Of a stretch of DNA of 64,000 nt, positions 1 through 64,000 are shown piece after piece. The stretch comes from Leptolyngbya sp. NIES-2104 (GTDB lineage: Bacteria > Cyanobacteriota > Cyanobacteriia > Leptolyngbyales > Leptolyngbyaceae), in assembly GCF_001485215.1 (NCBI RefSeq), contig NZ_BBWW01000001.1, forward strand, positions 3,410,001-3,474,000, given 5' to 3'. Made by a program: the position numbers and the translations under genes. Each line of letters starts with the position of its first letter. Position 1 is the stretch's first letter. A model generated the notes under the pieces. It was not told the DNA's origin and made no database searches. It was given only the letters and a program-made list of their open reading frames with translations.

Positions 1-192
1 TTCTAATAACCATTCTGTATTCGTTAGATTCATTCGATACCGATTACACCAAGCTTGTTTTGCAGGACTCCAGACTTCACGGGTGAGACAGTTATATCGC
101 GGAACGCTTCGACTCGGTGCTGCCACACTGGGAGAAATAAGACTCATCACACCGAGGCTAGAGAGCGCTAATAAAATCAGTGCCTTCTTCAT
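1..192 (-). CDS. Truncated secreted small protein (N-terminus only)
   Basis: The reading frame starts at an ATG complementary to 190-192 and runs off the left edge, giving 64 codons without a stop. Residues 1-24 form a typical signal peptide (MKK, a hydrophobic stretch, then SVAA), so the product is exported to the periplasm or beyond. The mature part has two cysteines (in YNCLTREV and AWCNRY). The last visible residues (LTNTEWLLE) resemble the start of a META/HslJ-like domain, which usually opens with a similar xTxWxL motif. That family link is a guess from a few residues, because the body of the protein lies outside the window. Confidence 0.6.
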   Translation of the reverse strand, partial: MKKALILLALSSLGVMSLISPSVAAPSRSVPRYNCLTREVWSPAKQAWCNRYRMNLTNTEWLLE

Positions 193-281
193 TTAAAACA
201 ATAGTAACAGTGAACAATTCTATGCTGTCAGCTTGTTAGAAATAGAACAGTACCGTTTCAAAAATTGATCCAATTGACTGA

Positions 282-1799
282 TCAACTCAATCGATCGAAC
301 TGATACTGATAAAGCTGCTTCAATGCTCCAATAATTTTCTTCGCATAGCGCGGATCAGCAGAGTAATACGCTGCTAACTGCTCGATCTGAGGCGCAACCC
401 CCCGCGCAATAAAACGAAACCGTGGAGTAACCGCTTCTTGTGCCAAAGGTTCGATACTGGCATAAGTTTTCAGCATCTGAATATGGGCGCGTACTCCCGT
501 TCTCGCATTCGGAAAAGTCGCAGTTTCTGAAACTCCGACCTCTTTCAAAGCAGCAAAATTATTTTGATCGGGCTGTGCAGTTGTGCCAAAGCGGAAAAAA
601 TTAGTTTCTAACAATGCTTGAGTAAAGGCAATATCCGCATTGACTCCTTCGATCGAAGCTTCTTCCAAATACAAATCGATGATCTCAGGAAATGCTCTGA
701 GTGCTTGTGGATTATTTTGCTGTAAAAAAGCTTGCAGCGTTGCTTTTGAAAGATAACCCCGCCCCATCACCCGCCCGATGCGGTTCGAGTTTGGAAGAAC
801 CGTTTCGACGACCAAAGTTCGCTCCGGCGAATTCCAACCGACAACCGCACCCGCACCCCGTAAATCGATCGCTCGAATATACGTCATGTTGCGATAGGTA
901 ATCAGTTGCGCCGCTCTGGGACGCTTAAAATCGATCGTTAGTCCATTGAGTAACGCGATCGGTAAATACGCATTTCTTCCTAAAAGCAGTCCTTGATTCT
1001 CAGAAAGCTGTCCATTCACTCGAATCCGAATTTGGGTCGTCCGCTGTTCGATGGGTTTCGGCACAATGCCTTTTGCAATGCCTTGAGCGATCGCTTGAGT
1101 TCGATTCAAAAGAATGGTTCGATCCTGCGGACTGGTCGAAAATCCGATCGAAAGCGCGATCGCTGGAATTTTCAACTGTCTTACAAATGGCAAATTTCCA
1201 AACGCCGTTTCTGTATCCGGTCGCGCTCCTCGATTCACCAACGTAGGCACATCCCCTAAAATTTGTTTGATCAAACTTTCGGCTTGCTGTTGAAGTTTCG
1301 GATTACCTGCACGAAAAAATGCTGCGGTTCCTCTCGCATCGGGATTGAGAAACGCATCCGTTTGAATCGACAATGCTAGACTGCCAGAACTTGCGCGACG
1401 ATTAATCCACGCGATCGCGCTTGTTGAATCCAACCCGTTTGGAACTGTCTGAACCATGAGTCCTTTCGATCGCAGTTCTGCCGCTACTTGATTTTGAAGT
1501 TTGACTAACGCAGCTTGAATCTCTGGGTTACTCGCTCTAGAGGGCGTAAATAGAAAAACTTGTCTGAGTGCTTGAGTCGTTTGTGCAGGTAGTTTCGGGC
1601 GAGTTGAATCGGGCGATGCGGGGGTCACACGCTCTGGAGTGATGACTCGATCGACATTCGCCTGAGCCACCGTGTTCTGACAGAATTTGTTTTGGACATA
1701 ACTATCATCCGGGCAGTGACTCGACTCGAAAATCATGTGGCATTTGTGGAATGCTGACCGTGTTTTTTGTCTTGGTAGAGAGACGAAAAAACCTGTCAA
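282..1799 (-). CDS. Cell-wall protein: degenerate amidase_3-like domain plus glucosaminidase domain
   Basis: The 505-residue protein has three parts. Residues about 75-240 follow the layout of an N-acetylmuramoyl-L-alanine amidase (amidase_3), but the zinc-ligand motifs are not recognisable: the DPGHGG strand reads VFLFTPSRAS, the SIHxN strand reads SIQTDAF, and the ExGF strand reads LSIGFSTSP. Residues about 250-330 look like a copper-amine-oxidase-N-type stalk. Residues about 370-505 are a glucosaminidase (FlgJ/Bax-like) domain with the expected catalytic Glu398 in QALLETNFF. The working activity is therefore probably cleavage of the glycan strands of peptidoglycan. The start is uncertain: the first 45 residues lack a clear signal peptide although an AQA cleavage-like site follows, so the true N-terminus may differ. 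The gene stands alone. Confidence 0.75.
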   Translation of the reverse strand: MTGFFVSLPRQKTRSAFHKCHMIFESSHCPDDSYVQNKFCQNTVAQANVDRVITPERVTPASPDSTRPKLPAQTTQALRQVFLFTPSRASNPEIQAALVKLQNQVAAELRSKGLMVQTVPNGLDSTSAIAWINRRASSGSLALSIQTDAFLNPDARGTAAFFRAGNPKLQQQAESLIKQILGDVPTLVNRGARPDTETAFGNLPFVRQLKIPAIALSIGFSTSPQDRTILLNRTQAIAQGIAKGIVPKPIEQRTTQIRIRVNGQLSENQGLLLGRNAYLPIALLNGLTIDFKRPRAAQLITYRNMTYIRAIDLRGAGAVVGWNSPERTLVVETVLPNSNRIGRVMGRGYLSKATLQAFLQQNNPQALRAFPEIIDLYLEEASIEGVNADIAFTQALLETNFFRFGTTAQPDQNNFAALKEVGVSETATFPNARTGVRAHIQMLKTYASIEPLAQEAVTPRFRFIARGVAPQIEQLAAYYSADPRYAKKIIGALKQLYQYQFDRLS

Positions 1800-2131
1800 C
1801 CGAAACGACGTGAACGATTACACCCTGTTCGATCGAAATCAAGGGATAAACCCTTAAAGATTTCATAGATTCTGACTCGAATTGCTTTTGATGCAATTCG
1901 ATCGCGGTTTATTTTCGCGACTCTCGATCGCTGATGGGAAGAAGTCACGATTTAGACACAAAAAGCCTTTTATTCTACGACCTTCAACTGTCTAAATTGT
2001 TCCACCTCTCCTGTAGACGCACTGAGCGCTTCATCGATCGCGCTATTTCTAATTACGCCATTCTGAAGTCAAATCCGCGACGGTTTGACCCAGAATTTAC
2101 GATCGCATCCCCCAAATTTGCCCAACGCTGA
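1800..2131. other. Intergenic stretch without recognised content
   Basis: About 330 bp separate two minus-strand genes. It contains several CGATCG palindromes but no terminator with a T-run, no RNA gene and no convincing reading frame. The promoter of the wall-protein gene to its left probably lies here, but no clear -35/-10 pair was found. Confidence 0.4.
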
Positions 2132-4156
2132 CTAAGGCGGTGTCGCTTCCGGTGATAGAGGCGGTGTTGGCTCAGGCTCTGGTGCAAATTGTGCTGGAGA
2201 GTCCTCACTCGGTGCAGGCTGAGGAGCCGCATCTCGCTGTCGCAAAATCTCGGCTCGTTCTGCCGCCCATTGTCCGATCGCGCCTCGCGCCTCGCCATAT
2301 AGCGGTCTTCCCGGAGCAATTCCCGCTGCCACGTCGATCGCTCGACTGAGATACCCCTGACTTGCCAGACTTGCCGCCTGATTGAGAACGGATCGATCCT
2401 CTGCAAGCTGAATCTGATAGACCCATCCCCCGATCAAGCCTTGTGCTTCACCATAAAGCGCTCGTCCCGGTCGAATACTGCCCGCAACCTCGATCGCCCG
2501 TCCGAGTTGTCCCGTCGATGCGATCGCTCGTGCGTTGTTAATAATCGGACGATCCTCGATAATCTCAATCTGATTCGTCCAGTTGGCAATATTCGTCTGT
2601 GCTTCGATTCTGAGCGATCGTTGAGGTTTTACAAGTGATGCCAGGGCGACCGCCGATCGCAAATTGCCGATCTTGCCGGATTTTGCCACTTGTTGAGCAC
2701 GAGCCAACACGGGACGATCCTGCATGGACTGTAATTCCTTCCGCCACTGTGCCAAAAGCGTCTGAGCATGAACCCGACCCGGACGTTTCGGTGAAATGAC
2801 TGCGGCTTGAGCGATCGCAATTTGCAGCATCGGAATCTGTTGTAAATTCGCGATCGTGCTTGCCACATTCAACTGCATCAAATCTTGGGTCTGCTGTTCT
2901 AATCGAGGAATCAGCGTTTTTGCCCGTGATGCAAATGGACTTTGCGGATCAATCTGTCTCACCAGATGAGTCGCCATCATTAATGGGGCAATTCGCTCTA
3001 ATCCGGGTGCATTGTATCGATCGGCGGTTTCGATCTCTCTCGCTCTTACTAACCGAACGAGATCCTGATTTGCGCTTGTAAGCTGCACACTTTGAGGAAT
3101 CGAATCAAGCAAGCGACCCGCAGCGGCGACATTTTGCTGATCGTATTGAGCGATCGCTAATTGAAAGATCGTGTTCCGCCATTTGAGCACTTCCTGATTC
3201 GCCTGCAAAGTCCAAACGAACGTTTTACGATCGATCGGATCAGTAATCGCGATCGCTTGTCCGAACTGTGCAGGTGGATTTGACTTAGCAAAATTCCGCG
3301 CATCTGTGAGCAGTTTCCAAGCTTTTCGCTCATTGTTCGATTGTTCGCGCACTTCACCTAATCGAGCTTGCCAGCCGGGATCTTCCACTAATGCCAGTTG
3401 TGCCATCTGCTCGGATGCTCGATCCCACTGTTGTTTTTTCAGAGCGTCGGTAATTTTGGCGTAAATCGCTTCTCCGCGACGGTATTCGGCTTGCCATCGG
3501 TCGATCGCTGCTTGCGCATCTTTATAAACCGGACTCGATTTCGGCACCTGGTTCGCAAGTGACACTGCGCCTTTAATATCTCGCTGCGTCACCCGATCCC
3601 GCGCCAAAATTAACAGCGCATTCGACCAATCTTGTAATAGCGATCGAGATTGTCCATACAGCGGGTGATCCGTTGTCCAATCCTTCACTAAATTAATCGA
3701 TGAAATAATTTGCTCTGCATTGCCAGATTGAGCCGCTTGCTGAGCACAGAAAAGCTGTTCTGACTCGATCGATTGCGGCGTAATTTTCTGACAATCGACC
3801 GCTGGCGGAACTTTTGAGAGCCATAAAAACGCGATCGCTCCGGTTCCACCAAAAACCCCTAGAATACCTAACCAGATCAGTTGCCATCTCCACGCACGCG
3901 CAAACGATCCCAAATGTTGGGCAGTCGATCGCGTGGCGGAAGAGGCTGTGTTTGCAACCCGTTTTCCCAGTTTGGCAGCCGTTCGTTTTGGTGGACGGGG
4001 ATCAGGGGGAGGTTCCGAGCTGGGATCGTCTTCGAGGAGCACCGTCGAATGATCGGGGGGGCTATCGATCGGGGTCGGCGGATGCTCTTGTTCAGATTTG
4101 GGCTTCTGGAAGGATGAAAAGCCTTGAAGCCATTGAGGAGTTTGTTTTCTAGCCAT
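2132..4156 (-). CDS. Single-pass membrane protein with C-terminal tandem repeats (unknown function)
   Basis: The 674-residue protein has a basic, proline-rich cytoplasmic N-terminus (about 1-90), one transmembrane helix (about 91-113), and a long helical extramembrane region. From about residue 470 a unit of roughly 54 residues repeats at least three times. Each unit begins with a D-R-[PS]-[VI]-[LI] signature (DRPVLARAQ, DRPIINNAR, DRSVLNQAA) and carries a conserved A-I-x-V-A-x-x-I-x-P-G-R-x-L-Y-G-E-A core. The last about 35 residues are Pro/Glu/Ala-rich. The repeats look like helical hairpins of a TPR-like solenoid, which would suit a scaffold at the membrane. I do not recognise a named family. 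Similar proteins are widespread in cyanobacteria and sometimes carry misleading labels. Confidence 0.7.
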   Translation of the reverse strand: MARKQTPQWLQGFSSFQKPKSEQEHPPTPIDSPPDHSTVLLEDDPSSEPPPDPRPPKRTAAKLGKRVANTASSATRSTAQHLGSFARAWRWQLIWLGILGVFGGTGAIAFLWLSKVPPAVDCQKITPQSIESEQLFCAQQAAQSGNAEQIISSINLVKDWTTDHPLYGQSRSLLQDWSNALLILARDRVTQRDIKGAVSLANQVPKSSPVYKDAQAAIDRWQAEYRRGEAIYAKITDALKKQQWDRASEQMAQLALVEDPGWQARLGEVREQSNNERKAWKLLTDARNFAKSNPPAQFGQAIAITDPIDRKTFVWTLQANQEVLKWRNTIFQLAIAQYDQQNVAAAGRLLDSIPQSVQLTSANQDLVRLVRAREIETADRYNAPGLERIAPLMMATHLVRQIDPQSPFASRAKTLIPRLEQQTQDLMQLNVASTIANLQQIPMLQIAIAQAAVISPKRPGRVHAQTLLAQWRKELQSMQDRPVLARAQQVAKSGKIGNLRSAVALASLVKPQRSLRIEAQTNIANWTNQIEIIEDRPIINNARAIASTGQLGRAIEVAGSIRPGRALYGEAQGLIGGWVYQIQLAEDRSVLNQAASLASQGYLSRAIDVAAGIAPGRPLYGEARGAIGQWAAERAEILRQRDAAPQPAPSEDSPAQFAPEPEPTPPLSPEATPP

Positions 4157-4440
4157 TTCGCAGGGAACCGTGAATCAGGCGGCGGGGTGAGTCTCGGCTA
4201 TTTTACAGGCGATTTTGCCGATGGAACCCTCGACACAGAATGCTTTTACAAGTTCCGCTCAAGCGTTCCACATTTCCGGGAGCCATTACAAAACTTCGCC
4301 TACAAACCATCGAGGAATGTAAGCGATGCAACAACTGTAAGACCAAGAAAATTAGGTTGCTTCATTCAACCATGAATTTCTCAATCTGAACTCCGAAATA
4401 TCGGGGAATTGCGTATAAAAAATTTCTGCCTCGCTGATTT

Positions 4441-4893
4441 CTACTTTGCTTTGTAGCCATAAAAATCAATGTGATATTCTGTGATTCTTACGCCTGTTTG
4501 CGCTTCTACCTGCTGAATGATTTCCTCTGGCAGTTCGATGTGAATGTCCAAAATCTGCTGAGTATCGAGGCAGTTGACATGGCTGTGAGCATCACTGATA
4601 TTGCCATAAAGCCGCCCATCCGATCGCTCAATACATTCGATGATCCCCTGCTCAGAAAGCGCTTCCAAATTCTGATACACCGAGGTATGTCCGATATCTT
4701 TTCCTTGACGATTCAGGCGATCGTAGATTTCTCGTGCTGACATGTGTTCTTGATCTTGCCACAAGAGTTCTAAGATAAATTTCCGCTGACGGCTCAGGCG
4801 CATTCCGAGAGTTTGGCAGCGTTCGATCGCGTCGTCTAAAGAACGAATCGGCTTTAGGTCTGGGGTGGTTTCGGTGTTCATCGTATTGGGCAC
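4441..4893 (-). CDS. Fur-family regulator, PerR/FurC type
   Basis: The 150-residue protein has the Fur winged helix (about 20-95; MRLSRQRKFILELL, and the recognition helix in GHTSVYQNLEAL) and a short dimerisation domain with the metal-binding stretch SDAHSHVNC. It lacks the paired CxxC structural zinc motifs of classical Fur; only two cysteines are visible. The DGRLYGNxSDxHSHVNC region and the ending YHIDFYGY resemble the cyanobacterial PerR/FurC group, which represses peroxide-defence genes and is inactivated by metal-catalysed oxidation. That target assignment comes from family knowledge. A second ATG lies four codons in. A repeat element (4942-5142) occupies its upstream region, starting about 50 bp before the start codon. 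Confidence 0.85.
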   Translation of the reverse strand: MPNTMNTETTPDLKPIRSLDDAIERCQTLGMRLSRQRKFILELLWQDQEHMSAREIYDRLNRQGKDIGHTSVYQNLEALSEQGIIECIERSDGRLYGNISDAHSHVNCLDTQQILDIHIELPEEIIQQVEAQTGVRITEYHIDFYGYKAK

Positions 4894-4941
4894 TTGCTAT
4901 GGGATTTGTTGTTATCGAACCATTCGCGAATTTGTTAGAAG

Positions 4942-5142
4942 ATGTTTGAGCAGTATGGAAAGTCTCTTCGCTCTCGTTCCGCTCCCGCCCTGAAATGAAT
5001 TTCGGGCTAATGGTGGAAAGTCTACTGAAGTAGACTCCGAGCAAGTTTAAGATTCTTAGTCCATTTCAATGGACTTTCGTCGATTAGCCCGAAATTCCAT
5101 TTCAGGGCGGGCTGTAGCAACGAACGAAGACGGCTCAAACAT
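4942..5142 (+). repeat. Quadruple-palindrome intergenic repeat, copy 1 (type A)
   Basis: The core (4984-5111) consists of four successive palindromes: CCCTGAAATGAATTTCGGG, AGTCTACTGAAGTAGACT, AGTCCATTTCAATGGACT and CCCGAAATTCCATTTCAGGG. The first and last are also complementary to each other, so the whole folds as a closed cloverleaf-like structure. Outer flanks extend the pairing (ATGTTTGAGC at 4942-4951 with GCTCAAACAT at 5133-5142). Five related copies occur at 9.4, 17.6, 48.0, 55.2 and 61.4 kb. This copy lies upstream of the perR-like gene and about 150 bp beyond the stop of the Rieske gene. No transposase gene accompanies it. Confidence 0.9.
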
Positions 5143-5293
5143 TTCTTTAGAAAATACAACTTTAATCGATAGTTTTATTCGTTCTCAGAGAGCTTTCATC
5201 CCTTACAGTTGACAGAAGTTAGCTCATCTGATCTATTTCTATCATACGCTAAAGCAAACTCGCTACAACTTTGCTTTAAGTTACCCAGCTTGC

Positions 5294-6331
5294 TCAACTT
5301 CGCCACCGCAGCGTTTGTTCTTTCACCGGATTGATGAACGATCGCTGTTCGGTTTGCGATCGTACAAATTCCGCCTTCAGTTGGTAATACCATCGCGCCT
5401 GAGTATCCGCATCTTTAATCAACATCAACCCCGGATTATATTTCAGCCCAATTTGCTGTTTAATCACCATTTCTCGATCCTGATTCAAAAAGGTTTTGGT
5501 TGCAGGAATTAAGAAGGGTTTCAATAGATTAAACCAAGGAATCGTCGAGTAAAACACTGTTGTCACTTCAGTTTCAGTGTCAGAAAGCGGGGTCATTGTG
5601 GTTAAGTTACACACCCGATGCTGTTTTGTGATCACTTGCTCAAAGCGCACACCGGGAAGCTGAAAGGAAATTTCAACCTCTGGATCGCCGCCGACTAAAT
5701 CATATAAAAAGGTCGATCGCTCTAATTTGTGTCGCCGCATCGTAAACCCGAATGGCGACGGATCAAACGTTTTGATTTCTTCTGCCAGCGTGGGATCAGC
5801 CCGCCACCACCATGATCGGTGCACAAAGGGCACGTGCGCCGGGTCCATCAGTCCTGTCACCGCGTGATCGAGGTAAGCCGGAAAATTCATCACCACCACG
5901 GCTTGATAAGTTCGACGATCGAACCCCGGAACGCTTGGAGGCTCCTCTTCGGGTAGAAATCGTTCATCCTTGCCCATAAAGATCCAAACGTTTCCTTGAA
6001 GTTCGCGCACCGGATACGATCGCACTCGAAACCGAGAAAAATCGAGCGTCTGATCTTCCGTCAGTGCGGGGATCGCTGTACATTGCCCCGCTTGATCGAA
6101 TCGCCAACCGTGATAAGCACATTCCACTTCAGCCCCGTCAAATCGTCCACAGCTTAGCGGCACTGCACGATGCGGGCAAATATCTCGAAGCGCGAAAACT
6201 TCACCCGATCGCGTTCGTCCAAATAAAATCGGCTCATTTAAGAGAATTTTAGCGATCGTTTGTCCGGGTTTGAGTTGCCCCCCCGGAAGCGCGTAATACC
6301 AAAGATTGCGAAGAAAAAGCGGTTTTTCCAT
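5294..6331 (-). CDS. Rieske [2Fe-2S] oxygenase (PaO/VanA-like)
   Basis: The 345-residue protein, counted from the ATG at 6329-6331, has an N-terminal Rieske domain with the two cluster motifs CPHR and CAYHGW, followed by an oxygenase domain with the mononuclear iron motif DPAHVPFVH. It belongs to the ring-hydroxylating, pheophorbide a oxygenase-like group. The substrate cannot be read from the sequence. This start is preferred because MEKPLFLRNLWYYAL matches the usual family opening and lies two bases after the lptF stop, pointing to translational coupling. It is the last gene of the lptA-lptB-lptF run. Its product could modify a lipid or a pigment; the link to lipopolysaccharide is inference from position only. 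Confidence 0.85.
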   Translation of the reverse strand: MEKPLFLRNLWYYALPGGQLKPGQTIAKILLNEPILFGRTRSGEVFALRDICPHRAVPLSCGRFDGAEVECAYHGWRFDQAGQCTAIPALTEDQTLDFSRFRVRSYPVRELQGNVWIFMGKDERFLPEEEPPSVPGFDRRTYQAVVVMNFPAYLDHAVTGLMDPAHVPFVHRSWWWRADPTLAEEIKTFDPSPFGFTMRRHKLERSTFLYDLVGGDPEVEISFQLPGVRFEQVITKQHRVCNLTTMTPLSDTETEVTTVFYSTIPWFNLLKPFLIPATKTFLNQDREMVIKQQIGLKYNPGLMLIKDADTQARWYYQLKAEFVRSQTEQRSFINPVKEQTLRWRS

Positions 6332-6333
6332 GC

Positions 6334-7488
6334 CTACCGTGCAGCGCGTACTAATAGCCAACTTACCGCACAGAGTCCGACAACGGTGGGCAGCCAAGCG
6401 GCAAGAATCGGCGTGAAAATCTCCAATCGTCCAAAAGCATCACACACGAAGGAGAGTAAATAATACGTAAAAATGATCAAAATACTAATCGCGAAACTAG
6501 CTCCTTTGCCGCCCCGTCGGGGACGAGTTCCCAAAGTCGCACCCGCTAACCCAAACACAAGACAAACAAACGGAAAGGCAATCTTTTGCTGAATTCGCAT
6601 CCGTAACTGATTGGCACGTTTCTCATCGCCGCTCTGTTTGACCAGTTGAAGATACTGCTGCACCTCACCGATATTCATCTCAGCCGAATCCGTTTTATTA
6701 CTCGCCAAATCTAGCGGTGTGCGCGGAAGTTGAATCTGTTGCCGCTCGAATTTCAAAATGTTCCGATAAGAACCATTTGGATTGACAAGATAAATCGTGC
6801 CGTCGAAAAAGTCCCAGGTTTGCTGGTCGTAATTCCACTGAGCCGAATTCGCCGTAACGATTTGATTCACCCCTTCTTGAGAAAAATCCAGCACCGTTAA
6901 TTCTTTCATCCGCGTTCCGTCGAATCGCTGCGCGTAAAAAATACGATCGAGCGCCTGCTGCGAAGTTCCATCCGGCTGCTTCACGTCGCGATACTGCTGA
7001 AACACGATATTTTTCTCATCGAATTTCGGTTTTTCTTGTTTCAATGCCTGTTCTAGGGTCAAAGTCGCCTGATATTTCGCGGCAGGCACGATCGCTTCAT
7101 TAAACGCAAACGTCAACACAGACACCAGAAGACTCAGCACGATCGCAGGAGCAATCAATCGATAAACACTGATCCCCGCACTCCGCAGCGCAATCAATTC
7201 ACTATCCGTTGATAAACGGCTGTATACCATCAGCGCGGACAGCAAAGTCGCCATCGGAAACGACAGCGCCACAAATTCCGGCATCCGCAGCAACAGAACC
7301 CGCCCCGCAATTCCTAGCGGCAATCCCAGTTCCGTCATTTGCCGAATCAAATCAAATACCGCTCCAACCGACACCAGAATCGACGAAAACGCCGCCACTC
7401 CGAAGATAAACGGACCTGCCAGTTGCCGAGCAATATAACGATCGAGCACCGTAATCGGCGATCGTAGAGGCGAGGAAGCTAAAGACAT
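6334..7488 (-). CDS. lptF: LptF/LptG-family lipopolysaccharide export permease
   Basis: The 384-residue protein has the YjgP/YjgQ layout: three N-terminal transmembrane helices (starting at about residues 28, 70 and 110), a periplasmic beta-jellyroll domain (about 140-300), and three C-terminal helices. Together with LptB it forms the inner-membrane part of the machine that extracts lipopolysaccharide and passes it to LptA. Cyanobacteria usually have one such permease that may act as a homodimer; whether that holds here is inference. The gene starts three bases after the lptB stop, in the order lptA-lptB-lptF. Confidence 0.9.
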   Translation of the reverse strand: MSLASSPLRSPITVLDRYIARQLAGPFIFGVAAFSSILVSVGAVFDLIRQMTELGLPLGIAGRVLLLRMPEFVALSFPMATLLSALMVYSRLSTDSELIALRSAGISVYRLIAPAIVLSLLVSVLTFAFNEAIVPAAKYQATLTLEQALKQEKPKFDEKNIVFQQYRDVKQPDGTSQQALDRIFYAQRFDGTRMKELTVLDFSQEGVNQIVTANSAQWNYDQQTWDFFDGTIYLVNPNGSYRNILKFERQQIQLPRTPLDLASNKTDSAEMNIGEVQQYLQLVKQSGDEKRANQLRMRIQQKIAFPFVCLVFGLAGATLGTRPRRGGKGASFAISILIIFTYYLLSFVCDAFGRLEIFTPILAAWLPTVVGLCAVSWLLVRAAR

Positions 7489-7491
7489 AAT

Positions 7492-8220
7492 CTAAGGATG
7501 AAAATTATCTCCGAGATAATACTGGCGAACCAAAGGATTATTATAAAGTTCCTCGGCGCTGCCCGATGCGAGAATCTGCCCATCGCGCATAATGTAGGCT
7601 CGATCGATAATCGCTAAAGTCTCACGAACATTGTGATCCGTAATCAAAACGCCCATATGTCGATCGCGCAACTGAGCGATGATCTCCTGAATCTCGGCAA
7701 CCGCGATCGGATCAACGCCCGCAAACGGTTCATCAAGGAAGAGAAATTTCGGTCCATCGACTCCGGTTGCCAGTGCCCGCGCTAGTTCTGTCCGGCGACG
7801 TTCTCCCCCAGACACTTGAATGCCAAGCGAGGAAGCGACTTTTTCTAATCGGAATTCTTTTAGCAGGCTATTTAATCGATCGTTCCATTGCCATTTCGGA
7901 ACTTTCGTCTGCTCTAACACCAGCAAAATATTATCTCGAACCGTCAAATATCGAAAAATACTCGCTTCTTGTGCCAAATAACCGATTCCTAGGTGAGCGC
8001 GTTTATTAATCGGCAAATGAGTTACATCTTTATCGTTCAGCAGCACTTTACCGCTATCGGGCTTTTCCAGCCCGGTCGCAATATAGAAAGTCGTCGTTTT
8101 TCCGGCTCCATTGGGACCCAATAGCCCAACGACTTCTCCTTGACCAACCGACAAACTCACGCGATTGACGATTTGACGATCGCCAAACGACTTATGCACA
8201 TTTTCTAGAACGATTCTCAA
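7492..8220 (-). CDS. lptB: LptB, ATPase of the lipopolysaccharide exporter
   Basis: This is a full-length (242-residue) ABC ATPase. Walker A is GPNGAGKT (35-42), the Q-loop Gln is at about 84, the signature is VSGGERRR (136-143), Walker B is FLFLDEP (about 160-165) and the switch His is about 196. The ERRR form of the signature is typical of LptB. It powers extraction of lipopolysaccharide from the inner membrane with LptF/G. The gene is flanked by lptA upstream and lptF downstream on the same strand, 3-37 bp apart, a clear operon. Confidence 0.95.
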   Translation of the reverse strand: MRIVLENVHKSFGDRQIVNRVSLSVGQGEVVGLLGPNGAGKTTTFYIATGLEKPDSGKVLLNDKDVTHLPINKRAHLGIGYLAQEASIFRYLTVRDNILLVLEQTKVPKWQWNDRLNSLLKEFRLEKVASSLGIQVSGGERRRTELARALATGVDGPKFLFLDEPFAGVDPIAVAEIQEIIAQLRDRHMGVLITDHNVRETLAIIDRAYIMRDGQILASGSAEELYNNPLVRQYYLGDNFHP

Positions 8221-8257
8221 AACCCGCTCCTGGAACCTGTATGAGATGGAGACGTAA

Positions 8258-8725
8258 CTAGCGCGTAGTCGATTGCTGAAACTGAGGTTTCGGACTGAAA
8301 GGAGCCGGAGTTGCAGGGGTTGGTGCGGTCGGTGCAGGCGGCGCTTCGATCAGATAAATTGCTTCGACTTGTCGATTCGGTCGTGGTTCTGCAACAAATC
8401 GCCCTTCATTGACTAAGTACGTAACTGTTTCGCCCCGTAAGCTGTTTCCTTGTTGCAATACGTAGACATCGCCAGACAGAACGATCCGCTGTTCGTTTCG
8501 ATAAAAAATCGCCTGGGTAGAAGTCGCTTGAATTTGACGAGCGGGAAAATTGATTCGGACATTGCCTTTTGCAACGACGACCCCGGTTCTAGCATTCGCT
8601 TCAGCGGTATCAGCAGTAAGCGTCAGCGAAGAAGTCGCAGGAGCTTGAGCGATTGACGTGCCTCCGGTCGCGAAGATCGTGGCAGCAACAGCGGGAAGAA
8701 AGAAAAGCGATCGAAGACGAGACAT
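8258..8725 (-). CDS. lptA: LptA/OstA-like periplasmic lipopolysaccharide carrier
   Basis: The protein has 155 residues from the ATG at 8723-8725. It opens with a signal peptide (MSRLRSLFFLPAVAATIFA, cleavage near SIAQA) followed by an OstA/LptA beta-jellyroll (about 35-130) with the typical LTADTAEAN, VVAKGNVRI and LSGDVYV repeats. The tail is Pro/Ala-rich. It bridges the periplasm between the LptBF permease and the outer membrane assembly site. A start five codons upstream is possible, but the signal peptide is cleaner from this one. It is the first gene of the lptA-lptB-lptF-Rieske operon. Confidence 0.88.
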   Translation of the reverse strand: MSRLRSLFFLPAVAATIFATGGTSIAQAPATSSLTLTADTAEANARTGVVVAKGNVRINFPARQIQATSTQAIFYRNEQRIVLSGDVYVLQQGNSLRGETVTYLVNEGRFVAEPRPNRQVEAIYLIEAPPAPTAPTPATPAPFSPKPQFQQSTTR

Positions 8726-8905
8726 GGGCGAAGACTGCATGAATGAGGATAACGAGACAGAAACCGCAATGACACCGAATATATCATTTCAGAAAGTTAA
8801 TCCACCTCTACCGATAGATTCTTTGAATATTCAGAGCATTCTTGATTCAGTGTGCTGAATTTAAAGACGAACGACCAGTACCACAAGTTTCAGATATTGC
8901 TTTAT

Positions 8906-9319
8906 TCAAGCTGAGGATTGGACTTTCTGGATGATTGGTGGACGGAGAAAAATTTGCCCTTCAGATGAAGTGGGAATAAGGACAATTTGAGAAACGCGAT
9001 CAGTTCCAATCTGTTGAACTTGCCCCAGAAATTCTGAAGTTTCATCAATCAACTGTTCTACATCAATGCCGTGATAATCCGGCTGATAGTTGCTCAATCG
9101 ATTCAGTCCTTCACCCATCAAAATCACCGCTCCACGCCAGTTGTGATTCCCTAAGTGATACAATCCCACAGCAATCTGCAAAATTCCCTGATAAAAATTT
9201 TTGTCGAGCACTGGCGCTTCGATCCAAATCGCTTCTAACGTATCATGGCAAGCGTAAAAATCGCTTTGATTAAATTGATCAATGCCCTGCCAAAATTCTT
9301 CTGGGATCTCTGTATCCAT
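8906..9319 (-). CDS. DUF309 family protein
   Basis: The 137-residue protein matches the DUF309 family: an all-helical fold with the signature FYACHDTLEAIWIEA near residues 20-36 and NFYQGILQIAVGLYHLGNHNWRGA-type helices after it. The biochemical function of the family is unknown, although it is almost universal in cyanobacteria and is also found in plants. It has its own upstream region, which is occupied by repeat copy 2. No operon partner is evident. Confidence 0.85.
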   Translation of the reverse strand: MDTEIPEEFWQGIDQFNQSDFYACHDTLEAIWIEAPVLDKNFYQGILQIAVGLYHLGNHNWRGAVILMGEGLNRLSNYQPDYHGIDVEQLIDETSEFLGQVQQIGTDRVSQIVLIPTSSEGQIFLRPPIIQKVQSSA

Positions 9320-9333
9320 TCGTTTTTTTAAGA

Positions 9334-9536
9334 AAATGTTTGAAGATTTCTCGTTCGTCGCTGCATTCCGCCCTGAAATGAATTTCGGGCTAATCGACGC
9401 AAGTCCATTGAAATGGACTAAGAACTTGAATCTAGCTCTGAGTCTACTTCAGTAGACTTTCTCTCATTAGCCCGAAATTCATTTCAGGGCGGGAATCAAA
9501 CGAGAGCGAAGAGACTTTCTATACTTTGTAAAGCAT
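9334..9536 (-). repeat. Quadruple-palindrome intergenic repeat, copy 2 (type A, inverted)
   Basis: The core is at 9368-9493. It is the reverse complement of copy 1: AGTCCATTGAAATGGACT precedes AGTCTACTTCAGTAGACT, between the outer arms CCCTGAAATGAATTTCGGG and CCCGAAATTCATTTCAGGG. The right flank carries the conserved AACGAGAGCGAAGAGACTTT block seen in copy 4 and, in complement, in copy 1. The element ends within about four bases of the stop codon of the DUF58 gene at 9540, and begins about 15 bases before the DUF309 start. Confidence 0.9.
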
Positions 9537-9539
9537 TCT

Positions 9540-10667
9540 CTAAAGATTCTCTTGCAACTGAGCCTGCAACGATCGCGCTTTTTCCACAACGATCCCCGCA
9601 TTCATTGAACCTGTAGGCTTGCCTCCCCACAATACCCATCGGCTACCTGTTGGCAGTGTACCTAAGCTTTGTGAATTTTGAGTGAGCCAAACGATCGTTG
9701 CATCTGGCAAAGGTTGTGATTTCGATTCTTCATTCGCTTGAATTTCTGCCAGCGTTTCTAAAACCGTCTGCTGTCCCTGAATTAGTCCCGTTCCCGCTGT
9801 CCAAAGTTTCATCGTTAGCCTTTGACGATCGCCATAAAAATACAAAGATGCTGCCGTATTGACCGCTTCTTCAAACGCTTCTGGTTCCCACCTAGCAGCA
9901 CTGTCGATCGCGATCACAATCTCTTGCCCGCTGGTGAATGTTTCTAGTTCCCGTACCCGTAATTCTCCGTACCGGGCACTACTGCGCCAATGAATCATTC
10001 GCATGGGATCACCCCAACGGTACGGTCTAAGCGATCGAGTCATTCCTTCATTTGCGGCTTTTGCTCGTTGCGCTTGAAATTGCAGACTGTTTTGCTGTCC
10101 GAGTTGATCGATGAGCGGACAGCGCTGAAGCGGGAGAACTTTCGGATAAATAAGCGCGATCGCATTCACTGGAAACGTTTTACGACACCAAAACAATCCG
10201 AGCGGAGCCGCCGATCGCAGTTGAACCTCGTACCAGCGATAAATTCCCCGTCGCGTATCCGAATGCTGATAAACCCAGTAGTAGGCATTCTTCGGATTGA
10301 TCATCTCAACGATTCGCTGGGCAGGCGATCCGAGGACTGAAGGAATGCGATCGTCCGCTTGAATCAGCGTTTTACGTTGACGGGTTGAATTTTGGATCAA
10401 AAGCTCGATCGTTAACGGATCTCCCGCGCTAATCGGTTGAATCGGGCGACGAGTTACGGTTAATCCTTTCAGAGATTGGTGTGAGAGAAAAGCAGCGATC
10501 GTCATCAGTGCAAAAACGACTCCACTCATCACGTACAGCCAGCCCGACATCGAATTCGTCGCAGCTAGAAAGAAGAAGATACCCATCGCACCGAGTAGCC
10601 AACCGCTATAAGCCGGATTTATCCAGTGAGATTCAAGCCAATCCGTAATTCGGGTAACAGTACGCAT
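9540..10667 (-). CDS. DUF58 domain protein
   Basis: The 375-residue protein has two transmembrane helices near the N-terminus (about 18-60), an extracytoplasmic beta-rich region, and the DUF58 signature around residues 205-235 (PYRWGDPMRMIHWRSSAR), followed by a von Willebrand A-like segment (IVIAIDSAARW). DUF58 proteins are often encoded next to MoxR ATPases and are thought to act in assembly or maturation of other proteins. No MoxR gene is visible here. The stop codon abuts repeat copy 2, and the gene is divergent from the pilT-like gene. Confidence 0.85.
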   Translation of the reverse strand: MRTVTRITDWLESHWINPAYSGWLLGAMGIFFFLAATNSMSGWLYVMSGVVFALMTIAAFLSHQSLKGLTVTRRPIQPISAGDPLTIELLIQNSTRQRKTLIQADDRIPSVLGSPAQRIVEMINPKNAYYWVYQHSDTRRGIYRWYEVQLRSAAPLGLFWCRKTFPVNAIALIYPKVLPLQRCPLIDQLGQQNSLQFQAQRAKAANEGMTRSLRPYRWGDPMRMIHWRSSARYGELRVRELETFTSGQEIVIAIDSAARWEPEAFEEAVNTAASLYFYGDRQRLTMKLWTAGTGLIQGQQTVLETLAEIQANEESKSQPLPDATIVWLTQNSQSLGTLPTGSRWVLWGGKPTGSMNAGIVVEKARSLQAQLQENL

Positions 10668-10837
10668 AAACTGTAAAAGCTTTACAAAGAAGTGTCATTT
10701 CAGAATGCACCAGACTGTACCGAGACGGAACCACTGAGATCAAGCACTTCAGTAGATTTTAGCAAGTGCGATCACACCGTCCGTGATTTACGCATCCGCA
10801 AATTTTTTGCAAATCTTGAATGTCAGCATTTATACGA

Positions 10838-10871
10838 TCCAGATTTTCCGCTACAGTCGTGAAAATCTGGA
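10838..10871 (+). promoter_or_regulatory. Stem-loop in the leader of the pilT-like gene
   Basis: TCCAGATTTTC (10838-10848) pairs perfectly with GAAAATCTGGA (10861-10871) across a 12-base loop, and a second small hairpin (AGTAC/GTACT) follows directly. There is no T-run, so this is not a simple terminator. It lies 85 bp before the pilT-like start and could be a 5' UTR structure or a protein-binding inverted repeat. Confidence 0.45.
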
Positions 10872-10955
10872 GTACTGTTCACCTGTACTTCTCCCAGTGC
10901 CCCCGCGTCGATTTGCCCATTCTTCACGATTCTGGTGCTAATGGAAGCCTGAGCT

Positions 10956-12194
10956 ATGACCCAAGTAAATCTTTCTGACGAGTCGGTTCAATCCCGTCCT
11001 GTGGTTGCGCCTCCTCCTCCCCCTGTTGCGATCGGATCAAAGCGTCCACCGATGCGATCGACTTCACCTTCGATCACGATCCGACAGTTGGTAAAGGATG
11101 CGTACGCGAAACAGGCATCGGATATTCATCTGCGAGTGGGGGAACCTGCCCGTTACCGAATTCGCGGACAGATGATTCGTCAGTCTCAGCCTGCAATTAC
11201 CCCGGAAATGTTCGAGCATTTTCTAGTAGAAGTGCTGACACCTGAACAACGCGATCGCTTTCAAGCCGAAAAAGAACTCGACACGGCAATCTACTATCCG
11301 GGGTTCCTTCGCTGCCGAGTAAACTGTTTCGAGAGTTTGACTGGAGGCGCGATCGTATTACGCCTAATTTCTCTAGAAGTTCCAACCATCGATCGATTGG
11401 GATTGCCATCGGTGCTGAAACATCTCGTGAGTCATCAGCAAGGATTGATTCTCGTAACGGGTCCGACGGGATCAGGAAAATCGACCTCGATCGCTGCGAT
11501 GATTCGTCATCTGAATGAAACCGATCAGCGGCATATTGTCACGATCGAAGATCCGATCGAGTATGTTCATACCTCGCAGAATTGTTTGATCAGTCAACGG
11601 GAAGTTGGGTTACATACGCATGAATTCCAGCAAGCTTTGAGGGCAGTATTGCGGGAAGATCCGGACGTGATTCTGATCGGGGAAATGCGCGATCGAACGA
11701 CGATCGATACTGCTTTGAAAGCTGCACAAACCGGACATTTGGTATTAGGAACCCTGCACACAAAAGGTGCAATTTCAACGATCAATCGCTTGTTAAACAT
11801 CTACAGTCCAGATGAACAGCCAGCGATGAGAATTCAGATTTTAGAATCTTTGATTTCAGTTGTTTCTCAACAGCTACTGCCGACTACAGATGGACGTAGA
11901 ACCGCAGTACATGAGATTTTAATCAACACACCTGCAATGCAAGATTACCTATTAAAAGGAAGTGAAACCGATGCGTTCCAGTTGATGGAAACGGATGCAA
12001 ATGAAGGAATGCAGGTGATGAATCAAGCACTGTGTGAATTGATTCTGTTGGGTCGAATCACGCCAGAAGACGCGGTGAAGGCTTCTCCTGATATGGGTGA
12101 TCTTCGTCGTCGTGTGCGAAATGAAGGATACGATCCAGGACGCTCTTCAAATCGTGAATTCGATCCTTCTGCAAGAGACTACCGCCCAAGTTAA
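10956..12194 (+). CDS. PilT-family type IV pilus retraction-type ATPase
   Basis: The 412-residue protein is a GspE/PilT-type hexameric secretion ATPase. It has a Pro-rich N-terminal extension (about 1-45), the PilT N-domain (KQASDIHLRVGEPARYRIRG), Walker A (GPTGSGKST), the Asp box (TIEDPIEYVH), Walker B (VILIGEMRD) and the His box (GHLVLGTLHT). PilT retracts type IV pili for twitching motility. The conserved PilT motif AIRNLIRE is not preserved; the equivalent position reads AMQDYLLKG. This may be one of the additional PilT paralogues that cyanobacteria carry, with a modified role. No other pilus gene is adjacent. Confidence 0.85.
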   Translation: MTQVNLSDESVQSRPVVAPPPPPVAIGSKRPPMRSTSPSITIRQLVKDAYAKQASDIHLRVGEPARYRIRGQMIRQSQPAITPEMFEHFLVEVLTPEQRDRFQAEKELDTAIYYPGFLRCRVNCFESLTGGAIVLRLISLEVPTIDRLGLPSVLKHLVSHQQGLILVTGPTGSGKSTSIAAMIRHLNETDQRHIVTIEDPIEYVHTSQNCLISQREVGLHTHEFQQALRAVLREDPDVILIGEMRDRTTIDTALKAAQTGHLVLGTLHTKGAISTINRLLNIYSPDEQPAMRIQILESLISVVSQQLLPTTDGRRTAVHEILINTPAMQDYLLKGSETDAFQLMETDANEGMQVMNQALCELILLGRITPEDAVKASPDMGDLRRRVRNEGYDPGRSSNREFDPSARDYRPS

Positions 12195-12233
12195 CTCTCT
12201 AGATAAGCTGCATTCGCTCAGAGTAGATGCAGC

Positions 12234-13379
12234 TTATCTGTTAAATTTCTCGATCGCATTCACCAACAAATCAATCTCATCCTCCGTCGTAAAGTAATGC
12301 ACACAAGCCCGAACACAATTCGGATTCAGAATCACTCGCAAAAAGATACTTTGTTCTTCCAAAGATTGCACCAACGGAACGTGTTTCCCATTCTCTAACT
12401 GAAACGCAACTAATCCTGCTTCTGGAGCCGATCGCTTTAAGCATTTCAAATTCGACAATTGAGTCAATCGCTCCCACAAATAAGCACTCCGATCGCAAAT
12501 CATTCGATACCGTTTCTCAGGATCGGGTGCGTGAAATGCGATCGCGCTTCTCAAAGCCGAATACAGCGGAATCGCAGAAGTCGCAATCTCATAGCGGCGA
12601 CCATCCGACTGAAAGCGCTCAGGGTTTCCAGTTGCATCTGTAATCACACTGCGCCAACCGATGAACGTTGGATTTAGACTTTCTCGCGCTTCAGGACGAA
12701 CATACAGCCCGCCCACACCCGCAGCACCGCACCACCATTTATGACCTGTAAACGCATAGAAATCAGCTTCCAATTCTGTCAAATTTAGCGGTAACACTCC
12801 GATCGATTGAGCCGCATCCACAAGAACTTGCACCGATCGAGCATGGCAAACCTCAACCATTTCCCTGAGCGGTAACACTTGTCCCGTATTCCAAAGAATG
12901 TGACTTACTACAAATAAACGAGTATTTGGTTTGAGAGACTGTTCGACGATCGCGATCGGATCACCCGAATTCAAAGTGTCCAATAACGGACAAATCGAAA
13001 CTTCTAAATCAAATCGGCGCCGAAGTTCTCGAACTGCCGCCACAATTCCTTGATGTTCACAATCGCTGATCAAAATGTGATCACCATCTTTCCAATCAAT
13101 TCCCCAGAGCGCGATATTACATCCGACCGAGACATCTTCGGTGAGCGTGATTGTATCTGAAGTAGTTCTTAGTTCTTTCGCGATCGCACTTCGCGTTAGA
13201 TTCCCTTCTTCGACAATCCAAGCATTTGCCGCACTCGAAAAGGGTCCAAGTTCCTGAAAGCGATCGTGCGCCTCATGTAAAGCAGCGATCGCCGATCGCG
13301 GCATCGGTCCCTGTCCGCCATAGTTAAAATAAGTCTTACCTTTCAGAAATGGAAATTCATTGCGGTGCTGTTCGAGCAT
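12234..13379 (-). CDS. L-cysteine/cystine C-S lyase-like PLP enzyme
   Basis: The 381-residue protein is a class V aminotransferase-fold enzyme. The PLP lysine sits in FTGHKWW, the Schiff-base Asp/Gln region reads VLVDAAQSIG, and His-containing DCEHQGI is conserved. The opening (FPFLKGKTYFNYGGQG), LWNTGQVLPL and the ending IxLRVIxxPxCxRAC follow closely the Synechocystis cystine lyase (C-DES), which splits cystine to pyruvate, ammonia and a persulfide that can feed Fe-S cluster assembly. A SufS-type desulfurase is the alternative, but the active-site cysteine loop of SufS is not evident. The gene lies downstream of an NCS2 permease but is separated from it by a terminator. Confidence 0.82.
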   Translation of the reverse strand: MLEQHRNEFPFLKGKTYFNYGGQGPMPRSAIAALHEAHDRFQELGPFSSAANAWIVEEGNLTRSAIAKELRTTSDTITLTEDVSVGCNIALWGIDWKDGDHILISDCEHQGIVAAVRELRRRFDLEVSICPLLDTLNSGDPIAIVEQSLKPNTRLFVVSHILWNTGQVLPLREMVEVCHARSVQVLVDAAQSIGVLPLNLTELEADFYAFTGHKWWCGAAGVGGLYVRPEARESLNPTFIGWRSVITDATGNPERFQSDGRRYEIATSAIPLYSALRSAIAFHAPDPEKRYRMICDRSAYLWERLTQLSNLKCLKRSAPEAGLVAFQLENGKHVPLVQSLEEQSIFLRVILNPNCVRACVHYFTTEDEIDLLVNAIEKFNR

Positions 13380-13409
13380 AAAGAAACGCGATCGAGTGCC
13401 TCCTCAAAA

Positions 13410-13440
13410 TAACAAAAGGGGGCAACGATTCGCGCCCCCT
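13410..13440 (-). terminator. Intrinsic terminator of the NCS2 permease gene
   Basis: Read on the minus strand, GGGGGC (complement of 13434-13439) pairs with GCCCCC (complement of 13418-13423) and is followed by a TTTTGTTATTTT tract. It lies 24 bp beyond the permease stop codon and about 30 bp before the cystine lyase start, so it should uncouple the two genes. Confidence 0.8.
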
Positions 13441-13463
13441 GCCGATTCGGTTTTGTTCACACT

Positions 13464-14909
13464 CTATGCGGGATCTACAATTTCCTCTTCCACAGGCAAT
13501 TCTTTCGGAGAAGTAGGCGGTGATTGAGGCAGCAACCAACTCAATAAAATCGCAGTCAATCCACCGGTTGAAGTTGCAGAGGCAAAAACATTTTTGATCA
13601 CATCTGGCTTACCCACAAATAGTTCAGGCACAAACGCCGCTCCTAAACCCATTGCCAGCGAGACGGCGATAATGATCGTTGCCCGTCGATCGAGCGGTTC
13701 TTCTGAAACAATTTTAATTCCAGCAACGGCGATCGAGCCAAACATCACCGTCGTCGCGCCACCCAAAACAGGCTGAGGAATTGCCTGAAAAATTCCCCCA
13801 ATCAGCGGCAAAAGTCCCAACAGCGCGAGAATGCCTGAGATATAAAATCCGACATAGCGACTTCCCACCCCCGTCATCTGAATCACACCTGTGTTTTGAC
13901 TAAAAGTGGTAATCGGGAATGTATTTAGCATTGCTGCCAAAGACGAATTTAAACCATCCGCTAACACACCCGCTTTAATTCGACGGAAGTAAGTGCCGCC
14001 TCGAATCGGCTCTCCAGACACCATCGAAGTCGCCGTTAAATCTCCCACCGATTCGATCGCAGTTAACGGAAACAGAATCAAGAACGGAATCAACGCCGTA
14101 AAATCGAAGCTCATTCCATACTTGAAGGGTTGCGGCAAGGTCACGAGCGGTAACTGGCTCAGGGTGCTGAAGTTCACCATGCCCATAAACGCGCCTGCAA
14201 TGTATCCCACAGCAAGACCCACCGCGATCGCGCTCATCCGAATCATTTGATTCTTCGATAGTGTCAGCAAAATCACAATCAAGAACACACCAAAACCAAG
14301 CGCCAAGTTTTGCGGATTAGCGAACGTTTTATTTGCGATCGCCGCTCGTCCCCCCGCCATACTAATAATTCCGGTCTGAATCAAGCTCAACCCGATTAGC
14401 ATCACCAGCGTTCCAGATACGATCGGAGTCACAATCTTACTGAGCAAGTGCAGAAAACGACTCAGAATCACGTTCATAAACGCCCCGAAAAAGCACACCC
14501 CAAAAATGAGTGCTAGTGCTTGCTGAGGAGTTCGACCGCCCTGAATCGCCGTTAGTCCAACGCCTAGAATCGAGCCTAAAAACGCAAAGCTTGTTCCTTG
14601 TAAACTCAACAATCCAGACCCGACCGGACCAAACGTTTTACATTGAATAAAAGTACAAACTCCCGATGCAAACAGCGACATACTAATCAGGTAGCTTGTA
14701 TCCGCAGGTGGTAGTCCCAAGTTTGTACAAATAATCAAGGGCGGTGTCACGATCCCCACAAACGAAGCCAAAACGTGCTGAATCGCCACAAAGATCGATT
14801 CCATTACAGGAGGACGATCGTACAATCCATAAATCAGTTCTGAAGGTCGTTGGACTTGCTCGGCGGCTTCTAACTCCGCCAAATCGGACGCTTGTTTCTG
14901 CTGAACCAT
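13464..14909 (-). CDS. NCS2-family nucleobase permease (xanthine/uracil type)
   Basis: The 481-residue membrane protein has about 14 hydrophobic segments and typical NCS2 signatures: QHVLASFVGIVTPPLI near residue 43, the TM8 Glu motif FLILFPLTAIESVGDLTATSM (about 275-295) and the TM10 segment NTFPITTFSQNTGVIQMTGV (about 333-352). It should import a purine or pyrimidine base with protons. The TFSQNTG motif is the xanthine/uric acid-type form, which favours a purine substrate. It is transcribed divergently from a nuclease gene, with a CTGTATACAG palindrome in between. Confidence 0.85.
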   Translation of the reverse strand: MVQQKQASDLAELEAAEQVQRPSELIYGLYDRPPVMESIFVAIQHVLASFVGIVTPPLIICTNLGLPPADTSYLISMSLFASGVCTFIQCKTFGPVGSGLLSLQGTSFAFLGSILGVGLTAIQGGRTPQQALALIFGVCFFGAFMNVILSRFLHLLSKIVTPIVSGTLVMLIGLSLIQTGIISMAGGRAAIANKTFANPQNLALGFGVFLIVILLTLSKNQMIRMSAIAVGLAVGYIAGAFMGMVNFSTLSQLPLVTLPQPFKYGMSFDFTALIPFLILFPLTAIESVGDLTATSMVSGEPIRGGTYFRRIKAGVLADGLNSSLAAMLNTFPITTFSQNTGVIQMTGVGSRYVGFYISGILALLGLLPLIGGIFQAIPQPVLGGATTVMFGSIAVAGIKIVSEEPLDRRATIIIAVSLAMGLGAAFVPELFVGKPDVIKNVFASATSTGGLTAILLSWLLPQSPPTSPKELPVEEEIVDPA

Positions 14910-15243
14910 CTTCGTTACAACCTTGTATCTTTACAATTCGTTCCACCAGGTAAAACAGGGAGCGGCTCATCGTCTGATTTGAGCGACGCTGTGAGTTCAG
15001 ACGCAATATTACTCAAATCCGCAAAATCGAAGAAAGTGAAAGTATTCTGTATACAGTAGTGGTTCGGCAGATCTTAAAACTGTGACTTAATTTACACTTA
15101 AGCTTCTATTTATTTCGGATTGCTACGATGAGTAGGATCGAATTCAACATTGTTAATCGATCGTAATTTTCGATTTAGAATGAGACAGATTCGATACGTC
15201 TGATTGATGCCGCAGTCCGCCTAATTTTTGTTAAGTTGAAGGC
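14910..15243. promoter_or_regulatory. Divergent promoter region with a CTGTATACAG palindrome
   Basis: This 334 bp region separates the divergent permease and nuclease genes. The only outstanding motif is a perfect 10-bp palindrome, CTGTATACAG, at 15047-15056, about 140 bp from the permease start and 190 bp from the nuclease start. It could be an operator. No RNA gene or reading frame is convincing. Confidence 0.4.
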
Positions 15244-16734
15244 ATGATACTTACTGCTGATCTGCTGCTGAACTATCAACGCTGTAGTCGTCGGGCTTTT
15301 CTCGATCGATACGGGGATGCGGAACAAAAAGATCCCCCAAACGATTACCTGTTAAAGCTGATACAAGATAGTGCAGAAAATCGGCGGCAAGTGTTAGCAG
15401 ACCAAGACCATCGCGCCCCTTCGTATAAGTCAGGCGATTGGCAGCGAGGCGCAGAAGAAACGTTAAGACTCATGCAGGCGGGAGTCGATCGAATTTATCA
15501 GCCTGTTTTAATCACCGAGGAAGAGAGCGTTACTCTCATCGCCAATCCTGACTTACTGATTAGACAGCCTGGTCAATCGATTTTTGGCGATTGGATTTAT
15601 ATTCCTTATGACATCAAATTGAGTAAGCGTCCAAAGCAGGAATATCAGATTGTCGTAGCTTACTTTGCCAAGGTGTTAGCGGCGGTACAGGGAGCTTGGG
15701 TCGAAGAAGCCTGGTTAGTTTTGAAAGAGCGCGGTGAGTTTGAGGTGGATTTGTGGGAAACAGTCCCACGCATGGAAGCGATTCTTTCAAGTTGTATTGA
15801 TAGTTTGAAACACCGACAGGAACCGGAAGTGTTTATCTCTCGCAGTCGGTGTAGTTTGTGTCACTGGTTTAGTCACTGTTATGCGATCGCGAAATCCGAA
15901 AATCACCTTTCTCTACTTCCCGGTGTGACTCAATCCCGATATGTTCAACTGCAAGCCCTGAATTTAACGACTCTAGAAGCTCTCGCCGAAACGCCTCCTG
16001 CTCGACTCGAACCGATTCCCGGATTTGGCAGCGAAACGGCACATAAAATTGTAAGACAAGCTCGATCGACGTTGCAGAATGCCGCTCTTCTGGGTGAAAG
16101 TTTAGCAGCGCATACGATGGGAAAACGACCCTTCCGAATGCCTGAGATTCCCACAGCAGCGATCGAGATCTATTTCGATATCGAAGCAGAACCGAGTTTG
16201 AACCTGGTTTATTTACATGGAATATTGGTTGTCGATCGAATAAATCAAACCGAAACCTTCCACCCCTTGCTGGCAGAAACCCCCGAAGAAGAAGCGATAG
16301 TGTGGCAAAAATTGATTGACTTACTGTGGGCGTATCCGACTGCGCCCATTTTTCATTTTTGCCCCTATGAACTGCAAACTGTAGAACGCCTTGGAAAATT
16401 ATTTGAGACTCCCGATGAATTAGTAAAACCTTTGCTGTCGCGATTTGTTGATTTGCATGATTGTGTGACTCAAACAGTTACTTTGCCTGTCGAAAGTTAT
16501 GCTCTGAAACATATCGCTCGCTGGGTCGGTTTTGATTGGCGCGATTCGAGTGCGAATGGAGCGCAATCGATTTACTGGTACGCTCAGTGGTTAGCAACAG
16601 GCGATCGCAGTTACTTAGACTCGATCGTGATCTACAACGAGGATGATTGTCGGGCAACCTATCAAGTGAAAGAATGGTTGGTGAATTTCCTGGATCAGGC
16701 AATCGCCCACAATGAGTTGGGTTATGCAGTCTAA
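15244..16734 (+). CDS. TM0106-family RecB-like nuclease with RNase H-like C-terminal domain
   Basis: The 496-residue protein joins two nuclease-like halves. The N-terminal half (about 1-220) resembles a RecB/Cas4 PD-(D/E)XK domain (NPDLLI, then YDIKLSK with the catalytic Asp-x-Lys). It has cysteines that could hold an Fe-S cluster: one near residue 14 (YQRCSRR) and three in RCSLCHWFSHC at about 200-210. A helix-hairpin-helix-like stretch (LEPIPGFGSETA) follows. The C-terminal half (about 300-485) is an RNase H-like/YprB exonuclease (IYFDIEAE, FHFCPYELQ, IYNEDDCRATY). A DNA repair or processing role is inferred. The ATG of the next gene overlaps its stop. Confidence 0.85.
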   Translation: MILTADLLLNYQRCSRRAFLDRYGDAEQKDPPNDYLLKLIQDSAENRRQVLADQDHRAPSYKSGDWQRGAEETLRLMQAGVDRIYQPVLITEEESVTLIANPDLLIRQPGQSIFGDWIYIPYDIKLSKRPKQEYQIVVAYFAKVLAAVQGAWVEEAWLVLKERGEFEVDLWETVPRMEAILSSCIDSLKHRQEPEVFISRSRCSLCHWFSHCYAIAKSENHLSLLPGVTQSRYVQLQALNLTTLEALAETPPARLEPIPGFGSETAHKIVRQARSTLQNAALLGESLAAHTMGKRPFRMPEIPTAAIEIYFDIEAEPSLNLVYLHGILVVDRINQTETFHPLLAETPEEEAIVWQKLIDLLWAYPTAPIFHFCPYELQTVERLGKLFETPDELVKPLLSRFVDLHDCVTQTVTLPVESYALKHIARWVGFDWRDSSANGAQSIYWYAQWLATGDRSYLDSIVIYNEDDCRATYQVKEWLVNFLDQAIAHNELGYAV

Positions 16735-17510
16735 TGACAAAGCTCGATCGCATTCTGATTTATCCAATCAAGTCTCTCGATGCTGTCTCGGTCAATCAAG
16801 CGAAGATTCTTCCGGGTGGATCTCTAGAGCACGATCGAGAATTCTGCATTGTCGATGAAAACGGGACTTGGGTAAACGGCAAACGAACGGCAAGAATTCA
16901 TCAGATTCGATCGCAGTTCGATCTAAAAACGCGAATCGTCACGCTGTCGGTTCAGAATGATCAACCCGTCAGTTTCCATCTTGATCACGGTCGGAGCGGG
17001 ATTGAAGGCTGGCTGAGTAATTATTTTGGGTTTCGAGTCTTTCTCAAACAAGATCTGAACACAGGATTTCCAGATGATCCGGTTTCTCCAGGACCAACAT
17101 TAGTGAGTGTGGCAACGTTAGAGAAAGCGGCTTCTTGGTTTGAGGGAGTCACAGTTGAGAGTTTGCGATCGCGTCTCCGCTCGAATTTAGAACTTTCCGA
17201 AGTTCCCGCATTTTGGGAAGAGCAACTTTATTCAGCCGATGGAAGCCCGATCGCGTTTCAAATCGGGGAAGTTCAGATTCAAGGAATCAATCCTTGTGCA
17301 AGATGTGTCGTTCCGACTCGTGATGCAATTTCGGGCGATCGCTATCCACAGTTTCAGAAAGTATTCCTTGCTCAACGCAAAAAAGAATTACCCGATTGGG
17401 CAGCAAAAGAGCGATTCGATCATTACTACCGCATGGCAGTCAATACTCGAATCGCTCCTTCTGAATCTGGAAAGGTTCTCAAAGTTGGCGATACCTTGGA
17501 AGGTATTTGA
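16734..17510 (+). CDS. MOSC domain protein
   Basis: The 258-residue protein has an N-terminal MOSC beta-barrel domain (ILIYPIKSLDAVSVNQA, about 5-110) and a C-terminal MOSC domain with the conserved cysteine in INPCARCVVPTRD (about residue 190). MOSC proteins carry sulfur or molybdenum-cofactor ligands; relatives include mitochondrial amidoxime-reducing component and the YcbX family. The substrate here is unknown. Its ATG overlaps the TAA of the nuclease gene (TAATG), so the two are translationally coupled. Repeat copy 3 begins at its stop codon. Confidence 0.85.
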   Translation: MTKLDRILIYPIKSLDAVSVNQAKILPGGSLEHDREFCIVDENGTWVNGKRTARIHQIRSQFDLKTRIVTLSVQNDQPVSFHLDHGRSGIEGWLSNYFGFRVFLKQDLNTGFPDDPVSPGPTLVSVATLEKAASWFEGVTVESLRSRLRSNLELSEVPAFWEEQLYSADGSPIAFQIGEVQIQGINPCARCVVPTRDAISGDRYPQFQKVFLAQRKKELPDWAAKERFDHYYRMAVNTRIAPSESGKVLKVGDTLEGI

Positions 17511-17685
17511 AGATTCGTCGCTTTCCGCATGACCCGCCCCGGAATGGAATTCGGGGCTAACGGTGCGAAGTCCCTTCAGGACTCAAAACCATATCGCGCC
17601 TTCTCTTCAGTCCCCTTCAGTGGACTTCGTTCGATTAGCCCCGAATTCTATTCCGGGGCGAGACTGAATCGAAGCGAAAAGACTC
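17507..17685. repeat. Quadruple-palindrome intergenic repeat, copy 3 (type B)
   Basis: The core at 17533-17660 has the GC-rich form of the arms: CCCCGGAATGGAATTCGGGG at the left and CCCCGAATTCTATTCCGGGG at the right. Between them are AGTCCCTTCAGGACT and AGTCCCCTTCAGTGGACT. It fills the space between two convergent genes, overlapping the MOSC stop codon and ending 18 bp from the stop of the next gene on the opposite strand, the position of a bidirectional terminator. Confidence 0.9.
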
Positions 17686-17702
17686 GTAAAACTGACGTTT
17701 CT

Positions 17703-18521
17703 TTAACGTGCAGCGGGACGAGTTGAACCCCCCGCAACGACATTCAATCGCTGCGTCACCATCGTCATACCACCATGCCGAACCAGCACCGCAGACACCC
17801 ATTGCGATCCAGCCGTACTCGGTGCTTTTCCAACCTTAAACAATCCACCAGAGTTCAACACATCTAAATCAGCGGTCGCAGGCTTGAGATATCCATTAGA
17901 ATTCACAGACTCTTGAACGACCGCACCCAGTAACAAATCGCTTTCTAGCGGTTCTTGAACGATCGCATCAAAACTAAATTCCTGTCCGGTTCTCACTTGT
18001 TCGGGCAAATTCACTTTCACCGAAGGCGGTTTCTCTCCGGTTGTAACCTGATTTCTCTCAGAGAGAATGTCTTGCCGCACGATCGCTTGATTTTGGAACT
18101 GTTGGCGCGATCGCAGAGTAGCATCTAGTTTCACCTGCTGTCCATCTCGCGTCTGAGTTCCCGTAATCCGCGTCACGGTCACCGCCTGAAATCCATTCTG
18201 ACTCGGCTCCCAGGATTGCAATTCTGTCTTATAAGTCAGCGTCGGATATTGTTTCCAAAGTTGCGTTAACGATTGTTCTAAACTCTGGCGATTCAGCCCA
18301 TCAGAATGAGTGAAATTGGGACTGTAGAATTTGAGAACGTCTTGAATATTTCTGCGATTGGCAGCGGCATCAATTTGGGTGATTGCGCTTTTCAATTCTG
18401 CCGGAGCGGTTTCTGGAGTGGCAGCCGTCGCTCGATCGCTCTGAATCGAACCGGATGCGATCGCCAAACTCAATCCAAGCAGAAACAGAATTTGCAGCGG
18501 GGTAGACAATTTCAAGCGCAT
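17703..18521 (-). CDS. Secreted NTF2/SnoaL-like protein
   Basis: The 272-residue protein has a signal peptide (residues 1-34, ending near ATAA), an NTF2/SnoaL-like alpha+beta domain (about 38-160; FYSPNFTHSDGLNRQSLEQSL) and a beta-rich C-terminal domain (about 165-262). There is no recognisable catalytic motif. NTF2-like domains bind small hydrophobic ligands or act as protein-binding modules, so no reaction is proposed. The stop codon lies 18 bp from repeat copy 3. Confidence 0.65.
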   Translation of the reverse strand: MRLKLSTPLQILFLLGLSLAIASGSIQSDRATAATPETAPAELKSAITQIDAAANRRNIQDVLKFYSPNFTHSDGLNRQSLEQSLTQLWKQYPTLTYKTELQSWEPSQNGFQAVTVTRITGTQTRDGQQVKLDATLRSRQQFQNQAIVRQDILSERNQVTTGEKPPSVKVNLPEQVRTGQEFSFDAIVQEPLESDLLLGAVVQESVNSNGYLKPATADLDVLNSGGLFKVGKAPSTAGSQWVSAVLVRHGGMTMVTQRLNVVAGGSTRPAAR

Positions 18522-18659
18522 AGATACTCACCGAACAACAAGCTTCTAATCACTATACACGCGAATTCTCAGCCAGCCGAACGATCATCTACATTGAGGC
18601 TCTATTTTTATGCGATCGCACCGTTCTATACTTGGCCGACATTATTCAAGGTCTTAACT

Positions 18660-18950
18660 ATGCTCACGTCGGCTCAATCCTCGCAGCTTCAACAATGTTT
18701 AGAACTCGCACGCGACATTCATCAGCATCAAGCAGCGATCGCGCAATTCACACAGTTAAGAGATTCGATCGTTGCCGATGAAGCCGCGAAAGCATTGATT
18801 GACGGCATTTGGGCAGAAGTGTTAGCGGCTCGTCGATCGTCTGCATTCTGGCAGCAAATGAGTGATGTCGAAAAAGATGTTTCAGAACGTCTCGCCCAAA
18901 ATCATGTCCAACTTCAACAAAACTACCTTCGATTAATGCAGGAGATGTAA
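18660..18950 (+). CDS. Conserved small helical protein (unknown)
   Basis: The 96-residue protein starts at the ATG at 18660. It is almost entirely helical with heptad-like Leu/Gln patterns (LQQCLELARDIHQHQAAIAQ, then ERLAQNHVQLQQNYLRLMQ). It has no signal peptide, membrane segment or cysteine. I do not recognise the family. It is divergent from the secreted NTF2-like gene, and the frame stays open upstream, but the 5' extension overlaps that gene and has no features, so the inner ATG is preferred. Confidence 0.6.
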   Translation: MLTSAQSSQLQQCLELARDIHQHQAAIAQFTQLRDSIVADEAAKALIDGIWAEVLAARRSSAFWQQMSDVEKDVSERLAQNHVQLQQNYLRLMQEM

Positions 18951-19059
18951 GCATCGACCGACCTCGATCCATTATGGGAACTTCAACCCCATCAATTGAT
19001 AGATGAATTTCTGCGATCGAATTTCGATCATTGATCAATTGATGATTTGGGGACGCAAA

Positions 19060-19476
19060 ATGGCTGTTGAAGAACAAAATAAAGCGGTTGTCCGGCGCTA
19101 CTACGAAGAGGTGTTTAACCAAGGGCAGGAATCCGTCTTGGATGAAATCATTTCACCGGACTACTTGGATTATGGTCATAACCCACCAGGACGCGGCATT
19201 GAAGGCGCAAAACAAGATTTCCATAGTGGAGCAGCTTTTTTCAGTGATGCCCATTTTACGATCGACGATATGCTGGCGATGAATGATCAGGTCGTCGTTC
19301 GCTGGACTGGAACTCTAAAACACATCGGCGAATTCATGGGCGTTCCTGCCACAGGCAAAACTGTCACGCTCACGGGGATTAGTATGTACCGAGTCGCGGA
19401 TGGCAAGGTGTTAGAAACTCGAAATGCCGTGAACTGGCTGGATCTGCTGCAACAATTAAATGCCGTTCCTGCTTAG
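19060..19476 (+). CDS. SnoaL-like ester cyclase family protein
   Basis: The 138-residue protein matches the SnoaL-like polyketide cyclase/ester cyclase family (NKAVVRRYYEEVFNQGQ, SPDYLDYGH, RWTGTLKHIGEFMGVPATGK, GISMYRVADGKVLETRNAVNWLDLLQQL). Bacterial members outside antibiotic clusters are mostly uncharacterised, so no substrate is assigned. The start at 19060 follows a GGGG tract at a suitable distance; in-frame ATGs at 19003 and 19042 are alternatives. A strong terminator follows, 25 bp after the stop. Confidence 0.75.
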   Translation: MAVEEQNKAVVRRYYEEVFNQGQESVLDEIISPDYLDYGHNPPGRGIEGAKQDFHSGAAFFSDAHFTIDDMLAMNDQVVVRWTGTLKHIGEFMGVPATGKTVTLTGISMYRVADGKVLETRNAVNWLDLLQQLNAVPA

Positions 19477-19501
19477 TCAGGTGCAGGTACTCATCTTTGT
19501 G

Positions 19502-19528
19502 GGTCAGGCAAATTGCCTGACCTTTTTT
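19502..19528 (+). terminator. Intrinsic terminator
   Basis: GGTCAGGCA (19502-19510) pairs perfectly with TGCCTGACC (19514-19522) across a three-base loop, followed by six T. It ends the ester cyclase-like transcript and insulates the psbA promoter downstream. Confidence 0.9.
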
Positions 19529-19798
19529 GTGAATTAATTATTCCTACGAACTTTTCTAACCGTTTATCTCCCTTAGGAAATCTATCTGAATAAAATTAAT
19601 AATTCGTTCAACTTTCTGTAACTACTATTTCATGAAGTAGTGTAAGTCCAAATGATTAAGAAGTTTATCAAAACAGGTAGTTAATCGCTGAAATTCCTAA
19701 TTCTTCGTTGATTGAATCTTTATCTTAATACTTCTTAAGTTTTGGTAAATGCGATCGCTTCTTAACTACAAAATTCTGCGAAGAAATATTGCTAATTT

Positions 19799-19828
19799 TT
19801 GACATGTGCAGACACAAAATTTCATAAG
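19799..19828 (+). promoter_or_regulatory. Probable sigma-70 promoter of psbA
   Basis: TTGACA at 19799-19804 is a perfect -35 element. CATAAG at 19823-19828, 18 bp later, matches four of six bases of the -10 consensus. Transcription would start near 19835, giving an AT-rich leader of about 100 nt before the psbA ATG at 19938. The 19529-19798 stretch upstream is AT-rich and gene-free. Confidence 0.6.
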
Positions 19829-19937
19829 CAGATACTAGAAAAATAAAGATAGATGTCCATAAAATGAGCGCAGGTAGATAACGAATTCCGAAGTCTACCG
19901 AATTTTATTTCTGTACATTCCAGTAATCATCAAAACC

Positions 19938-21020
19938 ATGACCACAACCTTACAACGTCGCGAAAGCGGCAATGTGTGGGAGCGTTTCTGCAACTGGGTC
20001 ACTTCAACCGACAACCGGGTCTATGTAGGCTGGTTCGGCGTGTTGATGATTCCCACCTTGCTCTCCGCGACCATCTGCTACATCATCGCCTTCATCGCTG
20101 CTCCTCCTGTGGACATCGACGGCATCCGTGAACCCGTTGCAGGTTCCTTGATGTTCGGTAACAACATCATCTCTGGTGCGGTTGTTCCTTCTTCTAATGC
20201 GATCGGTCTGCACTTCTACCCGATCTGGGAAGCAGCATCACTCGACGAGTGGCTGTACAACGGTGGACCTTACCAACTCGTGGTATTCCACTTCTTGATC
20301 GGCGTATTTGCTTACCTCGGTCGTCAGTGGGAACTCTCCTACCGCTTGGGAATGCGTCCTTGGATCTGTGTTGCTTACAGCGCTCCGGTGTCTGCTGCAA
20401 CCGCAGTGTTCTTGATCTACCCGATCGGACAAGGATCGTTCTCCGACGGTATGCCCCTCGGCATCTCTGGAACCTTCAACTTCATGATCGTGTTCCAAGC
20501 AGAGCACAACATCTTGATGCACCCGTTCCACATGCTCGGCGTAGCTGGCGTGTTCGGTGGATCGCTCTTCTCGGCAATGCACGGTTCGTTGGTGACTTCT
20601 TCCTTGGTGCGTGAAACCACCGAATCTGAGTCGCAAAACTACGGCTACAAGTTCGGACAAGAAGAAGAAACCTACAACATCGTTGCGGCACACGGCTACT
20701 TCGGTCGGTTGATCTTCCAATACGCATCGTTCAACAACTCTCGCGCATTGCACTTCTTCTTGGGTGCATGGCCCGTTGTTTGCATCTGGTTCACCGCATT
20801 GGGTGTGAGCACGATGGCATTCAACCTGAACGGATTCAACTTCAACCAGTCGATCTTGGATTCTCAAGGTCGCGTGGTGAATACTTGGTCAGACATGATC
20901 AACCGTGCGAACCTGGGTATGGAAGTGATGCACGAGCGCAACGCTCACAACTTCCCGCTTGACTTGGCTGTGGGTGATCAAACACCTGTTGCAGTTCAAG
21001 CACCTGCCATCAACGGCTAA
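19938..21020 (+). CDS. psbA: Photosystem II reaction-centre protein D1
   Basis: This is a full-length D1 (360 residues) with five transmembrane helices. Key residues are all in place: Tyr161, Asp170, His190, His198, His215, Ser264, His272, His332, Glu333, His337, Asp342 and the processing site after Ala344, followed by a 16-residue C-terminal extension. Residue 130 is Gln, the form found in standard low-light D1, rather than the Glu of high-light isoforms. Gly80, Phe158 and Thr286 exclude the D1' low-oxygen type. Codon use is strongly biased towards C-ending codons (TTC, AAC, TAC), as expected for a highly expressed gene. The gene stands alone with its own promoter and terminator. Confidence 0.99.
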
Positions 21021-21083
21021 TTAAAAAAGTGCGGGGGTTACTCCTGAAGCAACGCCCCACACCATAACCCTTGATTGAAAGAG

Positions 21084-21114
21084 ATCCCTCGGCTTTGGTC
21101 GGGGGATTTCTGCT
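21084..21114 (+). terminator. Intrinsic terminator of psbA
   Basis: ATCCCTCG (21084-21091) pairs with CGGGGGAT (21100-21107), including one G-U pair, followed by a T-rich tail. It lies 64 bp after the psbA stop. Confidence 0.75.
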
Positions 21115-21146
21115 TTGATCTAGCTTACACTTAACAAAACTTAAAG

Positions 21147-21722
21147 TTAAGCCTTTTTCCAACGTTGAGCCGCGATCGCAATTCTTTCTCCATACAGTTC
21201 CGCAGTTTTCTGATCGCCTGGATCAAGCGTTGCAGGTGCGCCACTCATATCAGGAGTCGTCTGCCCCATCACGCCTAAATATGATCCCAACCGATTCACT
21301 GATCCATTATTCGGTTCTGCGTTTCCAATCCAGACCATACTGTGCTGAGCGGCATTGATTGCCAAATACAGTAATGTCCCTTGCTTATCACCGCTGTAAC
21401 TTCCAGAGTGCGTGAATCCGCCAGCGACCTTATCTTTCCAGCCTTGAACGAACCAGACCGAGCTTGCCGCATCGATAAATGCTTTGAACTGAGCCGCGAC
21501 ACCCCCCATATAAGTCGGAGAACCAAAGACGATCGCATCTGACCCACTGAGTTTGTCTAACACCTCTTGATTCTGATACCGCCCTTCTACGATTTGATCT
21601 CCGGTAATTCGGATCAGTTCTGCGGTAGCTCCTTCGACTCGGTTAGTTCCTGCGGCAACTGCCTCTGCCATCAAGTGAGTGTGACCTTGCCCGGAAAAAT
21701 AGACGATCGATACTTTTGTCAT
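21147..21722 (-). CDS. WrbA/flavodoxin-like FMN protein
   Basis: The 191-residue protein starts at MTKVSIVYFSGQGHTHLMAE, which includes the FMN phosphate loop SGQGHTH. FGSPTYMGGVAAQFKAFID (about 75-95) and FTHSGSYSGDKQGTL are the flavin-contacting loops of the WrbA-like NAD(P)H:quinone oxidoreductase group. A role in two-electron quinone reduction is likely from the family. An upstream ATG adds ten residues (MNSNNRCSDI) without family support. It is convergent with psbA and separated from it by the psbA terminator. Confidence 0.8.
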   Translation of the reverse strand: MTKVSIVYFSGQGHTHLMAEAVAAGTNRVEGATAELIRITGDQIVEGRYQNQEVLDKLSGSDAIVFGSPTYMGGVAAQFKAFIDAASSVWFVQGWKDKVAGGFTHSGSYSGDKQGTLLYLAINAAQHSMVWIGNAEPNNGSVNRLGSYLGVMGQTTPDMSGAPATLDPGDQKTAELYGERIAIAAQRWKKA

Positions 21723-21805
21723 AATGTCACTACATCGATTATTTGAGTTCAAACAATACTATAAATGATTTTTCCGGGTTTGCAGATGGTGCGACCGCAA
21801 AAAAC

Positions 21806-22723
21806 CTATTTTTCTGGTGCGAGTTTAACTAAGTTCTCAGCCTCTAAAGCTTGCCGTTGTTGACTTGTCAGAAATAGATAGCCTTCAACGCTTGAGCCGT
21901 CGTAAAGCTCGTAGAATTTTCCATCTGAAACAGTTTCAGCAACCGCACGATCAATCAGTGTCATGAACTCTGGGTCTAGCCAATCGCCATCAAATTTCAA
22001 TTTGGTACTGTACCGAACTCCGTTCACGAAGAAAGATAGTCCTGCAACTCCTTTATCTAGATCGAATCCATCAGAAATTTGAGTTGGGTTAAATGCACCA
22101 CGGGAAGCACTAGCAAATCGTTCTGTAAGAGCTTGATAAGGGTTCTCAAGATTTCCGGTTTCCCAATCGAAAGAAATCATAAGATCATCGAAAGCGGCGA
22201 GCAATTCGTAAGATGAATTGATGTACTGTCGTGCAATTTTCTGCTTTCCTTTTGCTTTTTGCTGTGGTGTGAGATGAGGGAGCAGACTGATTGCTTCAAA
22301 TCGCTCAAGAATCGCTTGAATACGATCGCTAATTGCACCCGCTTCTTTCAACTGTTTCGCGATCGACTTTAATCGATTAACTTCTGCTTCACCCAGTTCA
22401 CCAACAAAGACATACTCAGTAAAAGCTTGTTGAGGTAAATCAGGATTCAATCGACGTTCAGCCTGCCGACTCATAACATCTAATAGACTCGCACGATCCG
22501 ATACGTTGCCTTGATTGATTTGATCCATCAAAATTTGATAATCCTGCTCTGTCAGAATTTTGTAGACCAGAAGCTTTTTCGCAATTTCGATTAGCTCTGT
22601 TCTCTGATGGCTCTTCATAGAATTGGATTGCGGAGGCGTAGACGCTTGGACAATCGTTGCACAAGTCGAAAGCAAGAAAAGACTGAGTACAAGAGTTCTA
22701 AACGTAAGTTTAACATTCAGCAT
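21806..22723 (-). CDS. Secreted helical protein (unknown)
   Basis: The 305-residue protein has a signal peptide (about 1-28, ending VQA-S). The rest is mostly helical with charged segments, and the last 80 residues are more beta-rich (VAGLSFFVNGVRYSTKLKF). There are no cysteines in the mature part and no recognisable catalytic motif. I do not recognise the family. It is expressed alone, divergent from the small gene at 22816. Confidence 0.6.
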   Translation of the reverse strand: MLNVKLTFRTLVLSLFLLSTCATIVQASTPPQSNSMKSHQRTELIEIAKKLLVYKILTEQDYQILMDQINQGNVSDRASLLDVMSRQAERRLNPDLPQQAFTEYVFVGELGEAEVNRLKSIAKQLKEAGAISDRIQAILERFEAISLLPHLTPQQKAKGKQKIARQYINSSYELLAAFDDLMISFDWETGNLENPYQALTERFASASRGAFNPTQISDGFDLDKGVAGLSFFVNGVRYSTKLKFDGDWLDPEFMTLIDRAVAETVSDGKFYELYDGSSVEGYLFLTSQQRQALEAENLVKLAPEK

Positions 22724-22815
22724 CAGAGTCTAGAAACGCGATTGCATTATTCCTTCAATCTGTAGAGTTCACCGTTACGATATAGATATCAAACAGTAGC
22801 GTCAAATTATAAATT

Positions 22816-23067
22816 ATGACGACATCACGAGCCTATGAAGAAGTGATTGACTTTATTGCTGCTGGGACAACTCCGAGCAATATTGTGAACTTCCAGCCTT
22901 CCAAAGAGACAAAGCAGCGCGTTGCAGAGTTGATTCAGCGTGAGAAGACGATCGGATTAACGCAAGACGAAACATCCGAGTTAGACCACTACATGCAGCT
23001 AGAACATTTGATGCGTTTAGCAAAAGCTCGCGCCCGGAAGCATCTTTCTGCACAGTCCTTTGAGTAA
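22816..23067 (+). CDS. Small partner protein upstream of HNH nuclease
   Basis: The 83-residue protein has an Asp/Glu- and Lys-rich helical body (RAYEEVIDFIAAGTTPSNIV, then LIQREKTIGLTQDETSELDH). It has no known catalytic motif. Its stop codon overlaps the TTG start of the HNH gene by eight bases, so the two are co-translated. The arrangement is like a toxin-antitoxin or nuclease-partner pair and recurs in cyanobacteria. Whether this protein restrains the nuclease is inference. Confidence 0.65.
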   Translation: MTTSRAYEEVIDFIAAGTTPSNIVNFQPSKETKQRVAELIQREKTIGLTQDETSELDHYMQLEHLMRLAKARARKHLSAQSFE

Positions 23068-23515
23068 TACTTACATCAGTGCAGAACTTCGTCGATTGGT
23101 GATTACAAGAGCAGAGAGACTATGTGAATACTGTCTGCTCCACGAGGACGATGTGTATTTCGGCTGCCAAGTCTATCACGTTATCAGCGAAAAGCATGGC
23201 GGTTTAACAGATGCAGATAACTTGGCTTTAGCTTGTACGACTTGTAACCGTAATAAGGGAAGCGATGTAGGCTCGATCGTACTGCCGCTAAACAGTGGAG
23301 TTTTCAGCCGCTTTTTCAACCCTCGAATCGATTTATGGCGAGAGCATTTTAGGTTAGACGATGCCGACGGAATTCGTATTGTCGCTTTGAGCAGTATTGG
23401 TGAAGTTACAGCAAGAATTCTTAAATTTAATGATACTGAGCGGTTATTAGAGCGGCAAACTTTGCGAGAGATTAACCGATATCCAACAAGAGAAGCGCTA
23501 AGCCGCCTTCGTTAA
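23060..23515 (+). CDS. HNH endonuclease-like protein
   Basis: The 151-residue protein carries a zinc-stabilised HNH domain: CEYC near residue 23, the catalytic His region QVYHVISEKHGG, and NLALACTTCNRNKGS. The layout is that of McrA/HNH_5 nucleases that cut double-stranded DNA. The first codon is TTG at 23060 (MSNTYISAELR), chosen because it overlaps the previous stop and matches the domain start. Its partner is the 83-residue protein upstream. A role in defence or selfish DNA maintenance is possible but not shown. Confidence 0.8.
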   Translation: MSNTYISAELRRLVITRAERLCEYCLLHEDDVYFGCQVYHVISEKHGGLTDADNLALACTTCNRNKGSDVGSIVLPLNSGVFSRFFNPRIDLWREHFRLDDADGIRIVALSSIGEVTARILKFNDTERLLERQTLREINRYPTREALSRLR

Positions 23516-23716
23516 ACAGGGAGAGATCGAGCTTTACACTGAGCTTAAAATTCTTATCTTATGAATTTCCCCAGCTCCAATCAGAATAACTAATAGCTAT
23601 TTTTACCTAACAAAATTACAAATTCGACGATGAGAGAGACAGAAATTGCCTTAAGATTATCGTAACAATTAAGTTTGTAAAACTAGAACTTGCTGAGATA
23701 ACCAGGAGAACTTGAT

Positions 23717-24799
23717 ATGGCGCTTGTCCCGATGCGGCTATTGCTGGATCACGCGGCTGAAAACGGTTACGGCATCCCTGCATTCAACGTCAACAACATG
23801 GAACAGATCCAATCGATCATGTTCGCAGCGAATGAAACCAACAGCCCAGTTATTCTGCAAGCTTCCCGTGGCGCTCGCAACTACGCGGGTGAAAACTTCC
23901 TTCGCCACTTGATCTTGGCGGCAGCGGAAACCTACCCGCATATTCCGATTTCCATGCACCAAGACCACGGTAACGAGCCTGCAACCTGCTACACAGCATT
24001 GAAGAACGGCTTCACCAGCGTCATGATGGACGGTTCACTCGAAGCGGATGCCAAAACTCCCGCCAGCTACGAATACAACGTCGCTGTCACCGCTGAAGTG
24101 GTGAAAGTGGCTCATGCGATCGGGGCTTCAGTTGAAGGTGAGTTGGGCTGTCTTGGATCGCTCGAAACCGGAAAAGGCGAAGCGGAAGACGGACACGGCT
24201 TTGAAGGTGAATTGGATCACTCGATGCTGTTGACCGATCCGGACGAAGCAGTTGATTTCGTTGAGCGGACTCAAGTCGATGCGCTGGCAGTTGCGATCGG
24301 TACCAGCCACGGTGCGTACAAGTTCACCCGCAAACCGACCGGAGAAATTCTCGCGATCAGCCGCATCGAAGAGATTCACCGTCGTCTGCCGAACACGCAC
24401 TTGGTGATGCACGGATCGTCTTCGGTGCCTGAAGATTTGATCGCGATCATCAACCAATACGGCGGTGCGATTCCTGAAACCTACGGTGTTCCGGTTGAAG
24501 AAATCCAAAAAGGAATCAAATCGGGCGTTCGTAAGATCAATATCGACACTGATAACCGTTTGGCAATCACCGCAGCGGTTCGGGAAGCACTGCAAGCGAA
24601 TCCGAAAGAATTCGATCCGCGCCACTTCCTGAAGCCGTCGATCAAGTACATGCAAAAAGTGTGTGCCGATCGCTATAACCAATTCGGTGCAGCCGGACAA
24701 GCAAGCTCGATCAAGCAAGATTCGATGGAACTCTTCGCGGTCAAGTACAAGAAAGGCGAATTGAATGCTGTGACCAACAAAACGGCAGCAGCAGTGTAA
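23717..24799 (+). CDS. fba: Class II fructose-bisphosphate aldolase
   Basis: The 360-residue enzyme is of the cyanobacterial/CbbA type. It reversibly joins dihydroxyacetone phosphate with glyceraldehyde 3-phosphate (or erythrose 4-phosphate) in the Calvin cycle and glycolysis. The zinc and phosphate sites are visible: HQDHGNEP (about 80-87), [30 protein letters not shown] and KINIDTDNR. An AGGAG ribosome site precedes the ATG (accAGGAGaacttgatATG). Codon use is C-biased like psbA, indicating high expression. A terminator follows within 20 bp. Confidence 0.97.
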
Positions 24800-24819
24800 G
24801 CCTCGATACTAAATCTTAG

Positions 24820-24852
24820 AACTGGGTAGTTTCATCACTGCCCAGTTTTTTT
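24820..24852 (+). terminator. Intrinsic terminator of fba
   Basis: AACTGGGTAGT (24820-24830) pairs with ACTGCCCAGTT (24837-24847), with one G-U pair, followed by a T-run. It lies about 20 bp after the fba stop. Confidence 0.9.
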
Positions 24853-25058
24853 GTGAGCAGTTTTAAGCGAAATTGCTGAAGCGATTTATTCCATTGTTCT
24901 GGATTGATAAATTATTATAATTTCGCTTCTGGAAATCTACTGAATTAGATTAGTAAATATCAAATTCACTGTACTGAACCTATCAGAAATTTGTATTGCA
25001 TCAAGATGATGTGATGAATGAAGGTACACTCTTCAAAGTTTGTCTCACACGGAATTGA

Positions 25059-25694
25059 ATGAGTTTGAATTTACACGCGAAACGGGCTTTCGCTCGATTT
25101 TATTTGCCTGAAATAACGAGCACGATCGTATTAACAATTGGACTCTCTAGTTGTGCAGTAACGGCGAATCCAGGAAGACTGTCGGCAAATCCGGTGCCAA
25201 TTTCGTTTGATCAGCCGTTCAACGAAATTGAACCTGAGGTGATCTTAATTCGGCAGGCAATTATTGGTCAGGAAAGCGGCGCAAATTTTAGAGCAATTAA
25301 TCCCCACTCTGGCGCTTTAGGTTACGCACAGATCATGCCGGAAAATTTACCGAGATGGTCGAAAGAAGCGCTGGGTTATGTGGTTTCAAAGCGGGATTTC
25401 TTAGCGCGTCCAGATTTGCAAATTGCGATCGTTGATTTCAAATTGAATCAATACTGGCAGCGCTCGATCGTTGCAAGTAATGGCAATGTGGCGATCGCGA
25501 TTCAGCGAGTTGCATCCTGGTGGTACAGCGGCAAACCGGAGAAATATACGAATACTGCAACACAGTATTACAACGGGCATCGCTACCCGAGTATTGCATC
25601 TTACAGCAAATCGGTGTTGCGCCGATATCAGGCAATTTGGGATTCGCAGAACGCGATTCAACCAGGGGAAATGCAGCGCGATCGTGGTGTGTGA
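25059..25694 (+). CDS. Lytic transglycosylase lipoprotein (SLT domain)
   Basis: The 211-residue protein has a hydrophobic N-terminal segment ending in a lipobox (GLSSC), so it is probably an outer- or inner-membrane lipoprotein. An SLT/goose-lysozyme-type domain follows (about 60-190): the catalytic Glu lies in IIGQESGANF, and ALGYAQIMP and TQYYNGHRY are the expected substrate loops. It would cleave the MurNAc-GlcNAc bond of peptidoglycan. It is convergent with the GGDEF gene, with a hairpin repeat between them. Confidence 0.85.
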   Translation: MSLNLHAKRAFARFYLPEITSTIVLTIGLSSCAVTANPGRLSANPVPISFDQPFNEIEPEVILIRQAIIGQESGANFRAINPHSGALGYAQIMPENLPRWSKEALGYVVSKRDFLARPDLQIAIVDFKLNQYWQRSIVASNGNVAIAIQRVASWWYSGKPEKYTNTATQYYNGHRYPSIASYSKSVLRRYQAIWDSQNAIQPGEMQRDRGV

Positions 25695-25733
25695 TTTTGA
25701 ACAATCAATCCATCCTGCGTTGACCCGACGACG

Positions 25734-25785
25734 TGTAGAGACGCGATTAGGAGCTTCGCTGCACCTTCGGTGTTCGCGTCTCTAC
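25734..25785. repeat. Cyanobacterial GTAGAGACGCGA hairpin repeat
   Basis: GTAGAGACGCGA (25734-25745) and TCGCGTCTCTAC (25774-25785) form a perfect 12-bp inverted repeat, enclosing a smaller CACC/GGTG hairpin. This short palindromic repeat is familiar from many filamentous cyanobacteria. It sits between two convergent genes and could act as a bidirectional terminator or 3' end stabiliser. Confidence 0.8.
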
Positions 25786-25810
25786 GGGGGGTTTGCATCG
25801 GGGCGACGAT

Positions 25811-28030
25811 TTATCGATCGGGCAGGATTTCCAAATGTTCAACCGGAATTTGATCGGCAAATGCAAACCGATTTTTTCCGGTTTTTTTGGCGTGATACAT
25901 CGCCTCATCTGCGCGTTCCATTAATGACTCTAATTGATTGCCATGTTCTGGAAATAAAGCAATTCCGATACTTGTTGTCACCGATAATGTTTCTCCTGAG
26001 ATGGCAAACGCTTGAGACAACGTACTCAGAATTTTTCGGGCAACTTGGGTCACATTATTCGTATCAGGAATGATGGGCAGTAATACGACAAACTCATCGC
26101 CGCCCAATCGCGCAACGATATCGCTAGTTCTCAAACATCCGGTCAAGCGTTTCGCAACGGCTTGTAAAAGTAAATCTCCGATCGCATGTCCCAACGTATC
26201 GTTAATCTGCTTGAATCCATCCAAATCAAGAAACATCAATGCAAAAATTTGATGGCTTGCTTTTGCCGTAATTAAGACTTCACTAATCCGCTCGTAAAGC
26301 AGAATTCGATTAGGTAATCCGGTCAAAGCATCATGATTCGCAATATAGTTCAAACGATCCTGAGATAAGCGTAATTCTGCATTTGATTGGGATAGTTCTT
26401 CAGCGGTTTGTCTGAGTTTTTCTTCGATCGTTTTACGCTGCGTAATATCCCGAATCACACCGACTAAAAATAAATTTCCTGCGGCATCTTTATGCAGCGA
26501 TCGCTTTGTCGCAATCTTATAAGTTGTGCCATTGGTATCCGTAAATTCTTCTTCGTGTTCTCGTTCACTTTCATATCTCAACACCAGATCATCCTGTTGC
26601 CAGAACACATCCGCTTCATGTTCGGGAAAAACTTCGTGATCCGATTTTTCGATAATCTCCTCGATCGGCTTTCCCAGCAGTTTCGAGTATGCCTCATTCA
26701 GCACGATCCAGCGATGCTGTGAATCTTTGACGAACACCGGATCAGGAATCGAATTAATCACACGGTAGAGAAATTCTTTCGATCGCTTTAATTCTTCTTC
26801 AGAATGCGCGATCGCGGCAATCACCGCTGTCGATGAAGCCAATAGCGCAATTGCCGCTGGAATCAACGGCACAATCCAACCTGCTAAAAATAATCCATAG
26901 CAGATTCCAACCAATCCACTTCCCAACGCAAACACCGCAACTAGATTTCGTTGAGGCAGTCGAAGTCGCCAACTCACACCCGTTCCAATGAGTGCCCATG
27001 CCAAAATCCAAAGACAGTCGATCGACTCATTCCAAGATTTAAGCTGCGTCCGATTGTCCAGTACAGCACTCAAAATATCGCTGATAAAATTCGCCTGAAT
27101 TTCAACCCCCGCAACGTGTTCAGGCGGATGATTAATACTGCCAGTGAACGGAGTCGCAGAATAATCTTTCAAGCTTGGAGCCAGTGAACCGATCAGAACA
27201 ATGCGATCGCGCAGTTGAGCGGTCGAAACCTTTCCACTCATTACATCCTGCATCGAAACGGTGCGGAAATGCCCCGCTCCGCCCCGAAAATTCGACAAAA
27301 TCTGATAGCCGCCTGCGTCCGCATTCACATAAACGCCATCACTGCCGCGAAATCGTTGAAATACAGCGCTCCCCAGTTGTAGCTGTTTGCGATCGTGCTT
27401 TGCCCCTTCTTCTTGAATGCCTTTTTCTTTGAGATACAGCAGCGCTAATTTCATTGAAAAACTGCGGTGTTTTTGTCTGTGTTCATCAAACCAGTACAGC
27501 AACGCTCGTCGAATTTTACGATCGCTGTCATACACCACATTGTTAAATCCCACCTGTCCCAGGCGATCTAGCTCTGGAGGTGGCGCGACTCCTTGCCAAT
27601 CTGGATCATCAGGCATTTGCTGAATTCCGATCAGGTTCGGCATCGTTCTAAACGCCTGCACCAGTTCATCGTGTCCATTCAGCACGGGGACATCGCGATA
27701 GATATCTAAACCGATCGCCCGTGGTTGTGTGGTCTGAATCTTCTGGAGCAACTGCGCCAAAGTACGATCGCGAAAGGGCCATCCGTATTTTTGCAAATCT
27801 TCTTCTCGAACACCTACAATCACAATGCGATCGTCTACCGCTTCGGTTGGGCGCGTCCGGAAAAAGCTATCAAGCGTACTCAGTTCCCACGTTTGCAGCA
27901 GTCCCATCGATCGCAATCCGACGACACAGCCTGCGACTACAGTTGCAGGTAGCCAGATTTTGGCAGTGCGTCGGAGCTTGGTTGAAACGGTTTTCCACAA
28001 TCCCTGATGTTGTTTCAATGGTTGCATCAT
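25811..28030 (-). CDS. CHASE2-PAS-GGDEF diguanylate cyclase
   Basis: The 739-residue protein has an N-terminal transmembrane helix, an extracytoplasmic CHASE2 sensor domain (about 50-330), a cluster of three transmembrane helices (about 345-410), a PAS domain (about 420-545; VINSIPDPVFVKD to GVIRDITQRK) and a GGDEF domain (about 570-725). The active-site motif is intact (ARLGGDEFVVLL). An RxxD inhibitory site (RTSD) lies five residues upstream, so product inhibition is expected. It should make cyclic di-GMP in response to an external signal. No EAL domain is present. The gene is monocistronic. Confidence 0.92.
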   Translation of the reverse strand: MMQPLKQHQGLWKTVSTKLRRTAKIWLPATVVAGCVVGLRSMGLLQTWELSTLDSFFRTRPTEAVDDRIVIVGVREEDLQKYGWPFRDRTLAQLLQKIQTTQPRAIGLDIYRDVPVLNGHDELVQAFRTMPNLIGIQQMPDDPDWQGVAPPPELDRLGQVGFNNVVYDSDRKIRRALLYWFDEHRQKHRSFSMKLALLYLKEKGIQEEGAKHDRKQLQLGSAVFQRFRGSDGVYVNADAGGYQILSNFRGGAGHFRTVSMQDVMSGKVSTAQLRDRIVLIGSLAPSLKDYSATPFTGSINHPPEHVAGVEIQANFISDILSAVLDNRTQLKSWNESIDCLWILAWALIGTGVSWRLRLPQRNLVAVFALGSGLVGICYGLFLAGWIVPLIPAAIALLASSTAVIAAIAHSEEELKRSKEFLYRVINSIPDPVFVKDSQHRWIVLNEAYSKLLGKPIEEIIEKSDHEVFPEHEADVFWQQDDLVLRYESEREHEEEFTDTNGTTYKIATKRSLHKDAAGNLFLVGVIRDITQRKTIEEKLRQTAEELSQSNAELRLSQDRLNYIANHDALTGLPNRILLYERISEVLITAKASHQIFALMFLDLDGFKQINDTLGHAIGDLLLQAVAKRLTGCLRTSDIVARLGGDEFVVLLPIIPDTNNVTQVARKILSTLSQAFAISGETLSVTTSIGIALFPEHGNQLESLMERADEAMYHAKKTGKNRFAFADQIPVEHLEILPDR

Positions 28031-28210
28031 TGCAGTTCACAGGTCAGACTTAACGGAACGCTTTGATCAGAAGCACGAAACGAACAGTTATCGAAACAAC
28101 TCGGATCGGGGGGCGCGATCTGCCGTGTGTCGATTCTGTCATAACTTCATCGTCTAGCCGCAATTTCTTTATTTCACCTTTGCCAAACGCTTTGAGTGAG
28201 TGAGTTAGTT

Positions 28211-28309
28211 TGGGCAAGCAAGGGTCGGGTAAGTCGCCCTTGTAGGGGGTAGTCAGCGCAAGGGGGCTTGTCGTTGGCTACCCTTCTTTTCGGGAACCAA
28301 CGCTGCCCA
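28211..28309 (+). ncRNA. Candidate structured RNA with two alternative folds
   Basis: TGGGCA (28211-28216) and TGCCCA (28304-28309) close the element. Inside are a hairpin CAAGGG/CCCTTG (28219-28242) and a long hairpin pairing 28247-28262 with 28267-28283 (GGGTAG/CTACCC at the base, CAAG/CTTG at the tip). Two pairs of the long hairpin are G-U on the + strand and would be mismatches on the minus strand, which favours a + strand RNA. CGTTGG (28272-28277) can instead pair with CCAACG (28297-28302), breaking the long hairpin. Both neighbours are on the minus strand. No T-run terminator is visible. I do not recognise a named RNA family. Confidence 0.45.
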
Positions 28310-28332
28310 GAGAAATTGCTGAGAGGATTGTA

Positions 28333-29301
28333 TCACTCAGATTTCAAGTTCTTAATCGATTCGATAACTTGCACCGCTAACTGAGTATTGTTGAGTCGAT
28401 CGATTTCCCGAATACCCGTAGGACTGGTGACATTGACCTCAGTTAAGTACCCACCAATCACATCAATTCCTACAAAGTAAAGTCCATCTTTTTGCAAAGT
28501 GGGGGCAAGTTGGGCACAAATTTCGCGTTCGCGATCGGTAATGTCACACTGAGCGCTTCGACCGCCAACTGCCATATTGCCGCGAAATTCGTTGCCGGTC
28601 GGAATTCGGTTGACGGCTCCGAGGGGTTCGCCGTTGAGCAAGATAATTCGCTTATCGCCGTCTTTGGCTTGCGGCAGATAAGTTTGTACCATGATCGGTA
28701 ACGTGCCTTGATGTGTACTGATTTCGATCATCGAATTGAGATTGCGATCGCCGCTCTGCAAGAATAGAATTCCTTCCCCGGCTTTTCCGCCTAGGGGTTT
28801 GAGGACTGCGGTTCCTTGCTGCTCTAAAAATTGCAGAATAACGCGCTTTTCTTGAGTGACGATCGTTTCTGGAATCGCTTCGGTAAATTGCAGCGCATAC
28901 ATTTTCTCATTGGCTGCCCGAATTCCCGCAGGCGAGTTGATCACCTTAGTTTTGGTTGAATCAATGTAGTCGAGAATATAAGTCGCGTAGAGATAAGCAG
29001 TATTGACCGGGGGATCAGTCCGCATGAAAACGGCATCCATCGTTTCGAGCGCTTGAAAAGTGGGTAGCTCGGTTTGGAACCATCGATCGACTGCGATCCA
29101 GCGATTTTCGCCCAGTGTGACCGGAACAAGTGTCACTTTTTCGAGGGTGGCGTAAGCTTTTCCCTGGACAACGCTGAGCCGATTGGCTTGGGTAATCCAA
29201 ACCTCGTGACCCAACTGTTGAGCGGCTTCCATAAATGCCACGCTCGTATCGTGAGTGGGATCGAGACGCTCGATCGGATCGATGATAAATGCAATTTTCA
29301 C
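28333..29301 (-). CDS. gshB: Glutathione synthetase
   Basis: The 322-residue protein is the bacterial-type ATP-grasp enzyme that joins gamma-glutamylcysteine and glycine. Visible motifs are MKIAFIIDPIE at the start, MRTDPPVNTAYLYATYIL, VINSPAGIRAANEKMYAL, VLKPLGGKAGEGI (ATP-binding loop), GDKRIILLNGEP and TEVNVTSPTGIREID (metal and substrate loop). Length is normal for the family. It lies downstream of grxC on the same strand, separated only by a G-rich inverted repeat, forming a glutathione-related gene pair. Confidence 0.96.
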   Translation of the reverse strand: MKIAFIIDPIERLDPTHDTSVAFMEAAQQLGHEVWITQANRLSVVQGKAYATLEKVTLVPVTLGENRWIAVDRWFQTELPTFQALETMDAVFMRTDPPVNTAYLYATYILDYIDSTKTKVINSPAGIRAANEKMYALQFTEAIPETIVTQEKRVILQFLEQQGTAVLKPLGGKAGEGILFLQSGDRNLNSMIEISTHQGTLPIMVQTYLPQAKDGDKRIILLNGEPLGAVNRIPTGNEFRGNMAVGGRSAQCDITDREREICAQLAPTLQKDGLYFVGIDVIGGYLTEVNVTSPTGIREIDRLNNTQLAVQVIESIKNLKSE

Positions 29302-29328
29302 GGTAGATCTGGGGGTAGAAGGGCGGGG

Positions 29329-29427
29329 TAGGGAGTGGGGAGTAGGGGGTAAGTCTGACGGTTGAGGGTGGCGAGGAAAGCAGCGATTTCACATCGTTCC
29401 CCACTCCCCACTCCCTACTCCCCACTC
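29329..29427. repeat. Inverted G/C-rich heptamer repeats (GGGGAGT type)
   Basis: A block of GGGGAGT-like units (29329-29350) is followed, about 50 bp later, by an opposed block of ACTCCCC-like units (29398-29427). The two share ACTCCCCACTCCCTA in inverted orientation. Short tandem heptamers of this kind are common between genes of filamentous cyanobacteria. It separates grxC from gshB and could form a strong hairpin in their shared transcript. Confidence 0.8.
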
Positions 29428-29429
29428 TA

Positions 29430-29690
29430 TTAGGCAGTAAGTAACGGATCGAGCTTGCCCGATCGCTCTAACGCATGAATGTCATCACAGCCGCCGATGT
29501 GCTGATCATTAATAAAGATTTGCGGCACAGAGCGGCGACCGTTGGCGCGTTCTGCCATTTTTGCGCGTCCGGGTTCGTCTCCGTCTAGACAATACTCGGT
29601 GTATTGGATGCCTTTACGATCGAGGAGTGCTTTGGCGCGGATACAGAACGGGCAAGTCGTCCAGGTGTAAATTTCAACGTTTGGGGTCAT
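29430..29690 (-). CDS. grxC: Glutaredoxin 3
   Basis: The protein has 86 residues from MTPNVEIYTW. It has the dithiol active site CPFC in TWTTCPFCIRAK, the TVP-like loop SVPQIFI and GGCDDIHALE for glutathione binding. It reduces disulfides with glutathione as electron donor. Upstream in-frame codons (MLMLERL) lack family support. It lies 37 bp after a 2OG oxygenase gene and before gshB on the same strand. Confidence 0.93.
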   Translation of the reverse strand: MTPNVEIYTWTTCPFCIRAKALLDRKGIQYTEYCLDGDEPGRAKMAERANGRRSVPQIFINDQHIGGCDDIHALERSGKLDPLLTA

Positions 29691-29727
29691 AAGTCTCTCA
29701 AGCATTAGCAACGTTTCTTAATTTTAG

Positions 29728-30330
29728 TCACACTGTGACGCGACGAATCCAACCATTGAGGGTAAATCGGCTGTCGGCAAAGTGGCGCGATGGACAAATG
29801 ACGGGCAGGACTTCGTGTAGAAAATGGCTTGGGAAGAAGACAATACTATTATTGAGCGGTTGAATTTCTTGATAGGATTCGGCTTGTAAATACAGTCCAT
29901 TTTCGATGTTTAAGTCGTAAATTCTTAAGGCTCCACCCGAATAGTTCTTGGGTTCTCGATTGAAGTAATACACATAGGAAATCGTTCGATCGGCAGCATC
30001 TTCACTGCCGTTGTCGTTATGAATTCTGTAGTAGTTGCCGTCATTATGTGCGGTGAGTTGAGCCTCAATTTGAGAGATTGAAAACGGCACAATTTGCCAT
30101 TCTTCTAGTAGTTTTGGCAGAAAAGATCTTACCTTATCGATGATCCAATGTTCGTATTCTTCAGAGTAGTAGAGAATTGTGGATTGTCGGTAATCAATTT
30201 CGCCTGTGGATGTGGAGGTTGAGACGAAATGATTTTCGCGATCGAGAACATAATTTAATAGATTCAATTGATCACGAGAGGATAGAACATTTTGGATTTG
30301 AACAAATTGTGCGGGTTGGTAAATAGACAT
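29728..30330 (-). CDS. 2-oxoglutarate/Fe(II)-dependent oxygenase (prolyl hydroxylase-like)
   Basis: The 200-residue protein is a cupin-fold dioxygenase. The iron ligands are visible as HND in YRIHNDNGSE (about residue 98-100) and His in SHFLHEVLPV (about 170), with the 2OG-binding Arg region in SRFTLNGWIRR near the end. The substrate is unknown; related bacterial proteins hydroxylate proline or other residues. The inner ATG (MSIYQPAQF) is preferred over MLM two codons upstream. It leads a run with grxC and gshB. Confidence 0.82.
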   Translation of the reverse strand: MSIYQPAQFVQIQNVLSSRDQLNLLNYVLDRENHFVSTSTSTGEIDYRQSTILYYSEEYEHWIIDKVRSFLPKLLEEWQIVPFSISQIEAQLTAHNDGNYYRIHNDNGSEDAADRTISYVYYFNREPKNYSGGALRIYDLNIENGLYLQAESYQEIQPLNNSIVFFPSHFLHEVLPVICPSRHFADSRFTLNGWIRRVTV

Positions 30331-30337
30331 AAGCAAA

Positions 30338-30371
30338 GCTCGATCGACATTTAGACATTATTCGATCGAGC
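30338..30371. repeat. Inverted repeat between divergent genes
   Basis: GCTCGATCGA (30338-30347) and TCGATCGAGC (30362-30371) are perfectly inverted, 14 bp apart, between the divergent 2OG oxygenase and glycosyltransferase genes. It could be an operator, but CGATCG is hugely over-represented in this genome, so chance is a real possibility. Confidence 0.35.
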
Positions 30372-30457
30372 CTTACTCAATGCAATGATGTTTATCAGAT
30401 GCGCCGTTGTTCCTCAGATCGCTTAAGCTTGTCTTCTGATCGTGTCTTTTCTGAGTT

Positions 30458-31543
30458 ATGCCTCATCCGATTCTCTATCTTGCGATTACCAATCACGGTT
30501 TCGGTCATGCGACTCGTGCGGCTTCGATCGCGGCTGAAATTCAACGGCTCGATCCTGAGATTGTTCTAATTTTGGTGACAACGGCTCCCCGATCGCTGCT
30601 TGAGGCTTACATTCCGGGCGATTTTATTCACCGTCCTCGTGCGCTTGATGTGGGGATCATTCAAAGCGATAGTTTGACCATGGATAAGCCTGCGACTTTA
30701 GAAAAGCTGCGGCAGATCAAACAACAACAGCGATCGATGATTGCTTCTGAAGTTAATTTCATTCGCCAAAATCGGGTTGGTTTAGTTCTCGGAGACATTC
30801 CTCCGTTAGCGGCTCCGATCGCCGATTCGGCAGGCATTCCAGGCTGGATGATGAGTAATTTTGGTTGGGACTTTATCTATCGCGATTGGGGAGGTGACTT
30901 TGTTGAAATTGCAGATTGGATCGGGGAATGTTTTGCACAATGCGATCGATTGTTCCGAATGCCATTCCACGAACCAATGAGCGCATTTTCAAACATTACT
31001 GATGTGGGTTTAACAGGGGTTGATCCGAGATTCGATACAGCCGAAATTCTAGAGAAGTTCAATCTAGCCGACACGCCAAAAGAGAAGATTATATTAGTAA
31101 CTTTTGGAGGATTGGGACTCGATCGCGTTCCTTACGAGAATGTGACGCGCTGCCCGGACTACAAATTTCTCTGTTTCGATCTGAATGCTCCAGATTTGCC
31201 GAACTTGATTAAGATTGACGATCGCTTTTATCGCCCGATCGATTTTATGCCTGTCTGCGGTCGTTTGCTGACTAAACCCGGTTACAGTACTTTTTCTGAA
31301 GCTTGCCGCTATGACATTCCAGTTACCACGGTGACTCGTGAAGGCTTTGCTGAATCTCCGATTTTGCTCGAAGGAATTCGCGATTATGCTCATCATCAGA
31401 TTTGGTCGATCGATGAATTTTTTAAAGGCGATTGGAATGGAATTACTCAGCCGCTGAATCCACCGCGTAAGACTGAGAAATTAGCCAGAGATGGAAATTT
31501 GTCGATCGCTCAAGCCGTCGTGGATTATCTGCGATCGTCTTAG
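30458..31543 (+). CDS. MurG-like GT-B glycosyltransferase family protein
   Basis: The 361-residue protein opens with a GT-B N-domain (ILYLAITNHGFGHATRAASIA; the GHxxR loop typical of UDP-sugar-using enzymes) and has a C-domain with ILVTFGGLGLD, a FMPVCGRLLTKPGYSTFSEA-like nucleotide-binding segment (about 275-295) and VTREGFAES. Sugar donor and acceptor are unknown. The gene runs to within 31 bp of the toxin-antitoxin pair but is probably independent of it. Confidence 0.75.
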   Translation: MPHPILYLAITNHGFGHATRAASIAAEIQRLDPEIVLILVTTAPRSLLEAYIPGDFIHRPRALDVGIIQSDSLTMDKPATLEKLRQIKQQQRSMIASEVNFIRQNRVGLVLGDIPPLAAPIADSAGIPGWMMSNFGWDFIYRDWGGDFVEIADWIGECFAQCDRLFRMPFHEPMSAFSNITDVGLTGVDPRFDTAEILEKFNLADTPKEKIILVTFGGLGLDRVPYENVTRCPDYKFLCFDLNAPDLPNLIKIDDRFYRPIDFMPVCGRLLTKPGYSTFSEACRYDIPVTTVTREGFAESPILLEGIRDYAHHQIWSIDEFFKGDWNGITQPLNPPRKTEKLARDGNLSIAQAVVDYLRSS

Positions 31544-31574
31544 AATGAAACCTACCGCACAACTTACCTTTCCT

Positions 31575-31805
31575 ATGCTCAACACCTTTGAAGATATTAT
31601 TCGTGCCGCGCTCACACTCCCAGCAAATTCTCGCGCCATGCTTGCTGAGCATCTTTTAAGAAGTCTAGATGCTCAGGAGCAATCGGAAACCGATGCAGCC
31701 TGGTCAGAAGTGGTAGAACAACGAATTGAAGCAGTAAAAAGCGGTGAAGTGACTCCGATTCCTGCAACTCAAGTTTTACAAGAGCTACGGAATCGGAATA
31801 TCTAA
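31575..31805 (+). CDS. Antitoxin of a type II toxin-antitoxin pair
   Basis: The 76-residue protein (MLNTFEDIIRAALTLPANSR) matches the addiction-module component family (TIGR02574-like) found with RelE/ParE toxins: a helical N-terminus with a Leu/Pro motif (LPANSRAMLAEHLLRSL) and an acidic middle that should wrap the toxin. Its stop codon overlaps the toxin start (TAATG). A second possible ATG lies at 31545, ten codons upstream, just after the glycosyltransferase stop. The antitoxin normally neutralises the toxin and represses the operon. Confidence 0.8.
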   Translation: MLNTFEDIIRAALTLPANSRAMLAEHLLRSLDAQEQSETDAAWSEVVEQRIEAVKSGEVTPIPATQVLQELRNRNI

Positions 31806-32098
31806 TGGCTTGCGAGTTTCATCCAGCGGCGAACGGTGAGTTATTTGATGCTGTCACTTATTACGACAGCATCAATCTTGATTTGGGGAATCAATTCATT
31901 CAAGAAGTTGAGCAAGCCCTTGATCGAATTGAACAGTACCCGCAAGCTTGGGCAGCGCTTTCGGAAAACACTCGGCGTTGTCGCCTCCAGAGCTTTCCCT
32001 ATGGTGTCGTTTACCAGGTGGCTGCTCAAGGCATTTTGATTGTCGCCATCATGCACCTCCAGCGCAAACCCGGCTATTGGAGCGATCGTTTTACCTAA
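31805..32098 (+). CDS. RelE/ParE-family toxin
   Basis: The 97-residue protein has the compact RelE/ParE fold: FHPAANGELFDAVTYYDSI at the N-terminus, a helix EVEQALDRIEQYPQAW, and beta-strands ending in the family motif RLQSFPYGVVYQV, ILIVAIMHLQRKPGYW. ParE members poison gyrase and RelE members cut mRNA; the sequence does not separate the two. Its stop overlaps the stop of the convergent ABC transporter gene by four bases. Confidence 0.82.
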   Translation: MACEFHPAANGELFDAVTYYDSINLDLGNQFIQEVEQALDRIEQYPQAWAALSENTRRCRLQSFPYGVVYQVAAQGILIVAIMHLQRKPGYWSDRFT

Positions 32099-33912
32099 GC
32101 TAACAGTTCGCCCGTTTCCTGAAGCGAGTGTAAGCGTTGATACAGTCCGCCTTGTTGTAGTAGTTCTTCGTGATTACCAACCTCAACGATGTTGCCTTGG
32201 TCTAACACCACGATTTGGTCTGCTTCACGAACCGTACTCAATCGGTGAGCAATGATGATCAACGTTCGAGTTCCGAGAATCGATCGCATCGCTAACTGGA
32301 TTGATCGTTCCGATTCATAGTCTAAGCTCGATGTTGCTTCGTCAAAGATCAGCACATCCGGATCAACAATTAAAGCTCTCGCAATTCCGATTCTTTGTCG
32401 TTGTCCTCCGGATAATCTGACTCCGCGTTCTCCCACGATCGTGGAATATCCAGCAGGCATTTGGCGGATAAAGTCGTCTGCCTGAGCGATTCGACAGGCT
32501 TCGTGAACTTGCTCGATCGGAGCATTCGGATTGCCATACAGCAAGTTCTCCATCAATGTGCCGTTAAAGATATCAACTTCTTGGTGAACGATCGCAAGCC
32601 TTTTCCGATAGCCACTGACATCCAAACGGCGAATGTCTTGACCATCAATCAAAATCTTGCCTTCGTTCGGTTCAAAGTAGCGAAACAACAGTTTGACTAA
32701 GGTCGATTTTCCTGACCCCGATCGACCGACTAACGCGACTGTTTGATAAGGCTCAATCAGTAAGTTGATGTCTTTCAGAACAGGTCGATCGACGTTGTAC
32801 CCAAACCGCAGATGTGAGAATTCCACTTTTCCAGTAAATCGATACTGTGGAACCGCTTCAGGATGCGTTGCAAGACTGCTGGCATCTAAACCCACCGGAA
32901 GCTTCATAAATTCGTGAAAGCGAATCATCGGACCGTATCGACGGGCAAAGAATTCTGCTACCTGGGTAATCGGTTCGACTTCAGCAAACGCCATACTCGA
33001 CACGGTAAATGTCGTGATGAAATGACCGAGTGAAATTCGACCCTGTGCAGTCGCAAACACCGTAAGCGCAAAAACTAAGAACACACAAGACTGTACGATC
33101 GTACGTTCGTAGGTTCCGAGAATAATGTAGCCTTTGTGGATGCGATAATCTAAGACTTTGAATTCTCGATCGAATCTCTGTTGTTGTCGCTTTAGCTCTG
33201 AAGTCTCAGTCGCAAAAGCTTTCACGGTTTTAATGTTCGTGACAATTTCAGAAGTCCGACTTTCTGTATTCTCTGCATACTTATCTAATCGTTCTTCCTG
33301 TTCGGATAATTTCTTTAATCCCCTCAGATCAAACGCTAGAACGCCAAGCAGTGAAACAAGCACTAAGATTGCGATTCGCCACTCGATAAACCAAATCACC
33401 AAAAAGATTCCAATCAGTCGGAAAATCTTCGGAAACAGTTGAGAAGTCAGCGTGGGATAAGTCCAAGTGTGATTTGACAATCCTTTCGCAACACGAGCCG
33501 CAACGCGACCTGCATTGTTTTCATCATAGAATTCTAACGGTAGCGTTAACACTTTCTTCAACGCTGCCTCAGCATTCTCTCGACGTGCTCGAAAGGCGAC
33601 ATCCCAAGCAAACCAAGGACCAATCCAAGGTTGAATCGGCGCACGACCCACCGAAACGACTCCAACTAAAACCAGTAAAACAGTCAGCGTAAACGATTGA
33701 TTGATCTCGACTTGACCGATTTGAGCAACCGAGTTCACCATGCTTTGTAAAATGCGATCGAGCGGTTGCCCCGATAGCACGTTCAAAATTTGCCCGATCG
33801 CATAAGGCACGAACAGGTCAATTAGCTCGAACAAACTCATCATCGCAATACTGAAGACGGAAATTTTCCAGTAGTTGCCAAAGTATTTGAGAATGTCTAC
33901 AAATTTAGCCAT
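32095..33912 (-). CDS. ABC exporter, fused permease and ATPase
   Basis: The 605-residue protein has an N-terminal six-helix exporter domain (about 1-310) and a C-terminal ATPase (about 340-600). Walker A is GRSGSGKST, the signature LSGGQRQRIGIARAL, Walker B VLIFDEATSSLD, and the switch His lies in IIAHRLSTV. Half-transporters of this MsbA/HlyB-like type work as dimers and export lipids, peptides or drugs; the substrate is unknown. The start at 33912 is fixed by a strong ribosome site (GGGAGGA, six bases before ATG). An upstream in-frame ATG at 33996 has no such site. Confidence 0.9.
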   Translation of the reverse strand: MAKFVDILKYFGNYWKISVFSIAMMSLFELIDLFVPYAIGQILNVLSGQPLDRILQSMVNSVAQIGQVEINQSFTLTVLLVLVGVVSVGRAPIQPWIGPWFAWDVAFRARRENAEAALKKVLTLPLEFYDENNAGRVAARVAKGLSNHTWTYPTLTSQLFPKIFRLIGIFLVIWFIEWRIAILVLVSLLGVLAFDLRGLKKLSEQEERLDKYAENTESRTSEIVTNIKTVKAFATETSELKRQQQRFDREFKVLDYRIHKGYIILGTYERTIVQSCVFLVFALTVFATAQGRISLGHFITTFTVSSMAFAEVEPITQVAEFFARRYGPMIRFHEFMKLPVGLDASSLATHPEAVPQYRFTGKVEFSHLRFGYNVDRPVLKDINLLIEPYQTVALVGRSGSGKSTLVKLLFRYFEPNEGKILIDGQDIRRLDVSGYRKRLAIVHQEVDIFNGTLMENLLYGNPNAPIEQVHEACRIAQADDFIRQMPAGYSTIVGERGVRLSGGQRQRIGIARALIVDPDVLIFDEATSSLDYESERSIQLAMRSILGTRTLIIIAHRLSTVREADQIVVLDQGNIVEVGNHEELLQQGGLYQRLHSLQETGELLA

Positions 33913-34029
33913 ACATCCTCCCGTGTGGCTAGGTCGATCGCCCCGACAAAATTTCAAGCACAAACAATCCAATGAATTGAAATCTGACAACTTCACCGGA
34001 CATTTATAATACTACAAATATTACAGATA

Positions 34030-35439
34030 TTACAAAAGTTCCTGTCTCAATCGATAGATAATTGTTTTGGCATCGACTTGATCCAGAATCTCGCGAATCA
34101 CTGTGTTTGCCCCTTGTGCGCCCCAAGTACAGCCATTTTCTAAGTAGACCTGTGCAGCGCGTCCCACCGAATACGAGCCATAACCCGCAATTCCCGCTTG
34201 CACGATCGCAGTTCCCGCCAGTGCCGAAAATCCCGCACTACCATCGACTCCAGTTGCTAGAGCCGCCGCACTCTTACCCATTCCTAAAACAATCCCGCTC
34301 CCCAATTCACCCAGTAGCAAACTACCTGAACTGAGCAAAATCGTATTTAATAACTTTCCAGCTTCGTACCGTGTCATCGGCAATCCGTAGAGATTTGCCA
34401 AAGCTTGAATCATTGCCAGATCCGAAACCGCACCACCAATGAGATCGAGAAATGCGATCGGGTTTAGGGCAATCGCGATCGCTTTATACCGCGTAAACTT
34501 CCAAATCAACGCTTCCGCTTCGGCATCTCGCAGTTCCATCACTTTCGTCGCCATTTCTAGTTCTGCGCTTCGAGCTTGCGTTAACGCATTTAGCGCTAAC
34601 AGCGATCGACCTTCCCGATTCAAAATCGTCAAAATTTTCGCTTTCAATTCTTCAATCTGCGGGGGCGGCGTTTCCCATTCGTAACTCACGCGCCCATTCG
34701 AATACTCAACGCGAACTTGATACGGTGCAGGTTCCGCCGCAACCATGACAATTTCATCCGCCGTTAAAAGCTGCTCTAAATCTGCGCCGTTCCCTGTTCT
34801 CGCTCCCAAACTTTGAAGACTGTTAAAGATCTCTTGCCGAGATTGATCTGGATAAAGATCCACCTTGTTAAACACTAGAATCAATGGCTTCTGTGCTTGT
34901 CGAAGGTCACACAGCGCCTTGTATTCAGTGCGAGTAATGTCCCCAGAAATCACAAACAAAATCAAATCCGCTTGTCGTGCCACATCTTTAGCCATGTCTG
35001 CACGCGCTTGCCCATCAATCTCATCGAGTCCAGGCGTGTCGATCAATTCAATCCGAATCTTGCTCGAAGACTCCGGAATCATCGATCGACTTTCCGCAAC
35101 TAGTCCACCACCCGGAGTCCACGTCACCAAACTTGGAGCCTGTGTCACTCCATTTAATGGACCCGTTTCAAACACCTTCTCACCAATCAGCGCATTTAAA
35201 ATCGCCGACTTACCGCGACTGACCAAGCCAAACACCGCAATTCTCAGAACGTATTGATCGAGCTTTTTCAAATTGCTGGAAATCGTTTCGAGTTCTGATT
35301 TTAGAGCAGACTCGATGTTGGGATTTTTAGTCGATCGTAAAAACTGAGAATAGTTAGTGAAGGCTTGCCGCAAACTCGCCCGCGCTCGATTGAGGTGGGT
35401 GTCTTGCGAATTGGAACGGTTAGAAGGAGCTTGACTCAA
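34030..35439 (-). CDS. Dynamin-like GTPase with C-terminal DUF697
   Basis: The 469-residue protein has a GTPase domain (about 60-280): the P-loop is GLVSRGKSAILNAL, the switch II motif is DTPGLDE and the specificity motif is NKVD (VFNKVDLY). The C-terminal part (about 310-460) is hydrophobic with glycine-rich helices (LGELGSGIVLGMG, AGIAGYGSYSVGRAAQ), resembling DUF697, which usually associates with membranes. Such proteins may remodel membranes, as bacterial dynamins do. The exact role is unknown. It lies downstream of chlM on the same strand, 65 bp away, which may be chance. Confidence 0.8.
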   Translation of the reverse strand: MSQAPSNRSNSQDTHLNRARASLRQAFTNYSQFLRSTKNPNIESALKSELETISSNLKKLDQYVLRIAVFGLVSRGKSAILNALIGEKVFETGPLNGVTQAPSLVTWTPGGGLVAESRSMIPESSSKIRIELIDTPGLDEIDGQARADMAKDVARQADLILFVISGDITRTEYKALCDLRQAQKPLILVFNKVDLYPDQSRQEIFNSLQSLGARTGNGADLEQLLTADEIVMVAAEPAPYQVRVEYSNGRVSYEWETPPPQIEELKAKILTILNREGRSLLALNALTQARSAELEMATKVMELRDAEAEALIWKFTRYKAIAIALNPIAFLDLIGGAVSDLAMIQALANLYGLPMTRYEAGKLLNTILLSSGSLLLGELGSGIVLGMGKSAAALATGVDGSAGFSALAGTAIVQAGIAGYGSYSVGRAAQVYLENGCTWGAQGANTVIREILDQVDAKTIIYRLRQELL

Positions 35440-35503
35440 GGCAATTTGACCAACGCTATCACAGTTCTATTTTCGATCAAATCCAGGCAATTGAGTTAAC
35501 TGC

Positions 35504-36184
35504 TCAACGTACGGCTTCCAACATCCGCGAGAAATAGAATTTGGTACTAGTCATTGCGGTTCGTTGAATCTTGAAGCCGCAGCTTTCTAGGACTTTCACG
35601 ATATCGGCTTCCCGATGTTGATAAGCACGAGTCGTCTTACTCGGACCTGGGAAGAATTCGCCAATTCGCTTCAGAATCGTGAGAAAAAATGTCTTCGGTG
35701 CAAAGCTGAGAATTAAGCGATCGCTTGCCAAACTCGCCAAATGTTTGATCATGTCGATCGCTTGATCAGCCGGATAGTGAATCAAGACATCGAGACAAAC
35801 CACAGTGTGATATTTGCCGCTGAGCGTTTCTAAGTCCTGAACTGAAAAACTAGGATTATCCGTTAGACCCAGCCCGATCGCTCTTTCTTTTGCTTCTCCG
35901 ACCATCATTTCAGAAATATCACTGGAGAACAGTTTCGCGCCTTCTTGTGCCAGCGGAATACTCAGACTGCCAACTCCACAACCCGCATCGCAAATCGTCA
36001 AATCGGCTAAATTTCCGTCACTCTTTAGCCAATCGATTAGCGTGTCTACCGTTTGTTGATGTCCGGTTCGGATATCGAGTTGGACTTTGTTGACTTCACC
36101 ATCGCCGTAGATCCTGCGCCAGCGATCGAAGCCGGTTGCATTAAAGTACTCGCGCACTTCGGTTTTATCATCGACACCGTTCAT
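35504..36184 (-). CDS. chlM: Magnesium-protoporphyrin IX methyltransferase
   Basis: The 226-residue protein starts at MNGVDDKTEVREYFNATGFD, the standard cyanobacterial ChlM opening. The SAM-binding motif is CDAGCGVGSLSIPLA (about 67-82), with VVCLDVLIHYP and SFAPKTFFL further on. It methylates the C13 propionate of Mg-protoporphyrin IX, the step directly before the cyclase AcsF, which is encoded at 46.6 kb. The frame is open for 21 more codons upstream, but family length supports this start. A minus-strand hairpin with a T-run lies 68 bp before the ATG. Confidence 0.96.
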   Translation of the reverse strand: MNGVDDKTEVREYFNATGFDRWRRIYGDGEVNKVQLDIRTGHQQTVDTLIDWLKSDGNLADLTICDAGCGVGSLSIPLAQEGAKLFSSDISEMMVGEAKERAIGLGLTDNPSFSVQDLETLSGKYHTVVCLDVLIHYPADQAIDMIKHLASLASDRLILSFAPKTFFLTILKRIGEFFPGPSKTTRAYQHREADIVKVLESCGFKIQRTAMTSTKFYFSRMLEAVR

Positions 36185-36251
36185 AGTATTGCTTTGTGTT
36201 AAATCGCTTTTACTTATCGTATTACTCGATCGCACCCGTCCCACCAAAAAA

Positions 36252-36280
36252 TAAAAAAGCCCCGTATCGGTACGGAGCGA
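36252..36280 (-). terminator. Minus-strand terminator hairpin upstream of chlM
   Basis: Read on the minus strand, GCTCCGTA pairs with TACGGGGC around a CCGA loop and is followed by TTTTTTATTTTTT. One pair is G-U on the minus strand but A-C on the + strand, fixing the direction. It lies 68 bp before the chlM ATG. It could stop transcription arriving from nagA, or act as an attenuator in a chlM leader. Confidence 0.7.
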
Positions 36281-36386
36281 TTCTTCTCAGTAGAAGGTCA
36301 GAATTATTATCGGATTGCTAATAATTTGCGTAGATTCATGAGGTTCTTATGAAATTTTCATGTAGCCATGACTACGGTACTGAATT

Positions 36387-36535
36387 CTCAGCTATTCTAC
36401 GCATAGGCAAAACCCCGACTACCTCAACAGTTACCCGTATTTTTACAGGTTCGTTCGAGGCTGTGAGGGAACTTTTGCTTTGACAAGTCAATCTGAGTAT
36501 CTTGGGGGCACCTGAACCGTGCCCCGTTTTTTTTT
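36387..36535 (+). ncRNA. Candidate rod-like small RNA with intrinsic terminator
   Basis: In the 470 bp gap between nagA and chlM, distant short segments pair in nested order on the + strand: CTCAG (36387-36391) with CTGAG (36493-36497), GCAAAA (36407-36412) with TTTTGC (36473-36478), and CCTCAACAG (36422-36430) with CTGTGAGG (36461-36468, one bulge). A strong terminator follows, GGGGCAC (36505-36511) with GTGCCCC (36519-36525) and nine T. No protein gene on the + strand ends here, so the terminator implies a small RNA. The rod with internal bulges and the size (about 150-180 nt) recall 6S RNA, but I cannot confirm that. The 5' end is uncertain and may lie near 36355. Confidence 0.5.
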
Positions 36536-36655
36536 GGGTATTGCTTTAATAAGGTTGGGCGGTGGTGCAATTCGCCCTAGGTTTGCTGTCCTATATCGGC
36601 AGTGTAAAAGGATTTTGTGAAATTTTCGGAACGTCGGCAGACAGAATCATATCTG

Positions 36656-37768
36656 TCACATAAAATTCGCTCGCGAATCAATTTTGAGCCGCTGTGGGGT
36701 GCTGTCCTGCCATCGAAGCAGATTTGCGGGCTGTTTGAGATAGAGCGGTAAATCGATCGCGGTTCGGGGGGCAGTCGTGGCAAGCGCGATCGCAGTTCCC
36801 AGATCGCAACTGTGCCATTTCACCAGATTTTCCACTCCAGAAAACAATGACCGCGTGGTGCCTGCTAAAGTTCCATTCGGTAATTTTGCTGTGCCATTTG
36901 TCACTTCTATCTCACGAGCATCCCAAGGATAACGACCGTCCAGTAATCCGAGTGGAGACAGGGCATCGCTGACAAGAAAGATACCGCGATCGTACTGACT
37001 CGCTCGTAAAAGAATGTCGATCATGATCGGTGTGACGTGCTGACCATCCGCAATTAAGCCGCAGTAAACAGTCGGGTTCGCGATCGCGGCTCCGAGCAAT
37101 CCCGGTTCCCGATGGTGCAAACTTGGCATCGCATTAAAGGCATGAGTCACCATCGAAGCGCCTTGCTCAAATGCGCGTTGTGCTTGGGCAGCAGTGGCTT
37201 GAGAATGTCCGAGACTTACGGTAATGCCAAGGGATTTGAGATAAGCGATCGCGTTTCCACTCGGATCAAGTTCAGGAGCCAGCGTCATCACTTTCACAAT
37301 TCCCGCATAATCTCCTAACACTCGTTTTACGGATTCAACCGTCAGCGGTAGTAGGAACTCTTCAGGATGTGCGCCGCGTTTTTCAACATTTAGAAAAGGT
37401 CCTTCGAGATGGACACCTAAGGTTTGAGGGAGTTTAGAATCAGCGAGAATAGAGAGCGATCGCTGAATTTTGTCGATCGAGGTTGTGACGATTGTTGGCA
37501 AAAATCCATCGATTCCCTGATTCCACAAGAACTGACAAATCTTTTCTAATTGATGGCTATTCTCTTGATCCAAATCGGGAAAGGCTAACCCCAACGCACC
37601 ATTTATCTGTAAATCAACGCCACCCAGAGAAATCCAATCGCCTGCCACATCCAAGATCTGAGCATCCGTGTCAATTTGGGGCGCAATTTCTAGAATTACA
37701 TCATCGATCAAAATTTGCTGCACACCGTCAAAACCGGGCACACGAGCATTGATAATCAGAAAGCGCAT
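36656..37768 (-). CDS. nagA: N-acetylglucosamine-6-phosphate deacetylase
   Basis: The 370-residue amidohydrolase starts at [13 protein letters not shown]. The family motifs are [10 protein letters not shown] (metal Glu), [27 protein letters not shown] and [11 protein letters not shown] (catalytic Asp). It removes the acetyl group from GlcNAc-6-phosphate in amino-sugar recycling, for example from peptidoglycan. The frame stays open for 84 codons upstream, but that part overlaps purE on the other strand and has no family similarity. It is divergent from purE, with only 39 bp between the start codons. Confidence 0.93.
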
Positions 37769-37807
37769 TTTACAGACTTGATTTTGTTCGTTTTGGATCT
37801 TCGCACA

Positions 37808-38329
37808 ATGAATCAGCCGTTGATTGGAATCATTATGGGCAGCGACTCGGATCTGCCGACGATGCAAGCCGCGATCGCAGTTTGTGAAGAGTTCAACGTC
37901 CCGTGTGAGGTCGAAATTGTTTCTGCCCATCGCACTCCAGAACGCATGGTCGAGTATGCAAAACAGGCGCACACCAGAGGAATTAAGGTCATTATTGCTG
38001 GAGCAGGAGGAGCCGCACATTTACCCGGAATGGTGGCAGCGATGACCGCTTTACCTGTGATCGGGGTTCCGGTACAAACGAAAACATTGCAAGGAATCGA
38101 TTCGCTTTATTCGATCGTCCAAATGCCCGCCGGAATTCCTGTTGCAACCGTTGCGATCGGTAATGCTAAAAATGCGGGTCTTCTTGCCGTCCAGATTCTA
38201 GCGAGTCATGATCCTGAGTTATTGATCAAAGTTCAAGCTTATCGGCAAAGTTTGGCAGAAATGGTACGCACCAAACAAGCAAGACTCAGCGAAATAGGCT
38301 ATCAGCAATACTTGAGTGAAGGGTTATGA
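37808..38329 (+). CDS. purE: N5-carboxyaminoimidazole ribonucleotide mutase
   Basis: The 173-residue enzyme starts at [17 protein letters not shown]. The hallmark motifs GSDSDLPTM and SAHRTPERM (phosphate and active-site loops) and the [13 protein letters not shown] loop are complete. It moves the carboxyl group of N5-CAIR to give CAIR in de novo purine synthesis. The partner purK is not in the window; purC, the next step, follows 124 bp downstream on the same strand. Confidence 0.96.
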
Positions 38330-38453
38330 CCGCTGATTGCATCAATGTTTCAGTAGTCACAATGAGCATTCATATCACGCTCTCCCTCATCTTCTGAAGC
38401 GCAAGGCAGAGCGCTACAATAATCAAATTCTCAATTTCAAGAGCGATCGCATT

Positions 38454-39197
38454 ATGTCTGTTGATCAAACGCCTGTCGGTCAAAAACTCTACGAAGGCAA
38501 AGCTAAAATTCTCTACGCTACAGAAGAGCCAGAAGTTTTGCTGACTTATTTCAAAGATGATGCGACCGCTTTTAATGCTCAGAAACGCGGCAGCATTCAG
38601 GGCAAAGGTGAAATGAACTGTGTGATCGCCTCTCACTTATTCAAATTGATGGAGAAAAACGGAATTCCGACGCATTTTCTCGATCGCACTTCCGGGAACG
38701 AAATGCGAGTGAAGTCCGTCACCATTATCCCGTTAGAAGTTGTGGTCAGGAACATTGCCGCTGGCAGTCTCTGTCAACAAACTGGCATCCCGTTAGGAAC
38801 GATTCTCAATCCGCCGCTCGTCGAGTTTTATCTCAAAGACGATGCGCTAGGCGATCCACTTTTGACCGTCGATCGGATTCGCGCCCTTGACCCCAACATG
38901 GCGGATCAAGTCGAACCGCTTAAAAGCATGGCAACGCAGATCAATACGGTCCTGCAAACCTTCTTTGAACAATGTGGCATTACCCTCGTTGACTTCAAAC
39001 TAGAGTTTGGCACCGATGCTCAGGGTCAGCTTTTACTCGCAGACGAGATCAGCCCCGATACTTGTCGATTGTGGAATCAGGCAGAAACCGACCCCGATCG
39101 ACGAGTCATGGACAAAGATCGATTCCGGCGCGATCTGGGCAACGTCGAAGATGCGTATCGGCAAGTCATGGAGCGGGTACTCGAACAAGCGGTATGA
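38454..39197 (+). CDS. purC: SAICAR synthetase
   Basis: The 247-residue enzyme starts at MSVDQTPVGQKLYEGKAKI. Typical motifs are LYEGKAKILY, DDATAFNAQKRGSIQGKG, EVVVRNIAAGSL, DFKLEFG and ADEISPDTCRLWN. It joins CAIR with aspartate using ATP. It follows purE in the pathway and on the chromosome. The frame extends 39 codons upstream but with no family similarity. Confidence 0.97.
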   Translation: MSVDQTPVGQKLYEGKAKILYATEEPEVLLTYFKDDATAFNAQKRGSIQGKGEMNCVIASHLFKLMEKNGIPTHFLDRTSGNEMRVKSVTIIPLEVVVRNIAAGSLCQQTGIPLGTILNPPLVEFYLKDDALGDPLLTVDRIRALDPNMADQVEPLKSMATQINTVLQTFFEQCGITLVDFKLEFGTDAQGQLLLADEISPDTCRLWNQAETDPDRRVMDKDRFRRDLGNVEDAYRQVMERVLEQAV

Positions 39198-39237
39198 TGC
39201 GGACGACCTGCCAGTTCAAAATCAGTCCTACCTGACG

Positions 39238-39253
39238 TGAGTATCCATACTCA
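39238..39253. promoter_or_regulatory. TGAGTAT-ATACTCA palindrome upstream of bamA
   Basis: TGAGTAT (39238-39244) and ATACTCA (39247-39253) form a 7-bp inverted repeat with a two-base centre, about 100 bp before the bamA start. The centre is too short for an RNA hairpin, which points to a protein operator. The regulator is unknown. Confidence 0.4.
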
Positions 39254-39350
39254 GGGTGCGGTACAATTTTGCCGTTTAATCGGAATGAATTTCATGTTGT
39301 GTCTGCCTTGAGCAGTGAAGTGTGAGGACGTGCGAAAACCTGTGAATACT

Positions 39351-41765
39351 ATGCGCTTATCTCCTGTTGTGATGGCGGCGTTTGCATTGACCGCGACGCT
39401 AGGCTTATCTCGGTCTGCTTTGGCAAAAACCCCCAATCAGCCAGTCCAACCGCAAGCAAAATCGACGGCTCGGTCAGGTTTCCCTGTGCCAAAGGCATCG
39501 ACGGTTGCAACTGTCCAAAAATCGCAGCCGGGAAATGTGGTTGTTGAAACAATTCCTGTAATGCAAACTCGTGACACTGCGGGAATGCCTTCGCTGTCTC
39601 AGTTGAAAAAAGTGGCTCAAGGAACGATCGAGCAGGGAACTCCCGATCGTATTCAAATTAATACCTCGCCTGCGGCTCCAGTTCCGACCGCTCCGAACAT
39701 TCCCACCCTTCCAAATCCGGGAACGACTCCGACCGAGGCACCGGGAAGCCCGAACGCCCCCACTCCCCAGGGAACGCCAACCACTCCAGCCCCAGAAGCC
39801 ACCCCGACTCCATCCCCAGAGCAGCAAACTCCGACTGAAACGCCGCAAACCCCGACACAGCCGCTTCAGCCTGCCCAACCTCCTCAACCGCAGCAACCTC
39901 CCCAACCTGCTCCAGACGAACCGCGTGTCTTGGTGTCTGAAGTGTTGGTGACGGGAGCTGAAGGTGAATTGCAAAATGAAGTTTACCGGGTGATTCAAAC
40001 GCAGGCGGGACGAACCACGACGCGAACCCAGCTTCAAAACGATATCAACGCGATTTTTGCGACAGGATTTTTCTCGAATGTGAGGGCGACTCCGACAGAC
40101 ACACCGCTTGGGGTGCGGGTAACGTTTGAAGTAACCGCGAATCCGGTGTTGAGATCGGTACAGCTTCAAGGCGGGACGATCGTGCCGCAAACAGAAGTCG
40201 ATCGTATTTTCGGAGCGCAGTACGGTAGAACGACAAATTTCCGGGATTTACAGACCGGAGTTCAAGAACTGACCAAGCTTTATCAAGACCGTGGTTTTGT
40301 GTTAGCGCAGGTGATTAACGCCCAACAGCCGCAGGTGAATCCAGACGGAACCGTGATTTTGCAGGTTGCAGAAGGGCAGATCGAGCGGGTTCAGGTGCGA
40401 TTTATCAACAAAGAAGGCAACGATCGAGATGCACAAGGCAACCCGATTCGAGGCAGAACTCGCGAATTTATTATCACTCGTGAACTTGAACTGAAGCCTG
40501 GATCAATCTTTAACCGAAACACGTTAGAACGCGACTTTCAGCGATTATTCGGGTTGGGACTGTTTGAAGATTTGCGTCCGTCGCTTGATGTCGGTGAAGA
40601 CCGAAGCAAAGTCGTTCTCGTCGTGAATGCCGTTGAGCGAAACACTGGAAATATCGGGCTTGCGGGTGGTTTTAGTTCTGCCAGTGGTTTGTTTGGAAGT
40701 GTTAGCTATGGACAGCAAAACGTCGGTGGCAATAACCAAAAACTGAACGCTGAAGTGCAAATCGGTCAGCGTGACCAACAGTACGAATTGAGCTTTACTG
40801 ATCCGTGGATTGCAGGCGACCCGTTCCGAACTTCCTACACATTGAGCGTGTTCCGTCGTCGAACGATTTCGCTCATCTTTGACGGGGGCGATCCAGAAGT
40901 GCGGTTGGGAAATGCCGATCGCGATCGACCGAGAATTAACCGAACCGGGGGCGGAATCAGCTTCTCGCGTCCGTTGTCGAGAAATGTCTTTGAACGGGCA
41001 GAGTGGGTTGCTTCACTCGGTTTGCAGTATCAGCGAGTCACAGCAACCGATGCTGAGGGGATTCGCCGCAGAGTTGATGAGTTAGGCAATCCGCTCACGT
41101 TTGATCCGTCGGGTAAAGATGATCTATTCAGTGGACAACTCTCGGTGAGGCGCGATCGCCGCGATGATTTTCTGCGTCCGACTCGTGGATCAGTGCTGCA
41201 ACTGAGTACAGAACAAACGGTGCCGCTCGGTTCGGGTAGCATTCTGTTTAACCGACTCCGAGGCAGTTACAGCTTCTACATTCCCACTCGGTTGACGAAA
41301 TTTACTCCGGAATGTCGCGATCGCGATCCGCGCCGGGTCGATTTACAACAGACACCACAAGGACGATGCGCTCAAGCGTTTGCCTTCAACGTTCAGGCGG
41401 GAACTGTTTTTGGAGATTTGCCGCCGTATGAAGCGTTTCCGTTAGGGGGAACGAACTCGGTACGCGGTTACGATGAAGGCGAAGTCGGAAGCGGTCGGAG
41501 TTTCATTCAGGCGACGGCTGAATATCGATTCCCGATTTTCTCGATTATTTCTGGAGCGCTCTTCTTGGATGCGGCGACGGATTTAGGATCGGGCGATCGT
41601 GTTCCTGGAAATCCGGGAGGGGTACGCGGTAAGCCTGGAAGCGGATTTGGCTACGGGATTGGTATTCGGGTGCAGGCGGGTCCGTTGGGTCCGATTCGGA
41701 TCGATTACGGTATCAATGACCAAGGCGGAAGCAATATTCGCTTTGGATTTGGAGAACGATTCTAA
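39351..41765 (+). CDS. bamA: Outer membrane assembly factor BamA/Omp85
   Basis: The 804-residue protein starts at MRLSPVVMAAFALTATLGLS, a signal peptide. Between the signal and the POTRA region lies a long Pro/Thr/Gln-rich linker (about 105-195). Three POTRA domains follow (about 196-440; VSEVLVTGAEGELQN, RSVQLQGGTIVPQTEVD, ERVQVRFINK) and then the Omp85 beta-barrel (about 450-804), ending in the canonical aromatic residue (GFGERF). It inserts beta-barrel proteins into the outer membrane. Its stop codon is directly followed by the lpxC ATG, heading the bamA-lpxC-fabZ-lpxA-lpxB cluster. GTG codons upstream (39315, 39342) are alternative starts. Confidence 0.93.
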   Translation: MRLSPVVMAAFALTATLGLSRSALAKTPNQPVQPQAKSTARSGFPVPKASTVATVQKSQPGNVVVETIPVMQTRDTAGMPSLSQLKKVAQGTIEQGTPDRIQINTSPAAPVPTAPNIPTLPNPGTTPTEAPGSPNAPTPQGTPTTPAPEATPTPSPEQQTPTETPQTPTQPLQPAQPPQPQQPPQPAPDEPRVLVSEVLVTGAEGELQNEVYRVIQTQAGRTTTRTQLQNDINAIFATGFFSNVRATPTDTPLGVRVTFEVTANPVLRSVQLQGGTIVPQTEVDRIFGAQYGRTTNFRDLQTGVQELTKLYQDRGFVLAQVINAQQPQVNPDGTVILQVAEGQIERVQVRFINKEGNDRDAQGNPIRGRTREFIITRELELKPGSIFNRNTLERDFQRLFGLGLFEDLRPSLDVGEDRSKVVLVVNAVERNTGNIGLAGGFSSASGLFGSVSYGQQNVGGNNQKLNAEVQIGQRDQQYELSFTDPWIAGDPFRTSYTLSVFRRRTISLIFDGGDPEVRLGNADRDRPRINRTGGGISFSRPLSRNVFERAEWVASLGLQYQRVTATDAEGIRRRVDELGNPLTFDPSGKDDLFSGQLSVRRDRRDDFLRPTRGSVLQLSTEQTVPLGSGSILFNRLRGSYSFYIPTRLTKFTPECRDRDPRRVDLQQTPQGRCAQAFAFNVQAGTVFGDLPPYEAFPLGGTNSVRGYDEGEVGSGRSFIQATAEYRFPIFSIISGALFLDAATDLGSGDRVPGNPGGVRGKPGSGFGYGIGIRVQAGPLGPIRIDYGINDQGGSNIRFGFGERF

Positions 41766-42617
41766 ATGGTCAAAACACAAGGGTGCATCACTTCGACAGT
41801 CCAGCGATCGCTTTCGTCGCCTTTCTCCTGTTACGGCATTGGGCTGCATACGGGAGAAACCACGACTGCAAGAGTTCTACCCGCAGAACCAGGACGGGGG
41901 CGATATTTCGTGCGAACTGATTTACCGGGACAGCCTGAGATTCCCGCTCAGATTGAAGCGGTGCGAGAAACGATGCTTTCAACCGAACTCGTGAACGGGG
42001 AAGCGGAAATTCGCACCGTAGAGCACTTGCTGGCATCGCTGGCGGGAATGGGCATCGATAACGCTCGGATTGAGGTAGACGGGTCAGAAGTGCCCTTGAT
42101 GGATGGATCAGCGCGATCGTGGACAAGCGCGATCGCTCAAGCGGGAATCGTTGAGCAAACCGAAGCGAAATCCTCGATTCTCATTACCGAACCTGTGTTC
42201 GTTCGTAAAGGCGATGCGTTTGTTGCGGCGCTACCGTCAGATGAACTGAGGTTTTCTTATGGAATTGATTTTGAATTAAGCGCGATCGGGAATCAGTGGC
42301 ACAGTTGGCGATTTGATCCGGAGACGTTCGCGACGGAAATTGCACCTGCGAGAACGTTTGGATTTGCCCATCAGATCGAACAGTTACGGGCTAATGGTTT
42401 AATTAAAGGCGGTTCGCTCGAAAATGCGCTCGTTTGTAGCACCGATGGATGGATAAATCCACCGTTGCGCTTTTCAAATGAACCAGCACGCCATAAACTT
42501 CTAGACTTAATAGGAGATCTCAGTTTACTGGGGACGTTTCCGACCGCTCACTTTTTGGCATACAAAGCGAGTCATGGGTTACACACTCAACTGGTCCGGC
42601 AATTGTCCAATCTCTAA
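41766..42617 (+). CDS. lpxC: UDP-3-O-acyl-N-acetylglucosamine deacetylase
   Basis: The 283-residue enzyme carries the three zinc-binding motifs of Lpx[13 protein letters not shown] (His near residue 85), [11 protein letters not shown] (His and Asp near 240) and the catalytic His in [11 protein letters not shown] near the end. [11 protein letters not shown] opens the domain. It catalyses the committed step of lipid A synthesis. The ATG immediately follows the bamA stop without a gap, and fabZ begins 31 bp downstream. Confidence 0.96.
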
Positions 42618-42648
42618 GTCAGTCCTCTAGCCCTTTACCCCAACGCCA

Positions 42649-43140
42649 ATGTCAACCTTGATTGAAACTCACACTGTCCCCGCCGAGACTCCCGAAACTC
42701 CGATCAAAACCACGTTTACCGTCGAAGAAATTCACCAACTCCTGCCGCATCGGTATCCGTTTGCATTAGTCGATCGCATTATTGATTATGTGCCCGGAAA
42801 AATGGCGATCGGAATCAAAAACGTCTCATTTAATGAACCGCAGTTTCAAGGGCATTTTCCGGGTCGTCCAATTATGCCGGGTGTGCTGATTGTGGAAGCG
42901 ATGGCGCAAGTTGGCGGAGTCGTTCTGACACAAATGGCAGATGTGTCAGGGGGTCTTTTCATGTTTGCTGGGATTGACGGGGTGCGGTTTCGTCGTCCGG
43001 TTGTGCCAGGTGATCAACTGGTGATGACCGTGGAACTGCTCTCGGTGAAGGCACGTCGATTTGGGAAGATGCGCGGTCGTGCCGAAGTTGACGGACAGTT
43101 AGCTTGTGAAGGTGATTTAATGTTTGCGCTAGTCGATTAA
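42649..43140 (+). CDS. fabZ: 3-hydroxyacyl-ACP dehydratase FabZ
   Basis: The 163-residue hot-dog-fold protein has the active-site His in [14 protein letters not shown] and the catalytic Glu in [13 protein letters not shown], with [11 protein letters not shown] in between. It removes water from 3-hydroxyacyl-ACP in fatty acid synthesis and competes with lipid A synthesis for that substrate, which explains its place between lpxC and lpxA. The 86 bp before lpxA hold a pyrimidine-rich tract. Confidence 0.97.
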
Positions 43141-43226
43141 AGACAGCGGGATTATTCATAACGAACACGCCGTGCAGCGAAGCCACCGCTTCTCTTTCTT
43201 CCTCTTCCCCTCCCTACCCCCTATCT

Positions 43227-44036
43227 ATGACGACCACTTTGATTCACCCGACCGCTGTGATCCACCCGAATGCCCAACTTCATCCAACCGTCCAAGTTGG
43301 GGCTTATGCAGTGATTGGTGAACACGTCAAAATAGGGGCGGGATCAAGTGTTGGACATCATGCAGTGATCGAAGGCTGGACGGAAATCGGTGAACGAAAT
43401 CAGATTTTTCCTGGAGCCGCGATCGGACTTGAACCGCAAGATTTGAAATACGATGGTTCGCTTGGGTTAGTGCGAATCGGGAACGCCAATCAGATTCGCG
43501 AATTTGTCACGATTCACCGTCCAACCTTTGCCGATCGCATTACGCTCATCGGCAATGGAAACTTACTCATGGCTTATGTCCACGTCGGTCATGAGTGCGT
43601 GATCGAAGATCAGGTGATTATCGCGAATTCGGTACAGATGGCGGGTCACGTTCATATCGAATCGAAAGCTAGATTAAGCGGTGTGTTGGGAATTCATCAA
43701 TTTGTTTGGATTGGGCGACACGCGATGATTGGGGGAATGAGTCGCATTGATCGAGATGTTCCACCGTTTACGATCGTGGAGGGCAATCCTTCGCGGATTC
43801 GGGCATTTCATCAGGTCGGACTTCAGCGATCGGGCTTTACCGCAGAAGAGATTAGTTTATTGAAAAAGGCTTATCGAACCGTGTTTCGATCGGGCTTAAC
43901 GATGAATGAGGCGTTAGAACGATTAGATCTGCTGCCGGAAAATGAGCACATTCAGCATTTTCAGCAATTTATTCAACTCTCTCTATCACCGGGACGTAGA
44001 GGACTGACACCGAGCGCAACTCTGAAATCCGAATGA
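43227..44036 (+). CDS. lpxA: UDP-N-acetylglucosamine acyltransferase
   Basis: The 269-residue protein is a left-handed beta-helix of hexapeptide repeats (IHPTAVIHPNAQLHPTVQVG onward) with the catalytic His in AYVHVGHECVI (about 113-125) and a helical C-terminal domain (about 195-260). It adds the first acyl chain of lipid A. The next gene, lpxB, overlaps its stop by four bases (ATGA), showing coupled translation. Confidence 0.97.
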   Translation: MTTTLIHPTAVIHPNAQLHPTVQVGAYAVIGEHVKIGAGSSVGHHAVIEGWTEIGERNQIFPGAAIGLEPQDLKYDGSLGLVRIGNANQIREFVTIHRPTFADRITLIGNGNLLMAYVHVGHECVIEDQVIIANSVQMAGHVHIESKARLSGVLGIHQFVWIGRHAMIGGMSRIDRDVPPFTIVEGNPSRIRAFHQVGLQRSGFTAEEISLLKKAYRTVFRSGLTMNEALERLDLLPENEHIQHFQQFIQLSLSPGRRGLTPSATLKSE

Positions 44037-45202
44037 AGAAGCGAATTTTTATCAGTACAGGCGAAGTGTCCGGCGATTTGCAAGGGGCGTTGCTGGTGAA
44101 AGCACTGTACCAACAAGCGGAAAAAGCGGGAGCCGAGATCGAGATATTGGCGCTGGGTGGCGATCGGATGGAAGCCGCAGGCGCGAAATTACTCGGAAAT
44201 ACGACGAAGATTGGCTCGATCGGAATCGTCGAAGGCTTGCCGTATCTTTTCCCGACTCTGAGCGTTCAACGTCGAGCAAAACGATATTTACAAGAAAATC
44301 CGCCCGATATTGTAGTGATGATCGATTACAGCGATCCAAACATCAGTATCGGGCTGCACGTTCGTAAACATTTGGCGAATGTGCCGACCGCTTACTTTAT
44401 CGCGCCGCAAGAATGGGTCGTGCGGATTAATGAGAAAAAAACACAGTGGATTGTTCAGATTAGCGACTACATTTATTCGGTCTTTCCCGGTGAAGCAGAA
44501 TACTACAAGTCGAAAGGCGGGAATGCAGTATTAGTCGGGCATCCGTTAGTTGATCGCATGAAGAACGCACCCGATCGCGCTACTGCTCGTGAAAAATTAG
44601 GCATTGCACCGGATCAAACTACGATCGTGCTTCTCCCCGCATCGCGCCAACAAGAAATTAAATACATGATGCCTGTGATCTTCGAGGCAGCACAGCAAAT
44701 TCAATCGAAGGTTCCAGATGTGCGATTTCTGGTGCCGTTGTCGCTGGAGAAATATCGAACTGAGATTGCTCAGGGAATTCAGGATTATCAATTGCAAGCC
44801 GAGATTATTGAAGGATCGCCGCTCGATGCGATCGCAGCTTCAGATTTAGCCATCACCAAAAGCGGAACGGTCAATCTAGAGATTGCCTTACTCAATGTGC
44901 CTCAAGTGATCATGTATCGCTTAGCGCCGATTACGTTTTGGATTGCGAAGAACATTCTCAAGCTCAAAGTTCCGTTTGTTTCGCCACCGAATTTGGTTGA
45001 GATGAAAGAGATTGTGCCTGAGTTTATTCAAAACGAGGCGACTCCGGAGAATTTAGCGCTGTCTGCTTTGGGATTGTTGCAGCCTGAGAAGCGGGAGAAA
45101 ACGATCGCGGATTATCAAGCCATGCGATCGGCTTTAGGCGGCGAAGGAGCTTGCGATCGAGTAGCGCGATCGATTTTGGAACAGTTAGCGATCGTAGTCT
45201 AA
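44033..45202 (+). CDS. lpxB: Lipid A disaccharide synthase
   Basis: The 389-residue enzyme is a GT-B glycosyltransferase (family GT19). It opens with IFISTGEVSGDLQGA and has DYSDPNI, FIAPQEWVVR, VLVGHPLVDRM, LLPASRQQEI and the nucleotide-binding AITKSGTVNLEIAL. It joins lipid X and UDP-diacylglucosamine to give the lipid A disaccharide. It is the last lipid A gene of the cluster; a 47-codon frame follows about 95 bp downstream. Confidence 0.97.
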   Translation: MKKRIFISTGEVSGDLQGALLVKALYQQAEKAGAEIEILALGGDRMEAAGAKLLGNTTKIGSIGIVEGLPYLFPTLSVQRRAKRYLQENPPDIVVMIDYSDPNISIGLHVRKHLANVPTAYFIAPQEWVVRINEKKTQWIVQISDYIYSVFPGEAEYYKSKGGNAVLVGHPLVDRMKNAPDRATAREKLGIAPDQTTIVLLPASRQQEIKYMMPVIFEAAQQIQSKVPDVRFLVPLSLEKYRTEIAQGIQDYQLQAEIIEGSPLDAIAASDLAITKSGTVNLEIALLNVPQVIMYRLAPITFWIAKNILKLKVPFVSPPNLVEMKEIVPEFIQNEATPENLALSALGLLQPEKREKTIADYQAMRSALGGEGACDRVARSILEQLAIVV

Positions 45203-45296
45203 CTCTCAGACGATGATGAAATCCTTCGGTAGTTTGAGGCGGAATACTTAGGGCTTAAACATATTGAAAGTAATTCAAATTTGTTTCAGTCCCGTT

Positions 45297-45440
45297 ATGA
45301 ACGTTCAGTCTCAATACCGTTTCAGTCTTGTTCTGGCTTTGCTCATTGGAATTGGTGCGGTGGTTGGCATCTTCCATTACCAAAACGTTTCGAGCCGATA
45401 TATTTTCCCCATCGACAAAGGCACGCTCAGTATTACGTAG
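45297..45440 (+). CDS. Small single-pass membrane protein (47 residues)
   Basis: The frame begins ATG at 45297 and ends TAG at 45438-45440. The product has a short polar N-terminus (MNVQSQYR), one transmembrane helix (about 9-29; FSLVLALLIGIGAVVGIFHY) and a polar tail ending SRYIFPIDKGTLSIT. Nothing in the sequence indicates a function. It sits between lpxB and raf1 on the same strand. No strong ribosome site is seen, so the gene is plausible but unproven. Confidence 0.5.
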   Translation: MNVQSQYRFSLVLALLIGIGAVVGIFHYQNVSSRYIFPIDKGTLSIT

Positions 45441-45520
45441 TGCGATCGTTCTGAAATCTAAATGATTTTGCTAATCTCCCTTTGCTAATCTGATTGAGGA
45501 TTCACTGGGAAAAACGCGCT

Positions 45521-46573
45521 ATGACTGAGGAATTATCAAACGCAGACGATTTACTATTGTCGCTGCGTCGTAAACAGGGTTCGTGGGTAGAGTGGGCACA
45601 AGCCTGTCAAACTCTGCAAAAATCAGGCTACACGCCAAACGCGATTTTTGAAGCGACTGGATTCGAGCCGATTCACCAAAATCAAATTATCGTGGCGGCG
45701 CAAGTTTACGATTCGATGCTGAAAGTCGGCGTTTCGGATGCGGTACGATCGCATTTTGGAAACAGAGCCAGCGATATTCTCTACGAATTGCGAGTGCTTT
45801 CTCAGACGGAACGGGCAGCCGCAGCCGAATTAGTCTTTGAAAAGGATCTAGACACCGATGAAGTGCATGAAGTAGCTCGTGCGCTAAAAGACTTCTCCCG
45901 GCTGAGTAAAGTGCCGGAAGCCTTCACCACTCATCCAGGGGATGCCGTGGCGTATCAGGCTTGGAAAACGGCGAAAGAGAAGACTGATTTACAAGAGCGA
46001 TCGCGCTACATTGCCAGGGGTCTAAAATTCGCTCACAGTGACACGGCTCGAAAAGCGATCGAAGCGCTTCTCACGGATTTCAGTGTCACACCCAAACGTC
46101 CTGCTCCACGCCTTCCGGTCTACCGGTTGGAATCTGATGATCAACTCCCGCGCATTCTCCCGGTTGCTGGAAAACTTCCGCTGACCGTCTCAGATTTGAA
46201 TGCGGTCCCGATCACCGAAGAAACTGGAGTATTCGCAATCATTCAATTTTCGGGAACGGGCGCATGGATGACAATTCCGGGTTGGCAAGTGATTCGGAGT
46301 GCGGAAGACCCGATCGCAATGTTGTGTGATAGCGATCGACTTCCGAATCCGTTACCGGGCGGGACAGAAGAAGTGATTGTCGTAGTCGATCGCGCTCAGC
46401 GAGACTGGCAAATGGATAGTTATTTTGCGGTTGCCAACGAGGATCAGCTTGAATTGCAGTGGTTTGAGGAAGCGCCCTCGATCGCGCTACTAGGACGAGT
46501 CATTTTAGTGATGCGCCCGAAAAAGGTTCTCGATGAGGATTACTCGACTGAACTTTGGCAAATCGACGAATAA
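45521..46573 (+). CDS. raf1: Rubisco accumulation factor 1
   Basis: The 350-residue protein starts at MTEELSNADDLLLSLRRKQ. It has the Raf1 helical N-domain (about 10-200; WVEWAQACQTLQKSGYTPNA, FEATGFEP) and the beta-sheet dimerisation domain (about 215-350; PVYRLESDDQLPRILPV, WMTIPGWQVIR). Raf1 clamps folded RbcL dimers during Rubisco assembly. The start nine codons downstream of the first in-frame ATG is preferred by family length. Its stop overlaps the terminator of the convergent acsF gene. Confidence 0.95.
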   Translation: MTEELSNADDLLLSLRRKQGSWVEWAQACQTLQKSGYTPNAIFEATGFEPIHQNQIIVAAQVYDSMLKVGVSDAVRSHFGNRASDILYELRVLSQTERAAAAELVFEKDLDTDEVHEVARALKDFSRLSKVPEAFTTHPGDAVAYQAWKTAKEKTDLQERSRYIARGLKFAHSDTARKAIEALLTDFSVTPKRPAPRLPVYRLESDDQLPRILPVAGKLPLTVSDLNAVPITEETGVFAIIQFSGTGAWMTIPGWQVIRSAEDPIAMLCDSDRLPNPLPGGTEEVIVVVDRAQRDWQMDSYFAVANEDQLELQWFEEAPSIALLGRVILVMRPKKVLDEDYSTELWQIDE

Positions 46574-46601
46574 AAAAAGCGGTTCCGATGCTGGAACCGC
46601 T
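46571..46601 (-). terminator. Intrinsic terminator of acsF
   Basis: On the minus strand AGCGGTTCC pairs perfectly with GGAACCGCT around a six-base loop and is followed by seven T. It lies 25 bp beyond the acsF stop and overlaps the raf1 stop codon on the other strand. Confidence 0.9.
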
Positions 46602-46625
46602 ACAAACCAAGGGGTACTTCAGGAC

Positions 46626-47702
46626 TTATCGAACTTGTCCATGTTGAGCCGTCATGTCGATCGGCTTAATGAAATACAGTTTCGCCAGTTGAACCCCGTT
46701 CGAGAGGTAGTAAGGCACTTTCTTCAGTGTCTTGATGAATTTCGGTGCATTTGTGTTGTCGATCGCTCTTAAGTTCTCGTTGTTCTGGATGCAAGTTTCC
46801 AAGCGCTCATAGAACTTCGGATGCTTCACATCGAGGATCACCGGGAACACGCGACCTGCGGTTTCGTTGGTTTTCTCAATCACGGTGTACTCGAATTCGC
46901 GAGTATTTAGCCCGATCGCTTCATAGAAATCGGTGCGCTGAATGTCATTGAGATACATCGTCGCGAACACTGACAGCAAGAAGAACCGACACCACAGTTT
47001 CGCTTTCCAATCGTTCAAGAACTGGGGCTGAGTCCGCATCAACGCATCAAAAAAGTCACCGTGACGGTTCTCATCTTGGCACCAGTTATCAAAGAATTTG
47101 AAAATCGGATAGAGCCGATCTTCAGGATGAGCATTGAGGTGATGAAAAATCGTGATGTAGCGCCAGTAGCCGATCTTCTCAGACAGATAGGTTGCGTAGA
47201 AGATAAACTTCGGCTTGAAGAAAGTATATTTGCGGCTCTTGGTCAGAAAGCCCAAGTCGAGAGAAAGATTGAAATCCGATAATGCTTTGTTCAAGAATCC
47301 AGCGTGACGCGCTTCATCGCGGGACATCAGCGCGAATCCTTCAGCAAGTAACGGATTGCGGTCTTTCAGCTTGCGGGACAGTTCCTTATACAGCAAGAAG
47401 CCTGAGAATTCAGCCGTACAAGAGCGCTCTAGGAATTCGATAAAGACTTTGCGGGTTTCGCCATCAATGTGATCCCAGGATTGTTCAAACTCTTCATCGC
47501 GCACGAAATGGTGGCGATTGTAGTCGTTTCGCAATTCTGCGACCAATGCTTCAAACTCTTCCTCATTGACGGAGAGATCCATCTGCGCCATCTCGTCAAA
47601 GTCGGTGGTGTAGAAGCGCGGCGTGAGAATTGTTTCTTTTGCTGGAACCTTGATTCCGGGGCGCAGTTCTTCAAAGCCTGGTTTTTTAAGGGAATCTACC
47701 AT
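46626..47702 (-). CDS. acsF: Mg-protoporphyrin IX monomethyl ester oxidative cyclase
   Basis: The 358-residue di-iron enzyme starts at [20 protein letters not shown]. The iron ligands are spread over [23 protein letters not shown] and [12 protein letters not shown] (ExxH motifs). It forms the fifth ring of chlorophyll with oxygen, using the product of ChlM, encoded about 10 kb away. An upstream in-frame ATG (47774) adds 24 residues without family support. It ends at a strong terminator, and repeat copy 4 lies upstream, beginning about 200 bp before the start. Confidence 0.96.
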
Positions 47703-47907
47703 GAGTTTTACGCGATGCGCAGTGTGGTCTAAGTGGGTTTGCATGAATGCGGCAAATGATTTTGCCATCAGCATTCTACGTTTTCATTCGCCTATCCAGT
47801 TTACCAAGCTTCCTGCAACGCTTTTTCGCAGTTTTATTAAGAGTTGCAACAGGTCTTTACAATTTGGAACAAGGTACGAGGGGAGGATTTCGTATCTGGT
47901 ACTTGGA

Positions 47908-48112
47908 GGATATTTGAAACGTCTTCGATCGTTGCACTATCCCGCCCTGAAATGGAATTTCGGGCTAATCGGCGCAAGTCCATTAGAAATGGACTAAGAA
48001 CCTGGAACTCCCTCTGAGTCTACTTCAGTAGACTTTCATCGGTTAGTCCGAAATTCATTTCAGGGCGAGAGTACAACGAGAGCGAAGAGACTTTCCATAC
48101 TTTTCAAACATC
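47908..48112 (-). repeat. Quadruple-palindrome intergenic repeat, copy 4 (type A, inverted)
   Basis: The core (47941-48069) has arms CCCTGAAATGGAATTTCGGG and CCGAAATTCATTTCAGGG around AGTCCATTAGAAATGGACT and AGTCTACTTCAGTAGACT. The orientation matches copy 2, including the right-hand block AACGAGAGCGAAGAGACTTT and the outermost TTCAAACATCC, which pairs with GGATATTTGAA at the left end. The element stops four bases before the stop codon of the gyrase-type gene. Confidence 0.9.
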
Positions 48113-48115
48113 CGA

Positions 48116-50692
48116 TTACTCGATCGAGTCTTCATCCCCATACAACACAGGCAAGCTCACATGAGTCACCCGCTCAGTTTTGCTCAGTTTGACCACACGA
48201 GAACCGCGATCGTCTTTCAAACTCAAATCAATGTCATCGACATCAATCCGCGCTAGATGATTCTCATTCGTTAACAAGAACACGAGCGATTGAGGTAACA
48301 CCGCAACAATTCCAGCAACAATATCGGTTTTATTGTTGAAGTGGAAAGATTGAGTTCCCAATTCTCCAGCACTCGCCCGCCTTAAGGCTTTGACTTCCAT
48401 ATGTTTCGCGTAGCCTTGTTCGGAAATCATCAAGAACGTATCATCTTCGTTTGCGATCGCCCATCCGACGAGCCGTTCTTTCTTGCTCACGCGCATTCCA
48501 GTTTGACCTTGAGAAGTTCGAGTTGCGATCGGAATCTGCAAATCATTCACCTCGAATCTCAACACGCGACCGCTCGAAGTTGCTAACAGGACTTGCTCTC
48601 CAACCTGTACCGGACTGACACACAGCAATTGATCGCCTTCTTTGAGCTTCAGTGCGGTCAATCCTCGTCCTGTTAAATCAGTAAATTCAGACAGCGGTAA
48701 TCGTTTGATGCGTCCTTGTTCGGTGAGTAACAGCACAAATTGATCTTCGATTTCGTCGGGCAGGATGAATGTTCCTGCGATCGAGTCTGGTTCTGCTTGT
48801 GCAGCAGGTGGTAAGAGTGCAATCAGCGGTGTTCCTTTCGATTTGCCGTTGTTGGCTTGAGGAATGTCGCGAACTTTTACCGCAAACGCTTTTCCGCTTC
48901 GGGTAAACACAACGAGTGTTTTACCTGTGGTCGTGAAATCGGTTTGCGTCGCGAAATCGTCACCGTCTTCGAGTTCTTTCGTCGCTGTGTCATCGTTGCG
49001 ATTTTTGCTGAGTCGATCGTATGTTTTTGGAACCATGCGCCGCACATATCCACGCTGAGTCACTTCGACGACTGCTTTCTGTTCTTCTTCCTCAAACTCA
49101 AAGGATAAGTTCACGGTCGATCGTGCAGGAGCATCTTCTTTCTCACTCACTTCCGCCGCAACATCTACAGCAGCAATAATCTTCGTGCGTCGATCGTCTC
49201 CGTATTTTTTCTTCAGCGCTCTGAGATCTCTCTTCAGTGATTTGAGCAATTCTCGTCGATCGCTGAGTAACTTATGCAAGTCCTCCATTTTCCCAAGCAG
49301 TTCATCATGCTCGGTTTGCAGGCTTTGACGTTCCATTCCGGTTAGTCTTCGGAGCGGCATCGACAAGATCGCATCCGCTTGTCGATCGCTTAAATCTAAG
49401 CTTTCTTGCAGCTGAACTTTTGCGGTGCCGCCATCGGGAGCATTCCGCAAAATCTCGATCACATCATCTAAGTTTGCCAGCGCTTTTAACCGACCTTCTA
49501 AGACATGAAGCTGATTTTCGGCTTGGTTGTATTCGTTGCGATACTGCCGAGTCAGTGTCTCTTCACGGAATACTAAGAATGAGTTCAATAGCTCTCTCAA
49601 GGTCATCTGTTTCGGTTGACCGTTATCGAGTGCTAAGAGAATCGAGCCGAAATTCGTCTGTAGTGGAGTTTGACGATAGATAGCATTCAGAATTTTGTGA
49701 GGATTCGCATCGCGTCGCAGTTCGATGACCACTCGGATGCCTTCTCGATCGCTTTCATCACGCAGATCACCGATGCCTTCAATCTTGCCTGCGTTCACCA
49801 GTTCGGCAATCTTTTCGATCAGTCCGGCTTTATTAACTTGGTAGGGTAACTCTGTGATGACGATCGCGGTTTTTCGATGTTTACCGCGACCTGTATTAAT
49901 CTCTTCAACATTTGCAATTCCCCGCATCGGGACGCTACCTCGCCCTGTGAGATAAGCTTCCCGAATGCCGCTCGTATCAATGATTTCGCCACCTGTGGGA
50001 AAGTCAGGACCCGGAATCAATGCGAGCAGTTCATCATCCGATAGAGTGGGTCGATCGATCAGTGCGATCAGCCCATCAATCACTTCTCCTAAGTTATGCG
50101 GTGGAATATTCGTTGCCATCCCGACCGCAATCCCTGAACTACCATTCAGTAGCAGAATCGGTAATTGGGCAGGGAGTACAACGGGTTCTTGTTGTGAGTT
50201 ATCAAAGTTACCGACAAAATCGACAGTCGCTTCACTAATTTCATTCAGCAGAGATTCGTTACCGATCGCGGATAATCGCGTTTCGGTGTATCGCATTGCA
50301 GCAGGCGGATCATTATCTACTGATCCGAAGTTTCCATGACCACCGAGTAACGGATAGCGACTAGAGAAATCCTGCACCATTCGCACGAGGGCATCATAGA
50401 CCGCCTGATCGCCGTGAGGATGATACTTACCAAGGACATCCCCGACGACGCGGGCGCATTTTCGATAAGGGCGATCGGGAGTTAACCCCAATTCGTGCAT
50501 TGCGTATAAAATACGACGATGGACAGGCTTCAAGCCATCGCGACTATCGGGGAGTGCCCGCCCCACGATCACGCTCATGGCATATTCCAAATAGGACTGC
50601 TGCATCTCCGTATGTAAGGCAGTCGTGATAACCTGTCCGGTTGGAAGAATGTTTAACTGTTCTGATTGAGATTGAGGTCGCGTCCGAGCCAT
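48116..50692 (-). CDS. gyrA: Type II topoisomerase subunit A (GyrA/ParC)
   Basis: The 858-residue protein starts at [19 protein letters not shown]. The active-site Tyr135 lies in [10 protein letters not shown] and the helix-4 region is [12 protein letters not shown]; Gln96 stands where E. coli GyrA has Ser83. The C-terminal half (about 510-858) is the beta-pinwheel. The GyrA box (QRRGGxG-like), needed for DNA wrapping and supercoiling, is not recognisable: the equivalent stretch reads [20 protein letters not shown]. The protein could therefore be the ParC-like second paralogue of cyanobacteria rather than gyrase proper. An upstream ATG at 50734 lacks family support. Confidence 0.9.
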
Positions 50693-50841
50693 GAGCCTGT
50701 TATCCTGCTGAACTTTACAATAGTGAGAAACCAAGCGGTTGCTGAATGTCGATCGCCCGTCCTGAAAATACTAATACAGTTGAGCTACATTACAATCGTT
50801 CTATTTTGCCGTATCCAGTGCGTTTCGTCTGAGGAATTTAT

Positions 50842-51240
50842 ATGCAAACCGTTTTAATTGTGGAGGACGATCTGATTAATGCCAGAGTGTTCTCGAAAAT
50901 CCTGACCAAACGTGGTGGTTTGGCAGTGAAGCATACTGAAAATGTAGATGAAGTTATCCAGATTGCCCAGTCCGGTGAGGCAGACATTATTTTGATGGAT
51001 GTGTCTCTCTCACGCAGTATGTACCAGGGTAAGGCAATGAATGGCATTCAGCTTACTCAACTCTTGAAAGCTGATGACAAAACTGCAAATTTGCCGATTA
51101 TTTTGGTGACGGCGCACGCGATGGAAGGCGATCGAGAAAATTTCCTCAAGCAAAGTGGAGCCGATGGTTATATCTCGAAGCCAGTCGTCGATCATCAAGC
51201 GTTTGTCGAGCAGATCCTGGCATTGCTGCCGAAAGCATAG
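50842..51240 (+). CDS. Single-domain response regulator (CheY/DivK-like)
   Basis: The 132-residue receiver domain has the acidic pair in VEDD (9-10), the phosphorylatable Asp in IILMDVSLS (about 53), Thr in ILVTAHA and Lys in YISKPV. A short insertion (SRSMYQGKAMNGI) follows the phospho-Asp, as in DivK-like and Cph2-associated receivers. With no output domain it must act by protein contact. No histidine kinase is adjacent. Confidence 0.9.
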   Translation: MQTVLIVEDDLINARVFSKILTKRGGLAVKHTENVDEVIQIAQSGEADIILMDVSLSRSMYQGKAMNGIQLTQLLKADDKTANLPIILVTAHAMEGDRENFLKQSGADGYISKPVVDHQAFVEQILALLPKA

Positions 51241-51303
51241 GGGCATGAGCTTAATCTGGATACATCTGTACTATTATTTTAGCGCAGATTTGCTCAAGGC
51301 TTT

Positions 51304-51852
51304 TCAAACATCTGCTAAAAGCCGATCAATTGAAATCGAAAGATCTGGAAATTCTAACGGTGCGATCGCGCCTGAGCTTAAAACCTGCTCTGTTTGGTAT
51401 TTCCCATTCTGTGGATCTCGAAATACGATGATTCGCCGGGCGGCTAGGTTCAAAACCCAATATTCCTGGATACCCGCAGTTGCGTAAATTCCAGCTTTCA
51501 GATCGGTATCTTTCTTTAAACTGGTTTTTGCGACTTCAATCAGTAAGTAGATATCTTCAGCATTGGGATGCCGATCGCGATATTGTTCTTCTGGCAAACA
51601 GACGATCGCGATATCGGGTTCCGGTTCGGAATCTGTCAGCGTAATTGGACCATTGAACCGAACTTCTGCACGACGATCAAGGAGTCGTTCTAGATATCTC
51701 GCTCCTCGTTTTGCAGTGCTGTAGTGAAGTGGCGTTTCTGGACTCATTTCAACAATCTCACCTGCCAACAGTTCTACACAGCGATCGCGCAAAATTCCCG
51801 CTTCAATCATGCGGTGATATTCATCGATCGACCATTTCGCCAACGTTTTCAT
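51304..51852 (-). CDS. Uma2-family PD-(D/E)XK protein
   Basis: The 182-residue protein has the Uma2 signature: a helical start (WSIDEYHRMIEAGIL), VELLAGEIVEM, then the nuclease-like core EPDIAIV, LLIEVAKTSLKKD and KAGIYATAGIQEYWVLNL. Uma2 proteins are greatly expanded in cyanobacteria and their role is unknown, though the restriction-enzyme fold suggests DNA cleavage. It is convergent with the response regulator gene. Confidence 0.85.
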   Translation of the reverse strand: MKTLAKWSIDEYHRMIEAGILRDRCVELLAGEIVEMSPETPLHYSTAKRGARYLERLLDRRAEVRFNGPITLTDSEPEPDIAIVCLPEEQYRDRHPNAEDIYLLIEVAKTSLKKDTDLKAGIYATAGIQEYWVLNLAARRIIVFRDPQNGKYQTEQVLSSGAIAPLEFPDLSISIDRLLADV

Positions 51853-52059
51853 CGTTAACTTAAATGCAGGTTCGCCTTGATTGTAACTTTGTTTGATTAT
51901 GCTACACCGTCTTCGTTCTGCATTACTGACTGTCCCAACTACAAAAGATTGGTCTGGGACGATCGCGTTACTCGTAAAGTTCTAATACAAAGATGAAAAA
52001 AGCCGAAAAAGTATCATAAGATACAAAATATCCCGATTTTCGCTTCAGAGGGTGGTGTT

Positions 52060-52293
52060 ATGGCTCTTGATATTCCGAATTCTGCAACATGGGAAACGCT
52101 ACGATCGATTCCCTGTGCCCCTCGTTTTACTCCGTCGATGTGGGTGCAATTGCTCAATCCACCCACTGCATATAGTTTTGATCAAGCTTGGTTACTGTGC
52201 CAATGTGCTGAAAATCAATGGCTGGCATGGGTTCCAGAGTACGGCGAACTATTGCTGACGACGGATGAGTTTAGCAGTTTGACCGATGATTGA
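52060..52293 (+). CDS. Conserved small cyanobacterial protein (unknown)
   Basis: The 77-residue protein has many Trp residues (SMWVQLLNPP, AWLLCQCAENQWLAWVPEYG) and an acidic end. There is no signal peptide or known motif. The W-x-P-E-Y-G-E-L-L-L pattern looks like a small beta-domain. A terminator follows directly, so it is a real transcription unit. Function unknown. Confidence 0.65.
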   Translation: MALDIPNSATWETLRSIPCAPRFTPSMWVQLLNPPTAYSFDQAWLLCQCAENQWLAWVPEYGELLLTTDEFSSLTDD

Positions 52294-52302
52294 TTGCTAT
52301 CG

Positions 52303-52334
52303 GGAGGATAGAGTTTACCATCCTCCATTTTTTT
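52303..52334 (+). terminator. Intrinsic terminator
   Basis: GGAGGAT (52303-52309) pairs with ATCCTCC (52320-52326) and is followed by seven T. It ends the small gene at 52060 and touches the stop codon of the convergent malic enzyme gene. Confidence 0.85.
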
Positions 52335-53727
52335 ATCGCTGTGCGACTCCATCTTCTCTTGCGGCGCGTTGCACAGCGGCTGAAACCACAGACGCGACTC
52401 GTTCATCAAACACAGAGGGAATGATATGTTCGCGATCGAGATCTTCCGTCTTAATCAAAGATGCGATCGCGAATGCCGCCTGTAAATACATACTGGTCGT
52501 AAATGTCGAAGCCCGACAATCGAGCGCACCCCGGAACACTCCCGGAAACGCCAACACATTATTAATCTGATTCGGATAATCGCTGCGTCCAGTCGCCATC
52601 ACTGCAACATCATCTCGAACTAACTCAGGCTGAATCTCAGGAATTGGATTTGCCATTGCAAACACGATCGGATCAGTCGCCATCGATTTCACCATTTCAG
52701 GAGTGACCACTCCCGGCGCACTCACCCCTAAGAAAACATCCGCACCGTTCATCGCATCGGCAAGCTTTCCAGATTGCTCCACTGCAAAGGCACGTTTTTG
52801 ATCATTCAAATCGGGACGATCGAGCGACAAGATGCCTTTTGAGTCACACATAATAATCTGATTTGCGCCACTTTTTTGTAAAAGAGTTGCGATCGCGACT
52901 CCGGCAGCACCCGCACCATTGATTACAATCCGAATCTCTGACATGGTTTTCTTCACGAGCTTGAGCGCATTCGTTAGAGCAGCAAGCGTGACGATCGCGG
53001 TTCCATGCTGATCATCGTGAAACACCGGAATATTCAATTCTCGCTGAAGTCGCGCTTCAATTTCAAAACAGCGAGGAGCCGCAATATCTTCTAAATTCAC
53101 GCCGCCGAACACCGGAGCAATTCGTTTGACTGTTTCTACAATTTCATCAGTGTCTTGAGTCGCTAGACAAATCGGAAACGCATCCAGTCCGCCGAATTCT
53201 TTGAACAGCATCGCTTTGCCTTCCATCACAGGCATCGAGGCTTCCGCACCTAAATTTCCTAACCCTAAAACCGCACTGCCATCCGTGACGATCGCCACCA
53301 TGTTTTGTTTCACGGTCAGTTCATAGACTCGTTTGGGGTCTTGTGCGATCGCAGTACAAATCCTTCCGACTCCAGGAGTATACGCCATCGCGAGATCTGC
53401 CTGCCCTCTGAGGGGAATCTTACTGACAACGCTAATTTTGCCACCGCGATGCAGCGTGAAAGTTCGATCGTACACATCCAGCACTTTGATATGAGGTAAA
53501 TCTTTCACCGCTTGCACGATCGTTTCTGCATGTTCGGTACTGGCAGCATCAACCGTGATGTCTCGCATCGAAATATCGCGGGTTTGCTCGATGAGATCAA
53601 TCTGTCCCATACTGCCACCGAGCGTCGAAATCGCTTTCGTGACACTTGCAAGCATTCCTGGACGATTGGGAACCTGAAAGCGGATCGTCAAGCTAAAACT
53701 GGAATTGGGAGTTAGAAGGTCTGACAT
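52333..53727 (-). CDS. NAD(P)-dependent malic enzyme with N-terminal ACT domain
   Basis: The 464-residue protein has an ACT regulatory domain (about 12-88; TIRFQVPNRPGMLASVTKA) fused to a malic enzyme. The catalytic Tyr is in MAYTPGVGRI, metal ligands lie in FHDDQHGTA, the NAD(P) fold is INGAGAAGVAIATLL and VFLGVSAPGVVTPEM follows. It converts malate to pyruvate and CO2. The ACT domain, a small-molecule sensor usually for amino acids, suggests feedback control. Single-domain malic enzymes without ACT are the commoner form. Confidence 0.9.
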   Translation of the reverse strand: MSDLLTPNSSFSLTIRFQVPNRPGMLASVTKAISTLGGSMGQIDLIEQTRDISMRDITVDAASTEHAETIVQAVKDLPHIKVLDVYDRTFTLHRGGKISVVSKIPLRGQADLAMAYTPGVGRICTAIAQDPKRVYELTVKQNMVAIVTDGSAVLGLGNLGAEASMPVMEGKAMLFKEFGGLDAFPICLATQDTDEIVETVKRIAPVFGGVNLEDIAAPRCFEIEARLQRELNIPVFHDDQHGTAIVTLAALTNALKLVKKTMSEIRIVINGAGAAGVAIATLLQKSGANQIIMCDSKGILSLDRPDLNDQKRAFAVEQSGKLADAMNGADVFLGVSAPGVVTPEMVKSMATDPIVFAMANPIPEIQPELVRDDVAVMATGRSDYPNQINNVLAFPGVFRGALDCRASTFTTSMYLQAAFAIASLIKTEDLDREHIIPSVFDERVASVVSAAVQRAAREDGVAQR

Positions 53728-53812
53728 GTGAGGAGTGATTTGCGACTCGGCAAATCTTACCGCAATAAAGGGTCATGAACTGTAAATCACGAACGACTAG
53801 GGATAATCTCAG

Positions 53813-54253
53813 ATGCCAACTTTATATACAGAAATTGAAATTCGAGCCGCACGATCGCAAATTTGGCAAATCCTGATCGCCAAAGACCGCTGGAAATATT
53901 GGAATACTTTTTTATATGACTGCGATCCGTCCCTACCGTTTGTAGAAGGGCGCGATGTGGCATTGTCTCTATTACGAAATCCGGGCGAAGAAGAAGTGCA
54001 GTTTCGCCCGATCGTCACTTTGGTTCAGCCAAATTACTGTCTAAAATGGCTTTCGACGATTCCCGGTTTACGAAACGAACACGTTTTAGAGCTTCAAGAT
54101 ATCGGCGTGAATCAAACTCGATTCTCGTATCAGCAGAATTTCTCTGGGACGCTGGCACGATTCCTATTACCGTTCATTCGTCGAGATGAGCGTAGAGGCA
54201 TTCAGCGCATGGCGTGGGAACTAAAGCAATATGCAGAAAAGATTAACCGTTAA
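53813..54253 (+). CDS. SRPBCC-family protein
   Basis: The 146-residue protein has the START/Bet v1-like helix-grip fold: a first strand and helix TEIEIRAARSQIWQILI, a PxPxVEG-like turn (LPFVEGRDVALSL), RPIVTLVQPNYCLKWLSTIPG and a long C-terminal helix (RRGIQRMAWELKQYAEKI). These domains bind lipids or other hydrophobic compounds. The ligand is unknown. Its 3' end overlaps the convergent TPR gene by 11 bases. Confidence 0.8.
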   Translation: MPTLYTEIEIRAARSQIWQILIAKDRWKYWNTFLYDCDPSLPFVEGRDVALSLLRNPGEEEVQFRPIVTLVQPNYCLKWLSTIPGLRNEHVLELQDIGVNQTRFSYQQNFSGTLARFLLPFIRRDERRGIQRMAWELKQYAEKINR

Positions 54254-55019
54254 GCTGATCGCGGCGAGTTTTGGTACCGGAGCAGTTTGGATTGAGCGCG
54301 ATCGCGTGATCGTAAGCTGCGATCGCGTCTGCATGTTGTCCCAGTTTCTGAAAGACTCCGCCCAAGTTGTACCAAGCTTCGTATAAAGTAGGACGAATTT
54401 CGAGAACCTGCTGGTAGCTTCTGATTGCTTCTTCGTACTGTCCTAAGCGGCAGAACAGATTGCCGAGATTGTAGTGAGCAGCGGAAAAATGCGGACGAGT
54501 CGAAAGGGCTTGATTGTAACTGTCGATCGCGTCTTCAAATCGTTTGAGTTGCGTTAAGACAATACCTCGGTTGTACCAAGCTTTCGTGTAGTTCGGTTTG
54601 AGGTTGAGCGTTTCTTCGTAGCTGTAGAGGGCTTCATAGCTTGATCCGAGCTTTAATAGAGAATTTGCTCGGTTATACCAAACTTTGTAGTTAGCAGGGC
54701 AGAGTTGAATGGCTTGGTCGTAGCTGGTGATTGCTTCTGCGTACCGTTGCAGTCGAGACAGCGTCATTCCTTGTAAATTCCAGGCAGGCTCGTAATCGGC
54801 TTTGAGCAGGATCGATTCTTTGAAGCTCTCGACTGCCTCGTTATAGCGTTTGAGTCCGTAGAAGGCTTTTCCGTGTTCAAACCAAGCGATCGATGAACTG
54901 GGTTGTCGCTGTAAGAGTTTATCGAGTGCTGCGATCGCATCGTCGTAGCGTCCGGCTCGACTCAGTTGGCGAGCTTGTCTAAGATAAAATTCGACCTGAG
55001 AATCGACAGTATCGCGCAT
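54243..55019 (-). CDS. Tetratricopeptide repeat protein
   Basis: The 258-residue protein is built of about seven 34-residue TPR units with the standard W-x-x-[LR]-G-x-x-x-x-x-L-x-x-Y-x-x-A pattern (AWYNRGIVLTQLKRFEDAID, AWYNLGGVFQKLGQHADAIA). It has no signal peptide or catalytic domain. TPR arrays act as protein-binding scaffolds; the partner is unknown. Repeat copy 5 begins about 100 bp upstream of its start. Confidence 0.85.
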   Translation of the reverse strand: MRDTVDSQVEFYLRQARQLSRAGRYDDAIAALDKLLQRQPSSSIAWFEHGKAFYGLKRYNEAVESFKESILLKADYEPAWNLQGMTLSRLQRYAEAITSYDQAIQLCPANYKVWYNRANSLLKLGSSYEALYSYEETLNLKPNYTKAWYNRGIVLTQLKRFEDAIDSYNQALSTRPHFSAAHYNLGNLFCRLGQYEEAIRSYQQVLEIRPTLYEAWYNLGGVFQKLGQHADAIAAYDHAIALNPNCSGTKTRRDQLNG

Positions 55020-55120
55020 AACTGAACAAGGGTGAATGCAATCCCTGTCTAGTATGGACAGAGAAAAACAAAAGCAGACGGGGTTGATGCCATCTGCTTT
55101 GAGAAATTCATCAGCGCTGG

Positions 55121-55315
55121 AGTGTGTTCTGAGACTTCTCGCTTCGTTTCTGTCCCGCCCCGGAATAGAATTCAGGGCTAATCGTGCGAAGTCCTTTGAA
55201 AAGGACTGAAGAGATTTCGTTTGGCTTTTAGTCCCCAGAGCGCGGACTTCGTTCTGTTAGCCCCGAATTCCATTCCGGGGCGAGTGAGCAACGAAGCAAG
55301 ATAACTCAGCACACT
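55121..55315. repeat. Quadruple-palindrome intergenic repeat, copy 5 (type B)
   Basis: The core (55154-55284) has arms CCCCGGAATAGAATTCAGGG and CCCCGAATTCCATTCCGGGG around AGTCCTTTGAAAAGGACT and a weaker AGTCC/GGACT hairpin. The flanks TCTCGCTTCGTT and AACGAAGC pair, as do AGTGTG-x4-TGAG and CTCAGCACACT. The element ends directly at the stop codon of the ndh gene (55316). Confidence 0.88.
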
Positions 55316-56656
55316 CTAAACGTTGACGGGTTCTTCTTTGCGTGATCGTACAGACGGAGACTCGCCTGGAACGAGCGTCGTATCGGTAATAATCCGCGCT
55401 CCACGGGAACGAGTAACATAGTTCCAAACCCACTGAATCATTACAACCAGTTTGTTGTCGAACTCGATCAAGAAGTAGATATGCGCCACGATCCAGATGA
55501 ACCAAGCAATAAAGCCAGACAGATGAACGCCACCGAGATTTGCAACGGCTGCATTTTGTCCAATCACGGCGAGGCTTCCGAATTCCTTGTACAGGAATCG
55601 AGGCAGCGATTGACCGCTTAATCTTGCTTTGATCAGTCGGGCAACATACTTACCTTCCTGCATTGCTACAGGTGCAACACCGGGATAAGGTTTACCTTCG
55701 GGATCAGCACAGTGAGCCAAATCACCGATTACGAAGATGCTGGGATGATTCGGAACGCTGAGATCGGATTCGACCATAACGCGACCCACACGATCGAGCG
55801 ATGCTCCAGTGCGATCGCTAATCACTCGACCGACACCGGAAGCTTTTACACCTGCCGCCCAGAGAATCGTTTTTGCCGAAATCGTTTCGCGGGTTTCGTC
55901 GTATTCGAGCGTGAGATTATCGCCGTCGATCTGTGTCACTTTGGTTTTTGTCCGCACTGTCACACCGAGCTTGGTCAAAGATTCAGCCGCCTTCACAGAC
56001 AAATCAGCCGGATAAGGAGGCAAAACGCGATCCAAACCTTCGATCAAGAGAATCTGAGCTTCAGTAGTGTCAATACTGCGGAAATCTTGCTTTAACGTGT
56101 GATTGGCGAGTTCTGCGATCGCGCCCGCTAATTCCACCCCGGTTGGACCGCCGCCGACCACGACAAAGGTGAGTAACGCTTTGCGCTTTTCGGGATCAGT
56201 TTCTTTTTCTGCTGCCTCGAATGCTGAGAAGATTCGGCGGCGCATCTCGATCGCATCTTCGATCGTTTTCAAGCCAGGAGCATCATCTTTCCACTGATCG
56301 TTGCCGAAGTAGTGATGACTTACGCCCGTTGCCACAATCAACGAGTCGTAAGGAATGGCTCCTCGGCTGGTCATGACTTGTTGCGTTTCGGGATCGATAT
56401 CCGTTGCTTCTTCCATCAGAACGCGGACGTTTTTCTGACGGCTGAGAATCGATCGCAACGGCGAGGAAATATCCGCAGGTGAAAGGTTTCCGGTCGCGAC
56501 TTGGTAGAGCAGCGGTTGGAACAAATGAAAATTGCGTTTATCAATCAAGGTCACATCAACATCGGCGTTTTTGAGACTTTGAGCGGCATATAAGCCCCCA
56601 AAACCACCACCGATAATAACCACACGATGCTTGGGCGGTTGTGTCACAGGTTCCAT
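55316..56656 (-). CDS. ndh: Type II NADH dehydrogenase
   Basis: The 446-residue flavoprotein has the FAD-binding motif VIIGGGFGGLYAAQSL (about 12-27) and the NADH-binding motif VVVGGGPTGVELAGAIAEL (about 165-183). A C-terminal hydrophobic segment (GFIAWFIWIVAHIYFLIEF, about 380-400) anchors it to the membrane. It passes electrons from NAD(P)H to the plastoquinone pool without pumping protons; cyanobacterial NDH-2 enzymes may also sense redox state. It is divergent from the yiaA-like gene, and its 3' end touches repeat copy 5. Confidence 0.92.
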   Translation of the reverse strand: MEPVTQPPKHRVVIIGGGFGGLYAAQSLKNADVDVTLIDKRNFHLFQPLLYQVATGNLSPADISSPLRSILSRQKNVRVLMEEATDIDPETQQVMTSRGAIPYDSLIVATGVSHHYFGNDQWKDDAPGLKTIEDAIEMRRRIFSAFEAAEKETDPEKRKALLTFVVVGGGPTGVELAGAIAELANHTLKQDFRSIDTTEAQILLIEGLDRVLPPYPADLSVKAAESLTKLGVTVRTKTKVTQIDGDNLTLEYDETRETISAKTILWAAGVKASGVGRVISDRTGASLDRVGRVMVESDLSVPNHPSIFVIGDLAHCADPEGKPYPGVAPVAMQEGKYVARLIKARLSGQSLPRFLYKEFGSLAVIGQNAAVANLGGVHLSGFIAWFIWIVAHIYFLIEFDNKLVVMIQWVWNYVTRSRGARIITDTTLVPGESPSVRSRKEEPVNV

Positions 56657-57032
56657 AGGTTGTCAACAATGCTTATGTGGGCGGGTGAAAGCTAGAAAAG
56701 CGCACTCTGAACAAGGAAAACAGTCCGAAGAGCCAAATGAATGATTCGGTGAAAGTCAACTCATCAAGTTTGGTTCCTCGCTCCTGGTTCAAAAATGCCC
56801 GGTCTCTACTCAAGTGTAATTAGCCCGTTCGTAAATTTGTGACAAATTGTAACTGAAATTGAAAGATTTTACTATCGCGTCACAAATCGATGATATTCGA
56901 GTCGTTTCTTTCATCTTCTACAGACTGTAAGAACGCAAAACAGGACAAATCTGAGAGTGTCTATTCTAGATACTTTGTGTCCGAAGTAATGGCTATCTTC
57001 TGAAGTGTTCAATTTCCGTCAGGAGAATCCTT
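56657..57032. promoter_or_regulatory. Divergent promoter region with a 9-bp inverted repeat
   Basis: ATTTGTGAC (56835-56843) and GTCACAAAT (56879-56887) are perfectly inverted, 35 bp apart, between the divergent ndh and yiaA-like genes. The TGTGA/TCACA cores resemble CRP-type half-sites, but their spacing is not that of a normal CRP site (N6). The two could be bound as separate sites or loop together. Nothing else stands out in this 376 bp gap. Confidence 0.4.
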
Positions 57033-57319
57033 ATGCAGAAGTTCGATAGTACCACTCAAGCGCACAGTAGCGCGTGGATTTTTCAGGCTTGGGCATCGTT
57101 TGTAATTTCGGTAACGGCGACGACGATCGGGATTTGCTATCTACCTGTAGACGGTTGGGTGAAAGGGTATGTCGGAATGGGGACACTGTTTACGGTGGCA
57201 TCTACGTTTAGTGTGGCGAAAACTCGCGGGATATGCACGAGGCGAAACGGATTATCTCACGGGTGGACGAAGCAAAATTAGAGCGAATGTTAGCGGAACA
57301 CGACCCATTCAACAAGTAG
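57033..57319 (+). pseudogene. YiaA/YiaB two-helix membrane protein gene with a frameshift
   Basis: The frame from ATG 57033 (after AGGAGAA) encodes AWIFQAWASFVISVTATTIG and GYVGMGTLFTVASTFSVAKT, the two helices of the YiaA/YiaB family. After codon 64 (57224) the family sequence continues in another frame: from 57230 to the stop at 57317-57319 it reads DMHEAKRIISRVDEAKLERM, then ends DPFNK, the expected YiaA tail. One base is missing (or two extra) within CGCGG at 57225-57229. The unshifted frame ends at 57281 with an unrelated tail. Either the gene is freshly broken or the assembly has an error. Confidence 0.8.
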
Positions 57320-57402
57320 TTATCTGCGTGGGGGTAGGGAGTTCGATACTTCCTATCCCGCATTTGACTAGAATATATCGCAGTCCCTCGATCGCTTGTT
57401 CC

Positions 57403-59673
57403 ATGACTCAACCGCCTCTGCCCCCGCGTCGATCGCAAACCGTTCTCGGCAATCTCAGCCAAGCTGTTAAAACGACCCTCACGCGGATCAATTTTTCAAA
57501 GCTGAAACTCAAACCCAATGCGCGAGTTCCAGAATTATTTGTGCAGGATGCCGATGCACCCAAGGCACAGGTGTTTCCGCTGTTGGGCGATCGCTATTCG
57601 ATCGGGCGCAGCTCCAAATCGTGCGACATCGTTGTGCGGAATCCAGTGGTGAGTCAGGTTCATGCTGTGGTGAAGCGCGATCGCAAGCGGAAATTTTTAG
57701 GCTTACCGACGCGATCGAGATTCATGATTCGCGATGAAGGTTCGACGAATGGACTGTATCGCGGCAAGCGAAAGCTGAAATCGAAAATTCTCTACAACGG
57801 TGATGTCATTTCTCTAGGTCCGCCTGAACTTGCCGCATCGGTTCGCGTTCAATATAAAGACCCGCTGCCCTGGTATCTCAAAGCGGTTCGATATGGATTG
57901 TTCGGAATTAGTGGAGTGACTGCGTTAACGGCGGCAGTGATTGGCATCGAATGGCAGCGATTTTCGGTTTATCCGTTACCGGAATCAGTTCAAGGTCCGG
58001 TTGTGATTAATTCGCGAGATGGTCAACCGTTGCGAACACCGAGAACCGATCGACATGTAGAGTTGCAAAGTCTTTCAGATTTTTCGTCTTTCTTGCCGGA
58101 TGCGGTGATGGCTTCTGAAGATTCGCGCTTCTTTTGGCACTTAGGCGTTGATCCGATCGGGACTGCTCGCGCTTTATTTACCAACGTCCGAGGCGGCGAA
58201 ATTCGTGAAGGCGGAAGTACCCTCACTCAACAGCTTGCGAGAAGCGTATTGCCGGATTATGTGGGGCGACAAGATTCGGCGGGGCGGAAGATTCGAGAAG
58301 CATTTGTAGCACTCAAACTCGAAACGGTCTACAGCAAAGATTTTCTCTTGAGACTGTATCTCAATCGCGTTTATCTCGGTAGCGGCATCTATGGGTTCGA
58401 GGATGCGTCTCAGTTTTACTTTGGAAAGTCATCCAAAGATTTGAACTTATCGGAGGCGGCGACGCTAGTGGGAATTTTGCCTGCGCCGAATAGTTTTAAT
58501 CCGGTGACGAACTATAAAGCGGCAGTGGAATATCGCGATCGCGTTCTCGAACGAATGGCGCAACAAGGCATGGTGTCACAAGAAGAAGCCGATCGTGCTC
58601 GTCGATCGCGGATCGAAATTAGTCCGAGAGCGCGGCAAGAATTACAAAGTGCGATCGCGCCATACTTTTATAGTGCGGTGTTTGATGAACTCGAATCGCT
58701 GCTCGGTGGCAGTCTTGCAAGTGAGGGAAATTTTATTGTCGAAACGGGACTCGATCGACGAATGCAATCGAGAGCCGAAGCAAGTTTGAGAAATAGTGTC
58801 GAGACCAATGGCGCGAGTGCAGGATACTCTCAAGGTGCAATGGTGACGATCAATGCCAAAACCGGTGAAGTTCTCGCAATGGTGGGTGGAACGGATTATC
58901 GAGAAAGCCAATTTAATCGTGCCACTCAAGCCCTTCGGCAACCTGGATCGACCTTTAAAATCTTTGCGTACACCGCCGCGATCGAACAAAACATTTCTCC
59001 AGGAACCGCTTATTCTTGTGCACCGCTCAACTGGGGTGGACAAACTTACGCAGGGTGTGGAGGCGGATCGGCGGATTTTTACACTGGAGTCGCGCAGTCT
59101 TTGAACGTGATTGCGCTGCGAGTTGCTCAGGATGTCGGACTCGATAAAGTCGTGCAGATGGCACAGCGATTAGGAGTCAAATCGAAGCTCAATCCTGTTC
59201 CGGGTCTGGTTTTAGGACAAAGTGAAGTCACACCGCTGGAAATGACGAGCGCGTTTGGGGTGCTGGCAAACGATGGAGTCCGAAACCGCCCCCATACGAT
59301 TAAGCGGATTCTCGATAGTGGAGACTGTAAAGATCGCAAAGACATCAATACTTGTCGGGTGATTTATCAAGCCGACCAAGATGGCGAAAATAATCAGAGA
59401 GTGCTTCAGCCAGAGGTGGCGGCAACAATGACGACATTGTTCCAAGGAGTGGTGCGATCGGGAACGGGACGCGCTGCCGCGATCGGACTCGGTGAAGCGG
59501 GAAAAACTGGAACAACGAACGATAATAAAGACTTATGGTTTGTTGGATATGTCCCAAGTCAGGCGATCGTTACAGGCGTATGGCTAGGGAACGACAATAA
59601 CGCGCCAACGGATGGAAATAGCGGACTTGCAGCGAAACTTTGGGGCGATTATATGCGTCAGGTTGTTCGATAA
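57403..59673 (+). CDS. Class A penicillin-binding protein with N-terminal FHA domain
   Basis: The 756-residue protein has an FHA domain (about 55-150) with the phosphothreonine-binding residues Arg69, Ser84, His87 and Asn116 in place, a transmembrane helix (about 162-184), a GT51 glycosyltransferase domain (about 220-395; catalytic Glu239 in MASEDSRFF, GGSTLTQQLARS) and a transpeptidase domain (about 470-756) with S516TFK519, S566LN568 and K701TG703. It polymerises and cross-links peptidoglycan. The cytoplasmic FHA domain implies control by a Ser/Thr kinase. The start at MTQPPLPP is preferred over an open upstream stretch that overlaps the YiaA-like gene. Confidence 0.93.
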   Translation: MTQPPLPPRRSQTVLGNLSQAVKTTLTRINFSKLKLKPNARVPELFVQDADAPKAQVFPLLGDRYSIGRSSKSCDIVVRNPVVSQVHAVVKRDRKRKFLGLPTRSRFMIRDEGSTNGLYRGKRKLKSKILYNGDVISLGPPELAASVRVQYKDPLPWYLKAVRYGLFGISGVTALTAAVIGIEWQRFSVYPLPESVQGPVVINSRDGQPLRTPRTDRHVELQSLSDFSSFLPDAVMASEDSRFFWHLGVDPIGTARALFTNVRGGEIREGGSTLTQQLARSVLPDYVGRQDSAGRKIREAFVALKLETVYSKDFLLRLYLNRVYLGSGIYGFEDASQFYFGKSSKDLNLSEAATLVGILPAPNSFNPVTNYKAAVEYRDRVLERMAQQGMVSQEEADRARRSRIEISPRARQELQSAIAPYFYSAVFDELESLLGGSLASEGNFIVETGLDRRMQSRAEASLRNSVETNGASAGYSQGAMVTINAKTGEVLAMVGGTDYRESQFNRATQALRQPGSTFKIFAYTAAIEQNISPGTAYSCAPLNWGGQTYAGCGGGSADFYTGVAQSLNVIALRVAQDVGLDKVVQMAQRLGVKSKLNPVPGLVLGQSEVTPLEMTSAFGVLANDGVRNRPHTIKRILDSGDCKDRKDINTCRVIYQADQDGENNQRVLQPEVAATMTTLFQGVVRSGTGRAAAIGLGEAGKTGTTNDNKDLWFVGYVPSQAIVTGVWLGNDNNAPTDGNSGLAAKLWGDYMRQVVR

Positions 59674-60057
59674 GGTTCTGAGTTTATCTACGTGATTTCA
59701 CGGTGTATTACTCTAAACTTTAACGGTCATCAAGCCCACCCAATTTACGCTATCAAAGAATTACGGAATACCTATTTCTGCTTTGATACGAATTTGTTAA
59801 ATTGAGAGGCAAGGCGTTAATCTAACAGAAGCTACCTGATTTTGGTCTTTTTTCCGTAGTTGTACGGCGCATTTTAACCTCTGCCTGAAGGTGGATTGCT
59901 TAATATCTTTGCAAAATCTTTAATAGCTGCATGGATTGTTAAGCTACCTTTACCTATTTGGCAGACTCAGATGATTACGACCAGGGTACAACTCCGAAAG
60001 TCCTCTTCTACCGCGCCGAAGTCTGCGAAGTGTGATTCCCTTCTTGACGCTCACACC
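59674..60057. other. Intergenic stretch without recognised gene
   Basis: The 384 bp between the penicillin-binding protein and the BON-like gene contain a CGTGATTTCACG palindrome (59691-59702) and AT-rich stretches but no clear terminator, promoter pair or RNA fold. The frame of the downstream gene is open for 54 codons into this stretch, but without domain content. Confidence 0.35.
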
Positions 60058-60330
60058 ATGACATACTCCCTTTTAAATACGATTCCACCAGAGCGGATCG
60101 GTCTGAATGGCGAATATGACCATAGCGGTTTGGCAAAGCGAGTTTCTCAGGCTTTCCAGGCTCATTTCTCGATTCAGGATTTAGAAGGATTGCGGGTGAA
60201 GCAACGCGGCAAAGTTGTGATTCTGATGGGAAATGTTCGATCGAGCGAATTACTCAATCAGTTAAAGACGATCGCGCTAGGCATCGAAGGCGCGATCAAT
60301 GTCGAAACGTACGGCATTCGATTCAGATAA
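60058..60330 (+). CDS. BON-domain-like small protein
   Basis: The 90-residue protein starts at MTYSLLNTIPPERIG. It follows the BON pattern of two beta-alpha-beta units: LAKRVSQAFQAHFSIQDLEGL, then VKQRGKVVILMGNVRSSELL and TIALGIEGAINVETYGI. BON domains bind phospholipids or act in osmotic-shock proteins; here there is one domain and no signal peptide, so it is cytoplasmic. The stop overlaps the convergent allA gene by eight bases. An earlier ATG in frame (59968) cannot be excluded. Confidence 0.65.
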   Translation: MTYSLLNTIPPERIGLNGEYDHSGLAKRVSQAFQAHFSIQDLEGLRVKQRGKVVILMGNVRSSELLNQLKTIALGIEGAINVETYGIRFR

Positions 60331-60808
60331 TTTCAAACTCAACGCCAAAGGTCGATCGCAAATCGCAAGTATCGTGATCGACGATATTGGTGTCACTCAG
60401 TTCGAGATTATAGAAATCAACGACATCGCCATCGAAATAGGGTCCAGCGTGCCAGGTTCCGATGTCGAGCTTGATGAAGCAATTACCGGGAATGCAGAAT
60501 GCGGTGAGATCTGCGATCGTAGGATTTTCCTCAGTTCCCGGCGGCGCAACGACGATCAGCCATTCTTTGCCTTCAAGCGAACCGAGACATTGGGTACAGT
60601 GCTGATGTCGCGTGATTTTGTGGAATTTTCGCCCCCGATGTTTCAGGCGCATAATGTAGAAGCGGGGGATACCATTCTGTAGATGAAGTTGAGCATCTTC
60701 TTGATCAAAACTTTTCCCATCGTTTGAAGCTTGAATCAATTGTCCGAACGGGCGAAAATTCTCAGTCGTGATTAACTTGGCTTGAAGCTGTTGCAGGGTT
60801 GACGGCAT
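60323..60808 (-). CDS. allA: Ureidoglycolate lyase
   Basis: The 161-residue protein starts at MPSTLQQLQAKLITTENF. The AllA cupin fold is seen in RPFGQLIQASN, HQHCTQCLGSLEGKEWLIVVAPPG, IPGNCFIKLDIGTWHAGPYF and the acidic end NLELSDTNIVDH. It splits ureidoglycolate to glyoxylate and urea, the last step of allantoin and purine breakdown. Other genes of that pathway are not nearby; the NCS2 permease at 13.5 kb could supply purines, but the connection is speculative. Confidence 0.87.
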   Translation of the reverse strand: MPSTLQQLQAKLITTENFRPFGQLIQASNDGKSFDQEDAQLHLQNGIPRFYIMRLKHRGRKFHKITRHQHCTQCLGSLEGKEWLIVVAPPGTEENPTIADLTAFCIPGNCFIKLDIGTWHAGPYFDGDVVDFYNLELSDTNIVDHDTCDLRSTFGVEFEII

Positions 60809-60912
60809 GAAAATCTCTCCCACGGTTTATAGTGAACCTTTCTTGAGATTGACGAGCAATTTCTAAATTCTTTCTAGGATGCCATGAGTAACTCGTAATG
60901 AGGATATAACTC

Positions 60913-61341
60913 ATGAATACATTAAAACGAATTCGTCAAGCCGTATTGTTGGTTTTATTGATGGCATTTGTCTTAATTGCTCCAATGCAAGCAGCTTTTG
61001 CAGCAGATCCTTCCTACTCGCCAGGTGCACCGGATAGCCCAGAGAAGAAAGCAAAGACGCTGTTTGAAGGTCGTCGTAACGTCAGCGCCGGAGAACAACC
61101 GCAAGCGAAAGATTTACCGGAGAAGATTCAGCAAGATTTGCAAAACATTGACAGCGATCGACCCAAAACCACGGGTCAATGGAATCGTGAAGCTCGTGAA
61201 ACCGCAGGCGAACCGGGTGAACGTCTGGGACGGATTGCCAAGGAAACGGGTGAAGCTGTGAAAGACTTCGGCAAAATGTACCCCGATACCGCAGAGCGTA
61301 GCGGTGATGCACTGCAAGAGAGCCTCGATCGTTCTAATTAA
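60913..61341 (+). CDS. Secreted hydrophilic protein (unknown)
   Basis: The 142-residue protein has a signal peptide (about 1-30, ending AFA-AD) and a mature part that is highly charged and low in hydrophobic residues (RREARETAGEPGERLGRIAKET-like stretches), with the look of a late-embryogenesis-abundant or disordered protein. There are no cysteines. The function is unknown; a stress role is only suggested by composition. Repeat copy 6 begins 14 bp after its stop. Confidence 0.65.
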   Translation: MNTLKRIRQAVLLVLLMAFVLIAPMQAAFAADPSYSPGAPDSPEKKAKTLFEGRRNVSAGEQPQAKDLPEKIQQDLQNIDSDRPKTTGQWNREARETAGEPGERLGRIAKETGEAVKDFGKMYPDTAERSGDALQESLDRSN

Positions 61342-61354
61342 ACGCAGATTTGAC

Positions 61355-61531
61355 GAGGCTTCTCGCTTCGTTGTTCGCCCGCCCCGGAATAGAATTCGGG
61401 GAAGAGCGGTGCGAAGTCCCTTCAGGACTGCAAGCCTCCAATTCATGCGCCTTTAGCCCCCTTTAGTGGGCTTCGCACGATTAGCCCCGAATTCCATTCC
61501 GGGGCGAAGCGCAATCGAAGCGGAGCGACTC
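61355..61531. repeat. Quadruple-palindrome intergenic repeat, copy 6 (type B)
   Basis: The core (61378-61507) has arms CCCCGGAATAGAATTCGGGG and CCCCGAATTCCATTCCGGGG around AGTCCCTTCAGGACT and AGCCCCCTTTAGTGGGCT. In the second hairpin both sides changed together (AGCCC/GGGCT instead of AGTCC/GGACT), keeping the pairing. It fills the gap between convergent genes, 14 bp after one stop and four bases before the tsaB stop. Confidence 0.9.
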
Positions 61532-61534
61532 ACA

Positions 61535-62122
61535 TTAACCAATCTCCACCGGGTGTTGACCGTAGTAGGGGAGTGCTTCCGACCAATGGGAGCGCTCCCC
61601 TTTTTGCAAGCGTTGATATGCGATCGCTAAAATCTCCTCGACAAATTGCCCCTGATTCGATCCCGCTTCAATTTGCTGATCGATCGGGTGCTGTTCTAAA
61701 CGTTTCGCCCATTGTTCCGCTGACTGGACTGAATCAGAATGAAGCGCAATTCCATTTTGATAAATCGCTGTATAAAGTTCGCCTCGTTGAGCAGGCATTT
61801 GAACGGCAATCGTTCCAGAATGTTGATGTGCAATCGCGCCTAAGCTCGAAATTCCGAACAATGGAATCTCTAACTGTTGCGCTAAAGTTCGCGCAGCAAC
61901 CACACCGATCCGAGTTCCAGTAAAGCCACCGGGACCGATCGCAACAGCAATAAAATCCAGATCTTTCCAGGTTTGCGGCTTGATAAATTCTAATAAATGC
62001 GTGTGTAATGAGCTAGATAAGTCACGACCGAGATCTAGAACAATCAATCGACGATCGCTTTCAAAATCAGAAATCGCCAATCCTAAATCCGGGCTGCTCG
62101 TGTGAATTGCTAAACCATACAT
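61535..62122 (-). CDS. tsaB: tRNA threonylcarbamoyladenosine modification protein TsaB
   Basis: The 195-residue protein starts at MYGLAIHTSSPDLGLAI. It has the ASKHA-type core of TsaB with VAIGPGGFTGTRIGV (about 68-82) and MPAQRGELYTAIYQ. It supports TsaD in making t6A in tRNAs that read ANN codons. The start is two bases from the stop of the gntR gene, so both share a transcript. Eleven upstream codons overlap gntR and are not part of the family. Confidence 0.93.
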   Translation of the reverse strand: MYGLAIHTSSPDLGLAISDFESDRRLIVLDLGRDLSSSLHTHLLEFIKPQTWKDLDFIAVAIGPGGFTGTRIGVVAARTLAQQLEIPLFGISSLGAIAHQHSGTIAVQMPAQRGELYTAIYQNGIALHSDSVQSAEQWAKRLEQHPIDQQIEAGSNQGQFVEEILAIAYQRLQKGERSHWSEALPYYGQHPVEIG

Positions 62123-62124
62123 CG

Positions 62125-62826
62125 TTACTTTCTCTTGATCTGCACTGAATAACATAAACGATCACCGCGTGAAATCGATTTTCCATGTACGATCGCACAA
62201 TTTCCATCGGTGTAAGCCGTATGCTGATAAACAATCAACGGATGTCCGAGCGGCACTTCTAGCAGTTCACCTGTTTCGTCATCAGCCTGTGTACATTCAA
62301 TCACCGCATCAATCTTTTCTGTAAAAATTCCATGTTTCTCTAACGCCGTTAAGCTTAATTGTTGTTTGAGATCTTTAGCATAAGCTTTTCCTAGCTCTGG
62401 AGCAATGTAAGTAATATCCACACAACCCGGAACACCATTAAATAACAATACTTTCTTTTGGAAATAAGCGATTTTTACCGATAGTATTTCCTCGACTTCT
62501 GGCGGAACTGTAACTAATTCAAACACTATCGATCGAACTGTAATGGTCACATCTTGCTGCGCCATCGCTGCCTCTAGCAACAATGGACTAGAGAGCGAAT
62601 GAGTGACTTTCTGCTGACTTGCAACGAACGCGCCTTTTCCTTGTTGCACTACGACTAAACCTTGCTGCATTAGATTGGCGATCGCACGTCTTGCAGTAAT
62701 CCGACTCACCTCAAACTCTGACATTAATTGATGTTCACTCGGTAGCTGATCTCCCGGTTTATATTGTCCATTGCTCATGCGATCGCGGAGTTTTTTTGAA
62801 ATCATACTGTGCAGAGGAATTCCCAT
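62125..62826 (-). CDS. GntR-family regulator with UTRA domain (HutC subfamily)
   Basis: The 233-residue protein has an N-terminal winged helix (about 1-70; YKPGDQLPSEHQLMSEFEVS, RITARRAIANLMQQG) and a C-terminal UTRA ligand-binding domain (about 85-230; PLGHPLIVYQHTAYTDGNCA, GKSISRGDRLCYSVQI). It should release DNA on binding a small molecule, unknown here. It is divergent from the desaturase gene, and a perfect GTTATAAC-centred palindrome lies between them, matching the GT-TA-AC form of HutC-type operators. It is co-transcribed with tsaB. Confidence 0.88.
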   Translation of the reverse strand: MGIPLHSMISKKLRDRMSNGQYKPGDQLPSEHQLMSEFEVSRITARRAIANLMQQGLVVVQQGKGAFVASQQKVTHSLSSPLLLEAAMAQQDVTITVRSIVFELVTVPPEVEEILSVKIAYFQKKVLLFNGVPGCVDITYIAPELGKAYAKDLKQQLSLTALEKHGIFTEKIDAVIECTQADDETGELLEVPLGHPLIVYQHTAYTDGNCAIVHGKSISRGDRLCYSVQIKRK

Positions 62827-62873
62827 AATTTGTAGCTTGAAATACAGCGTTTTGGTGATATATTGCTATCTTG

Positions 62874-62887
62874 CTTGTTATAACAAG
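62874..62887. promoter_or_regulatory. Probable operator of the GntR regulator
   Basis: CTTGTTATAACAAG is a perfect 14-bp palindrome placed between the gntR start (62826) and the desaturase start (62912). The core GTTATAAC fits the GT-N-TA-N-AC pattern bound by HutC-subfamily GntR proteins. At this position it could control both divergent promoters. Confidence 0.65.
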
Positions 62888-62911
62888 TCCAGCTTCTTGA
62901 GGAAAAAGACG

Positions 62912-63850
62912 ATGAGTTCATCTGTTTTTGAGTCTAACTTGACTGAACCCGATTCAAAGCGTTGCTCACCCCTGAGTAATGAGGCTTTGAAAAATCTGAA
63001 TACTCGATCGACTGCAAAAGGTGTGTTCCAACTTTCGGGACACTTCGCAATTCTCGGTATCAGTGGCTATCTTTGGGGTACGAATATCGGACACAATTGG
63101 TTGATCGCGATTCCTGCACTCGTTGTTTATGGATTCGGTTTTGCTGCAATGTTCGCTCCCATGCACGAAGCTTCTCACCGCACCGCTTTCGAGAACAATC
63201 TACTAAATGATGCGGTTTGCTGGCTTGCTGGAGTGCTGTCTTTCTACAATGGCGCATTTTATCGCCGCTATCACAAGTGGCATCACCGCTACGCGCAAGA
63301 CTGGGACAATGATCCAGAGCTAAGTGATCCGATTCCTCAAAATTTAGTTGAGTATCTGATCATGTTGAGTGGTGTGACTTGGTGGTGGGGCAAGCTGAGA
63401 ACGCATTTTCGTGTTGCAACTGGACAGCTAGAAGACTATCCCTACATTTCAGAAGAAGCGCGGAATGGTGTGATTTTTTCAGTCCGATCGCAGTTAGCAG
63501 TTTATGGAATCGCGATCGCCATTTCGATCATTGCTCATCAACCGTGGTTTATTACCTACTGGGTTTTCCCGTTGATGGTGGGGCAACCAATTCTACGGAT
63601 GATTCTGCTGTCAGAACATACCGGATGTACGCACGATAACAATCCGTTGACGAATACTCGATCGACAAAAACCCTCTTTCCGCTGCAATTTCTGATGTGG
63701 AACATGCCCTTTCATGCTGAACATCATCTTTATCCATCGATTCCCTTTCATCAATTGCCTGCTGCACACCAACAGTTAAGAGAACATTTCACCTACAAAG
63801 ACCAAGGCTATGTCGAAGTAAACTACAGCTTTGCTAAAAACCTGGTATGA
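62912..63850 (+). CDS. Membrane fatty acid desaturase-type di-iron enzyme
   Basis: The 312-residue protein starts at MSSSVFESNLTEPDS after a GAGGA site. It has four membrane segments and the three histidine boxes of the superfamily: H85EASH, H121KWHH and H268AEHH, plus His236 in SEHTGC. The boxes bind a di-iron centre that desaturates or hydroxylates a lipid or carotenoid. The substrate cannot be told from the motifs. It lies opposite the GntR regulator, and its stop overlaps the start of a MetX-like gene (ATGA), so both form one operon. Confidence 0.88.
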   Translation: MSSSVFESNLTEPDSKRCSPLSNEALKNLNTRSTAKGVFQLSGHFAILGISGYLWGTNIGHNWLIAIPALVVYGFGFAAMFAPMHEASHRTAFENNLLNDAVCWLAGVLSFYNGAFYRRYHKWHHRYAQDWDNDPELSDPIPQNLVEYLIMLSGVTWWWGKLRTHFRVATGQLEDYPYISEEARNGVIFSVRSQLAVYGIAIAISIIAHQPWFITYWVFPLMVGQPILRMILLSEHTGCTHDNNPLTNTRSTKTLFPLQFLMWNMPFHAEHHLYPSIPFHQLPAAHQQLREHFTYKDQGYVEVNYSFAKNLV

Positions 63851-64000
63851 AGTTCACTCTGAAAGACTTTCCGCTGTATTGTGGTGCAACATTGCCCGAA
63901 GCCCAGATCGTGTATCAAACCTACGGAACATTGAACCGCGATCGAACGAACGCCATTCTCTACCCAACCTCATACGGGGCGCAGCATCCAGACATCGATT
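63847..64000 (+). CDS. MetX-family alpha/beta hydrolase (truncated by window)
   Basis: The first 51 codons are visible: MKFTLKDFPLYCGATLPEAQ, then IVYQTYGTLNRDRTNAILYP and TSYGAQHPDID. The IxYxTYGTLNxxRxNAIL pattern is the N-terminus of the homoserine O-acetyltransferase (MetX) family of alpha/beta hydrolases. The catalytic Ser, Asp and His lie beyond the window, so acyltransferase and plain hydrolase cannot be separated. The ATG overlaps the desaturase stop. Confidence 0.75.
   Translation, partial: MKFTLKDFPLYCGATLPEAQIVYQTYGTLNRDRTNAILYPTSYGAQHPDID

Follow-up and report, generated by a model that had tools for sequence, protein, structure and literature searches.

Six related elements in the window

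The window, by which we mean the whole stretch of 64,000 nucleotides that was analysed (C1:3410001-3474000, in a genome of 6.39 Mb and five contigs), holds six related elements in both orientations, all of them found where a sequence-only reading of this DNA had placed them. That reading had also described four palindromes in each core, with the outer two pairing with one another, and both features were seen here in cores of 123-127 bp, for which about 130 bp had been given. The elements themselves had been recognised correctly; their outermost bases had been missed, and copies 1 and 2 run from 4938 to 5146 and from 9332 to 9540, respectively. In the following list A and B denote the two types of core, P1 to P4 the four palindromes, and a and c two of the kinds of ends.

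4938..5146, unstranded: copy 1, type A core, a ends; target duplication TTA at 4935-4937 and 5147-5149
4986..5109, unstranded: core of copy 1 (P1 to P4), four hairpins
9332..9540, unstranded: copy 2, type A core, a ends; target duplication TAA at 9329-9331 and 9541-9543
9369..9491, unstranded: core of copy 2, four hairpins
17499..17697, unstranded: copy 3, type B core; outer limits approximate
17535..17660, unstranded: core of copy 3, four hairpins
47906..48115, unstranded: copy 4, type A core, a ends; adjoins the stop codon of gene 48116-50734 (minus strand)
47943..48067, unstranded: core of copy 4, four hairpins
55120..55316, unstranded: copy 5, type B core, decayed ends (GAGTGTG..CACACTC); limits approximate
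55156..55282, unstranded: core of copy 5, four hairpins
61342..61534, unstranded: copy 6, type B core, decayed c-like ends; limits approximate
61380..61506, unstranded: core of copy 6, four hairpins

The last base of copy 2, a C, together with TA forms the TAG stop of gene 9540-10667 (minus strand), copy 5 adjoins the stop of gene 55316-56656 (minus strand), and copy 6 lies directly after the TAA of gene 60913-61341 (plus strand). At copy 3, the last codons of the neighbouring gene have been replaced by the element: its left end is the source of the in-frame TGA for gene 16734-17510 (plus strand), and where five aligned orthologues of this neighbour reach a conserved TGA, the element here gives TTG GAA GGT ATT TGA. 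The ends of this copy, a-like on the left (13/17) and c-like on the right (12/16), are probably mixed. The earlier remark that the window has no transposase gene was checked for three families (PF13340, PF01609 and PF01797), none of which has a place in C1:3410001-3474000. At window positions 29320-29426 there is an imperfect inverted repeat of low complexity, of the GGGTAGGGAGTGGGGAGTAGGG / CCCCACTCCCCACTCCC type, which is unrelated to the four-hairpin elements.

Each core comprises P1 (GCCC..GGGC), P2 and P3 (AGTC..GACT) and P4 (GCCC..GGGC), where P1 and P4 are close to being palindromes in themselves and in addition pair with one another. The sequence of the outer palindromes is, exactly or with small deviations, GCCCTGAAATGAATTTCGGGC in type A (copies 1, 2 and 4) and GCCCCGGAATGGAATTCGGGGC in type B (copies 3, 5 and 6). 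Four RNA folds, of copies 3 and 6 on one strand and of copy 1 on both strands, had z values of -7.0 to -11.4 against 200 dinucleotide shuffles each. When a structure made of the P1-P4 pairing and hairpins P2 and P3 was applied to 35 cores, 96.3% of cells were paired, and pairing dropped to about 50% once the partners were slid by one column. In these 35 cores, 115 cells were changed on both sides (shuffle mean 43.4) and the covariation score was 0.217 (shuffles 0.111), values that were in both cases reached by 0 of 500 shuffles. Two weaker controls gave 13 pairs with a double change, a number reached by 7 of 500 shuffles, and a count of further pair types that lay below all 500 shuffles. The shuffles do not allow for relatedness, and the double changes amount to few events because most of those in the trunk separate types A and B. 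Rfam returned no match over the gathering score, with 0 in the window and otherwise microRNA models only, far below gathering, and a known Rfam RNA family was rejected on these grounds.

The copies are not confined to the 64 kb. A half-palindrome pattern has 374 exact matches in the genome (198 forward, 176 reverse) and its reversed control has 0; since an ordinary full element gives at most one such match per strand, about 200 copies per genome is a floor. We also took a sample of 1.264 Mb (about 20% of the genome) consisting of C1:1-800000, C1:1980001-2380000 and the window, in which a profile gave 89 matches without overlap; 68 of these exceed 120 bp. Full copies are taken to be the 65 matches of 150 bp or more: 29 from C1:1-800000, 30 from C1:1980001-2380000 and 6 from the window. 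Their density is a biased estimate, the second of these stretches having been picked as a known rich one. The exact half-palindromes and the full copies bear out the earlier projection of hundreds of copies per genome.

Related forms were seen as well. Single-hairpin relatives with similar arms lie at C1:189525, 5973, 202526, 272621 and 2086598 (T2 106598), as expected if recombination between P1 and P4 loses the middle, and half elements, with P3 and P4 only or nearly so, lie at C1:37322, 227513, 379274 and L282 1854-1935. The right half of C1:2148409-2148581 (T2_168409) is a perfect extended inverted repeat, resembling a template-switch product. Two copies are long (C1:497637-498033 and 528016-528258), one with extra palindromic sequence within the core and the other with a longer P2-P3 linker.

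Terminal repeats, target duplications and insertion sites

Complete elements measure about 200-210 bp. Alignment of 30 copies with their flanks showed their commonest ends, the a ends, which read GAGGRTGTTTGAAAAGT ... ACTTTTCAAACAYCCTC, lie beyond the earlier bounds and in many copies are flanked on both sides by TAA or TTA. Identical 3-bp flanks, all TAA or TTA, border 14 of the 24 copies typed a/a. The sequence-only reading had correctly seen a mobile repeated family but had missed the terminal inverted repeats and target duplications by which these are DDE-type MITEs, the IS5-family element elsewhere in the genome that has the same ends, the link to stop codons, and the sharing of the core with MITEs that have other ends.

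A comparison with empty sites, which had been proposed as a check, was carried out and revealed no insertion in relatives at copies 1, 2, 3 and 6. Including copy 5, five of the six copies (1, 2, 3, 5 and 6 were compared) are absent from related genomes, with near-exact junctions for four. Copy 1 has its empty site in the same-genus genomes G004, G003 and G001. Copy 2 has one in G006 and G007; at its place G001 carries another hairpin repeat and the G004 stretch is unalignable. For both copies the target duplications agree with the empty sites. The site of copy 3 is free of insertion in G004, G003, G001, G006 and G007. Judged by one protein, the nearest named relatives are the Leptolyngbya-like cyanobacteria Phormidium tanganyikae, FACHB-63, LEGE 13415 and Leptolyngbya Prado105; copy 6 has no insertion in LEGE 13415 and FACHB-63 (L068, L067), and its place in P. 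tanganyikae (L066) is held by another hairpin. Copy 5 is missing in all four aligned relatives, with flanks too diverged for a clean junction. At a further locus (L175 at 11145), the gaps between matches measure 19 bp in G004 and 38 bp in G001, compared with about 220 here, which suggests another empty site in these two genomes; G003 holds another hairpin repeat at this place.

With ORFs called by a simple longest-first rule, 60 of the 65 full copies in the 1.264-Mb sample are intergenic and the other 5 fall within called ORFs that are short (243-477 bp), so that the description of the copies as always intergenic applies to most, not all, of them. The 60 intergenic copies occupy 23 convergent, 34 tandem and 3 divergent sites, compared with 8.5, 32.6 and 18.9 expected from the available bases (P 5e-9). 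Copies at the 34 tandem sites lie a median of 0 bp from the 3' end of the gene upstream and a median of 85 bp from the start of the gene downstream, and 29 of them are nearer the 3' end. Moreover, 14 of the 35 a-type ends that face a 3' end sit exactly at the stop (offset 0 or -1), where 5.0 would be expected from even hits on TAA/TTA between 15 bp before the gene end and the next gene (717 of 5005 sites in element-free regions; P 1.8e-4). At offset 0 the duplicated TAA is the stop, at offset -1 the element's first G completes TAG, and three more a ends provide a stop through the TGA inside GAGGATGTTTGA. The neatest reading is that of a filter, in which insertions survive where a stop is restored.

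The genome also encodes a matching insertion sequence. This 915-bp element, present in seven copies with ends GAGGGTGTTTGAAAAGA / GAGGGTGTTTTAAAAGT, shares the a ends, and each copy is flanked by a repeated TAA, TTA or TCA; a second insertion sequence of 902 bp, with ends GAGGACGTTTGAGAAGT, occurs as a single copy. Both encode IS5-family transposases (NF033580, PF13340, PF01609). According to PMC12016507, members of the IS1031 group within the IS5 family favour TNA targets and generate repeats of 3 bp. The four-hairpin core was not found in the 915-bp insertion sequence, with which the terminal repeats alone are held in common, and the MITE therefore shares its ends only. The four-hairpin elements are MITEs, and not REPINs or IS200/IS605 palindromes: their terminal inverted repeats are common with those of an insertion sequence in the same genome, they make a 3-bp TNA duplication and relatives have empty sites, whereas an internal sequence derived from the 915-bp insertion sequence by deletion, which is not obligatory for all MITEs, is absent.

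The core with other ends and in other genomes

Among the 38 type A cores in the sample, 23 have a ends on both sides and 1 has b ends on both. The 27 type B cores comprise 11 that are b/b, 6 that are c/c and 1 that is a/a, the rest being mixed or partly untyped, and in 22 of them one or both ends are of the b or c kind. The b ends read CTAG-GGYRTGYTTTAAAG and the c ends ACGTSARTTCGATGA; counting both core types, 2 of the 12 b/b copies have kept CTAG intact on each flank. Typing was automatic and errs on decayed ends: copies 1 and 2 were mislabelled as mixed a/b, are a/a by alignment with the empty sites, and the automatic count of mixed ends is not relied on here. One sampled copy, T2_38588, still looks mixed in its ends. 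In relatives, inspection by eye showed that 4 of 5 copies fetched from G004 are type B cores with a ends, and that the 14 fetched from G007 include one A core and one B core with b ends.

Further kinds of ends were seen at a greater distance. From G020 and G010, which represent other genera of the family, 20 copies were fetched among the best-scoring matches listed. Each of the 20 has a d end (CTGRTTGACTGACAAA, imperfectly matched) on one side or both, and 15 of 19 d pairs have 9-bp flanks that match at 8 or 9 places when a shift of one is allowed. A d element of G020 also hit one plasmid, the Nostoc edaphicum plasmid pNe_5 (NZ_CP054697.1), where locus L323 (94990-96840) shows, by eye, a four-hairpin layout between the inverted ends GGTGTCAACTTAA and TTAAGTTGACACC, perhaps a fifth kind. 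A type A element of the window genome had no match in plasmid or phage collections, and carriage of the wider family on plasmids is possible.

As for sources of these other ends, a search of the window genome by exact end pattern and at 45 loci from two transposase families yielded no autonomous element with b or c ends; the genome has few exact copies of either end (8 matches for b and 5 for c). Three other IS5-type insertion sequences there are bordered by CTAG, with ends (GGGCGTATCTGCAAA, GGGCGTGTCATCAA and AGAGGGTGTTATGCAC) that resemble b or a at their beginning and diverge further in; b ends may thus derive from a group of this kind. No d-ended transposase was found in 400 kb of G020, where there is one pair of d ends, 200 bp apart.

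The search of the genome and its relatives with a covariance model, also proposed earlier, matched 26 of 58 genomes of the class at E 1e-4: all 8 in the genus (window genome included), 13 of 27 in other genera of the family and 5 of 23 in other families of the class. Counts per genome were taken among at most 59 matches listed, with both strands of one element scored, and are thus not copy numbers. Across genera the stem sequences turn over and the four-hairpin layout stays. In some copies of G020, G022, G028, G046 and G056, P1 and P4 mismatch mutually and each still folds (by eye); the conserved plan therefore looks like four local hairpins, not a long stem. A crude count gave at least four local hairpins in 21 of 24 inspected cores, and fewer in 3. 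The core as one long hairpin was dropped, P1 and P4 being no longer complementary in some copies from distant genomes.

We read the core as a modular structured cargo common to several transposon families. Going further, it might be an independently evolving hitch-hiker module whose ends were repeatedly exchanged among transposon families (with duplications of 3-bp TNA, 4-bp CTAG and 9 bp, and perhaps the Nostoc-plasmid ends), which spread through cyanobacteria in this way and is kept since it makes insertions next to stops tolerable to the host, a proposal that we put forward tentatively and at slightly less than even odds.

A two-part model, its alternatives and known repeats

Our main reading, to which we give a probability of about 0.8, is that the elements are two-part MITEs, composed of transposase-recognition ends and a conserved four-hairpin core, with insertions that mostly persist at stops and a core that may insulate or shield the 3' end. 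The outer part would be a pair of recognition ends, most commonly GAGGRTGTTTGAAAAGT with a TNA target, and a-end elements are probably mobilised in trans by the IS5-family insertion sequence with the same ends. The inner part would be the core, which also occurs in MITEs with other ends and other target duplications. Insertions would persist mostly at or just past stop codons because the TAA/TTA (or CTAG) duplication, the first G (TTA+G = TAG) or the built-in TGA leaves a stop; the core would thereby come to lie within the 3' untranslated region, on one strand or the other, and might make insertion less costly by insulating the adjacent genes or protecting the 3' end of the mRNA. Ends, we infer, would be exchanged between copies, perhaps by recombination or template switching, as suggested by the perfected extended hairpin of T2_168409 and the single-hairpin derivatives at several sites. 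A 3' insulator is the weaker inference within this model. A classical terminator is unlikely: two copies scanned had no promoter or intrinsic-terminator pattern and no U-tract terminator, which speaks against it. The 3' bias could also arise without any function of the core, if insertions at other places are selected against.

This last point belongs to another view, in which the elements are ordinary MITEs, non-autonomous derivatives with a core of dead filler and a 3' bias that is purely a matter of purifying selection. Terminal inverted repeats, target duplications and a matching insertion sequence all exist, and the more the ends have decayed, the weaker is the P1/P4 pairing (Spearman 0.31, P 0.013), as this view would have it; we nevertheless regard it as rather unlikely, given that the 915-bp insertion sequence shares terminal repeats alone and lacks the core, and that the core is found between four or more kinds of ends, with a layout that persists from genus to genus as the stems change. 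In addition, P1/P4 identity is 0.89 in the third of copies with the worst ends, whose mean best match is 0.72 (a figure on a different scale), and 0.95 in the best third, and we take the identity kept in copies with decayed ends as mild evidence of selection after insertion. The covariation of the stems and the 3' position in both orientations would also suit a cis-acting RNA of the host, for instance a bidirectional terminator or a stabiliser of the 3' UTR, passed on by vertical inheritance and multiplied through selection for its function, its mobility being incidental. This is improbable, since the element is absent at five window sites in every readable relative, the target duplications show transposition, and no U-tract terminator was found in two copies.

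Movement of REPIN/RAYT or IS200/IS605-derived palindromes by a Y1 transposase, which tandem palindromic units, intergenic positions and high copy number bring to mind, is very improbable. Y1 elements of both kinds are not known to have target duplications or terminal inverted repeats, whereas the four-hairpin elements have both, and the earlier view that they do not belong to these families was upheld. A Y1 gene bracketed by the same hairpins, for which a check had been proposed earlier, was looked for and not found: the genome has one Y1_Tnp match, with an internal stop, and a half core (P3 and P4; L282 1854-1935) just past its 3' side, with none on its other side. Neither b nor c ends occur in the 3.3-kb Y1 locus, whose two a-like matches are weak and distant from the Y1 match, and a half-palindrome occurs, on the plus strand alone, in 72 of 385 sampled stretches of the same length. 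A REPIN/RAYT origin was rejected on the internal stop and the one-sided half core. We likewise think it quite unlikely that the wider family is partly an artefact, with a covariance model dominated by a long inverted repeat catching unrelated inverted repeats. Distant matches are weaker (E about 1e-5 to 1e-15), some of them, such as L235, look poor, the three inspected cores that fell short of four local hairpins in the crude count are on this side, and local-fold z values range from -2.1 to -6.4; on the other hand, the inner hairpins (AGTCC..GGACT or AACCC..GGGTT), the loops and the linkers are retained in distant copies, beyond the inverted repeat itself, and the d family was observed in individual copies.

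BOX elements and Correia/NEMIS repeats, from other phyla, are modular or structured and are transcribed with neighbouring genes; we know of no four-hairpin core with exchangeable ends among them. IS5-family MITEs of the IS1031 subgroup resemble the four-hairpin elements in their GA-type ends, 3-bp TNA duplication, small size, many copies, no coding capacity seen and a DDE transposase elsewhere in the genome, and differ in that the core here does not come from the insertion sequence found and also travels with other ends. The very small mobile repeats of cyanobacteria reportedly have units far shorter than the four-hairpin elements. By their title, those repeats (Elhai et al. 2008) are alike in being small, mobile and cyanobacterial, and Nezha (Zhou et al. 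2008) is alike as a cyanobacterial MITE. The REP/REPIN GTAG families (PMC3733652) are likewise palindromic repeats found in cyanobacteria among others; the four-hairpin elements appear to differ in having no Y1 source and clear DDE-type ends. In the literature searched, which included PMC12016507, PMC10969869 and PMC3733652 and not the Nezha and Elhai papers, we noticed no account of this four-hairpin family, and an earlier description is possible. The MITE is known as a kind; a conserved four-hairpin core that several end types have in common is, as far as we can tell, new.

It is usual to define MITEs by their ends and to regard what lies between as debris. In four-hairpin MITEs the inside is constant and the ends are variable, which allows one to ask what the cargo of a gene-less transposon is selected for. 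A duplication that restores the stop at insertion sites would offer a simple explanation for hundreds of copies in a bacterial genome, and with insertion-free sites at hand in close species, effects on adjacent transcripts can be tested directly.

At three loci that are occupied here by the four-hairpin element, relatives carry a different long hairpin repeat, of the CCCCCTAAATCCCCCA..TGGGGGACTT type (L255, G001 C1:69150-69550; L066, about 5232-5283; L262, G003 C743:3700-4300), and gene 3' ends seem to be reused by unrelated hairpin repeats.
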